From a virus: a DNA stretch of 35,444 nt. How positions within the stretch are numbered: the stretch's first letter is position 1; every line of letters begins with the position of its first letter. Where the stretch lies: IMG/VR virus record IMGVR_UViG_3300008122_000231, positions 1-35,444 of that record. One strand, given 5' to 3'. Shown piece after piece: positions 1 through 35,444 of the stretch. Under the pieces are notes generated by a model. It was not told the origin of the DNA and did no database searches. It saw only the letters and a list, made by a program, of their open reading frames with translations. A program made the translations under genes and the position numbers.

Positions 1-66
1 CTCGGCGGCGTACTCGGCGGCGTACTTGGCGTACTCGGCGTACTCGGCGTACTCGGCGGCGTACTG
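1..66. repeat. Short tandem repeat coding for the YAxE tail
   Basis: The first 66 bases are built from repeated gtactcggc and gtactcggcggc units (9 or 12 bp, always multiples of 3). They stay in frame in the minus-strand gene that ends here. Slippage would change the repeat number without breaking the frame. The window, and possibly the contig, ends inside this repeat. Confidence 0.8.
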
Positions 67-399
67 GCCTTGCTTTTCCGCAAACGCAACCACATGGCGC
101 AATCTTTCGGTAATTACCGCTTTATCATATGTCCGCGACCCAAGCGCACGGAGAATGAACGGCAGCAGCTTTTGCCGGTCTTTGTCGCCAAACAGGTCAT
201 TGGCATAAATTGCCAGCGGTCGCATGACATAGCACACGCACTCGGATTGGTCGTTAATCTGCGCCTCGCCGTTCAGGTACGCGATTACGTTCATGAAGCA
301 GCCGCTACCCGTTTCAGCGGTGTCTGCGTGGCTTCCTGCTAGTAGTTTGATTGGTTCGATCATTGTGCTCTCCGGTTTGGTTGCCTTGTCGTTACTCAT
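1..399 (-). CDS. Phage early protein with Tyr-Ala-Ala-Glu repeats, partial at the left edge
   Basis: I read this gene directly on the minus strand. It starts at ATG 399-397, which overlaps the stop of the next gene upstream (TAATG), and stays open for 133 codons to the window edge, so the C-terminus is missing. Residues 1-110 form a compact domain with a GSGCFMNVIAYLNGE-like block and a Cys-Val-Cys motif. This resembles small phage proteins of the type 'AGSH...CFMEAVAYLAGE...CVCPVI' that I know only as hypothetical. The visible tail (residue 112 onward) is a low-complexity repeat, alternating YAAE, YAE and YAK, which continues off the edge. Such Ala/Tyr-rich tails are common in these proteins. 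Function unknown. It is the last visible gene of the pL operon and is probably translationally coupled to its neighbour. Confidence 0.75.
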   Translation of the reverse strand, partial: MSNDKATKPESTMIEPIKLLAGSHADTAETGSGCFMNVIAYLNGEAQINDQSECVCYVMRPLAIYANDLFGDKDRQKLLPFILRALGSRTYDKAVITERLRHVVAFAEKQGQYAAEYAEYAEYAKYAAEYAAE

Positions 400-1130
400 T
401 ACTTGATCCTCCGAAATGAAACAACCCATACGAACGGGCTAGCCTCCCAGCTTCCCGCGCCGTTGATGGATTCCCATAGGTTTTTGAAGTGCTCCCGTGG
501 TATCGCGTTGTACGGGTAGCTCGGTATTGAGCCGTGACCACCAGCGCAGCCTTCCGCGTTCGCATCGGCCTCACTAATTTCTCTGAGTCGTTCAACGCGA
601 ACACCTGTTACTTCCAACTCCATGCGGCAAGCCCAAGCCGGCAGGAATCGGCCAACCTTGAAACGCCACTTATAACCGTCTTGACCTACGCTCGACTGAA
701 CATCAAGCGTTGGCCGTTCTGGATCGTCGGCAACGTAAAAGACCGGCGCTTCTCGAAGTGGAACGTATTTGAATTTGTCGCGGCCCGTCTTGGTCTTTCC
801 GTTCGGCACCTGCTTACACCACATCCATGCGGATTCTTTGACGCGCAGCCGGTCGCCTACTTGGCCGTAGGGGCAATCGATATTCACAACGGTGGTATAG
901 CCGGACAAACCAAACCACTGCCCGTTTTGCTCCCGCCACTCGACGATGCCGCCGACGCCATGACCTAGCGCGATGGCCGCGCTGCCGCCGTTTAAGTAGG
1001 CCGAATCATCGTGCAGATCCTTGTCGCGTAGCTTCACCACTCTCCGCGTTTGCACCTTGCGCCCGTCAAATATCGCTCTGACCATCGGCGCGGAAAAGAG
1101 GATCGGCCGTTCTTTAACGTCATTCGTCAC
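399..1130 (-). CDS. Phage protein of the ASCH-like / 'morphogenetic protein' type
   Basis: 243 residues starting at GTG 1130, with an AGGAG ribosome site about 8 bases upstream. The N-terminus (RPILFSAPMVRAIFDGRKVQTRR) is the hallmark of a widespread phage family usually annotated as 'morphogenetic protein' or related to ASCH domains. ASCH domains are beta-barrel folds thought to bind RNA or modified nucleotides. Further conserved-looking blocks are CPYGQVGDRLRVKESAW (about 85-105) and LPAWACRMELEVTGVRVERLREIS (about 165-190). The gene overlaps its upstream neighbour by 11 bp, and its stop overlaps the next start, so it is part of one translationally coupled operon. Its role in the phage is not established. 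The family match is from memory of its N-terminal motif. Confidence 0.75.
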   Translation of the reverse strand: MTNDVKERPILFSAPMVRAIFDGRKVQTRRVVKLRDKDLHDDSAYLNGGSAAIALGHGVGGIVEWREQNGQWFGLSGYTTVVNIDCPYGQVGDRLRVKESAWMWCKQVPNGKTKTGRDKFKYVPLREAPVFYVADDPERPTLDVQSSVGQDGYKWRFKVGRFLPAWACRMELEVTGVRVERLREISEADANAEGCAGGHGSIPSYPYNAIPREHFKNLWESINGAGSWEASPFVWVVSFRRIK

Positions 1131-1371
1131 AGATAGCTCTCCTATTTCTCAATTCCCACTGTTGACACCTGGCTTTGCTGCTGGCGATCTTGAGCATGGC
1201 ACCTTTGGCATAGGCCGACTCAACTTGTTGGCTGGCCTCGTGGTCACGTAGCGGCATAACCACTACGGCCACGACAAGGCAGGCTAGGATCACGCCGGCC
1301 GTGAAGCACAGTACCGCGCCGCCGATTGCCAGCGACCAAAACTCGCGAGGGTTTAGGGTGATGGTGGTCAT
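1120..1371 (-). CDS. Small membrane protein of the left early operon
   Basis: 83 residues from ATG 1371. The start forms an ATGA overlap with the original stop (1368-1370) of the broken gene upstream. Residues 14-38 are a single strongly hydrophobic segment (AIGGAVLCFTAGVILACLVVAVVVM), followed by a hydrophilic tail of about 45 residues with two cysteines. It is probably a single-pass inner-membrane protein. No family is recognised. The overlap suggests that its translation depended on read-through of the upstream gene. That gene is now frameshifted and ends early at 1426, so expression of this protein may be reduced. Confidence 0.6.
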   Translation of the reverse strand: MTTITLNPREFWSLAIGGAVLCFTAGVILACLVVAVVVMPLRDHEASQQVESAYAKGAMLKIASSKARCQQWELRNRRAICDE

Positions 1372-1392
1372 TTGATCTTGTGCACAATGCGC

Positions 1393-1550
1393 GGCTGATT
1401 GTTGGCCACCATCTTCTCGCCGGGTTCAGCAAAGCTCGGCACGTCTGAAAAGAATGGCAGGCGGTCGGGGTGGCTGATTGTTGGCCACCATCTTCTCGCC
1501 GGGTTCAGCAAAGCTCGGCACGTCTGAAAAGAATGGCAGGCGGTCGGGGT
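1393..1550. repeat. Perfect 79-bp tandem duplication
   Basis: Bases 1393-1471 and 1472-1550 are identical over all 79 positions. The unit runs from ggctgattgttggcc to ggcaggcggtcggggt. It lies inside a coding sequence and shifts the frame. Part of the unit (31 bases from 1443) occurs a third time at 2149-2179 in the neighbouring HNH gene. Confidence 0.95.
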
Positions 1551-1722
1551 TGGAGCCGGTGGCGTTAGCAAACGCCACTTCGGCCTTCGCTAAATTGACA
1601 ACGACCTGGGCAACATCGGCGATCGCTCTGGCGCGCTCGATCTCCATCGGTTTCTCTTTGTCTTGCAGCGCTTCAAGCGTGGCAAAAAGATGGTTGCGCA
1701 GATCTTCACTTTTGTTTTTCAT
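1426..1722 (-). pseudogene. Small phage protein, C-terminus altered by a 79-bp tandem duplication
   Basis: The gene starts at ATG 1722, inside the last codons of the HNH gene, and reads 98 residues to a stop at 1426. The N-terminal 60 residues are helical and look normal. From about residue 58 the frame reads NPDRLPFFSDVPSFAEPGEK and then runs into a second copy of the same DNA. Because the duplication is 79 bp (not a multiple of 3), the second copy is read out of frame and ends in an aberrant tail. Removing one copy restores an ORF ending ...NNQPRIVHKIK, with its stop at 1368 in a perfect ATGA overlap with the next gene. That is clearly the ancestral form. Function unknown. Confidence 0.65.
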
Positions 1723-2110
1723 TGATCGTCCTCTGTAGTTTTTTGACCAGGCGAATGGCGTGTTTCAAGGGTTGCGGGTAGCGGTGAATGGTGTTGCGCG
1801 CCATCAGCTCGGCGCGGGTGATGCACTCCAGGTTGGCGGGGTCAAAGTTACGCTTGTTGCCGTCTCGAAAAATCACCGCATGCCCCTTCGGCAACGTGCG
1901 GCCGGCGTGCTCTTGCCACACCAAGATATGCACCGCCACCCAATCACGCAGCGGGAAGCCGGTATCGGTCACCTTGCGTTGCAGGTAGCCCCCTTTGCTC
2001 ACGCGCTCGCTGCCTATCGGCTTCCACGTATGCGGCTTCACGCCCTTCTTGAATTGTGTCTGCACACAGCCAGGATAGGTGACGCCCGTGCGGCCCTTGT
2101 TGAACGGCAC
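1706..2110 (-). pseudogene. HNH endonuclease domain, C-terminal part of a split gene
   Basis: This frame carries an HNH nuclease domain: HILVWQEHAGRTLPKGHAVIFRDGNKRNFDPANLECITRAELMARNTIH. It fits the phage HNH family in which 'HxLVWxxxxGxxPxGHxVxFxDGNxxNxxxxNLexxxR' spans the two His and the Asn. It opens at a GTG (2110) that is an internal Val codon of the original gene, not a natural start. Deleting 32 bp at 2149-2180 joins it in frame to the segment at 2038-2394 (MTPDHPGRAHQFKKGQVPFN...). That gives the usual layout of an N-terminal HTH followed by HNH. The nuclease domain is intact, but its translation would need an internal start. Confidence 0.7.
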
Positions 2111-2394
2111 CTGGCCTTTCTTAAACTGGTGAGCGCGCCCAGGGTGGTGTCTGAAAAGAATGGCAGGCGGTCGGGGTGGTCAGGCGTCATGCGTTCGCGT
2201 GCGACCTGAGCAACGGTGGCTGCGTCTTTCTTCAAACCAAGCACAGCGGCTCGTTGGTACACCGCGCCAATGCTGCAATTGCAAAACCACGCAATGACGA
2301 TGCACTCGACGTGCGGGTAGAGCTCGGTGACCAGCTCAATCTCCCACGGCTGCCACTGCTTTTTTGGTGTGATGAGGTTGCGTGAGATGGTCAT
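2038..2394 (-). pseudogene. N-terminal HTH half of the split HNH endonuclease gene
   Basis: The gene starts at ATG 2394 in an ATGA overlap with the upstream gene. Residues 8-70 (PWEIELVTELYPHVECIVIAWF...AVYQRAAVLGL) look like the helix-turn-helix domain that commonly precedes phage HNH modules. After MTPDHP the frame enters an inserted copy of DNA also found at 1443-1473 (DRLPFFSD) and runs out of frame to 2038. The protein as read (118 residues) therefore has the DNA-binding part only. The original gene spanned 2394-1706. Confidence 0.65.
2142..2180. repeat. 32-bp insertion flanked by 7-bp direct repeats
   Basis: The 7-mer gggtggt occurs at 2142-2148 and again at 2174-2180. Between them lie 25 bases (2149-2173) identical to part of the 79-bp duplicated unit. 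The identity extends to 31 bases (2149-2179 = 1443-1473). Removing 32 bp restores the HNH reading frame. The arrangement looks like a small insertion with target duplication, or a template-switch copy. Confidence 0.75.
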
Positions 2395-2684
2395 GCAGCG
2401 CCCGTCTTCTCAACGCTTCCGGCCAAAACAATGTCAGGCGAACACATCACAATCTGAAATGTCTCGGCTTTAGGCTCCGCGCCGCCAATCACCTCGGCAA
2501 ACATCTTTGCCATGTGCGTTGTGCGGTCGCACGGCCATGCGATGATCGAGTTCGATGGCGTTCTCAATGAACGCAATTCAACTAAACCATTCCAGTCAGA
2601 AACCTGCTGAAACAGACCGATGCTCTTGCCGTTTATTTCGACGTTGAACACCTTGATGGCTTCAAAAGTTGCTTTTAAGTTCAT
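2391..2684 (-). CDS. Hypothetical phage early protein
   Basis: 97 residues from ATG 2684, joined by ATGA overlaps to the genes on both sides. The N-terminal third (FEAIKVFNVEINGKSIGLFQQVSDW) reads as beta-rich. There are no signal peptide, membrane segments or recognisable motifs. Its position in the pL operon of small overlapping genes suggests an accessory early function. No family is recognised. Confidence 0.6.
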   Translation of the reverse strand: MNLKATFEAIKVFNVEINGKSIGLFQQVSDWNGLVELRSLRTPSNSIIAWPCDRTTHMAKMFAEVIGGAEPKAETFQIVMCSPDIVLAGSVEKTGAA

Positions 2685-2989
2685 GCCGCAATCCCTTCAA
2701 GCTGCTCGCACAGCGCCTTGATGGCGTAGTTGGCTGCTTCGTGCAAATTCTCTGCGTTCACCTGGGCGACTTTGGGCGCGGGGATAACGGTGATAGACCC
2801 GCGCGCGGTGCGGCCGTAGATCTGAATGCCGGCCTTTGCCGCCGCCGCTTCGGTGCGCGTGGAGAAGGTAGTGGCGTCGGCACTCTTGCTATGCCAGCCG
2901 CGCTTTTCCGCATTGCGGAGCCCGACACAAAAGTACTTGTGCGAACGGGTATCAAAAATCACATACGGTCCACTATTGGTGCGCGACAT
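2681..2989 (-). CDS. Hypothetical phage early protein
   Basis: 102 residues. I chose ATG 2989 because a perfect GGAGG ribosome site lies 5 bases upstream (plus-strand 2996-3000), although the frame stays open further upstream to 3112. The protein begins MSRTNSGPYVIFDTRSHKYF and has an FSTRTEAAAAKAGIQIYG segment. The C-terminal third is helical. It overlaps the preceding gene's end by 17 bp and the next gene by 4 bp (ATGA). No family is recognised. It resembles the short 'YVIxDTRSHKYxx' accessory proteins seen in phage early operons. Confidence 0.65.
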   Translation of the reverse strand: MSRTNSGPYVIFDTRSHKYFCVGLRNAEKRGWHSKSADATTFSTRTEAAAAKAGIQIYGRTARGSITVIPAPKVAQVNAENLHEAANYAIKALCEQLEGIAA

Positions 2990-3227
2990 GGGTTGCCTCC
3001 TTATCCGCACTGGCCGCATACGGCAGATACAGTTGCTGCACCGGCGGGATCGGCGCCAGCTCTTCGATGGTGACGAGCACACGCGCCACGCGAAAGCCCG
3101 GGTGGTCGTCATACGGCGGCTTGCGGGGGATGGAGAGCTCGGCTTCTGTCTTGGTGCCGTGCAGAGCGAGCGCGATGCCGGTGAAGTTATCGATGACGGC
3201 GTGCTGGACGGGTGAGATGAGTTTCAT
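2973..3227 (-). CDS. Hypothetical phage early protein
   Basis: 84 residues from ATG 3227, in ATGA overlap with the upstream gene and overlapping the next start by 17 bp. It has no membrane segment or clear motif. The stretch FTGIALALHGTKTEAELSIPRKPPYDDHPGFRVARVLVTIEEL looks globular. A member of the pL operon of unknown function. Confidence 0.6.
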   Translation of the reverse strand: MKLISPVQHAVIDNFTGIALALHGTKTEAELSIPRKPPYDDHPGFRVARVLVTIEELAPIPPVQQLYLPYAASADKEATHVAHQ

Positions 3228-3541
3228 TGGGCATCTCCCGTGGTGGCCTTGGCGGGATAAAGACTGCGCGCATCACTCTCCAATGCCCGAAGTGTGGCGA
3301 CAAACTCCAACAATTCCTGGCTGGCTTCGAGATGGAAGGTCAGGGGGTTTTTGCCGCTTGCGGGCACCGTGACGATATTTACCAGTTTCTCGACGCCGAG
3401 TCCCGCGCTCAAATCCTCGAACACGCGAAGCTGCTTTTCATTGAGTAGCTGCAATCGGTTAAGGGATTCAAACCGCCAAGCTAGTTCGGCTAGGGTGCCG
3501 CGAATCAGCGCCGTTTCGATCTGTGCAGTGATGCTGCTCAT
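3224..3541 (-). CDS. Hypothetical helical phage early protein
   Basis: 105 residues from ATG 3541, whose start overlaps the upstream stop (ATGA). An in-frame extension to 3619 exists but would run through the upstream gene, so I prefer 3541. The protein is largely alpha-helical (ITAQIETALIRGTLAELAWRFESLNRLQLLNEKQLRVFEDL), and a coiled-coil or small helical bundle is likely. No family is recognised. Confidence 0.6.
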   Translation of the reverse strand: MSSITAQIETALIRGTLAELAWRFESLNRLQLLNEKQLRVFEDLSAGLGVEKLVNIVTVPASGKNPLTFHLEASQELLEFVATLRALESDARSLYPAKATTGDAQ

Positions 3542-3759
3542 GCGGCCACCTGTGCAGGTGTGCGTTGACCGCCGATGCCGACGAGGTGCCAGCCCTCGGG
3601 CACGTTTGCGCGGCCACAAAAACAGGTGCGGCCAGCTCGCTCGATCATGACGACGTTCGCGGCGGCAGCGAGCTGCGCCACTTCCAGCATGGTGGCGTCG
3701 TCAGGGATTTGTATTGCAGCGGCCGGTGCGGCCGTGGTGCGGGTGTTGAAGCAGGACAT
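3538..3759 (-). CDS. Hypothetical protein, first gene of the pL operon
   Basis: 73 residues from ATG 3759 with a strong ribosome site (CGGAGG, 5 bases upstream). It contains a Cys-Phe-Cys-Gly motif (residues 47-50) and a C-terminal RTPAQVAA. It is the first coding sequence downstream of pL, about 33 bases from the predicted transcription start. In lambda-like phages this is where an N-type antiterminator would sit. This protein is neither basic nor Arg-rich, so I do not call it N. Confidence 0.6.
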   Translation of the reverse strand: MSCFNTRTTAAPAAAIQIPDDATMLEVAQLAAAANVVMIERAGRTCFCGRANVPEGWHLVGIGGQRTPAQVAA

Positions 3760-3760
3760 A

Positions 3761-3799
3761 TTGCCTCCGTAGGTGCCCGTGAGTGGGCGACGGAGGCAA
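3761..3799 (-). promoter_or_regulatory. Inverted repeat overlapping the ribosome site of the first pL gene
   Basis: TTGCCTCCGT (3761-3770) and ACGGAGGCAA (3790-3799) are perfect complements, 19 bases apart, and the intervening DNA contains GCCC-N6-GGGC. On the minus-strand transcript the downstream arm is the Shine-Dalgarno sequence of the gene at 3759. The outer stem can only form fully if transcription starts upstream of the expected site (near 3791). From pL, only the inner GCCC/GGGC hairpin would be transcribed completely. Confidence 0.55.
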
Positions 3800-3828
3800 T
3801 TATCAAGAAACTTGTTTTAGTTTGTCAA
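3799..3828 (-). promoter_or_regulatory. pL, leftward early promoter
   Basis: On the minus strand a perfect -35 TTGACA (complement of 3823-3828) is followed, 18 bases on, by GATAAT (complement of 3799-3804), a 5/6 match to the -10 consensus. Transcription should start near 3791 and read the operon 3759 to 1. One operator covers the -10 and another lies just upstream of the -35. Confidence 0.8.
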
Positions 3829-3839
3829 CAAGTTTCTTG
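3804..3839. promoter_or_regulatory. Left operators (OL), two CAAG-N3-CTTG sites
   Basis: CAAGAAACTTG (3804-3814) and CAAGTTTCTTG (3829-3839) are each palindromes of the form CAAG-N3-CTTG. Their centres are 25 bp apart, and together they form a larger inverted repeat. The same motif occurs at the divergent promoter 5169-5225, so these are the likely binding sites of the repressor and/or Cro at pL. Confidence 0.8.
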
Positions 3840-3853
3840 TTTCACGTGAAACT
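3838..3853. promoter_or_regulatory. parS-like ParB-binding site next to OL
   Basis: TGTTTCACGTGAAACT matches the broadly conserved bacterial chromosomal parS consensus TGTTTCACGTGAAACA at 15 of 16 positions. The inner 14 bases (3839-3852) are a perfect palindrome. It shares two bases with the left operator at 3829-3839. No parA/parB gene is visible in the window, so any binding protein would be the host's ParB. The match is certain. Function is inferred. Confidence 0.65.
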
Positions 3854-3864
3854 AACAGGGCGCG

Positions 3865-4491
3865 TTAGTTTTGGACAGTGGTGAGTATTCCATTGTCAAA
3901 ATAGAGATAACCGCGGCCATCTGAGTAAACCCACTGCTCACGTGTACCGCGCGCTGTAGAGGTGCGATTTATGTCGCTGGGCTTACCCCAGCTGCTTTCA
4001 ATCACTTGTTGCTGGGTCATGCCGATCTTCACGCCTTCTCGTTTACGTCGCGCGAGGTCAGCTTTGCGGTCAAGTTCGGCTTTTATCTTGGCCTCCTTTG
4101 CTTGGATTTCAGCCAAGCGGCCCTTTGCCTCTGTGCGCAGTGCGATCATTTCCGGATCGCTCAGGTCGGCAAACATTGCACCGGCGCTGATGGCAGCTTC
4201 GTAGTCTTTTTTGGCAATTGCAGCAGCCATTTGTGATCGAGCTGAAGCGCGATCGTCCGCGGTCGCCTTGAGTCGCGCGGCGCGGTTTGCCTCAATTCTG
4301 GCTTGTGAAGCAGCGGCAGCGGCGGCTCTCTCTTTGGCCTGTGTGGCTGCGAGATGTTCGCCAACTTTGTTTGAGATAACCACCAGCGCGGCAATGACGA
4401 TCAGTACGATAACAACTAGCTTGCGTTGTTTTGCAATCGTCATGCCGGCTTGGTAACCGGCGCGGCCCGGAGGCTCATTAGAGTCTGTCAT
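3865..4491 (-). CDS. Membrane-anchored coiled-coil protein with a BamE/SmpA-like C-terminal domain
   Basis: 208 residues from ATG 4491, in ATGA overlap with the repressor stop, so it is co-transcribed with the repressor and likely made in the lysogen. Residues 24-41 (LVVIVLIVIAALVVISNK) form one membrane segment with a short cytoplasmic N-terminus. Residues 45-150 are Ala/Lys/Arg/Glu-rich helix, probably coiled coil. Residues 153-208 (VKIGMTQQQVIESSWGKPSDINRTS...QWVYSDGRGYLYFDNGILTTV) match the pattern of the BamE/SmpA/OmlA fold: 'GMTxxQVxxxWGxPxxxN...W.Y....YLxFxxGxLxxV'. The domain would sit in the periplasm. Genes at this position often act in lysogenic conversion or superinfection exclusion. 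That role is inference here. Confidence 0.75.
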   Translation of the reverse strand: MTDSNEPPGRAGYQAGMTIAKQRKLVVIVLIVIAALVVISNKVGEHLAATQAKERAAAAAASQARIEANRAARLKATADDRASARSQMAAAIAKKDYEAAISAGAMFADLSDPEMIALRTEAKGRLAEIQAKEAKIKAELDRKADLARRKREGVKIGMTQQQVIESSWGKPSDINRTSTARGTREQWVYSDGRGYLYFDNGILTTVQN

Positions 4492-5156
4492 ACGCTTCCT
4501 GCTCGATGCACCACTTCGCCAATGATCTCAGCTTCCATGTAAGGGGTCAAAAAATCGTCTGGGTACATCATTTTGTCAGGGTTGTCAGAGACCACGCGAA
4601 CTTTTCCATCAAGTTGCTTGTGCAAGCGTTTTACCTTCACACCGTCATCCGTCCGAAACGCAAAGACATGGCCGTTGATTAGCTTTCGTTGGCCTCGGTT
4701 GACCAGCAGCTGGTCGCCGTCGTGGATAGTTGGGTACATAGAATCGCCGTTAGCTTCAACGACAACACAAAGCATGGGGTTGAGATTTTTTCTCTGAAGC
4801 CAGTCGCGTCGATAAGCATGTTTTCCGTCAACCTCTTCGTGTTCATTTTGCGCGCCTCTGCCGGCAGAGGCTTGGGCTGCGTATTTGCGAATAAGTGCGT
4901 ATTTGGAGTCGTAGTCACTGATCGGCTCTCGCGCCTCGACTAACGTCGCGCCAAATTGAATATAGGACGGCGAAATGTCTAAAGCGTGTGCGATTAGCTG
5001 AATGTCGGCCGCTTTGGGCGCGCTGGCGTCTCGCTCGTAGTTCCCAATGCGTGACTGACCCCAGCCGCACGCCTCCGCCAGCTGGTGCTGTTTCCACCCT
5101 TTAGCCTCGCGCGCCGCCTTAATCCGAGCGCCCACAGTTTCGCTTTTTTTCATCAT
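4488..5156 (-). CDS. CI/LexA-type phage repressor (HTH plus S24 peptidase)
   Basis: 222 residues. An N-terminal HTH_3 (XRE) domain covers about residues 8-65 (ARIKAAREAKGWKQHQLAEACGWGQSRIGNYERD). A linker with Ala98-Gly99 is the likely self-cleavage site. The C-terminal S24 domain has Ser139 (NGDSM) and Lys176 (VKVKRL) as the catalytic pair. It should keep pL and pR off in the lysogen and be inactivated through RecA-stimulated self-cleavage after DNA damage. It is divergent from the Cro-like gene, with three operators between. There is no clear Shine-Dalgarno before ATG 5156, and the predicted pRM would start at or next to the start codon, as in lambda cI. A second Met (5153) is possible. Confidence 0.95.
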   Translation of the reverse strand: MMKKSETVGARIKAAREAKGWKQHQLAEACGWGQSRIGNYERDASAPKAADIQLIAHALDISPSYIQFGATLVEAREPISDYDSKYALIRKYAAQASAGRGAQNEHEEVDGKHAYRRDWLQRKNLNPMLCVVVEANGDSMYPTIHDGDQLLVNRGQRKLINGHVFAFRTDDGVKVKRLHKQLDGKVRVVSDNPDKMMYPDDFLTPYMEAEIIGEVVHRAGSV

Positions 5157-5163
5157 TGGGTTT

Positions 5164-5194
5164 TTTATCAGGGTTCTTGGTGTTGACGTGCCAA
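5164..5194 (-). promoter_or_regulatory. Likely pRM, repressor maintenance promoter
   Basis: On the minus strand TTGGCA (complement of 5189-5194) is followed 18-19 bases later by TGATAA/GATAAA (complement of 5164-5170). This is a weak -10, as expected for an activated promoter. The predicted start lies at or within a base or two of the repressor ATG (5156), giving a leaderless or nearly leaderless mRNA. That would explain the missing ribosome site. Confidence 0.5.
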
Positions 5195-5225
5195 GATTCT
5201 TGATGTTTAATAAACAAGATTCTTG
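5169..5225. promoter_or_regulatory. Right operators (OR), three CAAG-N3-CTTG sites
   Basis: CAGGGTTCTTG (5169-5179, one mismatch), CAAGATTCTTG (5192-5202) and CAAGATTCTTG (5215-5225) have centres exactly 23 bp apart (5174, 5197, 5220). The middle site lies in the pR spacer, the right one at the pR start point, and the left one over the likely pRM core. This is the tripartite arrangement of lambdoid OR. Confidence 0.85.
5183..5211 (+). promoter_or_regulatory. pR, rightward early promoter
   Basis: TTGACG (5183-5188), 17 bases, then TTTAAT (5206-5211): 5/6 matches at both boxes with ideal spacing. Transcription should start near 5218 and read the Cro-like gene. Two repressor operators lie in the spacer and over the start site. 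Confidence 0.8.
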
Positions 5226-5240
5226 ATTTTTGAGGGCTTA

Positions 5241-5516
5241 ATGGAAGCATTTGAACGCGCGTGCCAACTCGCGGATGGGGTAACTAAGCTGGCTGACGTC
5301 ATGACCAAGCTCTCTGAGCAGGTTTTGGGCAAGCCAGAGCGGTTCTATCAATCTCGGGTTTCGAACTGGAAAAGCACGGGAGTGCCCGTCGACTACGTGA
5401 TCCTCGTTTCAGCAGCGGTGGGCTATCAGGTAACACCGCACGAATTGGCGCGTGTTCAGTATCCGCACCCTTCCGACGGCCTTCCTGCCGAGCTTCGCGT
5501 ACAGGCGGCCGAATGA
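5241..5516 (+). CDS. Cro-like repressor (YdaS-type HTH)
   Basis: 91 residues from ATG 5241, preceded by GAGGG at 5-9 bases. An upstream TTG at 5223 lies inside the operator and lacks a ribosome site. The pattern ACQLADGVTKLADVM...QSRVSNWKSTGVPVDYVILVSAAVGYQVTPHELA is that of YdaS/Cro proteins: an HTH followed by 'V..W...GVP...C..I..A..G.VT..ELRP'. It is the first gene of the pR transcript, divergent from the repressor, and should bind the same operators to favour lytic growth. Confidence 0.85.
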   Translation: MEAFERACQLADGVTKLADVMTKLSEQVLGKPERFYQSRVSNWKSTGVPVDYVILVSAAVGYQVTPHELARVQYPHPSDGLPAELRVQAAE

Positions 5517-5848
5517 CAAACCCTAATAACGACGGGCTTCTCGAAGCAAAAACGCCTGAAAACGCCCGCCAAGCGGAGGGTTTATCCGACGCGCAACGCC
5601 ACGTCGCGATGTGCGAAGCAGCTGTGCGTTCGGCTTGCGTTAGTCGCCCGGAACCCGCTCGAACGAAGTTGACAGTGCCTGAAGCAATACGAGCGAGTGT
5701 GTTTCTTCCGCTGGCAGCAGCTCTTTCAGCACGAGAAGCCGTTCGGTGGCGGCGTGCGCGATTTCTTGCTTCGTTACGACGCCTTTGGCTGCAAGCGCAT
5801 TCGTTATCGCAAGCAGGCTCGCAGTCAAGTCTTGATAAAGGTGCCTGA
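5513..5848 (+). CDS. Doubtful ORF overlapping the Cro-like gene
   Basis: 111 codons starting in an ATGA overlap with the Cro-like stop, which favours translation. However, from about codon 45 it runs antisense to the better-supported minus-strand gene at 5640-5870, and its C-terminal half (RWRRARFLASLRRLW) has the composition of a shadow frame. At most the N-terminal region (MTNPNNDGLLEAKTPENARQ) might be genuine. No family is recognised. Confidence 0.3.
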   Translation: MTNPNNDGLLEAKTPENARQAEGLSDAQRHVAMCEAAVRSACVSRPEPARTKLTVPEAIRASVFLPLAAALSAREAVRWRRARFLASLRRLWLQAHSLSQAGSQSSLDKGA

Positions 5849-5870
5849 TGCGCGCGTCCGTGTCTTCCAT
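5640..5870 (-). CDS. Small helical protein downstream of the C4-like element
   Basis: 76 residues from ATG 5870, with AAAGGA 8 bases upstream. The frame is open further upstream, but that stretch is Arg-rich noise. The protein is helical (RIRHLYQDLTASLLAITNALAAKGVVTKQEIAHAATERLLVLKELL) with no membrane segment. It is transcribed against the Cro-like operon and lies directly downstream, on the same strand, of the structured C4-like region. In P1-like phages that slot holds the RNA-controlled icd/ant genes. Function unknown; control by the RNA is inference. Confidence 0.55.
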   Translation of the reverse strand: MEDTDARIRHLYQDLTASLLAITNALAAKGVVTKQEIAHAATERLLVLKELLPAEETHSLVLLQALSTSFERVPGD

Positions 5871-5899
5871 TGGGGTTCCTTTCGTGTTCGTTGACGGTG

Positions 5900-6117
5900 T
5901 CGGAGCTTGATTCTGGCATGACTGCGAACCCCGCCTTCTCCTCCGCAGCTCCACGATTCTCCGCCGGCTTAGTACACCGCGCGGGGGGCTGCCTTGCCGG
6001 TGCGACGCCTGCACCGGTCTTTTCTTTGCAAGGACTCGTTACGCGGTCTATCCGTTGCGCGCGCAACGGTGCAGCTGTGCGGGCGAAAGGGCCTCCCTGA
6101 TGGGGGAGGTAGGACAT
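5900..6117 (-). ncRNA. C4-like structured antisense RNA locus (candidate)
   Basis: About 200 bases without a convincing gene but with dense pairing: CCTCCC/GGGAGG (6092-6109), an 18-bp perfect palindrome (6052-6069), CCGGTGC/GCACCGG (5998-6017) nested inside CCTTGC/GCAAGG (5993-6033). Read on the minus strand, it gives the peptide pattern SYLPHQGGPFARTAAPLRAQ. I recall this pattern from many spurious 'Ash/Icd-like' annotations that overlie C4 antisense RNAs of P1/P4-type phages. C4 RNA pairs with the leader of the icd-ant operon to block antirepressor synthesis. Direction and exact ends are uncertain. A covariance search with the C4 model would settle it. Confidence 0.45.
6052..6069. repeat. 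18-bp perfect palindrome
   Basis: CCGTTGCGCGCGCAACGG is fully self-complementary with no spacer. It lies inside the C4-like structured region and can be read as a hairpin stem in RNA or as a dyad binding site in DNA. Confidence 0.8.
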
Positions 6118-6162
6118 GGCGGCATGTGTTTGTGAGTGCATGCCGCCAGTTTCCTTTTTTTT
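6118..6162 (+). terminator. Intrinsic terminator after the Cro-like region (tR1 position)
   Basis: GGCGGCATG (6118-6126) pairs with CATGCCGCC (6139-6147) across a 12-base loop. It is followed by agtttcc and eight Ts (6155-6162). It would stop pR transcription before the CII-like gene, as tR1 does in lambda. On the minus strand there is no T run, so it works in one direction. Confidence 0.7.
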
Positions 6163-6175
6163 GGCCAAAAACAAC

Positions 6176-6206
6176 CACCCATAGACGCCCATAACTTTTA
6201 TGGGTG
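6176..6206. promoter_or_regulatory. Inverted and direct CCCATA repeats upstream of the CII-like gene
   Basis: CACCCATA (6176-6183) pairs with TATGGGTG (6199-6206). A second CCCATA (6188-6193) forms a direct repeat 10 bp from the first, one helical turn. The block sits 18 bases before the start at 6224. It could be a regulator site or the start of the minus-strand C4-like transcript. Confidence 0.4.
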
Positions 6207-6223
6207 ACGAGAAAGGCAGATGT

Positions 6224-6622
6224 ATGGAGCAGATTCCGGCGTTCTACGATGATCACTTTCAGGCGGTGCGAACTGCTATTGAAGGTGGGGTAGGGTACAA
6301 GCAAACCGCAATGCACATCTGGCCGGGCATGAAGCCTGAGAGTGCGTATGCGCGGTTGAAGAATTGTGTCAGCGGCACCAGCGACCAGAAGCTGGACATG
6401 GGCGAAGTGCTGGCGGTGTGCCAATTCAACGGCCGCTACGACCCGCTGTATTGGCTGTGTGATGAAACGATGCACGCCCGCCCCGTTCAGCGCAACGCCA
6501 AGGATGTCGCGAAAACGCTTGCCGCGTCGATTCAGGAATCGATCGAGACTCAAGGCAAACAAATGGCGCGGCTGGAATCGCTACTGGCGCAGAACCCGAC
6601 GTTGTTGAAGCAGGTGGCGTGA
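6224..6622 (+). CDS. CII-like phage transcriptional regulator
   Basis: 132 residues from ATG 6224, with AAAGG 7 bases upstream. An in-frame ATG at 6200 has no ribosome site. Residues 1-75 (DDHFQAVRTAIEGGVGYKQTAMHIWPGMKPESAYARLKNCVSGTSDQKLDMGEVLAVCQFNGRYDPLYWLCDE) follow the pattern of CII/CP76-type regulators. These have an N-terminal HTH and a motif in which 'L.P...D.KL...E...I...TGD...L' precedes a helical tail. The C-terminal 50 residues are a likely oligomerisation helix. Its place after Cro and a tR1-like terminator supports a lysis-lysogeny role. Assignment to an exact family is tentative. Confidence 0.65.
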   Translation: MEQIPAFYDDHFQAVRTAIEGGVGYKQTAMHIWPGMKPESAYARLKNCVSGTSDQKLDMGEVLAVCQFNGRYDPLYWLCDETMHARPVQRNAKDVAKTLAASIQESIETQGKQMARLESLLAQNPTLLKQVA

Positions 6623-6960
6623 TGCAGATGCCGACCAGTGAGCCAACGGCGAATTCGACATCGGTAAAGCGAATTGTGCGTTTTGAGATAGGCATGCGGG
6701 TGGTGACACCGCTGGGGCATGTAGCGCGGGTGGAGTCGCTTGCCAGGGCCGACGGCAGCGATCTATTTAGCCGCGTCGAGATTCGCTATCTCGACGGCCC
6801 ACAAGGGGATTCGCAAACCTCACGCGACCAAGTGTGTGTGAAGCTGCAAGGCAAGCTGCTACGGCCATACGACGGCCCGCCGGTGATGTGGCCTGATGAG
6901 AAAGCGGCCGCATTGCGTCGTGCAGAGCAGCTGCTTCAAGCGGCGAAAGATAAGCAGTAG
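6622..6960 (+). CDS. Hypothetical early protein with a small beta-barrel-like core
   Basis: 112 residues from ATG 6622, whose start overlaps the previous stop (TGATG). A GTG one codon earlier is possible. After about 17 disordered residues comes EIGMRVVTPLGHVARVESLARADGSDLFSRVEIRYLDG. This resembles short SH3/KOW-like 'G..V.TP.G..G.V' barrels found in phage early genes. The C-terminal helix is charged. Function unknown. Confidence 0.6.
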   Translation: MQMPTSEPTANSTSVKRIVRFEIGMRVVTPLGHVARVESLARADGSDLFSRVEIRYLDGPQGDSQTSRDQVCVKLQGKLLRPYDGPPVMWPDEKAAALRRAEQLLQAAKDKQ

Positions 6961-7349
6961 TGAGGCGCGACCGCACCATCTTGCTGACGGTGTACAAGGC
7001 CTTCCATGCGGCGGCTTATCGCCCGTGGACGGCCAGCGACATTGCAGGAGCTGTGGCGCTCGATGTGGACCAGGTGCGCGCGGCCGTGAAGCGTTTGCTG
7101 CTGGCACCGGCATCGCTGGTGAAGGTGGGCGGCAACGCGAAGAGCGGGCTCCTGTATCAGTTTGTTGAGGGCTCGCCACCACCTGAAGATCATCGTGGCA
7201 AACACAAACAGCATGTGCGCCGTCGTGAGTGGGCGGAATCACGCAAGCAGCGGCAGAACCTCTCCCGTGCGCGGATGGCTAAGGCCGTTAAAGCACGCAA
7301 AGCGCGCATCGAGGCGGACCTGCCGAAGTGGGCAAGGGGCGTGAAGTGA
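6960..7349 (+). CDS. Small protein with a winged-helix-like N-terminus
   Basis: 129 residues starting at GTG 6960, which shares a base with the upstream TAG. Residues 5-70 (TILLTVYKAFHAAAYRPWTASDIAGAVALDVDQVRAAVKRLLLAPASLVKVGG) have the helix-turn-helix and wing pattern of winged-helix proteins. The C-terminal 60 residues are very basic (RRREWAESRKQRQNLSRARMAKAVKARKARI), a likely nucleic-acid-binding tail. A DNA-binding role in replication or regulation is inference. Confidence 0.6.
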   Translation: MRRDRTILLTVYKAFHAAAYRPWTASDIAGAVALDVDQVRAAVKRLLLAPASLVKVGGNAKSGLLYQFVEGSPPPEDHRGKHKQHVRRREWAESRKQRQNLSRARMAKAVKARKARIEADLPKWARGVK

Positions 7350-7633
7350 AGCTGCCGGACCCTTTCAAGATGATTCCGCTCGTGGATTACCCGTGGAGCG
7401 GTCAAGTAGCACCGCCCGGCGGCTCAGACGCTTGGATCAAGTTGGATGCAAAGATTCGTGTGCACAACCTCGCGCGGAAGGTGGCCTTGATCGCCCACAA
7501 AGACGCGCGGCGACAGGTGGTAACAGATATGGCGGCACACCACCAGGCGGAGTTCATCGAGCACTTCAAGCGTTTGGTGGCTTGGTATTGGCGTAGGCAG
7601 CGGGCGCTGCAGCAGCATTCAAAAACAAGATAA
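7346..7633 (+). CDS. Hypothetical early protein
   Basis: 95 residues from GTG 7346, forming a GTGA overlap with the upstream stop and preceded by AAGGGG at about 7 bases. An upstream GTG at 7328 has no such site. It begins MKLPDPFKMIPLVDYPWSG, and the C-terminal half is helical and basic (EFIEHFKRLVAWYWRRQRALQQH). It lies 10 bases before the primase-helicase. No family is recognised. Confidence 0.6.
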   Translation: MKLPDPFKMIPLVDYPWSGQVAPPGGSDAWIKLDAKIRVHNLARKVALIAHKDARRQVVTDMAAHHQAEFIEHFKRLVAWYWRRQRALQQHSKTR

Positions 7634-7643
7634 GAAGACGGCT

Positions 7644-10091
7644 ATGGACTCATTGAACAACGCGATCGCGCAGATGCGCGCGGCCGGAATGCCGGAGTTT
7701 CCGCCTGGTCATCCCCAAGTGGGGCTTGGTCGGATCACGCGTTATGGCCCGAAGAAAACGGCGTGGTATGTGTTGCACGAATTTCGCACGCGCTCTGGCC
7801 AGTTTGTCGTCGGCGGTGCTTACGGCTGCTGGGGCAAGATCGAATCGACCAAGATCGAGATCGATTGGGCCGGCATCTCGGCGGATGAGCGTGCAGAGGT
7901 GCAGCGTGCACAGCGCGCGGCCGAGGAGCGCGAGCAAGCGAAGCGATTAGAGCGATCGGGTAATGCCGCCAACCGCGCCGCGCAACAGTGGAAGGCGGCT
8001 GGCTTGGTGCCGTCGGATAATCCATACGTCGCGCGCAAGCAGGTGGTGCCCGAAGGTGCGCGTGCCTATACGGATGGCACGCTGCTGATACCAGTGTATC
8101 GATGGGATGATGACCTCGATGCTGCCCGCATTGCTGGCCTGCAGCAGATCCAGCCAGACGGCACGAAGCGCTTCACTAAGAACATGCGCATGGATGGCGG
8201 CTATTGCCGCCTTGGGCCTGTGCCGCAAGAGGAACAAACGCTAATTCTGTGCGAAGGGTGGGCGACGGGTTGTTCGATCCGCATGGCCACACAACGCAAG
8301 CATCCGGTGTTTGTTGCGTTTAACGCCGGCAACCTGGTGCCGGTGGCCATGTTGTTGCGGGCAAGGTATCCGAGCTCATGCATCGTCATTGCGGCCGACG
8401 ATGATTGGAAGACGACGCGCCCAGACAATACCCCTTGGAATCCTGGCACCGACTATGCGAGCCGCGCTGCGATCGCGTGCGGCCTTGAGCATGCGCGGGT
8501 GGTGGTGCCTGTGTTTCCTGATGCCTCGACGCGTGACGATAAGTGGACAGACTTCAATGATCTGCACTTGCAGGTGTCGCTCGATGCCGCCGCAGAGCAG
8601 CTTAATGAGTCTTTGTCGCCAGACAATTTTGATCCGATGGGTAGCGCGCGCAAGCCTTCGGTGGGGTATGAAGGCCATGATGATGGCGATGTGGCTGCAT
8701 TTGAAGCGGCGCTCGCTTCGATTCCTGATGCCGAAAATGGGCTCCAAACCCCTGTATTGCCTAACGGCAAAAACGAGGATGATCCGATTTGGGCTTGGAA
8801 GAAGGATCTGAAGAAAACGGACAAGGGTGCGACCAAGCCCGTAATGCACAACCTGATGCTGATCCTGAAGAATCACCGCGACTTGGTCGGCATGTTGGGC
8901 TTCGACCAGTACAGCGAGCTCATCATGAAAGTGTCGCCGCCGCCCTGGCACGACTACAAAGTGAAATTCCGTGTCAGCGAATGGACCGAGCTCGATGACT
9001 ATCGTCTGAGGCACTGGCTCTCGACGCGGTATTTCGAGGCTAAAGAGAAGGACGTCATGCAGGCAGTGACGCTGGTGGCACGCGAGAAGCAGTTCCATCC
9101 GCTGATCGAGAAGATCGAGGCAACACCGTGGGATGGCGAACATCGGCTGCGGATGTGGCCAATCACGTATTTGGGGGCGTGCCAGGGGAAAGACTTTGAG
9201 AAGCTGTCCGTCGATGAACGCGACCGCATTGCAGCCTATACAGAACGCGCTGGTGTGATGTGGATGGTCGGTGCAATTGCGCGGGTTTATGTTGCGGCAG
9301 ATCCCGCCACGCCAGTGGGTGCGCAAGTTGACACCATGCTGATTCTGGAAGGTGAGCAGGGCATCATGAAATCGTCAGCACTTCGCGTGCTGGGCGGCGA
9401 ATGGTTCACCGATGAGCGCCTAGATTTCAACAACAAGGATTCGCTGATGGTGCTGCAGGGCCGTTGGATTGTTGAGATGGCTGAGCTCGAGGGAATGAAC
9501 AAAGCCGAATCATCATCGATTAAGCAGTTCATTCCGAAACGGCAGGATCTGTTCAGGCTTCCATACGGCCGCATGCTGGTCAAGAAACCGCGCCGCTGCA
9601 TCTTTGCCGGCACGGTGAACCATGACGCTTACCTGAAGGACGATAGCGGCAACCGGCGATTCTTGCCGATCTCGTGCACGAAGATTGATATCGAGGCCTT
9701 AAAGCGCGACGTCGACCAGCTGTGGGCGGAAGCGCTGCACATGTACCGGCACAAGGTGACATGGTGGATTGAAGAGAAGGACCGCAGGCTGTTCGCTGAG
9801 GAACAAGAGAAGCGGTACCAGGAGGACGCGTGGCAGGAGCCGATAGAGGGCTTTATCGGTAGCCGCACGACCACCAGCACTGCCGAGGTGATGGCAGAGG
9901 CGCTAAAGATCGATAGCGCACGCTGGGACAAGATGAGCCAGATGCGGGTCGGTGCGATTTTGCGGCGCATGGGTTTTAAGCGGGTGAAGATCGGCGACAA
10001 AAACAGTCGCTGTTGGGGTTACCGGCGGGAAGTCGATCCGTCAATTCAGGGTCCAGTGGTCAAAGGAGAGCAAGATGATGCGCCGTTTTAA
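7644..10091 (+). CDS. Primase-helicase (Toprim plus VirE/D5-like P-loop domain)
   Basis: 815 residues. The N-terminal part (1-130) is of the phage/plasmid primase type. Toprim motifs follow: Glu204 in LILCEGWATG and the Asp cluster at 252-254 in VIAADDDW, with DFNDL near 303-307. The C-terminal half is a VirE-family P-loop ATPase. Its Walker A is EGEQGIMKS (about 569-577), Walker B is in RWIVEMAELEGM (about 607-618), and an arginine-rich RKPRRCIFAGTVNHDAYL segment follows. It should prime and unwind phage DNA. It is directly followed by the iteron block at 10097-10345, consistent with an origin next to its initiator or primase. The size is normal for this fused family. Confidence 0.9.
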   Translation: MDSLNNAIAQMRAAGMPEFPPGHPQVGLGRITRYGPKKTAWYVLHEFRTRSGQFVVGGAYGCWGKIESTKIEIDWAGISADERAEVQRAQRAAEEREQAKRLERSGNAANRAAQQWKAAGLVPSDNPYVARKQVVPEGARAYTDGTLLIPVYRWDDDLDAARIAGLQQIQPDGTKRFTKNMRMDGGYCRLGPVPQEEQTLILCEGWATGCSIRMATQRKHPVFVAFNAGNLVPVAMLLRARYPSSCIVIAADDDWKTTRPDNTPWNPGTDYASRAAIACGLEHARVVVPVFPDASTRDDKWTDFNDLHLQVSLDAAAEQLNESLSPDNFDPMGSARKPSVGYEGHDDGDVAAFEAALASIPDAENGLQTPVLPNGKNEDDPIWAWKKDLKKTDKGATKPVMHNLMLILKNHRDLVGMLGFDQYSELIMKVSPPPWHDYKVKFRVSEWTELDDYRLRHWLSTRYFEAKEKDVMQAVTLVAREKQFHPLIEKIEATPWDGEHRLRMWPITYLGACQGKDFEKLSVDERDRIAAYTERAGVMWMVGAIARVYVAADPATPVGAQVDTMLILEGEQGIMKSSALRVLGGEWFTDERLDFNNKDSLMVLQGRWIVEMAELEGMNKAESSSIKQFIPKRQDLFRLPYGRMLVKKPRRCIFAGTVNHDAYLKDDSGNRRFLPISCTKIDIEALKRDVDQLWAEALHMYRHKVTWWIEEKDRRLFAEEQEKRYQEDAWQEPIEGFIGSRTTTSTAEVMAEALKIDSARWDKMSQMRVGAILRRMGFKRVKIGDKNSRCWGYRREVDPSIQGPVVKGEQDDAPF

Positions 10092-10195
10092 TCAGGTGTC
10101 CCACCTGTGTCCCACCTCCAAAAATGAGGTAGGTCACCGGAAAGCCGCGCCAATGCTAGCGGTGTCCTACCGTCCCACCCGTCCCACCTCTTCCT

Positions 10196-10250
10196 CACGT
10201 ATGCGCGCACACACGCACGCGCACGCGCGCACGCACATGTGTGTGTGTAT
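10196..10250. repeat. 55-bp alternating pyrimidine-purine tract (potential Z-DNA)
   Basis: From 10196 to 10250 every base alternates pyrimidine and purine without a break. The tract is mainly CG and CA/TG dinucleotides. Such tracts can flip to left-handed DNA under negative supercoiling. It lies in the middle of the iteron-like block. Confidence 0.85.
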
Positions 10251-10316
10251 TTTAAGTAGGACAGGTAGGACGGTAGGACACCACAAGGAACGGCGCGGGG
10301 TTTCAGTGTCCTACCT

Positions 10317-10345
10317 GGTGTCCCACCTCAATAAGGTGGGACACC
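10317..10345. promoter_or_regulatory. 12-bp perfect hairpin before the putative late regulator
   Basis: GGTGTCCCACCT (10317-10328) and AGGTGGGACACC (10334-10345) are perfect complements around a CAATA loop, built from two opposed repeat units. There is no T run after it. Instead, the GGAGG ribosome site of the next gene follows (10348-10352). It may influence translation of the gene at 10359, or be a dyad of the origin. Confidence 0.7.
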
Positions 10346-10358
10346 TTGGAGGTGAATC

Positions 10359-10859
10359 ATGATTGATCGGATGGTGCGGCAAGAGATTGGTCGGCTCTTG
10401 GATAACTGGGCGCTGTGCAATGGACGGTTCAGCGGGGCACCAGTGACAAGCAACGGGGCTGGCTGGCAGCGTGTAGGTAGCGGTGCAGCGCGCGAACATG
10501 CCGCAGAAGTGCCAGTGCCGTACATCGTTGCCGATGCGCAGCGTGTGGATCGTGCACTCAAGCAGATGATGGAGCACGAGCGCGAGATATTGGTTGAGAG
10601 TTATTGTGTCGCTGGTACACAGGAAAGCAATGCGAAGGTGCGCAAGATGGCACTGCGGACCTATCAGCGTTGGCTTGCCAAGGCGGAACAAACATTCTGG
10701 GATACGTATCGGTACAAGTCGCTGGTCCTCTCACCGGTGCCGCCTGCATCTGTGCCCATTGCCGCGCCTGCTGAAACACCCACGAAGCCACCAAAGCTGC
10801 GTAGAAAACGCGCGTCTATCCTACCCGCAGCTCAAGCACTGGCGCGGCCTTTGCGGTAG
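10359..10859 (+). CDS. Putative late-gene antitermination / sigma-like regulator
   Basis: 166 residues from ATG 10359, with GGAGG 6 bases upstream. Residues 65-125 (ALKQMMEHEREILVESYCVAGTQESNAKVRKMALRTYQRWLAKAEQTFWDTYR) have the helix pattern of sigma-region-4-like HTH domains found in phage late regulators of the RinA/ArpU/Q type: 'ER.IL...Y......S....A..L.....T....L..A...F'. The C-terminal 40 residues are Pro-rich and basic. It is followed by an intrinsic terminator and then the packaging genes, the usual setting of a Q-type antiterminator. The call rests on pattern and context, not on a firm family match. Confidence 0.55.
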   Translation: MIDRMVRQEIGRLLDNWALCNGRFSGAPVTSNGAGWQRVGSGAAREHAAEVPVPYIVADAQRVDRALKQMMEHEREILVESYCVAGTQESNAKVRKMALRTYQRWLAKAEQTFWDTYRYKSLVLSPVPPASVPIAAPAETPTKPPKLRRKRASILPAAQALARPLR

Positions 10860-10929
10860 ATGAAGAAAAACTAACTGAAAGTGGCGGACGTGATGTTAAA
10901 TGTCGCTAAGTTGTTAGAACTACGCCAGC

Positions 10930-10965
10930 AACACCGGCAGACGCAAACGCGCTGTCGGTGTTTTT
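10930..10965 (+). terminator. Intrinsic terminator upstream of the late genes
   Basis: AACACCGGCAG (10930-10940) pairs with CTGTCGGTGTT (10952-10962), with one G-T wobble and a 10-base loop. The run of five Ts (10961-10965) overlaps the end of the stem. It sits between the putative late regulator and the HNH-terminase genes, where a tR'-like terminator would be expected. Confidence 0.75.
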
Positions 10966-10983
10966 ACGACCAAAGCCTAAACT

Positions 10984-11331
10984 ATGCCAGCGACGAAAAG
11001 CCCGTATGGTTATCGGTGGCAAAAGGTGCGCTTGGGTCACCTGCGAAACCATCCGCTTTGCGTGATGTGTACCCAACAAGGCAAGTCAATCGCCGCAACC
11101 GTAGTCGATCACGTCGTGCCGCATCGTGGCGACATGGCTTTGTTCTGGGATCCAAAGAATCGCCAGTCCTTGTGCGAGCCATGCCACAACCGGCACAAGC
11201 AACGCTTGGAGAAAAGCGGCACAGTTTCCGGCTGCGATCTCGATGGACTGCCGATCGACCCAACTCATCCTTGGCACCCGCTCAATCAAGGGGTGGGGGC
11301 GGGTAAAAAGTCACAGGCTGGCGGACTCTAG
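10984..11331 (+). CDS. HNH endonuclease next to the terminase
   Basis: 115 residues with zinc-binding Cys pairs (Cys26/Cys29 and Cys64/Cys67) and the HNH core VDHVVPHRGD...FWDPKNRQSLCEPCHNRHKQ. The first His is at 43, the Asn at 59 and the last His at 68. Such HNH proteins encoded beside the terminase stimulate cos cleavage by terminase in HK97-type phages. The start is ATG 10984; no strong ribosome site is visible. Another frame covers the same DNA, but only this one shows the motif. Confidence 0.9.
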   Translation: MPATKSPYGYRWQKVRLGHLRNHPLCVMCTQQGKSIAATVVDHVVPHRGDMALFWDPKNRQSLCEPCHNRHKQRLEKSGTVSGCDLDGLPIDPTHPWHPLNQGVGAGKKSQAGGL

Positions 11332-11373
11332 ACCGCTTGCCCAACTTCGCGTGCATAAGCGGGAGTTATAGCA

Positions 11374-11388
11374 GGGGGGTATCCCCCC
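11374..11388. other. G6-TAT-C6 element, candidate cos region
   Basis: Six Gs (11374-11379), TAT, and six Cs (11383-11388) lie in the 72-bp gap between the HNH and small terminase genes. In HK97-like phages with this gene order, cos lies in this gap, and G-rich cohesive ends are common. The exact cut cannot be read from sequence alone. Confidence 0.4.
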
Positions 11389-11403
11389 AGTCAGGAATCG
11401 AAA

Positions 11404-11925
11404 ATGAAGCGAGGTCCAGCGCCGCTGCCGGCGAATGTGCACATGCTGAATGGCAACCCGTCGAAAAAATCGAGCGCCGAGCTGCGCAACGAATTAAAGC
11501 CGGATGTTGTGTTGCCTGATCCGCCCGAGCACTTGGCCGATCTGGCGAAAGCCGAGTGGAACCGCCTTGGCGCCGAGCTGATCCGCCTAGGCTTGATTTC
11601 ACAACTAGACCGCGCGGCGTTTGCTGTGTATTGCCAAGCCTATGCGAGGTGGGCTGCCGCTGAAACGAAACTCAAAGTGGCCGGCGAAGATGCCCTGGTT
11701 GAGACGACGCCTTCAGGCTATCGCCAGATGAGTGTTTTGCTGCAGATCAGCAACCGCGCTGCCGATCAGATGCACAAATTTATGTGTGAGTTTGGAATGA
11801 CGCCAAGCGCGCGGACGCGCTTCACCACGCTCTCAGCTCAGTTGCCTCTATTCCCCGATGCAAACAACACAAACCCCGGAGCGCCACAAGCGCCGGACGC
11901 CGCGTCCCGCCACTTCGCCGGTTAA
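11404..11925 (+). CDS. terS: Terminase small subunit, P27 family
   Basis: 173 residues beginning MKRGPAPLPANVHMLNGNPSKK, the hallmark of the P27-type small terminase ('RGRPP.P...L.GNPG'). The central part PPEHLADLAKAEWNRLGAELIRLGLISQLDRAAFAVYCQAYARW fits the helical DNA-recognition domain. It should bind the packaging site and recruit the large subunit. It overlaps terL by 68 bp in another frame. Confidence 0.92.
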   Translation: MKRGPAPLPANVHMLNGNPSKKSSAELRNELKPDVVLPDPPEHLADLAKAEWNRLGAELIRLGLISQLDRAAFAVYCQAYARWAAAETKLKVAGEDALVETTPSGYRQMSVLLQISNRAADQMHKFMCEFGMTPSARTRFTTLSAQLPLFPDANNTNPGAPQAPDAASRHFAG

Positions 11926-13630
11926 ACCAAAGCGAAAGGCTGCGCCTGACCGCGCGACCGCATATGCGCGCGCCGTTGTTGCAAAAAAAGTTGTGGCCGG
12001 TCCGCACGTTCGTGATGCGTGTGCACGGCATCTGCGAGATTTGAAGGAAGGCAGCAAACGCGGGCTGGTGTGGGATAAAGCCGCCGCCGAGCTGGCGATT
12101 GATTTTTATCCTGACGTGCTGCGGCTCAATGGCGGCAAGTTCGAAGGCAAGCCGTTCGACTTAAAGCCGTGGCAACACTTCATCGTTGGCAGTTTGTACG
12201 GCTGGAAGACAACCACTGGCACTCGCCGCTTCCGGATGGTGTACGCCGAAACCGCTAAGGGCTCTGGCAAATCGCCGCTCGCCGCCGGCGTGGGTATCAA
12301 GGGATTAGTCGCCGACGGTGAGCAGCGTGCGGAGATCTACAGCGCCGCAACAAAGAAAGACCAAGCCGCGATTTTGTTTCGCGACGCGATCGCGATGTAC
12401 CACTACTCGCCAGAGCTCAAAACACGCTGCCACGTTAGCGGTGCCGCCGGCAAAGAATGGAACCTGGCATACAACGCCACGATGTCATTCTTTCGGCCGA
12501 TCAGTTCTGACGATGGCCAGTCTGGTCCGCGCCCGCATGTTGGCTTGATCGATGAGTTGCACGAGCATCGTGATGGCAACGTGATCGAGATGATGCGCGC
12601 CGGCGTGAAGTCTCGCGAGCAACCGATCATCTTCATGATCACGAACGCAGGCAGCGGGCAGACAAGTGTGTGCTGGAGCTATCACGAGTACGCATGCCGG
12701 GTGGCCAGCGGTGCGTTGGAAGATGACAGCTTTTTCGCCTACGTGTGCGCGCTGGATGAAAAAGACGATCCGTTTGCCGACGAATCGTGCTGGGTGAAAG
12801 TGAACCCAAGCCTGCCAGAGTTACCAGGCATGCAATACCTGCGCGAACAGGTAACGCAGGCGCGCGGCATGCCCGCAAAAGAAGCACTCGTGAAGCGCCT
12901 CAATTTTTGTGTATGGACTGAAGCCGAGAATCCTTGGCTCTCACCGCACATTTGGCGCTCAGCGAAACAAGCCATCAGCTTTGAGCAGCTGAAAGGGCGG
13001 CGCGTATATGCCGGTCTCGATCTATCGAGCACCACCGACTTGACCGCGTTGGCGCTGATGTTTGAGCCGCGTAACGATCAAGAGCGATGGGCGCTCAAGA
13101 CCATGTTTTGGCTGCCGTCGGAAGGGCTGCTGGATAAGGCTGACAAAGACCGCGTGCCGTATTTAGCCTGGCGGGACGCAGGCTGGTTACAAGCGTTGCC
13201 GGGCAGGGCGATCAACAAAAAGTCTGTCATACAGTACCTCGCGCAGATCACCGCGTCGTTTGAATTGGTCGGCGTCGCATACGACCGTTGGCGCATTGAA
13301 GACCTACAAATGCTGTTAGCGGAAGATGGCCTCACCCTGCCGCTGGTCGCGTTTGGTCAGGGCTACAAAGACATGGCGCCGGCGATTGATGAATTCGAAA
13401 GAAAGCTGCTGAACAACCAGATCGAGCACGACGGCAACCCCGTGATGACCTGGTGCGCTGCCAACGCGGTGGTGATCGAAGACCCCGCCGGCAATCGCAA
13501 GCTAGATAAAGCGAAAGCCACCGGCCGCATCGATGGCGCGGTTGCTGCAGTGATGGCCGTGGGTTTGGCGCAAACCACGAAACCCAAGATCAACATTGAT
13601 GCGTTTCTCAATGAACCGGTATCCACTTGA
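11858..13630 (+). CDS. terL: Terminase large subunit
   Basis: 590 residues. The ATPase has Walker A ETAKGSGKS (131-139) and Walker B VGLIDE (228-233). The RNase H-like nuclease has acidic residues in YAGLDLSST (Asp388), VAYDRWR (Asp476) and GRIDGAVAA (Asp559). It belongs to the Terminase_1 family of HK97-type phages and pumps DNA into the prohead and cuts it. The first 45 residues are basic and probably disordered. The start at ATG 11858 overlaps terS; a later start would keep all motifs. Its stop overlaps the portal start. Confidence 0.95.
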   Translation: MQTTQTPERHKRRTPRPATSPVKPKRKAAPDRATAYARAVVAKKVVAGPHVRDACARHLRDLKEGSKRGLVWDKAAAELAIDFYPDVLRLNGGKFEGKPFDLKPWQHFIVGSLYGWKTTTGTRRFRMVYAETAKGSGKSPLAAGVGIKGLVADGEQRAEIYSAATKKDQAAILFRDAIAMYHYSPELKTRCHVSGAAGKEWNLAYNATMSFFRPISSDDGQSGPRPHVGLIDELHEHRDGNVIEMMRAGVKSREQPIIFMITNAGSGQTSVCWSYHEYACRVASGALEDDSFFAYVCALDEKDDPFADESCWVKVNPSLPELPGMQYLREQVTQARGMPAKEALVKRLNFCVWTEAENPWLSPHIWRSAKQAISFEQLKGRRVYAGLDLSSTTDLTALALMFEPRNDQERWALKTMFWLPSEGLLDKADKDRVPYLAWRDAGWLQALPGRAINKKSVIQYLAQITASFELVGVAYDRWRIEDLQMLLAEDGLTLPLVAFGQGYKDMAPAIDEFERKLLNNQIEHDGNPVMTWCAANAVVIEDPAGNRKLDKAKATGRIDGAVAAVMAVGLAQTTKPKINIDAFLNEPVST

Positions 13631-14883
13631 TGGCAAATTTCTTCACATCACTGCTGAGCTACTTCAGGCTGGGTACCGGCGGGCTCACGACCGGGAGAGG
13701 CCTGCAGATCGGCGCGCCTAGCAGCCCGATCGCGCCTAACCTCATTCCGGTCACCAGTGATCGTGCGCTGCAGCTCGACACCATCTGGGCATGTATTGAT
13801 CGCCGCGCCACCACCATCGCCAGCCTACCGTTTTTTGTGTATAGCGCGAACGGTGGCACCAAGAGCCTCGCCCGCACCACGCGGCTGTATCAGCTGCTGC
13901 ACGATTCACCGAATTCACGCATGACCCCGTTCGAGTTTTGGCGCGCGATGATTCTCTGGCACGATCTGCGCGGCGTCTCGTATGCACGCATCGACCGTGA
14001 TGCCAAAGGTGAAGCCGTTGCATTGTGGCCAATGCCCAGTGACCAGGTGCAGGCGCATGTGCAGCCAGATGGCGCGATTGTCTACGCCTACCGTGTGGAT
14101 GAAAACGTCGCCGCATTTGCTGAGCAAAACGTGCTGGTGCTCAAGAATCTGGGCAACGGCACCACGGCGCTGGATAAGCTGGAATTCATGCGCGCCTCAA
14201 TCGCCGAGGCCGCCTATGGCCAGCAAGCCGCCGTCACCACGTTTGCCAACGGTGGCAAATCCACCGGCATCTTGATGCTGGATCAAGTGCTAACCGATGA
14301 GCAGCGGGTGCGGCTGAAGCAAAACTTTGCAGACCTCGCCGAAGGCAGCACCGCAAAGCTCAAAGTGCTCGAAGCGGGCATGAAGTACGAGTCGATCAGC
14401 ATCACGCCCGAACAGCAGCAGCTGCTCGAATCGCGCAAGCACTCAGTGGAGCAGATCTGCCGGTGGTACGACGTGCCGCCCGTGCTCGTGCACCACAGCA
14501 ACGTCACCGCGTGGGGCAGCGGGATCGAGCAGATCATCGATGGCTTCTACAAATTCAGCATTCGCCCGATGCTCGTGAATATCGAGCAAGCCGTGCGCAA
14601 ACGCGTGCTCACACCAACACAGCGCGCCACGCTGCACGCGGAGTGGCATTTTGATGCGCTGCTACGGGGCAGCCTCCCCCAGCGCATGGATGGTTACGCA
14701 AAGGCCGTTCAAAACGGTCTGCGCACCCGCAACGAATGTCGCCAGCTCGAAAACGATCCACCGTTACCCGGCGGCGACGAGCTCACCGCGCAATCCAACC
14801 TGGTGCCATTAACGCTACTAGGCAAAGTCAAACTTAACACCGGAGGCAGCGATGCTACTTCGCAAAACAATCTCGCTCAATGA
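13630..14883 (+). CDS. Portal protein, HK97 family
   Basis: 417 residues from ATG 13630, which overlaps the terL stop (TGATG). An overlapping TTG at 13627 is less likely. Typical portal blocks are visible: SDRALQLDTIWACIDRRATTIASLPF near the N-terminus, LLHDSPNSRMTPFEFWRAMI, NGGKSTGIL, and EQICRWYDVPPVLVHHSNVTAWGSGIEQI. It forms the dodecameric ring at the DNA-packaging vertex. Its 3' end overlaps the protease gene by 32 bp. Confidence 0.95.
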   Translation: MANFFTSLLSYFRLGTGGLTTGRGLQIGAPSSPIAPNLIPVTSDRALQLDTIWACIDRRATTIASLPFFVYSANGGTKSLARTTRLYQLLHDSPNSRMTPFEFWRAMILWHDLRGVSYARIDRDAKGEAVALWPMPSDQVQAHVQPDGAIVYAYRVDENVAAFAEQNVLVLKNLGNGTTALDKLEFMRASIAEAAYGQQAAVTTFANGGKSTGILMLDQVLTDEQRVRLKQNFADLAEGSTAKLKVLEAGMKYESISITPEQQQLLESRKHSVEQICRWYDVPPVLVHHSNVTAWGSGIEQIIDGFYKFSIRPMLVNIEQAVRKRVLTPTQRATLHAEWHFDALLRGSLPQRMDGYAKAVQNGLRTRNECRQLENDPPLPGGDELTAQSNLVPLTLLGKVKLNTGGSDATSQNNLAQ

Positions 14884-15541
14884 TGTGCAACTGAAGGTCG
14901 ACGGCGCCAAAGGCACCTTTGCCGGTTACGCCAGCGTCTTTGGTGGCGTCGATAGCTATGGCGACACCATCATCAAGGGTGCATTCGAATCCACCCTGCG
15001 CAGCAACGGCAAGCCCAAGATGTTTTATGACCACAGCTGGGACATGCCGATCGGCAAGTGGACCGTCGCGAAGGAAGACGATCACGGCCTGTTTGTTGAA
15101 GGCGAATTCACGCCAAACCTGTCGCGCGCCAGCGATGTGCGCGCCGCCATGCAGCACGGCACCATTGACGGCCTCTCGATCGGCGGCTTTCTGAAGAAGG
15201 GCGACTACGACGAAACCGAAGACGGCCACCGCGTCATTCGCCGCTGGGCCAACCTGGTGGAAGTCTCGCCGGTTGTATTTCCGGCAGACGCCGCTGCGCG
15301 TGTAGAAGCCGGCAGCGTCAAGTTTCAAACATTTTCGGAAGAGATCGTCGCAGAAATTGCCGAGATCGATACCGTCAGAGAGTACGAGCGATTCCTGCGG
15401 GATGTAGGTGGTCTCTCGAAAGGGGCAGTACAGGCGCTCACTGCCCGCGCAAAAGACGTCTTTGCCAAGCGGGACGCTGGGCAGGAACCTGATGCAGAAC
15501 TAAAAGCGCTGGCAGATCGTATCGCCCGCCTCGCCGCATAG
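14852..15541 (+). CDS. Prohead maturation protease, HK97 family (S78)
   Basis: 229 residues. The start is in a GGAGG context and overlaps the portal gene. The fold signature is present: GTFAGYASVFGGVDSYGDTIIKGAF, the catalytic His in MFYDHSW, the catalytic Ser in GTIDGLSIGGF, and EVSPVVFPAD near residue 145. It cleaves the N-terminal scaffolding domain from the capsid protein after assembly. The C-terminal 60 residues are helical and charged. Confidence 0.95.
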   Translation: MLLRKTISLNDVQLKVDGAKGTFAGYASVFGGVDSYGDTIIKGAFESTLRSNGKPKMFYDHSWDMPIGKWTVAKEDDHGLFVEGEFTPNLSRASDVRAAMQHGTIDGLSIGGFLKKGDYDETEDGHRVIRRWANLVEVSPVVFPADAAARVEAGSVKFQTFSEEIVAEIAEIDTVREYERFLRDVGGLSKGAVQALTARAKDVFAKRDAGQEPDAELKALADRIARLAA

Positions 15542-15583
15542 CGGAACTCTAACCAAACACCATCCCATCATTTAGGAGTCACA

Positions 15584-16192
15584 ATGAAATCCAAGAATCT
15601 CAGTATCACCATCGCCTGCCTGGCGTTGACCGCCATCGTTGCCGTCGGCTTTCAGTCCGCCGGCGTGAATGTTCTCGACGTCGCCAAACACGTCTTGATG
15701 CAGCCGGAAATTGTCGGCCTGTCCTTGCTTGCTGGTATGGGCAACATCGAGCTCATCCAAAAGTCGCTTGACCAAATCGAAAGCAAGATGGCCAAGTACG
15801 ACGAAAAAGCCTCAAACGAAATCGCCGCCATTGGCAAAATCTCGACCGAAACCAAAAACGCCATTGACACTCTGGGTACGGAGCAGCGCACCCTGGCTGA
15901 TCGCCTCTTGGCCATCGAGCAAAAATCCAGCGCGCCCGGTGAAGAAAAGCAGAAAGACGAATCGGTTGGTGCCCAGTTCGTGAAGTCGGCAGACTACCAA
16001 GCCTTCCAAAAGGCAGGCGGCCGGCCGCGGCAAAGTGGCAATGGAAGTCAAAAACACCATCACCAACGCCATCGGCAACACCTTCAGCGACCGCAAGCCA
16101 TCCGTTGTTGGCGGTGCCTTCCGCGCGCTCACCTTGGAGCAGCTGCTCACCACGCTGCCAACCAGCAGCAACGCAGTGGATTATGTTCGTGA
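15584..16192 (+). CDS. Major capsid protein, N-terminal (delta/scaffold) part of a frameshifted gene
   Basis: 202 codons from ATG 15584, with TAGGAG 6 bases upstream. Residues 1-50 are an unusual hydrophobic extension (LSITIACLALTAIVAVGFQ). Residues 52-125 are the coiled-coil scaffold typical of HK97 gp5 (ELIQKSLDQIESKMAKYDEKA...DRLLAIEQKSS). After AFQKAGG (about residue 146) the frame is wrong, and the last 50 residues (His/Gln/Arg-rich) are nonsense. The correct continuation (GRGKVAMEVKN) is in the +1 frame, so the gene is broken by an extra GGCC at 16019-16026. Hydrophobic N-termini occur in some betaproteobacterial phage capsid genes. Confidence 0.8.
   Translation: MKSKNLSITIACLALTAIVAVGFQSAGVNVLDVAKHVLMQPEIVGLSLLAGMGNIELIQKSLDQIESKMAKYDEKASNEIAAIGKISTETKNAIDTLGTEQRTLADRLLAIEQKSSAPGEEKQKDESVGAQFVKSADYQAFQKAGGRPRQSGNGSQKHHHQRHRQHLQRPQAIRCWRCLPRAHLGAAAHHAANQQQRSGLCS
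16019..16026. repeat. GGCC duplication that shifts the capsid reading frame
   Basis: GGCCGGCC at 16019-16026 lies within GCGGCCGGCCGC (16017-16028). Deleting one GGCC joins the two capsid frames perfectly (QKAGGRGKVAMEV). The inferred ancestral site is GCGGCCGC, an 8-bp palindrome. Confidence 0.8.
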
Positions 16193-16913
16193 GGCCACCT
16201 TCACCAACGCCGCAGCGGAAGCAACTGAAGGCGCCGTCAAGGCAGAAAGCGCCGTCACCACCACGCTGGTGACTGAGCCGGTCGCGACGATCGCCCACTG
16301 GTTGAAGATCTCCAAGCAGCTCGCGCAAGACAACCCAGCTCTGGCGGCGTACATCAACTTCCGGTTGATCTACGGTTGCAATCTGCGTGTTGAAAACCAG
16401 ATCATCAACGGCAACGGCACCGCACCGAACATTTCCGGCTTCACCAAATCCGGCAACTTCACCGCGCACGGTTACACCACCGCCTCACTCACGGCATTGG
16501 GCCTCTCGGCAACCAATCGTTTTGACCTGATTGGCAAAATCATCGGCGACTGCGCCTTGGCAGATTTCCCGGCAGATGTCATTGTGTTGAATCCAGGCGA
16601 TTTCTGGACCATGCGTTTGGCAAAAGACACCACCGGTCGTTACATCTTGGGTGATCCTGGCATGGATATCGCAGCCTCGTTGTTCGGCCTGCCGGTGGTG
16701 GCATCCAATGCCGTGACAGCGGATAACGTGATGGTGGCCAACCTGGCACAAGCCGCCACGTTCTACAAGCGTGACGAAGTGGTGGTCGAGCTGTCCGATT
16801 CCGATACCGACAACTTCCAGCGCAACCTCATCACCGTGCGTGCAGAGCGTCGCGCCATGTTGGCGGTCGAGCGTCCAGCCGCAGTCCGTTACGGCGATCT
16901 CACACCAGCTTAA
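16035..16913 (+). CDS. Major capsid protein, mature domain part of a frameshifted gene
   Basis: 292 residues containing the complete HK97-fold shell domain: LEQLLTTLPTSSNAVDYVREATFTNAA, EPVATIAHWLKISKQLAQDNPALAAYINFRLIYG, VENQIINGNGT, VLNPGDFW, FGLPVVASNAV and the C-terminal NFQRNLITVRAERRAMLAVERPAAV. The GTG at 16035 is an internal Val codon with no clear ribosome site, so independent translation is doubtful. The natural gene is 15584-16913. The break falls at the boundary between the removable delta domain and the shell domain. The gene is followed by a strong terminator. Confidence 0.85.
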   Translation: MAMEVKNTITNAIGNTFSDRKPSVVGGAFRALTLEQLLTTLPTSSNAVDYVREATFTNAAAEATEGAVKAESAVTTTLVTEPVATIAHWLKISKQLAQDNPALAAYINFRLIYGCNLRVENQIINGNGTAPNISGFTKSGNFTAHGYTTASLTALGLSATNRFDLIGKIIGDCALADFPADVIVLNPGDFWTMRLAKDTTGRYILGDPGMDIAASLFGLPVVASNAVTADNVMVANLAQAATFYKRDEVVVELSDSDTDNFQRNLITVRAERRAMLAVERPAAVRYGDLTPA

Positions 16914-16937
16914 TTCCGGAAAGACTGCAGCAAAAAG

Positions 16938-16972
16938 AAACGGGAGTGCACACAAATGCACTCCCGTTTTTT
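16938..16972 (+). terminator. Intrinsic terminator after the capsid gene
   Basis: AAACGGGAGTGCA (16938-16950) pairs perfectly with TGCACTCCCGTTT (16957-16969) across a CACAAA loop and runs into six Ts (16967-16972). Capsid genes often have a downstream terminator that raises their relative mRNA level. Confidence 0.85.
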
Positions 16973-16990
16973 ATCCCCCAAGGAGAAACC

Positions 16991-17191
16991 ATGTCACAAC
17001 GCGAAATCAAGTTCAGAACCACCGGTTGCAACGCCGTTTTTGGCAATTTCAGCAGCGGCGATGTTGCGCGTGTATCAGCAGAACTGGCAAAGCACTTTGT
17101 TGAAGAAGTCGGCTGTGCGGAGTACGTGGGTGACAAAAGCGACAACACCACGGATGCAGCAAAGCCAAAAGCCACCCGCAAAAAGAAGTAA
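16991..17191 (+). CDS. Small basic virion-region protein
   Basis: 66 residues from ATG 16991, with AGGAG 6 bases upstream. An upstream in-frame ATG (16946) falls inside the terminator hairpin. The sequence MSQREIKFRTTGCNAVFGNFSSGDVARVSAELAKHFVEEVGCAEYV followed by a Lys-rich tail resembles the small proteins encoded just after the capsid in HK97-like phages. Exact function unknown. Confidence 0.75.
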   Translation: MSQREIKFRTTGCNAVFGNFSSGDVARVSAELAKHFVEEVGCAEYVGDKSDNTTDAAKPKATRKKK

Positions 17192-17226
17192 GGCGGTAAC
17201 CAAAACGCAACCGACCAGAGGAAATC

Positions 17227-17646
17227 ATGCCACCAATTCAATTATCCACAGCAGTCGTAAACGCCGCACTTGATTCAATCGAAACCACCATCGGCGCGTC
17301 GGCGATGCTGCGTATGTTTAGCGGTTCCATCCCGGCAGACTGTGCGGCGGCGGATTCCGGCACAAAGCTGGTCGAGATGATCTTGCCGTCTGACTTTTAC
17401 GCCAACGCCTCAGCACGATCAAAAGCGCTCAGTGGCTCGTGGGCATCAACCGGCTTGGCCGGAGCAGGCGCAGGTACGGATATCGGCTACTACCGCATCT
17501 ATAACAACGCTGGGTCCACGTGCCACGAACAAGGCACTGTCACGGCCACTGGGGGCGGTGGCGACATGACGGTAAACAACGTCAACATTGCCGACGGTCA
17601 GGCAATCAGCATCACCAGCAAAACCCTCAACGGCGGCAACGCTTAA
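17227..17646 (+). CDS. Beta-rich virion protein, possible decoration protein
   Basis: 139 residues, ATG 17227, with GAGG 7-10 bases upstream. The pattern ALDSIETTIGASAMLRMFSGSIPADCAAADSGTKLVEMILPSDF...GYYRIYNNAGSTCHEQGTVTATGGGGDMTVNNVNIADGQ belongs to a common but uncharacterised phage structural family encoded between capsid and connector genes. It has no signal or membrane segment. A decoration or fibre-associated role is inference from position. Confidence 0.75.
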   Translation: MPPIQLSTAVVNAALDSIETTIGASAMLRMFSGSIPADCAAADSGTKLVEMILPSDFYANASARSKALSGSWASTGLAGAGAGTDIGYYRIYNNAGSTCHEQGTVTATGGGGDMTVNNVNIADGQAISITSKTLNGGNA

Positions 17647-17683
17647 CGGCTAGCAGTGACGGAAAAACGCCAAGAGACTGACC

Positions 17684-18133
17684 ATGACAACCTTAGCTGA
17701 AAAAATAAGTGAACTACCCGCCGAGATGCCGGATTGGCGAGTCGCCGATGTTCTCAATACGCCAGATGCGGCACTGCCAATCGTCTGGCAGAGTGTTTCA
17801 GCGCATTCGGCCCGTGCCGTGCTGTTGGCCACATTTGAGTGGCCTAAACTAAAAGCAGCACGCACGAATGCCGCGCTCTCCGATGAGGCTCGCGTTGTGG
17901 CGGATACCATGTATGACGCGTTGACGATGCAGAAGTCGGTTGATCTTGGCAATGAGCACTACCGAACCGTTGTACAAAACGGTTTGACGGCTCTAGTGGC
18001 AGCAGGGGTGTTTACACAGTCCGCCGTTGATGCGCTGATGGTACTAGGCCAGCGGCATCCCTCGTGGGCGGAAGCTAATAATATTGACGTGACGGCGCGC
18101 AGTGTCGGCATCGCTCGCGGCGGGAGGGCTTAA
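17684..18133 (+). CDS. Hypothetical virion-region protein
   Basis: 149 residues from ATG 17684. It is helical, with ALSDEARVVADTMYDALTMQKSVDLGNEHYRTVVQNGLTALVAAGVFTQSAVDALMVLGQRHPSWAE. This matches a family regularly found in the same module as the preceding gene in HK97-like phages, of unknown function. It is separated by 2 bases from the next gene. Confidence 0.75.
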   Translation: MTTLAEKISELPAEMPDWRVADVLNTPDAALPIVWQSVSAHSARAVLLATFEWPKLKAARTNAALSDEARVVADTMYDALTMQKSVDLGNEHYRTVVQNGLTALVAAGVFTQSAVDALMVLGQRHPSWAEANNIDVTARSVGIARGGRA

Positions 18134-18135
18134 TC

Positions 18136-18467
18136 ATGGCAGTAGCAAAATGGGCTACACCATCAACACGTTCGAGCAATCTAGCCTCGACCACACTAAA
18201 CAGTATTGCGAACGGTGCCGAAACAAGCGCGATCAGCTATGACAACTCAACCAACCGCGATCTCTACGGATCGGTCACGATCAAGCTTGGCAGTATTACG
18301 CCCGCGACGGGCGGCTCGATCACGCTTCGCGTCACTTTGAATGACGGCACGGACACGGGCTGTACCCGTATTCCATGCGATTGAGCGTGGTCAATAACGC
18401 AGGCGTGGCGTTTGCCTCATCCGGCAACGAAATTTACGTGCGTCCTTGGAATGAGGATATTGCGTAA
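18136..18467 (+). pseudogene. Small virion protein gene, frameshifted, probably by an internal deletion
   Basis: It starts at ATG 18136 and reads MAVAKWATPSTRSSNLASTTLNSI...ITLRVTLNDGTDTG before stopping at 18384. The natural C-terminus continues in another frame (LYPYSMRLSVVNNAGVAFASSGNEIYVRPWNEDIA) and ends at 18467 in a TAATG overlap with the next gene. From memory of the family, about 20-30 residues (a 'GGDLY...FPMVRLYP' stretch) are missing at the junction near 18350-18361. An out-of-frame deletion is therefore more likely than a point indel. Probably non-functional. Confidence 0.7.
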
Positions 18468-19285
18468 TGCCGCGCGGGGTTAACCAATACGATGAGGCAC
18501 AGTTGCAGGGGCTGTTGTGGACGCCTGACTTGGTGCGGCCTGCGCTGTGGCTGGATGCTGCTGATGCTTCTACAGTTTCAGTAGCAACAGGCGTGAGCGA
18601 GTGGCGCGACAAAAGCGGCAACGGGCGGCATTTTACGCAGACAACCACGGCCAACCAGCCAGCGTATAACCAGAACGGCATTAACGGTCTGAGCAGCATC
18701 TCGTTCGACGGCACCGCCAAAGCGCTACGAAGAACACCCGAGGCTTGGGCATTTCAGTACCCAATAACTGCATTCATCGTATTTAGGGCTGCAGCATTCA
18801 CCAACGCCTACAACTCATTATTTGAGTTTTATACCACCACTGGCCCCACAACTGCAGGGTGGTCTGATCTTATCAAAAGCAATGGAAGGTCTGCAATTTA
18901 TGCAGCAAACACTGGGGGAGCTCAGCCGAATTACGACGGGACTGGTGTGGCGACTTACGTTACAAATCGAACGTATATTGTCACAGGCATACATCAAAAC
19001 AACTCATTGGTTGGGCTGCAGAACGGAAACACAGACGGCGGCAACTCCGGCTCCTATACGTTGCGGACGAACTTAGGGGCCTCGCCGTTCTACATCGGTT
19101 CCTCACCCATGTTCACTAGATACACAAACTGGCAAATCGGTGAAGTGATTATCACGAATAATGCGGCGCTATCGACATTTGATAGATTGAAGATTGAGGG
19201 ATATCTTGCGTGGAAATGGGGCATTGCCGCTGACGTGGTGACTAGCAGCCCCTTCGCCAACCGCCCGCCGCTGATCGGGGACTGA
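18467..19285 (+). CDS. Concanavalin A/LamG-like lectin-fold virion protein
   Basis: 272 residues, ATG 18467 overlapping the previous stop. The pattern PALWLDAADASTVSVATGVSEWRDKSGNGRHFTQTTTANQPAYNQNGINGLSSISFDGTAKAL and the terminal LKIEGYLAWKWGI are typical of LamG-like jelly-roll domains in phage structural proteins. It probably binds carbohydrate on the host surface, or decorates the capsid. It is encoded in the accessory block between capsid and connectors. Confidence 0.8.
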   Translation: MPRGVNQYDEAQLQGLLWTPDLVRPALWLDAADASTVSVATGVSEWRDKSGNGRHFTQTTTANQPAYNQNGINGLSSISFDGTAKALRRTPEAWAFQYPITAFIVFRAAAFTNAYNSLFEFYTTTGPTTAGWSDLIKSNGRSAIYAANTGGAQPNYDGTGVATYVTNRTYIVTGIHQNNSLVGLQNGNTDGGNSGSYTLRTNLGASPFYIGSSPMFTRYTNWQIGEVIITNNAALSTFDRLKIEGYLAWKWGIAADVVTSSPFANRPPLIGD

Positions 19286-19286
19286 C

Positions 19287-19826
19287 GTGCTGCGCGTTCG
19301 CGTCCCCCGCATCGGCGGTGGTAGCGGTGGGCCTTTGCCCATTACGGGAACCGGCAGCGGCGATCTAACCTTAAGCGGCACTTCAGCAGGTGCATCAACG
19401 GTTGTAGGCACCGGCAGTGGCGCTCTAACCTTAAGCGGAAGCGCAGCGGGTGCATCAACGGTTGTAGGCACCGGCAGCGGCGCTCTAACCTTAAGCGGTA
19501 CCTCATCTGGAACGTTGACCATTGCATGCACCGGCAGCGGGGCGGTAACGTTAGGGGGTACCGCAGCGGGTGCATCAACAACCGTAGTTGCTGGCAGCGG
19601 CACGCTAACCTTAAGCGGTACTGCCACTGGTGCAGTTGGTTCGGCACTTGTAGCCGCCGGCAGCGGCACTCTAACGCTGACTGGTATTGCGGCGGGCGTA
19701 GTAACAACGGCGGGCACCAGTAGTGGCGCCCTGGTTTCGCAGGCCGCCAGAGGAAGTGAAAACACGCGGCAACGCACCACCCCGGCTGCAGCGGTCCGGG
19801 TAAACGTTCAAACCAAGTCGAGGTAA
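19287..19826 (+). CDS. Gly/Thr/Ser-rich protein with 20-residue repeats
   Basis: 179 residues starting at GTG 19287 with GGGGA upstream. About 6.5 repeats of the form GTGSGALTLSGTSAGASTVV cover residues 21-155. They are followed by a basic tail (RGSENTRQRTTPAAAVRVNVQTKSR). The alternating small and beta-branched residues suggest a beta-solenoid or elongated spike. It follows the lectin-fold gene directly. Fibre or decoration function is inference. Confidence 0.7.
   Translation: MLRVRVPRIGGGSGGPLPITGTGSGDLTLSGTSAGASTVVGTGSGALTLSGSAAGASTVVGTGSGALTLSGTSSGTLTIACTGSGAVTLGGTAAGASTTVVAGSGTLTLSGTATGAVGSALVAAGSGTLTLTGIAAGVVTTAGTSSGALVSQAARGSENTRQRTTPAAAVRVNVQTKSR
19347..19766 (+). repeat. 60-bp in-frame coding repeats
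   Basis: Successive 60-bp units (for example gttgtaggcaccggcag, gctctaaccttaagcgg) are nearly identical over the first three copies and diverge towards the 3' end. Unequal recombination could change the number of units without shifting the frame. The spacing and coding nature exclude a CRISPR array. Confidence 0.8.
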
Positions 19827-19828
19827 TC

Positions 19829-20416
19829 GTGGGAATCAAAGTCATCACCGATGTTGCCGATGAGCTGATCCCCCTGGCCGCATTGCGCACCCGCTGCCGG
19901 GTCACCGCTTACGGCACCCCCACGCCGGCGCATCCGGATGATGCATTGCTGATGGAGCTCCAAGCCGCCGCGCGCGAGTGGGTGGAAGGCTACACCGCCC
20001 GCAGCTTTTGCCCGAAAACACTTGAGCTGTCACTTGATGCGTTCCCAGAAGGTGCCATTTTGTTGCCGCGTGGGCCCGTCACCAGCATCGTCTCATTGAA
20101 GTACTTCAACGAAGACGGTACCGAGATCACCGCCACCAGCAGCACCTATGCGCTGGATGATTATTCGCACGAACATTGGCTGGTCCCTGCCGTCGGCACC
20201 GATTGGCCCGGCACACGCAGCCAGGTAAACGCCGTCAAGGTGCGGTATGTCGCGGGCTTTGCTGCCAACTTGGTGGCGGCCGATGTCAAAACTGCGGTGG
20301 CGATGGTCACTGCACATTTGTACGATAACCGTTCAGAGACGTCTGTACAAAAGCTGGAAACCGTCCCCTTGGCCGCGAAGCACCTGGTGGCCAAATACCG
20401 CGTGTTGGGGTTCTGA
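19829..20416 (+). CDS. Head-tail connector, gp6-like adaptor
   Basis: 195 residues from GTG 19829, with GAGG 6 bases upstream. The pattern LRTRCRVTAYG...LLMELQAAAREWVEGYTARSFCPKTLELSLDAFPEGAILLPRGPVTSIVSLKYFNEDG is that of the Phage_connect_1/gp6-like family: an N-terminal helical bundle, then 'P..PV.SI.SI.Y'. It docks beneath the portal. It overlaps the next start by one base (TGATG). Confidence 0.88.
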   Translation: MGIKVITDVADELIPLAALRTRCRVTAYGTPTPAHPDDALLMELQAAAREWVEGYTARSFCPKTLELSLDAFPEGAILLPRGPVTSIVSLKYFNEDGTEITATSSTYALDDYSHEHWLVPAVGTDWPGTRSQVNAVKVRYVAGFAANLVAADVKTAVAMVTAHLYDNRSETSVQKLETVPLAAKHLVAKYRVLGF

Positions 20417-20769
20417 TGGATCTCGGCCCACTCAACGAAATGGTGCGGATTGAGTCCGCCAGCTCCACTACGGATCCACTCACCGAAGCCCTGGTGACGT
20501 CGTGGGGTGAGTTTGTGACCTTGCCTGCCAGCCTCAAAGATGTGCTGCCCACCAACGCGGAAGACGTCGAAAACACCATCCGCGTCGGCCACCAGCCCAC
20601 GCGGGTGCGATTTCGCTACATCCCCGGCATCACGGCGGAAATGCGCGTCATTTTGTTAGAGCGTGGCGGCATTGAAACGCGGATTGTTTCTGGGCCCGCA
20701 ATTCTCGGCCGCAACGAAGGTATCGAGCTCATGGTGGAAAGCTACACCATGCAAGGGAGCCGGGTATGA
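20416..20769 (+). CDS. Head closure / head-tail joining protein
   Basis: 117 residues, ATG 20416. Blocks LNEMVRIESASSTTDPLTEALVTSWGEFVTLPASLKDVLPTNAEDVENTIRVGHQPTRVRFRYIPGITAEMRV fit the Phage_H_T_join (SPP1 gp16-like) family, a small beta-barrel that stoppers the connector after packaging. Tightly coupled to neighbours by ATGA-type overlaps. Confidence 0.88.
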   Translation: MDLGPLNEMVRIESASSTTDPLTEALVTSWGEFVTLPASLKDVLPTNAEDVENTIRVGHQPTRVRFRYIPGITAEMRVILLERGGIETRIVSGPAILGRNEGIELMVESYTMQGSRV

Positions 20770-21269
20770 GCGAAGTCAACGTCAAAGGGTTGCGCGAGCT
20801 GCAAGCCTTTCTCGATCAGCTCCCCGCGAAGATGGAAGCCAACATCATGCGCGGCGCGCTGCGGGCGGGTGCCAAGCCCATCCGCATCGATGCGCAGCGC
20901 AATCTGCAAACCAACGGCAGCGTCGAAACTGGCGAGCTGGTCAAGGGCATCAAGGTCACCACCCGTTCACGCAAAGGCGTAGTTACCGCCACCGTCAAAA
21001 CGGCAGGCAAACACGGCTACATTGCCAACTGGATCGAGCACGGCACCGCCGCGCACTGGATCAAACCAAAGAATGCGCGCTCGCTGTTTTTTGCCGGGCT
21101 GTTTGCTGAAGTCATCGAACACCCTGGCGCACGTGCCAAGCCCTTCATGCGCCCGGCGATGGATAACCGGCAGCAAGACGCCGTGATCGCCGTCGGCAAC
21201 TACATCAAAGCCCGTCTCACCAAGGCCGGCATCGAGGCTGCTGGCGATGTTGAAGTGGGTGCCGCATGA
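20766..21269 (+). CDS. Tail completion protein, HK97 gp10-like
   Basis: 167 residues, ATG 20766 overlapping the previous stop. The pattern VKGLRELQAFLDQLPAKMEANIMRGALRAGAKPIRIDAQRNL...IEHGTAAHWIKPKNARSL...PGARAKPFMRPAMD is the signature of HK97 gp10-type proteins. These sit at the head-tail interface and complete the tail. Confidence 0.92.
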   Translation: MSEVNVKGLRELQAFLDQLPAKMEANIMRGALRAGAKPIRIDAQRNLQTNGSVETGELVKGIKVTTRSRKGVVTATVKTAGKHGYIANWIEHGTAAHWIKPKNARSLFFAGLFAEVIEHPGARAKPFMRPAMDNRQQDAVIAVGNYIKARLTKAGIEAAGDVEVGAA

Positions 21270-21676
21270 GTGGCGTGGTGATCTTGGCGCGCTTGGCCAA
21301 AGAAGACATGGCGCTGATCAAGCTCGTGCCTGTCGCTCGCATCATGGGTGATGAGCTGCCAACCAATACACCGCTGCCCGCGATTAGCTTTTTGCTGGTG
21401 AGCGGTGTCGATCGCAATATTCTCACCGCCCAAAAGCACGGCACCGCGCACCGCACCGACCGCGTGCAGGCCTCAGTCGTGGCCGGCACGCGTGGCGAAG
21501 TTCGCACCATCCTTGCCGCGCTCCGCAAGGCGCTGCGCAACCGCATCGGCCCACTAGCCGGTCGGCAAAACGTCACGATCCACACCGATGGTCAAGGCCC
21601 GGAGTTTTCCCGAGGCGATCCATCCGTGTTTATGCAAACACAGGACTTCCGAGTCGCCTACATCGAAGACCTCTAA
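21266..21676 (+). CDS. Tail terminator / completion protein
   Basis: 136 residues, ATG 21266 overlapping the previous stop. It has VPVARIMGDELPTNTPLPAISFLLVSGVDRN...DRVQASVVAGTRGEVRTILAALRKAL. This is the layout of gp11/DUF3168-like proteins ('R..LP....P.I.......D......RVQV...A......') that cap the tail tube. It is followed by a terminator before the tail-tube gene. Confidence 0.82.
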   Translation: MSGVVILARLAKEDMALIKLVPVARIMGDELPTNTPLPAISFLLVSGVDRNILTAQKHGTAHRTDRVQASVVAGTRGEVRTILAALRKALRNRIGPLAGRQNVTIHTDGQGPEFSRGDPSVFMQTQDFRVAYIEDL

Positions 21677-21710
21677 CCAGTTTTGCCGGCGTGTAAAAAG
21701 CGTCGCAAAT

Positions 21711-21750
21711 AGCCCGCCCGCTGAGCTAACGCCTGCGGGCTTTTTATTTT
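21711..21750 (+). terminator. Intrinsic terminator before the tail-tube gene
   Basis: AGCCCGC (21711-21717) pairs with GCGGGCT (21735-21741), followed by tttttattttt. It separates the connector genes from the tail-tube gene and may lower read-through or stabilise the upstream message. Confidence 0.65.
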
Positions 21751-21768
21751 TAAACGAAAGGAAAGCAC

Positions 21769-22221
21769 ATGGCATCTAGAACATCAGCGGGCTCAACCAT
21801 CCGCGTGAGCGCCGCACAACCAGGCACTTTTAACGTTGCGGGTTACGCTGCACTTGGCTGGACCGCAGTGGGCGAGATCACCGACCTTGGCGAGTTTGGC
21901 CGCGAGTACAACCTCGTCACGCACAACCCGATCGGCACCCGCGCCACCGTCAAAAAGAAAGGCAGCTACAACGAGGGCCAGATCAATTTGATGATGGCAC
22001 TCGACGAAGCCGACGCTGGCCAGCTCTTGCTTGAATCCGCTGCGGTGTCGGACAACGACTACAGCTTTGAAATCACGCTGCAGTCTGGCCGCAAGTATTA
22101 CTTCCAAGCGCAAGTGATGAAGTTCAAGCCAAACGTCGGCTCGGTGGACAACATCACCCAAGCCAGCGTCATGCTCGAACTCACCAGCAACAGCGCTGGC
22201 GTCGGCATCGTTCGCACCTAA
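21769..22221 (+). CDS. Major tail tube protein
   Basis: 150 residues, ATG 21769, with AAAGGAAA upstream. The sequence SAGSTIRVSAAQPGTFNVAGYAALGWTAVGEITDLGEFGREYNLVTHNPIGTRATVKKKGSYNEGQINLMMALDEADAGQLLLESA...SFEITLQSGRKYYFQAQVMKFKPNVGSVDNITQASVMLELTS is typical of gpV/TIGR-type siphovirus tube proteins. It polymerises around the tape measure to form the tail. Confidence 0.9.
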   Translation: MASRTSAGSTIRVSAAQPGTFNVAGYAALGWTAVGEITDLGEFGREYNLVTHNPIGTRATVKKKGSYNEGQINLMMALDEADAGQLLLESAAVSDNDYSFEITLQSGRKYYFQAQVMKFKPNVGSVDNITQASVMLELTSNSAGVGIVRT

Positions 22222-22256
22222 TCCACGGCATTCACCTCTAACGAAAGGAAACAACC

Positions 22257-22766
22257 ATGCCACGTGTTCTCAGCGCATCCTTGCGCGTCTTGGCGGATAT
22301 CGCCTACTCAGACAATCTGGATCTGCAAAGCCAGCAGGCCCCGATCAACTACAACGGCCAAATGGTCTTGGGCACCGGCTCCGGTGCCAACCAAGGCCAG
22401 CTCGTGTTTTCGGACACACGCACCTTGGCAGCAAGCGCCAGCGAAGATCTCGACCTCAACGGCGCAACACTGGTCGATGCGTTTGGGGCGGCGTTGAACT
22501 TCACCAAAATCCGCGGCCTCATCGTTCGCGCGGATCCGTTGAATACCAACAACGTGATTGTTGGTGCTGCGGCGACAAACGCCGTCTTCACCATGTTTGG
22601 CGCGGCCACCCACACCGTCACTGTTCGCCCCGGTGGCGTCTTCGCGTTGTTTGCACCAGACAACACCGCCTACGCGGCCGTTGCTACCACAGCGGATTTG
22701 CTGCGTATCGCCAACAGCGGTGCCGGTTCCACAGTCACCTACGACATCATCATCATCGGTTCATAA
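22257..22766 (+). CDS. Hypothetical virion protein next to the tail tube
   Basis: 169 residues, ATG 22257, with AAAGGAA upstream. It is beta-rich: LRVLADIAYSDNLDLQSQQAPINYNGQMVLGTGSGANQGQLVFSDTRTLAASASEDLDLNGATLVDAFGAALNFTKIRGLIVRAD. Proteins with this pattern are common in phage structural modules and remain uncharacterised. Its own ribosome site and the flanking terminator suggest a structural protein made in quantity. Confidence 0.75.
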   Translation: MPRVLSASLRVLADIAYSDNLDLQSQQAPINYNGQMVLGTGSGANQGQLVFSDTRTLAASASEDLDLNGATLVDAFGAALNFTKIRGLIVRADPLNTNNVIVGAAATNAVFTMFGAATHTVTVRPGGVFALFAPDNTAYAAVATTADLLRIANSGAGSTVTYDIIIIGS

Positions 22767-22807
22767 CGCAAACGCAACCCATGCCGCTTTGCGGCTCATG
22801 TAGCCCG

Positions 22808-22837
22808 GCCCCCGGCTTGATCACCGGGGGCTTTTTT
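22808..22837 (+). terminator. Intrinsic terminator before the tail chaperones
   Basis: GCCCCCGG (22808-22815) and CCGGGGGC (22824-22831) pair around an 8-base loop, followed by six Ts (22832-22837). It separates highly expressed virion genes from the chaperone and tape-measure genes. Confidence 0.85.
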
Positions 22838-22863
22838 ATTCACCACACGAAGGAAACAACATC

Positions 22864-23277
22864 ATGAAAGACATTCGCAAATTCGCCGTTGAAGACACTG
22901 CCACCATCGAGCTGCTCGATTCCGCCAATGACCCCATGTGCGCGGATGACGAAGGCAAGTTGCGCTGCAAGATTGAAGTGTATGGCCCCGGTACCCGGCA
23001 ATACGCCAAAGCGCAGGCAGGTGAGAACAACCGAATGCTCAACAGGCTCAAAGCCAAAGGCAAAGCCAAACAAACGCCTGAAGAAATCGCCGAGGAACGC
23101 GCCGAATTCCTCAAGGATGTCACCAAGAGTTTCACCAACATTGAATACGACGGCCTCGAAGGGCCAGAGCTATTCAAAGCGGTGTATCTCGACCGCACCA
23201 TCGGCTTCATTGCCGACCAGGTGAAAGAACACCTCGGTGACTGGGCAAATTTTACGAAGAGCTCTACACCGAACTAG
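22864..23277 (+). CDS. Tail assembly chaperone G
   Basis: 137 residues, ATG 22864. It has an N-terminal beta part (VEDTATIELLDSANDPMCADDEGKLRCKIEVYGPGTRQYAKAQA), a Lys-rich centre, and EFLKDVTKSFTNIEYDGLEGPELFKAVYLDRTIGFIADQVKEHLGDWANF. It precedes the tape measure, as lambda G does. Near its 3' end is a slippery heptamer that lets a fraction of ribosomes make the longer GT product. Confidence 0.85.
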   Translation: MKDIRKFAVEDTATIELLDSANDPMCADDEGKLRCKIEVYGPGTRQYAKAQAGENNRMLNRLKAKGKAKQTPEEIAEERAEFLKDVTKSFTNIEYDGLEGPELFKAVYLDRTIGFIADQVKEHLGDWANFTKSSTPN

Positions 23278-23747
23278 CCCTGTATGTGCGGGTGCTGGCG
23301 TGGCTACAAACCGCGCCGGCGCCGCCAACGGAAGAGCATAAAACGCTCAGCCAAAAGAAATCTAGCGAGCCAGCGCGCGTATCGCGGCTGCAGGAGATCC
23401 TCGACGACGGTGGCGAGCCTGACTTGCCAGAGGTATCAGGCGGTCTGTACCTGGTCAGCTACCTCATGGAGGCCGGGCCAGCCAGCGCCGCCGGCATGGG
23501 CCCCGTGCCACTGATGTGGGTCGACATGATCGCTTGGCAACAGTTGGCCGGCATCACGCTCGCGCCGTGGGAAGCCAAGATGCTCCGCCGCTTATCTGGT
23601 GACTATTTAGACCAAGCCAGAAAAGCAGAAAAACCCGATTGTCCGTCACCCGCATTTGTGCCCTTGACGGAAGAAAAACGCGATGCCGTTTCAAACCGCA
23701 TCGAATTCGCGCTCGATACACTCATTGATACAAGGCCAAAGCGATGA
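22864..23747 (+). CDS. Tail assembly chaperone GT, -1 frameshift fusion product
   Basis: 130 residues of the G frame, then 164 from the -1 frame, giving about 294 residues. The T part begins YEELYTELALYVRVLAWLQTAP and contains a DUF1799-like GPVPLMWVDMIAWQQLAGITLAPWEAKMLRRLSGDYL. The T frame has no good start of its own before the fusion (the first candidate is GTG 23286, without a ribosome site). Its end overlaps the tape-measure start (ATGA at 23744). G and GT act together to load the tape measure and recruit tube subunits, as in lambda. Confidence 0.85.
23247..23253 (+). other. -1 programmed frameshift site, A AAT TTT
   Basis: AAATTTT in the G frame reads gcA AAT TTT acg, a proper X-XXY-YYZ heptamer. 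After a -1 slip the next codons (TAC GAA GAG CTC...) continue into the downstream frame without a stop up to 23747. Confidence 0.85.
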
Positions 23748-26700
23748 AAGTCGGCACACTCGAAATCGAAATGCTCGCGAACATGGCTCGCCTGCAAAAA
23801 GATATGAACGATGCCAAGCGCATCGTTGGTGATGCCGCGCAGTCGATCGAGCGTTATGCCGCGTTGGCCAAAGCCGCGCTCGCCGGCATCAGCGTGGCGG
23901 GCCTCGTTTCGCTGGCCAAGAGCGCCATTGATGCAATGGATGCGATTCGGGACCTCAGCCTAGCCACGAATATCAGCGTGGAGGATCTTGCCGGGCTAGG
24001 GGTTGCCGCAAAGCAGTCGGGAGGTGATCTCAACTCCATCGCGGCAGCGATGAACAAACTCTCGGTGAACATTGGCAAAGATGGCGAGCGATTTAAGGCG
24101 CTAGGCATCACCGCAAAAGAACCGATCGAGGCATTTAAACAGCTAAGCGACGTTTTTGTAAACCTGAAAGATCCACAGCAGCGGGCCGCTGTCATGGCCG
24201 AAGCCCTCGGCAAGTCGTGGATGGGTGCCGCGCCGCTACTAGCGGAAGGCGGTGCCAAGATAGGTGAGCTCGTCGAAGTTGGCACACGTCTATCAGGCGT
24301 GACAAAACAGATGACTGACGAAGCCGATGCGTTCAACGACAAACTGGTGCTGCTTGGCGGCACTGGCGGGTTCGCGACGCGCATGATCGGCCCATTGCTG
24401 CCATTGCTGAACGCCCTGGCGGACGAAATGCTGAAGGCGCAGGATAAATCCACGTCTCTGGGTCAGTCCTTCAGTCCGCTTTTGGAAATCGGAAAGGCAC
24501 TCACAGTCCTCTTCGGCAATGTTGCGTTTGTGTTCCGAGGAGTCGGCACCGAGATCGGCGGCATGGCCGCTCAGATCGCTGCGTTCGCCAGCGGCGACAT
24601 CAAAGGTGGCCTTGCGATTGGGCGGGCGATGAAGGAAGACGCCGAGAAAGCGCGTGCTGAGTTTGATGCTTGGGAAAAAAGCATCATGAGCATTGGCACT
24701 GCATCGACGGCCGCCATTGCGCCTGTCAAGGGTCTCAGCCAGGAGCAGCAGCGCGCGTCGCAAGCCGCCGCCGCCGCCGCGGCGACATTCCTTGGTGCCC
24801 AGAAAGCGGGAACCGATGAAATCACCAAGCTGCTCGCCAAAATCAACGGTAAAGAAAGCGGCCTTGACCCGTCGTTCTACGATGACCTGCAAAAACTATT
24901 CGGCGCATATAAAGGCGGCAAGCTGACGCTTGAGCAATACCGTGATGTGGTTGAAAAACTGACGAACCAGCAACCGTTCGTCAAAGCCGGCCTCGAAGCA
25001 GAGGCAAAAGCGCTGGAACACTTAAACAAGCTCCGAGCTGAAGCACAGCAGCAAGAGGTCGATGCTATCGACGCGCGCAATTCAATGATCGATGGCATGA
25101 CGGACGGCAACGCGATGTTGCAAGCCGAAATTGCCGAAATGCTTGGAGCAAAAAACGCGCAGCGAGAGCTGACCCTTGCGCGCGAAGAGGCCTTGGCCAT
25201 TCGCCTGGCATTGACCGACGAAGACGAAGCGAGCGTCATTGCGCTGTATGCACAAAAGCGAGCATTGCTGGAACAGAAAGATGCTATTCAGCAGTCGCGT
25301 TCTGCTTTCAGCAGTTGGTACGACATAATCGACGGCGGCTTCAAGGCGGCATTGCAGGGCGCAAAATCCTTCGGTGATTACCTGAAGAATGGCCTCAAGA
25401 ATGCGCTCTATCAGCTAGTCGCGCGGCCGTTCATTATTCAGCTCACCGCTTCCCTCACCGGCGCGTCGAGTCAAGTGATCGCAAGCGCTTTGGGAGGCTC
25501 AGGGGGCGCTGCAGGCGGCCTCGGCTCACTCTTCTCCGGTGGCGGGGCGCTTGGCAGCCTAGGTGCGCTCGGTAGCGCATTCGGTAACGGCGCCACCTTT
25601 GGGTCGTCTGTGGGCCTCGGCGGCACGTTCGCCAATCTCGGCGCCGGTGGCGGCTCGTTGGGCTTTCAAGCCGGTAGCGTAATGGGTGCGGCTGGCCCTT
25701 ATGTTGCCGCAGCGCTCGCCGCCTACCAGCTTTATCAGACCTTCCGCGACAAAGGCGAGAACCCCAAGTACCGGCTCGGCTTTGGTTCGGCCGCGCAGGG
25801 TTACGCGAGCGATTCCATCTTCGGCATGCAGGGCTTCCAATACGCCCAGGGTAATGACGCCAGCAATCAAGGCTTCCGCAATTTTCAAACCAGCCTAGGC
25901 GGGCTGGATACACAAATCGGCGGGCTACTCACACCGGCACAGATCGCCGCTGCGGCTGGCCGTCTAAACGGCATGACAGGCCGCGAGTTTTCATTCCCGA
26001 AGGGTGACCCCACTGCCTCGGAGCAACTCTCTAAAGAATTTCTGACCATTAAATATTCTGAGGTATTCAAAGACCTCAACAGCGGCATCGCTGACCAGAT
26101 CAAGAATTTTACTGGTACATCTGAGCAACTCATCAAGTTCATTGGTGAGCAGGTCTCGGCCTATACGGCATTGAATGCCGCAATCGATAGCATCACCGCG
26201 CAAATTGATGGCCTCAGTGGTGACGCGATGGCGCAGTTCACCAAGCAGCTCACCAGCCTCGCTGATTCGGTCGACCAGGCCAAGGCTGCCTGGCAATCCG
26301 CGCTGGCCGCGAATGACCCTGCCGAGCAAGTCAAGGCACAGTCGACCTTGCTGGCCTCAATTCAAAACCGCTACAACGTTGAGAGCGAGCTGGTTGCCGA
26401 TCTCACGGCGCAGCTTGATAGCCTGAACCAGGGCCGCTACGACTTCGGTCAGCAGATGATGGGCCGCATCGCCAGTGTTGGCGGCAGCCTCACGGGCGTT
26501 GAAGGGGTCGCTGGTCGCGGCAAGATTGGTCGCGAGTTCAACACCCAAGAGCGTGCGCAGTTGGGCCGCATCACGGCGCTGCAAGGCCAGATCACGGGTG
26601 CCACAGACCCCTCGCAGCGTCTTGGCTACATCAACCAAGCCTTGTCGGTTGTCGATCAATACGTCTCGACCGGGCAGGCCAACATTCGCGCGCGGTTTGA

Positions 26701-27535
26701 TGCCCTGGCAGAAGGGCAGCAGGACTTTGTGCGTATACAGCAAGAGGCCATTGCCAAGCGCGTAGAGGGCTTGCAATACGAGCTGAACCTGGTCACGCAG
26801 ATGGAAAGTGTGGCAGAGTCCGCTGACAACGCTATCAAGACGCTGACGTTCAGCGCGAACAATCCGGCTTCGGCCTTCTCGCGGTTTGCGCAGCAAGGTG
26901 AATACATCAGCGGCTTGCAGTCAGTCTTCCGCAATTCCACAGGCGACCTTCGCGCCAGCACGGCAAACAACCTCATCAGCGCCATTCAAGATCGGCTGGG
27001 CAGCGCAGGCCAGCTTTACGACCGCCCAAGTGACGAGTATCTGAAAGCCTACAACGAAGCGATGGCTGCACTCAATGAAGTGCAATCGGCCGCGCAAAGT
27101 GATGCGCAGAAGGCGCTCTTTTATCAGGCCAGCATCGAATCGCTAACCCAAGAAAGCAACGGCCTCACGCAAAACTTGGTCGATTACACCGCGATGATGA
27201 ACACGGCGCTCGACCAGTTCAACTCGCAGGCGCTCGGCTTTTACACAACGCTTGGTCAGCAGGGTGATGCGGCCTATGCGTTGATGCAGACCACCACCAC
27301 CGCGCAGCTCACAGAAGTGCAGCGCACACGTATGACCAACGAAGAAATGCGTGACTTGCTTATCGAAATCCGCGACGGCTTGAGAGCCAATTCCACAGCA
27401 GCGGATGGCAGCACCACCAGCGGCGGGACCGTCACGGTAAATGTTGGCCTTGATGGGCAGGCGTTCGGCAATGCGGTAGTGACGGCGGTGGGTGACAACC
27501 GCCGCGTAATCGACGTGATCCTGAGTCAAACCTAA
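23744..27535 (+). CDS. Tape measure protein
   Basis: 1263 residues, ATG 23744 overlapping the chaperone stop. It starts with a lambda-GpH-like region (VGTLEIEMLANMARLQKDMNDAKRIVGDAAQSIERYAALAKAALAGISVAGLVSLAKSAIDAMDAIRDLS). Long alpha-helical stretches follow, then a Gly/Ala-rich hydrophobic region around residues 580-670, then more coiled coil. It sets tail length: with the rule of about 0.15 nm per residue the tail should be roughly 190 nm. Part may insert into the host membrane at DNA ejection. It is followed by the tip gene in a TAATG overlap. Confidence 0.95.
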   Translation: MKVGTLEIEMLANMARLQKDMNDAKRIVGDAAQSIERYAALAKAALAGISVAGLVSLAKSAIDAMDAIRDLSLATNISVEDLAGLGVAAKQSGGDLNSIAAAMNKLSVNIGKDGERFKALGITAKEPIEAFKQLSDVFVNLKDPQQRAAVMAEALGKSWMGAAPLLAEGGAKIGELVEVGTRLSGVTKQMTDEADAFNDKLVLLGGTGGFATRMIGPLLPLLNALADEMLKAQDKSTSLGQSFSPLLEIGKALTVLFGNVAFVFRGVGTEIGGMAAQIAAFASGDIKGGLAIGRAMKEDAEKARAEFDAWEKSIMSIGTASTAAIAPVKGLSQEQQRASQAAAAAAATFLGAQKAGTDEITKLLAKINGKESGLDPSFYDDLQKLFGAYKGGKLTLEQYRDVVEKLTNQQPFVKAGLEAEAKALEHLNKLRAEAQQQEVDAIDARNSMIDGMTDGNAMLQAEIAEMLGAKNAQRELTLAREEALAIRLALTDEDEASVIALYAQKRALLEQKDAIQQSRSAFSSWYDIIDGGFKAALQGAKSFGDYLKNGLKNALYQLVARPFIIQLTASLTGASSQVIASALGGSGGAAGGLGSLFSGGGALGSLGALGSAFGNGATFGSSVGLGGTFANLGAGGGSLGFQAGSVMGAAGPYVAAALAAYQLYQTFRDKGENPKYRLGFGSAAQGYASDSIFGMQGFQYAQGNDASNQGFRNFQTSLGGLDTQIGGLLTPAQIAAAAGRLNGMTGREFSFPKGDPTASEQLSKEFLTIKYSEVFKDLNSGIADQIKNFTGTSEQLIKFIGEQVSAYTALNAAIDSITAQIDGLSGDAMAQFTKQLTSLADSVDQAKAAWQSALAANDPAEQVKAQSTLLASIQNRYNVESELVADLTAQLDSLNQGRYDFGQQMMGRIASVGGSLTGVEGVAGRGKIGREFNTQERAQLGRITALQGQITGATDPSQRLGYINQALSVVDQYVSTGQANIRARFDALAEGQQDFVRIQQEAIAKRVEGLQYELNLVTQMESVAESADNAIKTLTFSANNPASAFSRFAQQGEYISGLQSVFRNSTGDLRASTANNLISAIQDRLGSAGQLYDRPSDEYLKAYNEAMAALNEVQSAAQSDAQKALFYQASIESLTQESNGLTQNLVDYTAMMNTALDQFNSQALGFYTTLGQQGDAAYALMQTTTTAQLTEVQRTRMTNEEMRDLLIEIRDGLRANSTAADGSTTSGGTVTVNVGLDGQAFGNAVVTAVGDNRRVIDVILSQT

Positions 27536-30500
27536 TGGCCACAATCGTCCAAGACCCCATCACCGGCAGCCAAGACAATAGGCGGGTAAACGCTTTCCTG
27601 CGCGGCCCCATCGTCGCGGGGCAGGCCGGTCCGCGCTTTGCCCTGGCCGCAGAGGCAGAGGTGCGCAATGGCGTGCTGCACCAAGCCATCCTCGGCACAT
27701 TGCCAAGCCCGCGCGATGCGGTGACCAACAACTTTGGCGTGCAGTCGGCTGGCGGGTTTGATGCCACCATCTACGCGGCTGATCTCTTGCCCGGCACAGT
27801 CAGCGCAGACGGCCACTGGGATGGCTACTCGCTGGTGAGCCTTTATGGTGAATCGCCGACGTCGTTTACGCGCAATCTGCCGATACCTGTACCGGATTGG
27901 GAAAACGTCTATCGCTGGACGCTTGTGGACGAATTCGCGCCCGCCTATGGCTGCCGGCGTGTGCGCAATCTGCTGTCTGATACTGAAGTGCTGGCCACGC
28001 AATCCGTCACCGTCGCCGCCGGCACACATTTGCTCGTGCTCGGCAAGTGCAGCGGCTCGGTCACGCTTTCGGGCGTCGGCAGCGGCACGCTCGCCGGCAG
28101 CACCAGCAACCGCAAGCAGTTGCAGTTCACCGCCACCGCTGGCACGTTGACTCTCACTGTCACTGGCTCAGTGCTGCAGGCGATGGTGGTCGCTATGCAG
28201 GGCGCAACGAATTTGGTGGCACCTGAGTACGTGCCGAATGTCTCTACCTCCGTTTGGCCGCATGCGGGCTTTGGTGTGCGCGGTGTGGTGTGGTTCACGA
28301 CCACCAACGGCAACAGCGTTGATGGATCGGGCAATATCACCGATGCGGCCGGCACGCCGCTGTCTACTGTGCGGCCGTACTACCACACGCCGCCAGAAAC
28401 CAATCTACTTGATGTCGATATTGGCTCATGGAACATCGTCAACACGCCGGTGCCTACCGCCGCGACGGGGCCGGATGGTCTCGCCAGCGCGTGGACCTTG
28501 ACCGATAACGACCCCGCAGCGTTTGAGTATTCGTTTCGCGCTGTCACCGTGGCCAACGACAGCGTCACGCGCTCGTCGCTGTTCCTGGTCAAGCAAGATG
28601 CCGTCAGCTCCCGCTTTGCCGGTGCGTCATTGTTCTATACCGGCGGCACTACCAAGGGTCATCGCATCCACATCAATACCGTCACCGGCGCCATCACGGT
28701 TGATGGCACATTTCAAGCCGGATCGCACAGTGTGGACACCACCACTCTGCCCGGCTGGTTCATCATCCGCATGAGCCTCACCAACAACGGCACCGGCAAT
28801 ACCACGATGACGGTGGAGTGTTACCCAGCCTACTCGACAGTCGCTGGCACAGCAAACGTTGCCGCGCAGGGCTCAACCACCTTCGCATGGCCAATGGCCG
28901 TGGTGGGGGCGCGCGCCGATGTATACAACCCGCCAAGCGCTGGCTCACGAGCGACGTCGCTTCTCGCAATGCCAACGGCAATGATTAACGATGCGGAGGG
29001 ATTCGCTTACGCCGAGTATGAAGCGGCAGACTGGGCGACGGCGTTCTCAAGAAACTCATTTGGCCGCATTATTGGTATGGGTGCGCCAGCGCCATTGGCG
29101 TTGACCGCCGGGCAACTTGCGGTCGCCTTTGACGGACTGGGCGTCGCCAATACGCCCTTTGTCGCTCCATCAGGCAAGGTGCGTGCGTTAGCGGCATGGT
29201 CTGGCGACAGGATGATTGCCTATGGCAACGGCTCTGCAGGAGTAGAAGCAAGCTATGACGGGAGCTGGGGTGGTGCGGCCGTTTATATTGGCGCGCAAAA
29301 CATTGGCGCTGGTGAGCCGTTCCCTGCCGGATCCATCGGCCCCATCAAGTGGGGCAAAAAGCGCCCACCCACCAGCTACCTCACCAGCTGCAATGCCAGC
29401 CGCGACCTTTTCTCGCGCGGCGATTTCGACTTCATCCGCGATAACAGCAAAGGCACCACTTGGGAGCTGGAGCTGCTCAGCCAGATCGAGCGGCGCAGCA
29501 ATGGTGCCGTGATCGGCACGCTTGAAGTCACCGACGTGCGCCGCGCCGTGGCCAAGCGCATCAGCGTCACCAAAAACCAGCTCTCGATCAGCTTTGCCGA
29601 TATTGATACCGACGCGCTCGATCGCGTGTACCCAGCCAACAAATACAGCAAAGAAGAATTCACGAATATCTACGAGGCGCACATCGGCAAGGTAGTGCCG
29701 GATTGTTCGCCGGGCACACAGCTCAAAGTGCCGATGGCGTTTATCAATACCAACGGCACCACCACATGGACCTTCGCCATTTGTGAGCGCCGCACCGGCC
29801 CCACGTACACCGTCAATACCGTGTACCGCGATGGCCGCATTGTCACGGCATCTGAATACACCGTGAGCACGGCCACCGCCACCAGCGGCCTCGTGGTGGT
29901 CACAGTGGTGTTTGCCCGTGAGCAACGCGACACCAGCGGACGGCAGTATGAGTTCACTGCCGACATCACCGTATCAGGCAACCGTGAGCCATCACGCGAG
30001 ATTGATCGGCTACTGCAGCGGGTGGGCATCACCACCGATGCCACCAGCGTCACCGCCGCCATCACTGAGGATGCCGCACGCGGCTTCTACATTGATGCCG
30101 CGTACACCAGCGAGGTGCAGCTCAAAGTCATCATCGAATACTTGCTGCAGGTGGCGCGGTGCGACCTCACCAAAACCGGCACCGGCGCTTGGGCGCTGAT
30201 GCAAGACAAGGTGCGCTCATCCATCGCCACGCTGCGTGAGCGTGATGGCTTGATCGATATTGAGTCTGTCGAAGAGCCGATGCCGCCGCGCGCCTACGAA
30301 CTGAAATATCGGCCGCGCGCACCGGGCAGCAACGATTGGCAATTCACCGCCACCCGCAGCGGTACCGGTAGTGCCGAAACGCTGCGGATCCAGAACCCGT
30401 ACATCTACGATGGCAACGTGGCCGACCGGCTGGTCGATTACATCAGCAAGCGTGAAAACGGCCGGCGCGATGCCAAGCTGAAAGTCTACGGCGCGATGTT

Positions 30501-31605
30501 TGACAACGGCGACGTGCTGACCGTGGACGGCGTGAGCTGCTACAGCGGCACCCGCGATTGGCTCATCCGTGGTGTCGAGCGGCCAACGGACGCGAATGCA
30601 CTCACCGCACGCCAATACGACGCGGCCATCTATACCTACGGGGCAGGCACCATCCCGGCAGGGGCATCGAGTGGGTATGCGCCCGATTATTCGCAATCCA
30701 CACCCGCCGCACCAACTGCGCTGACCTACACCGGCGGCAGTAGTGGTGTGACCACCTCGACCGACGGCACCGCGCGGGCGTACATGTTCTATGCCTGCAC
30801 GCCGCCGAGCGTGAACTACTCGCGGATCGTGTTTCAGGCCGTGGATGCGATCGGCGGCATCACCCGGGTGGAAGGCAAACGCAACGGTACGGTGTTTGAG
30901 GCTGTGCTCACCGGCCTGCGCCCTGGTGTCAGCCATACCGTGAGTGCCTATGCCGTGAATTCAAACGGCATCGAAGGTGCTACCGTTACCGAAACGCGCA
31001 ATTCGACGGGGTACGCCACCACGCCGGGAGTGGTTATCAATCTGCTTTCCCAGCAGATCGGGACCAAGACGATTCAGTGGCGTTTTGACGTTCGCCCTGG
31101 TAGCGAAATGGTTGCGTACTACGAAGCGCAAATATCGGACAACTTTGGTGCATCGTGGGGCAGCGCGTTTCGTGTTAGCCCCGGTTTGTTTGAATATGTG
31201 TTTGCCACAGTCGGCACCACCTACGGCGTGCGGGTGCGGGCGGTGGATAAGTTTGGCAATGCGGGCAGTTATTCGTCCGGCAACTTTGTGGGGACGGCTA
31301 AGTGGGCGGATGGAGCGGTGATTGTTGATGCGGCGATTAACCGGAGCCGCCTGAGTTCGAGCGCTGGCTTTGCGAGTTACTTAATCGCCAACGGTGCCAG
31401 CGTCAACATCGGGCTGTCGGTGTATGCGTTTAGCGCTTCCTACGTGGCATTCCCAAACCCGAGCGGCGCACAAAGCCCCGTCTATTTGTTGTGCAGCACC
31501 GACATGTCCAAAGCAGGGGGAGCGGAGGTATCGCGGCGACGTTTGTGGAACAACGCTGGCAATGACGTGATCGTTCAAGTTGATTATCGGAGCGGAAACG
31601 CATGA
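27535..31605 (+). CDS. Large tail tip / host-specificity protein with lectin-like and FnIII domains
   Basis: 1356 residues, ATG 27535. The N-terminal 250 residues contain DAVTNNFGVQ and a beta-rich region. Residues about 275-480 resemble a concanavalin A-like carbohydrate-binding insertion (PDGLASAWTLTDNDPAAFEYSFRAV...). The middle (about 650-1030) is the baseplate-hub-like part (GTLEVTDVRRAVAKRISVTKNQLSISFADIDTDALDRVYPANKYSKEEF). The C-terminal 300 residues contain fibronectin-III-like strands (FEAVLTGLRPGVSHTVSAYAVNSNGIEG; VAYYEAQISDNFGASW). It probably combines the roles split among several tip proteins in lambda and contacts the receptor. No other tip genes lie between it and the tape measure. 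Confidence 0.82.
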   Translation: MATIVQDPITGSQDNRRVNAFLRGPIVAGQAGPRFALAAEAEVRNGVLHQAILGTLPSPRDAVTNNFGVQSAGGFDATIYAADLLPGTVSADGHWDGYSLVSLYGESPTSFTRNLPIPVPDWENVYRWTLVDEFAPAYGCRRVRNLLSDTEVLATQSVTVAAGTHLLVLGKCSGSVTLSGVGSGTLAGSTSNRKQLQFTATAGTLTLTVTGSVLQAMVVAMQGATNLVAPEYVPNVSTSVWPHAGFGVRGVVWFTTTNGNSVDGSGNITDAAGTPLSTVRPYYHTPPETNLLDVDIGSWNIVNTPVPTAATGPDGLASAWTLTDNDPAAFEYSFRAVTVANDSVTRSSLFLVKQDAVSSRFAGASLFYTGGTTKGHRIHINTVTGAITVDGTFQAGSHSVDTTTLPGWFIIRMSLTNNGTGNTTMTVECYPAYSTVAGTANVAAQGSTTFAWPMAVVGARADVYNPPSAGSRATSLLAMPTAMINDAEGFAYAEYEAADWATAFSRNSFGRIIGMGAPAPLALTAGQLAVAFDGLGVANTPFVAPSGKVRALAAWSGDRMIAYGNGSAGVEASYDGSWGGAAVYIGAQNIGAGEPFPAGSIGPIKWGKKRPPTSYLTSCNASRDLFSRGDFDFIRDNSKGTTWELELLSQIERRSNGAVIGTLEVTDVRRAVAKRISVTKNQLSISFADIDTDALDRVYPANKYSKEEFTNIYEAHIGKVVPDCSPGTQLKVPMAFINTNGTTTWTFAICERRTGPTYTVNTVYRDGRIVTASEYTVSTATATSGLVVVTVVFAREQRDTSGRQYEFTADITVSGNREPSREIDRLLQRVGITTDATSVTAAITEDAARGFYIDAAYTSEVQLKVIIEYLLQVARCDLTKTGTGAWALMQDKVRSSIATLRERDGLIDIESVEEPMPPRAYELKYRPRAPGSNDWQFTATRSGTGSAETLRIQNPYIYDGNVADRLVDYISKRENGRRDAKLKVYGAMFDNGDVLTVDGVSCYSGTRDWLIRGVERPTDANALTARQYDAAIYTYGAGTIPAGASSGYAPDYSQSTPAAPTALTYTGGSSGVTTSTDGTARAYMFYACTPPSVNYSRIVFQAVDAIGGITRVEGKRNGTVFEAVLTGLRPGVSHTVSAYAVNSNGIEGATVTETRNSTGYATTPGVVINLLSQQIGTKTIQWRFDVRPGSEMVAYYEAQISDNFGASWGSAFRVSPGLFEYVFATVGTTYGVRVRAVDKFGNAGSYSSGNFVGTAKWADGAVIVDAAINRSRLSSSAGFASYLIANGASVNIGLSVYAFSASYVAFPNPSGAQSPVYLLCSTDMSKAGGAEVSRRRLWNNAGNDVIVQVDYRSGNA

Positions 31606-32198
31606 TGCGAAAACTTTTTGTACGCGTTCTGACGGACACCGCGACCGGCCGCGTGAAAGGCTTCGAGGCGCTGCAAGTGCCGTTCGACAGCGTTTCGCTG
31701 GGCGCGCCGGAAGGCGGGGAGTTTGCTGTCACAGACCTTGGTGTTTGTGAGTCAGCAAAAGACAACACTGCATTGGCCTCGTGGCTTTGGGCTAATGTTG
31801 AACCGCACCCGCTGGCCTTCGTCCACGATGATGCACCCAAGGTGCGCGTGAAGCCGGATGCCGCCGATGCGCCGACGATCCACTTTGCACCGTGCGCTGT
31901 GGCTGACATCGTCGCGCACTGCGAATCCCGTGGGCGTGATGGTTTACCAGATGCAGCTAAAGCCGCGCTGCGTGAAATGCTCGCCCACCGTGAAGACGTG
32001 CCACTCAAAACGCTGGCCGCGATTGGATTCAGTTTTGAAGAGCTGAAACAACACCCGCGTGTGTTGGCCAAGCGTCAAGCACTCGACATGGCAAGGATAG
32101 CCGCACAGCAAGCCGCCGCCGCTGCCGAGGCCGAGGCTGCAGAGGCTGCCAAACGCCAAGCGCGTATCGAGCGCCGACTAAACAAAGGAGCCGTATGA
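31602..32198 (+). CDS. Tail-associated protein with an Ala/Glu-rich helical tail
   Basis: 198 residues, ATG 31602 (or ATG 31605), overlapping the tip gene stop. The N-terminal 130 residues are a mixed domain (RKLFVRVLTDTATGRVKGFEALQVPFDSVSLGAPEGGEFAV). The last 45 (ARIAAQQAAAAAEAEAAEAAKRQARIERRL) form a single charged helix or coiled coil. Position suggests a fibre accessory or assembly protein. No family is recognised. Confidence 0.65.
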   Translation: MMRKLFVRVLTDTATGRVKGFEALQVPFDSVSLGAPEGGEFAVTDLGVCESAKDNTALASWLWANVEPHPLAFVHDDAPKVRVKPDAADAPTIHFAPCAVADIVAHCESRGRDGLPDAAKAALREMLAHREDVPLKTLAAIGFSFEELKQHPRVLAKRQALDMARIAAQQAAAAAEAEAAEAAKRQARIERRLNKGAV

Positions 32199-32947
32199 GC
32201 CTGCTCTACACCAGCCGCATCATCCCCACCACTGCCACGGCCACCAGCGCGGCCAGTGGCTACGCCGCCACCAATGTGCTGCTGCAGGCGCTAGGTGCGC
32301 CATGGCGATCGACGGCCACCACGCAGCAAGACGTCATCATCGATCTCGGCAGCGCACAAACACCGCGCGGCATTGGTGTGCAAGATACCAACGCCACCAG
32401 CATCGTCATCGCATCGTCACCCGATAACGTGACATATACCGACCGCGCCACGCTCAGCCTCACAAACGTGGACCGCTTCAGCCGCCGTCGTGGGTGTGCG
32501 GCCGTGAATACGTCTGCACGCTACTGGCGGCTGCGTATCGCCAGCGCCACCCCACCGGATGGCTTGGCGTATTGGCGCATCGGGGCGGTGTATGTGTTTG
32601 GCGCCACCACCGACATCGTCGCGCCGCAATACGGGCTGACCGTGCGCAACAACCACGCCGAAACCCGCCAGCAGCTCGACAACGGCCGCGAAGCTGTGGC
32701 AGCAATCGGTAATCGCTTCGACGTTATTAACGGTAAGTTTCTGGTGACCAATACCGGCGAGATGGTGATCGGCTCACTGCTCGAGGAGATCCGGCGCGGC
32801 GCGGTTTGGATGGATCTGCAAGTCACGCAGCGCCCGAGCTGGACATGGCCACTGATCGCATCCAGCGCCACCGACGAGGAAACCATGGACCAAGGCACAC
32901 CTGACTACACCAGCATCGTACTCAACGCCCGTGAGGTGGTGGCATGA
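32195..32947 (+). CDS. Tail protein with a galactose-binding (discoidin-like) domain
   Basis: 250 residues, ATG 32195 in ATGA overlap. Residues 1-140 follow the F5/8C/discoidin pattern: YAATNVLLQALGAPWRSTATTQQDVIIDLGSAQTPRGIGVQDTNATSIVIASSPDNVTYTDR...ARYWRLRIASATPPDGLAYWRIGAVYVFG. The C-terminal part (LLEEIRRGAVWMDLQVTQRPSWTWPLIASSATDEETMDQG) is typical of phage tail proteins in this slot. It is probably a distal tail or receptor-binding accessory. Confidence 0.75.
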   Translation: MSLLYTSRIIPTTATATSAASGYAATNVLLQALGAPWRSTATTQQDVIIDLGSAQTPRGIGVQDTNATSIVIASSPDNVTYTDRATLSLTNVDRFSRRRGCAAVNTSARYWRLRIASATPPDGLAYWRIGAVYVFGATTDIVAPQYGLTVRNNHAETRQQLDNGREAVAAIGNRFDVINGKFLVTNTGEMVIGSLLEEIRRGAVWMDLQVTQRPSWTWPLIASSATDEETMDQGTPDYTSIVLNAREVVA

Positions 32948-33354
32948 AGCCCGGCTGGCGTTTGAATCTAGTGACCTCCGCTTTGTGGACCGTGGCCGCT
33001 GCGGGCTCGGTGCTGCTGGCGCTGCTGATTGGTGGGTGTGGTGAAAAGCCACAACAGCAAGCGGACTGCATGGGGTACACCTGGGAGAAGGTTGACCCAG
33101 TGGCATCCAGCATCACCATTCGGCATGAGCCGGACTGGCGCAAGTATCCGGGGACCTGCAACGATTTCAATATTCAGGGTTGCGCCAGCCGCACGAAAAT
33201 CAGCGAGAACTATCACCATGTCGACATTTTAGTGCGTGAGCCGCTGGATAACTACAAAGGCACCTGCAATACGTTGACCCACGAAATCCGCCATGCGCTT
33301 GGTGAGATTCACCCCGAGGCGCACAGCTACACACCAAGGGATTACACACGATGA
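32944..33354 (+). CDS. Lipoprotein with a metzincin-type HExxHxxGxxH motif
   Basis: 136 residues, ATG 32944 in ATGA overlap. A long hydrophobic stretch (13-31) ends in a lipobox IGG-Cys32, predicting a membrane-anchored lipoprotein. The mature part has five more cysteines. Near the C-terminus it carries HEIRHALGEIH (His113-His123), an exact HExxHxxGxxH zinc site as in metzincin peptidases. A mature domain of about 105 residues is short for a full peptidase. The gene lies just before the holin-like genes, so a role in lysis or envelope modification is plausible but unproven. Confidence 0.7.
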   Translation: MKPGWRLNLVTSALWTVAAAGSVLLALLIGGCGEKPQQQADCMGYTWEKVDPVASSITIRHEPDWRKYPGTCNDFNIQGCASRTKISENYHHVDILVREPLDNYKGTCNTLTHEIRHALGEIHPEAHSYTPRDYTR

Positions 33355-33389
33355 AACACAACCTCAACGCATGGGAGAGCGCGGCATGA
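33351..33389 (+). CDS. 12-residue mini-ORF bridging lipoprotein and holin genes
   Basis: ATG 33351 sits in an ATGA with the lipoprotein stop, and its own TGA (33387-33389) sits in an ATGA with the holin start at 33386. It encodes MKHNLNAWESAA. It most likely serves translational coupling, carrying ribosomes across the 31-bp gap, rather than producing a functional peptide. The holin also has its own GGGAG site. Confidence 0.35.
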   Translation: MKHNLNAWESAA

Positions 33390-33718
33390 AGGACTTTAAC
33401 TGGCATGGGTTTGAACTCATCACCGCCGTGCTCGGCTTTATCGGCGCGGCGCTTGGCATTAGCTACAGCCCGCCGATGAGCAAGAAAGAAATGTTTGGTG
33501 CGCTGGTGGCGGGGGTGATCTGCGCTGTGTTGGGGCCATCGCTGGTGATGCAGCTCTACACACTGCCGCCGATTGTGAATAACGCGCTCGCGTTTATTTT
33601 CGGCATTGGCGGAATGTTCATCGTGCCTGGGCTGCTGGCGATCTGGCGCGGCTTTGCCAACGATCCGTGGGCGTGGCTGGATAAGCTGCGTGGCACAAAG
33701 AATGGAGGTGACAAATGA
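33386..33718 (+). CDS. Holin-like membrane protein
   Basis: 110 residues from ATG 33386, with GGGAG 8 bases upstream. Longer in-frame starts would run through the lipoprotein gene. Three hydrophobic segments are visible: about 10-27 (LITAVLGFIGAALGIS), 36-55 (MFGALVAGVICAVLGPSLVM) and 64-87 (NALAFIFGIGGMFIVPGLLAIW). A charged C-terminus follows. Size and topology fit a three-segment holin, in a cassette with spanins. Confidence 0.7.
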   Translation: MKDFNWHGFELITAVLGFIGAALGISYSPPMSKKEMFGALVAGVICAVLGPSLVMQLYTLPPIVNNALAFIFGIGGMFIVPGLLAIWRGFANDPWAWLDKLRGTKNGGDK

Positions 33719-34017
33719 TGCAGGTGATCAACTCTGTGGCGCTGTTGGTGCTGTGTCTCTCCGTGCTGCTCTATATCAACGAGCACATGGATCGCCACAC
33801 CATTGGCTGCGAGCGCTGGGGCTTCATCCTCACCGCTGCCGGCGCGTTTGGCCATGCGTGTGATTACTGGTGGCCGTGGGCAGGCGCAGATGGTGTCGAA
33901 ACGATCATGCACGTTGGCCTGGCGCTGGTGGCCGTGGCGATGGTGCGCGGCGATTTGCGAGAGATGCTCAATCGCGCCAAAGAGTGGGACGGCGCAAATC
34001 GGAGGCACCCAGAATGA
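33715..34017 (+). CDS. Second small membrane protein of the lysis cassette (holin-like)
   Basis: 100 residues, ATG 33715, with GGAGG upstream. Hydrophobic segments are at 5-20 (INSVALLVLCLSVLLYI), 37-53 (FILTAAGAFGHACDYWW) and 63-78 (TIMHVGLALVAVAMV), with HMDRHTIGCERWGF between the first two. This pattern is frequent in phage lysis cassettes as a holin or antiholin partner. Its 3' end overlaps the next gene (ATGA). Confidence 0.65.
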   Translation: MMQVINSVALLVLCLSVLLYINEHMDRHTIGCERWGFILTAAGAFGHACDYWWPWAGADGVETIMHVGLALVAVAMVRGDLREMLNRAKEWDGANRRHPE

Positions 34018-34454
34018 ATCTGTTACTTGAGCGCACCCCATCGGGCACCACCTGCACCATCGGGGATCTGTACATCGACGGCGATTGGTTCTGCTTCATT
34101 CTTGAAGACCTGGTGCGCGAGGTAGAAGGCCAGCCAGTCGAGAGCTGGAAGGTCAAAGGCAAGACCGCCATCCCCGCCGGCACGTACCGCGTGCAGATCA
34201 CCTACAGCAACCGCTTCAAGCGTGACCTGCCATTGCTCGTGGGTGTGCCGGGCTTTGAGGGCATCCGCATTCACCCCGGCAACACCGATGCCGACACCGA
34301 AGGCTGCCTTTTGCCTGGGCTGGCTTTGGGGCTGGGTGGTGAGAGTGTGAGCCGCAGCCGCGCGGCATTCGATGCGCTCTACAAGAAGCTCGACGAGGCT
34401 GAGAGTGCGAGCGAGGAAATCGAGATCACCATTACTAATGCGGGGCAGATGTGA
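34014..34454 (+). CDS. DUF5675-like protein in the endolysin position
   Basis: 146 residues from ATG 34014, in ATGA overlap. The blocks MNLLLERTPSGTTCTIGDLYIDG...FCFILEDLVRE, KTAIPAGTYRVQITYSNRFKRDLPLL and GFEGIRIHPGNTDADTEGCLLPG match the pattern I associate with DUF5675. The conserved His87 and Cys98 spacing is reminiscent of YkuD-type L,D-transpeptidases, where His and Cys act on peptidoglycan. That parallel is inference. It lies where the endolysin is expected, and no muramidase, amidase or transglycosylase motif was found elsewhere in the window. Confidence 0.75.
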   Translation: MNLLLERTPSGTTCTIGDLYIDGDWFCFILEDLVREVEGQPVESWKVKGKTAIPAGTYRVQITYSNRFKRDLPLLVGVPGFEGIRIHPGNTDADTEGCLLPGLALGLGGESVSRSRAAFDALYKKLDEAESASEEIEITITNAGQM

Positions 34455-35035
34455 TCACCGCGCTCAGAATGTGGCTTGATGTGGCCTTCCCGCTGTGGCG
34501 CATCGCAGCGGCTTTCGCCGTGGTGGCCGCATTCGCCGCCGCTGTGTGGTGGATACGCGACACCGGCGTGCAGGCAGAGCGTGCCGAGTGGGTCGCCAAG
34601 ATGGCCACCGCCAAAGCCGAGTGGCAGGTGGAGCTTAACAAAGCCAATGCCGCCAACCGTGCCACCGAGCGCCAGAGCGCGCAAGTGATTGCGGATGTCT
34701 CAACCTATTACCAAACGGAGCTGAAAAATGTGCAAGCCCAAAAAACTGCTGATCGCGCTGATGTGCAGCGCGGCTCTCTCCGGTTGTTCGACCCTTTTTT
34801 CACCAGCGGGCAAGACACTTGCCGAAAGCTGCCCGGACCCAGTGAAGCTCTCGCCACCGCCGGCAGACGTGATGGTGAAGCGCGAGGCGAACTTTCGCAG
34901 CCGACTGCTGCAAATCTTCTCGACCTCGCAAACGACGCCAACGCCATCGTCAACCAGCTCACCGCTGCCCAAGCCGTGATTATTGAGTATCAGCGCGTGT
35001 GCGGAGCTGCGCCAAACGCCGCACCGCCGCGATAG
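34451..35035 (+). CDS. Rz: Rz-like inner-membrane spanin
   Basis: 194 residues from GTG 34451, overlapping the previous stop. One membrane segment lies at about 17-36 (IAAAFAVVAAFAAAVWWIRD). It is followed by a periplasmic coiled coil (AERAEWVAKMATAKAEWQVELNKANAANRATERQSAQVIADVSTYYQTEL). With Rz1 it bridges the inner and outer membranes and disrupts the outer membrane in the last step of lysis. The whole Rz1 gene lies inside it in another frame, as in lambda. Confidence 0.85.
   Translation: MITALRMWLDVAFPLWRIAAAFAVVAAFAAAVWWIRDTGVQAERAEWVAKMATAKAEWQVELNKANAANRATERQSAQVIADVSTYYQTELKNVQAQKTADRADVQRGSLRLFDPFFTSGQDTCRKLPGPSEALATAGRRDGEARGELSQPTAANLLDLANDANAIVNQLTAAQAVIIEYQRVCGAAPNAAPPR
34728..34979 (+). 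CDS. Rz1: Rz1-like outer-membrane spanin lipoprotein, embedded in Rz
   Basis: 83 residues from ATG 34728, with GGAG 7 bases upstream, in the +1 frame relative to Rz. A Lys-rich start, hydrophobic stretch and lipobox ALSGC (Cys20) give a lipoprotein signal. The mature part is Pro/Ser-rich (PDPVKLSPPPADVM; TTPTPSSTSSPLPKP), as in Rz1 proteins. The nested arrangement confirms both genes. Confidence 0.85.
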   Translation: MCKPKKLLIALMCSAALSGCSTLFSPAGKTLAESCPDPVKLSPPPADVMVKREANFRSRLLQIFSTSQTTPTPSSTSSPLPKP

Positions 35036-35054
35036 GCGGCCCGTAGCGCCAATT

Positions 35055-35444
35055 TCAGGAGGCGGGCGATATGGTAGCCGCCCACGCCGCTCGTTGAGGG
35101 CTAGAGTCGGCTCGGTTGCCAAGCCATGCGGCATAGGCGGGGGAGTCAAACGGCACCAGCCGCACCAAGTTGTTGATCGACACCAGCTCGGCGCAGGCTG
35201 ATTGGTGTGGCCGCCACAAAATCGGCCCGCCGTCCCAGTCGTGCATGTTGGCGTACCAGACAAGCGGGATCGACTCTGGCTCGCCAAGCCGCTCAATGTT
35301 GTTATCAACGGCTTCGAGTATTGTGTCTATGGCGCGCTCACGCCAGTCGCACAACTCACGCATGCGGTCGGCCACATCGGCGGGTACGGCGCGTTTGCCG
35401 TCCTCCCAATGCTGCCACGCGCGATGAGAGGTGCCGCTGATCAT
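35055..35444 (-). CDS. XRE-type HTH protein, 5' end beyond the window
   Basis: 129 codons are visible, open to the right edge. The ATG at 35444 may be internal. The visible start ISGTSHRAWQHWEDGKRAVPADVADRMRELCDWRERAID looks like the recognition helix and following helices of an XRE-type domain ('G.S.R..Q.WE.G.R.VP'). The first helices would then lie outside the window. The rest (LEAVDNNIERLGEPESIPLVWYANMHDWDGGPILWRP) is a partner domain of unknown function. It is convergent with the lysis genes. Genes here are often phage morons, regulators or anti-defence controls. Confidence 0.6.
   Translation of the reverse strand: MISGTSHRAWQHWEDGKRAVPADVADRMRELCDWRERAIDTILEAVDNNIERLGEPESIPLVWYANMHDWDGGPILWRPHQSACAELVSINNLVRLVPFDSPAYAAWLGNRADSSPQRAAWAATISPAS

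Follow-up and report, generated by a model that had tools for sequence, protein, structure and literature searches.

A probable replication origin with facing iteron arrays and a conserved Z-prone tract behind the primase-helicase gene of a temperate phage

The window, the whole 35,444-bp stretch of DNA analysed here, carries a Toprim-VapE primase-helicase gene, a block of short repeats (10092-10358) and a gene for a Q-like transcriptional activator, with the terminase small subunit and further phage genes downstream (Table 1). As the first-pass annotation reported, the block sits directly behind the primase-helicase gene: the stop codon ends at 10091 and the first iteron begins at 10098. The heptamer GTCCYAC occurs 13 times in the window, against a chance expectation of 5.3 for the whole 35 kb, and 11 of these copies fall at 10098-10342. 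The top 8-mer family reaches 13 copies within 800 bp, where shuffles average 6.0 and never exceed 7. The eleven copies originally counted are all exact; allowing one mismatch brings the total to 12, arranged as four triplets in the order hairpin set, forward set, central tract, inverted set, hairpin set. The one GTAGGAC that this annotation pointed out in the C4-like region is at chance level, as two GTCCYAC copies fall outside the block.

The inner triplets face each other across the largest internal iteron gap of the window, which spans 78 bp. Within this gap, the alternating pyrimidine-purine tract is exactly as long and as perfect as first described; dinucleotide shuffles average 12 bp. 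The centre consists of a 64% GC alternating tract and ~12 AT-rich bp. The arms at 10127-10187 and 10256-10316 are 79% complementary, and the outer right set contributes to an imperfect inverted repeat whose 19-bp arms lie at 10310-10328 and 10334-10352. Rfam returned no RNA family, and the one terminator-like match, which lies within the tract, is no more than shuffles give.

Table 1. Features of the proposed origin and its neighbouring genes (positions in the window)
Feature	Position	Strand	Details
Toprim + VapE primase-helicase gene; proposed origin-binding initiator	7644..10091	+	Pfam, PHROG, AlphaFold2 model, PDB matches, covariation
Outer left iterons 1-2	10098..10116	+	GTCCCACC x2; starts 10098, 10109
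Outer left iteron 3	10128..10135	-	GACCTACC on - strand; one mismatch; completes left hairpin set; missed in the first-pass annotation
Inner forward iteron triplet	10164..10188	+	starts 10164, 10172, 10181; start-to-start spacing 8 and 9 bp
Perfect alternating pyrimidine-purine tract, 55 bp	10196..10250	.	core 10203-10236; most Z-prone site of the record
Short AT-rich segment (~12 bp)	10247..10258	.	far side of tract; far longer in most relatives
Inner inverted iteron triplet	10256..10280	-	starts 10256, 10265, 10273; start-to-start spacing 9 and 8 bp
Outer right iteron set	10308..10343	.	forward 10308 and 10320, inverted 10336
Q-like transcriptional activator gene (phrog_248)	10359..10859	+	neighbour, outside the proposed origin

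Primase scans of viral contigs, bacterial genomes and annotated phages gathered ~170 related loci, whose primases mostly share 33-47% identity with that of the window; the nearest locus in bacterial genomes, L101 from a Betaproteobacteria MAG, shares 44%. The block plan recurs behind the primase in most of these phage and prophage loci, in Pseudomonas, Burkholderia, Marinobacter and a Flavobacteriales MAG. The iteron sequence varies among loci while the layout stays. Iterons read GTCCYACC in the window, L101 and many Pseudomonas loci, GTCCAACC in L008, GTCCCATTG in L021, TGTCCCAGT in L022-L024 and L032, TGTCCCAAG in the Burkholderia loci, CCCCACC in L011-L012, GGTCACCCC in Marinobacter phage PS3, and ACCCATTGA in L180, the Flavobacteriales MAG. 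In a set of 38 loci with redundancy removed at 90% identity, the largest internal gap is flanked by two forward iterons on its left and an inverted one on its right in 31, and it mostly measures 100-120 bp. A DNA-level search of phage records using the block region gave 0 matches. The lytic phages FoX2, Mano and ECOO78 have more distantly related primases with no block directly 3' of them, which marks a boundary.

The block also keeps its place relative to the primase gene. In 147 of 151 scored loci, no more than ~460 nt separate the primase stop from the first iteron: at most 100 nt in 32, and 350-460 nt, with the iteron behind the Q-like gene, in 115. The block is directly 3' of the primase in the window, the Burkholderia loci, L008, L021, L101, PS3 and L180. 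In the window it precedes the Q-like gene, whereas in the Pseudomonas phages it comes after that gene. It is thus the primase, not the Q promoter, with which the block travels.

In L072 (6229-7600), other sequence separates the primase from the GTCCCAT iterons, which are still present 1.1-1.3 kb downstream; L081, whose primase is 96% identical to that of L072, keeps the usual distance. Behind the primase of L022, L023, L024 and L032, iterons of the TGTCCCAGT type are strongly expanded to 17-27 copies, many as hairpin pairs, which may form an array for copy control or titration. On the right side of the block, L010, L016, L044 and L098 have repeated ATTCACC/GACATT-like words ending in GGTGGCATTAAA and GTTGCTGCCA, a stretch that sits before the late genes in Pseudomonas phages.

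We compared the central tract across the family. The longest alternating run is 55 bp in the window, 42 bp in L021, 40 bp in L022, 30 bp in L014, 29 bp in L161 and 27 bp in L108, where dinucleotide shuffles of such regions average 10-13 bp; a minority of loci, L025, L072 and L180 among them, have no excess alternation in a strict shuffle test. In a simple B-Z energy model, whose energies are Z-Hunt type values good for ranking only, no site in the 35 kb is more Z-prone than the window tract, with a threshold superhelical density of -0.0146 against -0.0208 for the next site. The most Z-prone site of the whole locus falls inside the iteron gap in 28 of the 38 non-redundant loci, where gap length alone predicts 0.44. 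Alternation is found toward the primase and the highest AT content away from it in 35 of 37 loci, and a strip that is 70-90% AT flanks the tract in most Pseudomonas relatives. The tract is a conserved feature of the family, varying in strength, and it is predicted by the model to form Z-DNA. Pseudomonas loci, such as L044, L073 and L098, also share a conserved CTCTnTTTACACGAGAAA inverted repeat within the AT-rich strip to the right of the tract.

The protein encoded at 7644-10091 matches the VapE helicase domain (Pfam PF05272, E 3.8e-68). Its AlphaFold2 model (mean pLDDT 82.7) ends in a predicted winged helix at ~731-795, with three helices and two strands, the third helix comprising residues 763-775. 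Foldseek ranked staphylococcal PriRep1 with dsDNA (7pds) as its best PDB match (E 6.6e-30), and VIA-align placed primase residues 383-795, including the C-terminal region, on that structure with Z 33.4. A profile search of PDB sequences with the primase matched 7pds and no other entry (E 3.7e-90), and PriRep1 is the best match in both fold and sequence. The window protein differs from PriRep1 in its N-terminal fused Toprim primase domain; the comparison covered protein fold and sequence.

Residues in this winged helix covary with the iterons. When the iteron consensus was compared with protein columns across loci, the top-ranked column was 780 for iteron base 5 and 767 for base 7; in the window primase, the candidate iteron-reading residues are R780 and M767. 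Arginine at 780 goes with C at base 5 and lysine with any other base, with 0 exceptions in 148 loci: C makes up at least 50% of base 5 at the 113 R780 loci and at most 40% at the 35 K780 loci. At 767, M or T goes with C at base 7, I with T, Q with G, and R with A; the lone G/G case is L019, a locus without clear GTCC iterons. On a tree built from primase residues 1-690 only, 6 of 6 base-5 changes coincide with changes at residue 780 and 8 of 8 base-7 changes with changes at residue 767, matched by 0 of 3219 and 0 of 2873 simulations of independent change, respectively. Loci whose iterons have no GTCC (L011-L013, L018, L131, L138, L180) stand outside these statistics or enter them in part, and iterons in loci with low-complexity or diverged repeats, such as L008, L011, L014 and L025, were read by eye or via the GTCC anchor. 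The covariation and the model together are strong, if indirect, evidence that the primase itself binds the iterons, via its predicted C-terminal winged helix. Joint recombinational exchange of the C-terminal domain and the origin would yield the same pattern, and it would itself imply that the two must match.

We propose, with a probability of about 0.88, that 10092-10358 is the replication origin of this temperate phage, opened by a self-loading primase-helicase and built like a PICI/SaPI origin with the addition of a conserved Z-prone tract. The first-pass annotation had suggested an origin here, and the conserved layout behind the same primase-helicase, the residue-base covariation and natural VapE plasmids with the same block lend it strong support. 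The enzyme encoded just upstream would bind the GTCCYACC iterons through its winged helix, and the oppositely oriented inner sets would place two sets of initiator, probably two hexamers as for SaPI Rep, head to head across the central 75-120 bp. By analogy with PriRep and SaPI relatives, the central region would then be opened, the helicase would load itself without DnaA or a host loader, and the Toprim domain would prime synthesis. The outer hairpin sets would offer extra initiator sites and may nucleate or regulate assembly. The opening element would be the alternating tract and the adjoining AT-rich strip. In the least certain step, negative supercoiling may flip the tract to Z-DNA, or the tract may act as a flexible, easily unstacked YR-rich segment; either could help the junction or the AT strip to open. 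No DnaA box (TTWTNCACA, up to one mismatch) was found between 8851 and 11349, which separates the block from DnaA-dependent iteron plasmid origins of the RepA/TrfA type. GC skew, proposed earlier as a check, gives no origin signature at 10.2 kb, though it is confounded by gene orientation.

How new is this proposed origin? The first-pass annotation called it a candidate of a new type, which holds in part, for the Z-prone tract and for its presence in complete temperate phages; an iteron-flanked opening region directly 3' of rep is the known PICI/SaPI plan, with two iteron sets around the centre, as in EcCICFT073 (PMC6092414). In PICIs, a pri-ori plasmid is maintained and a delta-ori plasmid is not (PMC6092414), and SaPI Rep uses its C-terminal domain to recognise iterons downstream of its own gene (PMC7581432). 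As in these elements, the proposed origin lies immediately behind the rep/pri gene and has a centre with a short-iteron set on either side. The initiator, a helicase or primase-helicase in those systems, would here be the primase-helicase, with a C-terminal domain predicted to read the iterons. The window differs in that it is no satellite but a temperate phage that has terminase and structural genes; in a GC-rich, conserved alternating tract that shares or replaces the AT-rich centre; and in inner sets that face each other and are joined by outer hairpin sets. We therefore class the block, which would work like a PICI/SaPI origin, as a variant of that type and not as a member: a phage carries it, and its centre departs from the AT-rich region that defines the type. 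In the literature covered, mostly outside subscription journals, we found no earlier account of the iteron sequence, of Z-DNA with iterons, of Z-DNA in phage origins or of VapE phage origins.

Natural plasmids carry a similar block. pLAO97 (10.2 kb, E. coli) and pKNA06 (25.8 kb, Komagataeibacter nataicola) each have a VapE gene and, in gene tables that are incomplete, no other recognisable replication gene. In both, the VapE gene is followed by a hairpin set, a forward pair, a central region and an inverted pair, with iterons GTTCCACC and GGGTGGCA (pLAO97 and pKNA06). Unlike the window, their centres are AT-rich without a long alternating tract. To judge from these sequences, a VapE gene plus such a block can form a replicon. 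By description, there is a further likeness to P4 alpha with ori1-crr and to the Rep proteins of N15 and PY54, where a primase-helicase initiator recognises short repeats of its own replicon; unlike in the window, P4 ori and crr are far apart and N15-type origins lie inside the rep gene.

Whether the tract acts as Z-DNA is a separate question from whether the block is an origin. The block may be an origin in which Z-DNA never forms and the tract is only a flexible spacer that brings the iteron sets together or eases opening. YR steps bend and unstack easily, perfect alternation extends over only 10-20 bp in many relatives, and the centres of the related plasmids are AT-rich with no long alternating tract. 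We give this account a high weight, a little short of even odds, because it is compatible with the origin reading. Against it stand the excess of loci whose most Z-prone site is in the iteron gap and the CG/CA-rich composition of the tract, when AT-rich YR steps would give the same flexibility. The stronger proposal, of a conserved class of phage origin in which a supercoil-driven B-to-Z transition, beside or replacing an AT-rich unwinding element, controls or drives opening between two head-to-head arrays of self-loading primase-helicase, is tentative, and we think it less likely than not to hold.

A different role for the block would be as an operator, or supercoiling-sensitive control region, of the Q-like gene, with iterons that bind a regulator and a tract that senses supercoiling. 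In the window the block is directly upstream of the Q-like start codon, and the Q-like Shine-Dalgarno GGAGG is inside the last hairpin. The block lies downstream of the Q-like gene in Pseudomonas phages, however, no sigma-70-like promoter was found at the block, and the iterons covary with the primase. The supercoiling sensor for the late regulator at 10359, offered as an alternative in the first pass, is disfavoured because the block travels with the primase and not with the Q promoter, and we consider control of the Q-like gene improbable as the main function. Autoregulation through initiator binding could accompany origin function as a side effect.

Coding constraint accounts poorly for the repeats. 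An ORF of 95 aa (10075-10362) overlaps the primase stop and spans the whole block, and the corresponding frames are open in L101, L021, L022-L024 and L032; this ORF could be a true overlapping gene or a consequence of repeats poor in stop codons. As the cause of the repeats we rejected it as very unlikely: composition shuffles leave such a frame open in 9% of cases, the ORF has no family match, the frame is broken in Pseudomonas and other relatives, and a gene would leave both repeat orientations, the hairpins and the primase covariation unexplained. Short inverted repeats can serve as recombination, packaging or partition sites (attP, cos/pac, parS), a role that is equally hard to credit for a block that keeps to the primase gene in every group and covaries with the primase DNA-binding domain.

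An origin at this position would extend the PICI/SaPI plan, which had been attributed to satellites alone, to a broad group of temperate phages from Proteobacteria. The pairing of residues 780 and 767 with iteron bases 5 and 7 is a proposed protein-DNA recognition code, from which origin specificity and incompatibility among phages, plasmids and satellites could be predicted. The tract itself would be a natural, repeatedly conserved Z-prone element in a replication origin, where a role for Z-DNA has long been discussed and has rarely been testable.

One local detail concerns the right edge of the block. The Q-like Shine-Dalgarno is located in the 3' arm of the last iteron hairpin (10334-10357), an arrangement not conserved in the Pseudomonas relatives, and this hairpin could link translation of the Q-like gene to the origin.
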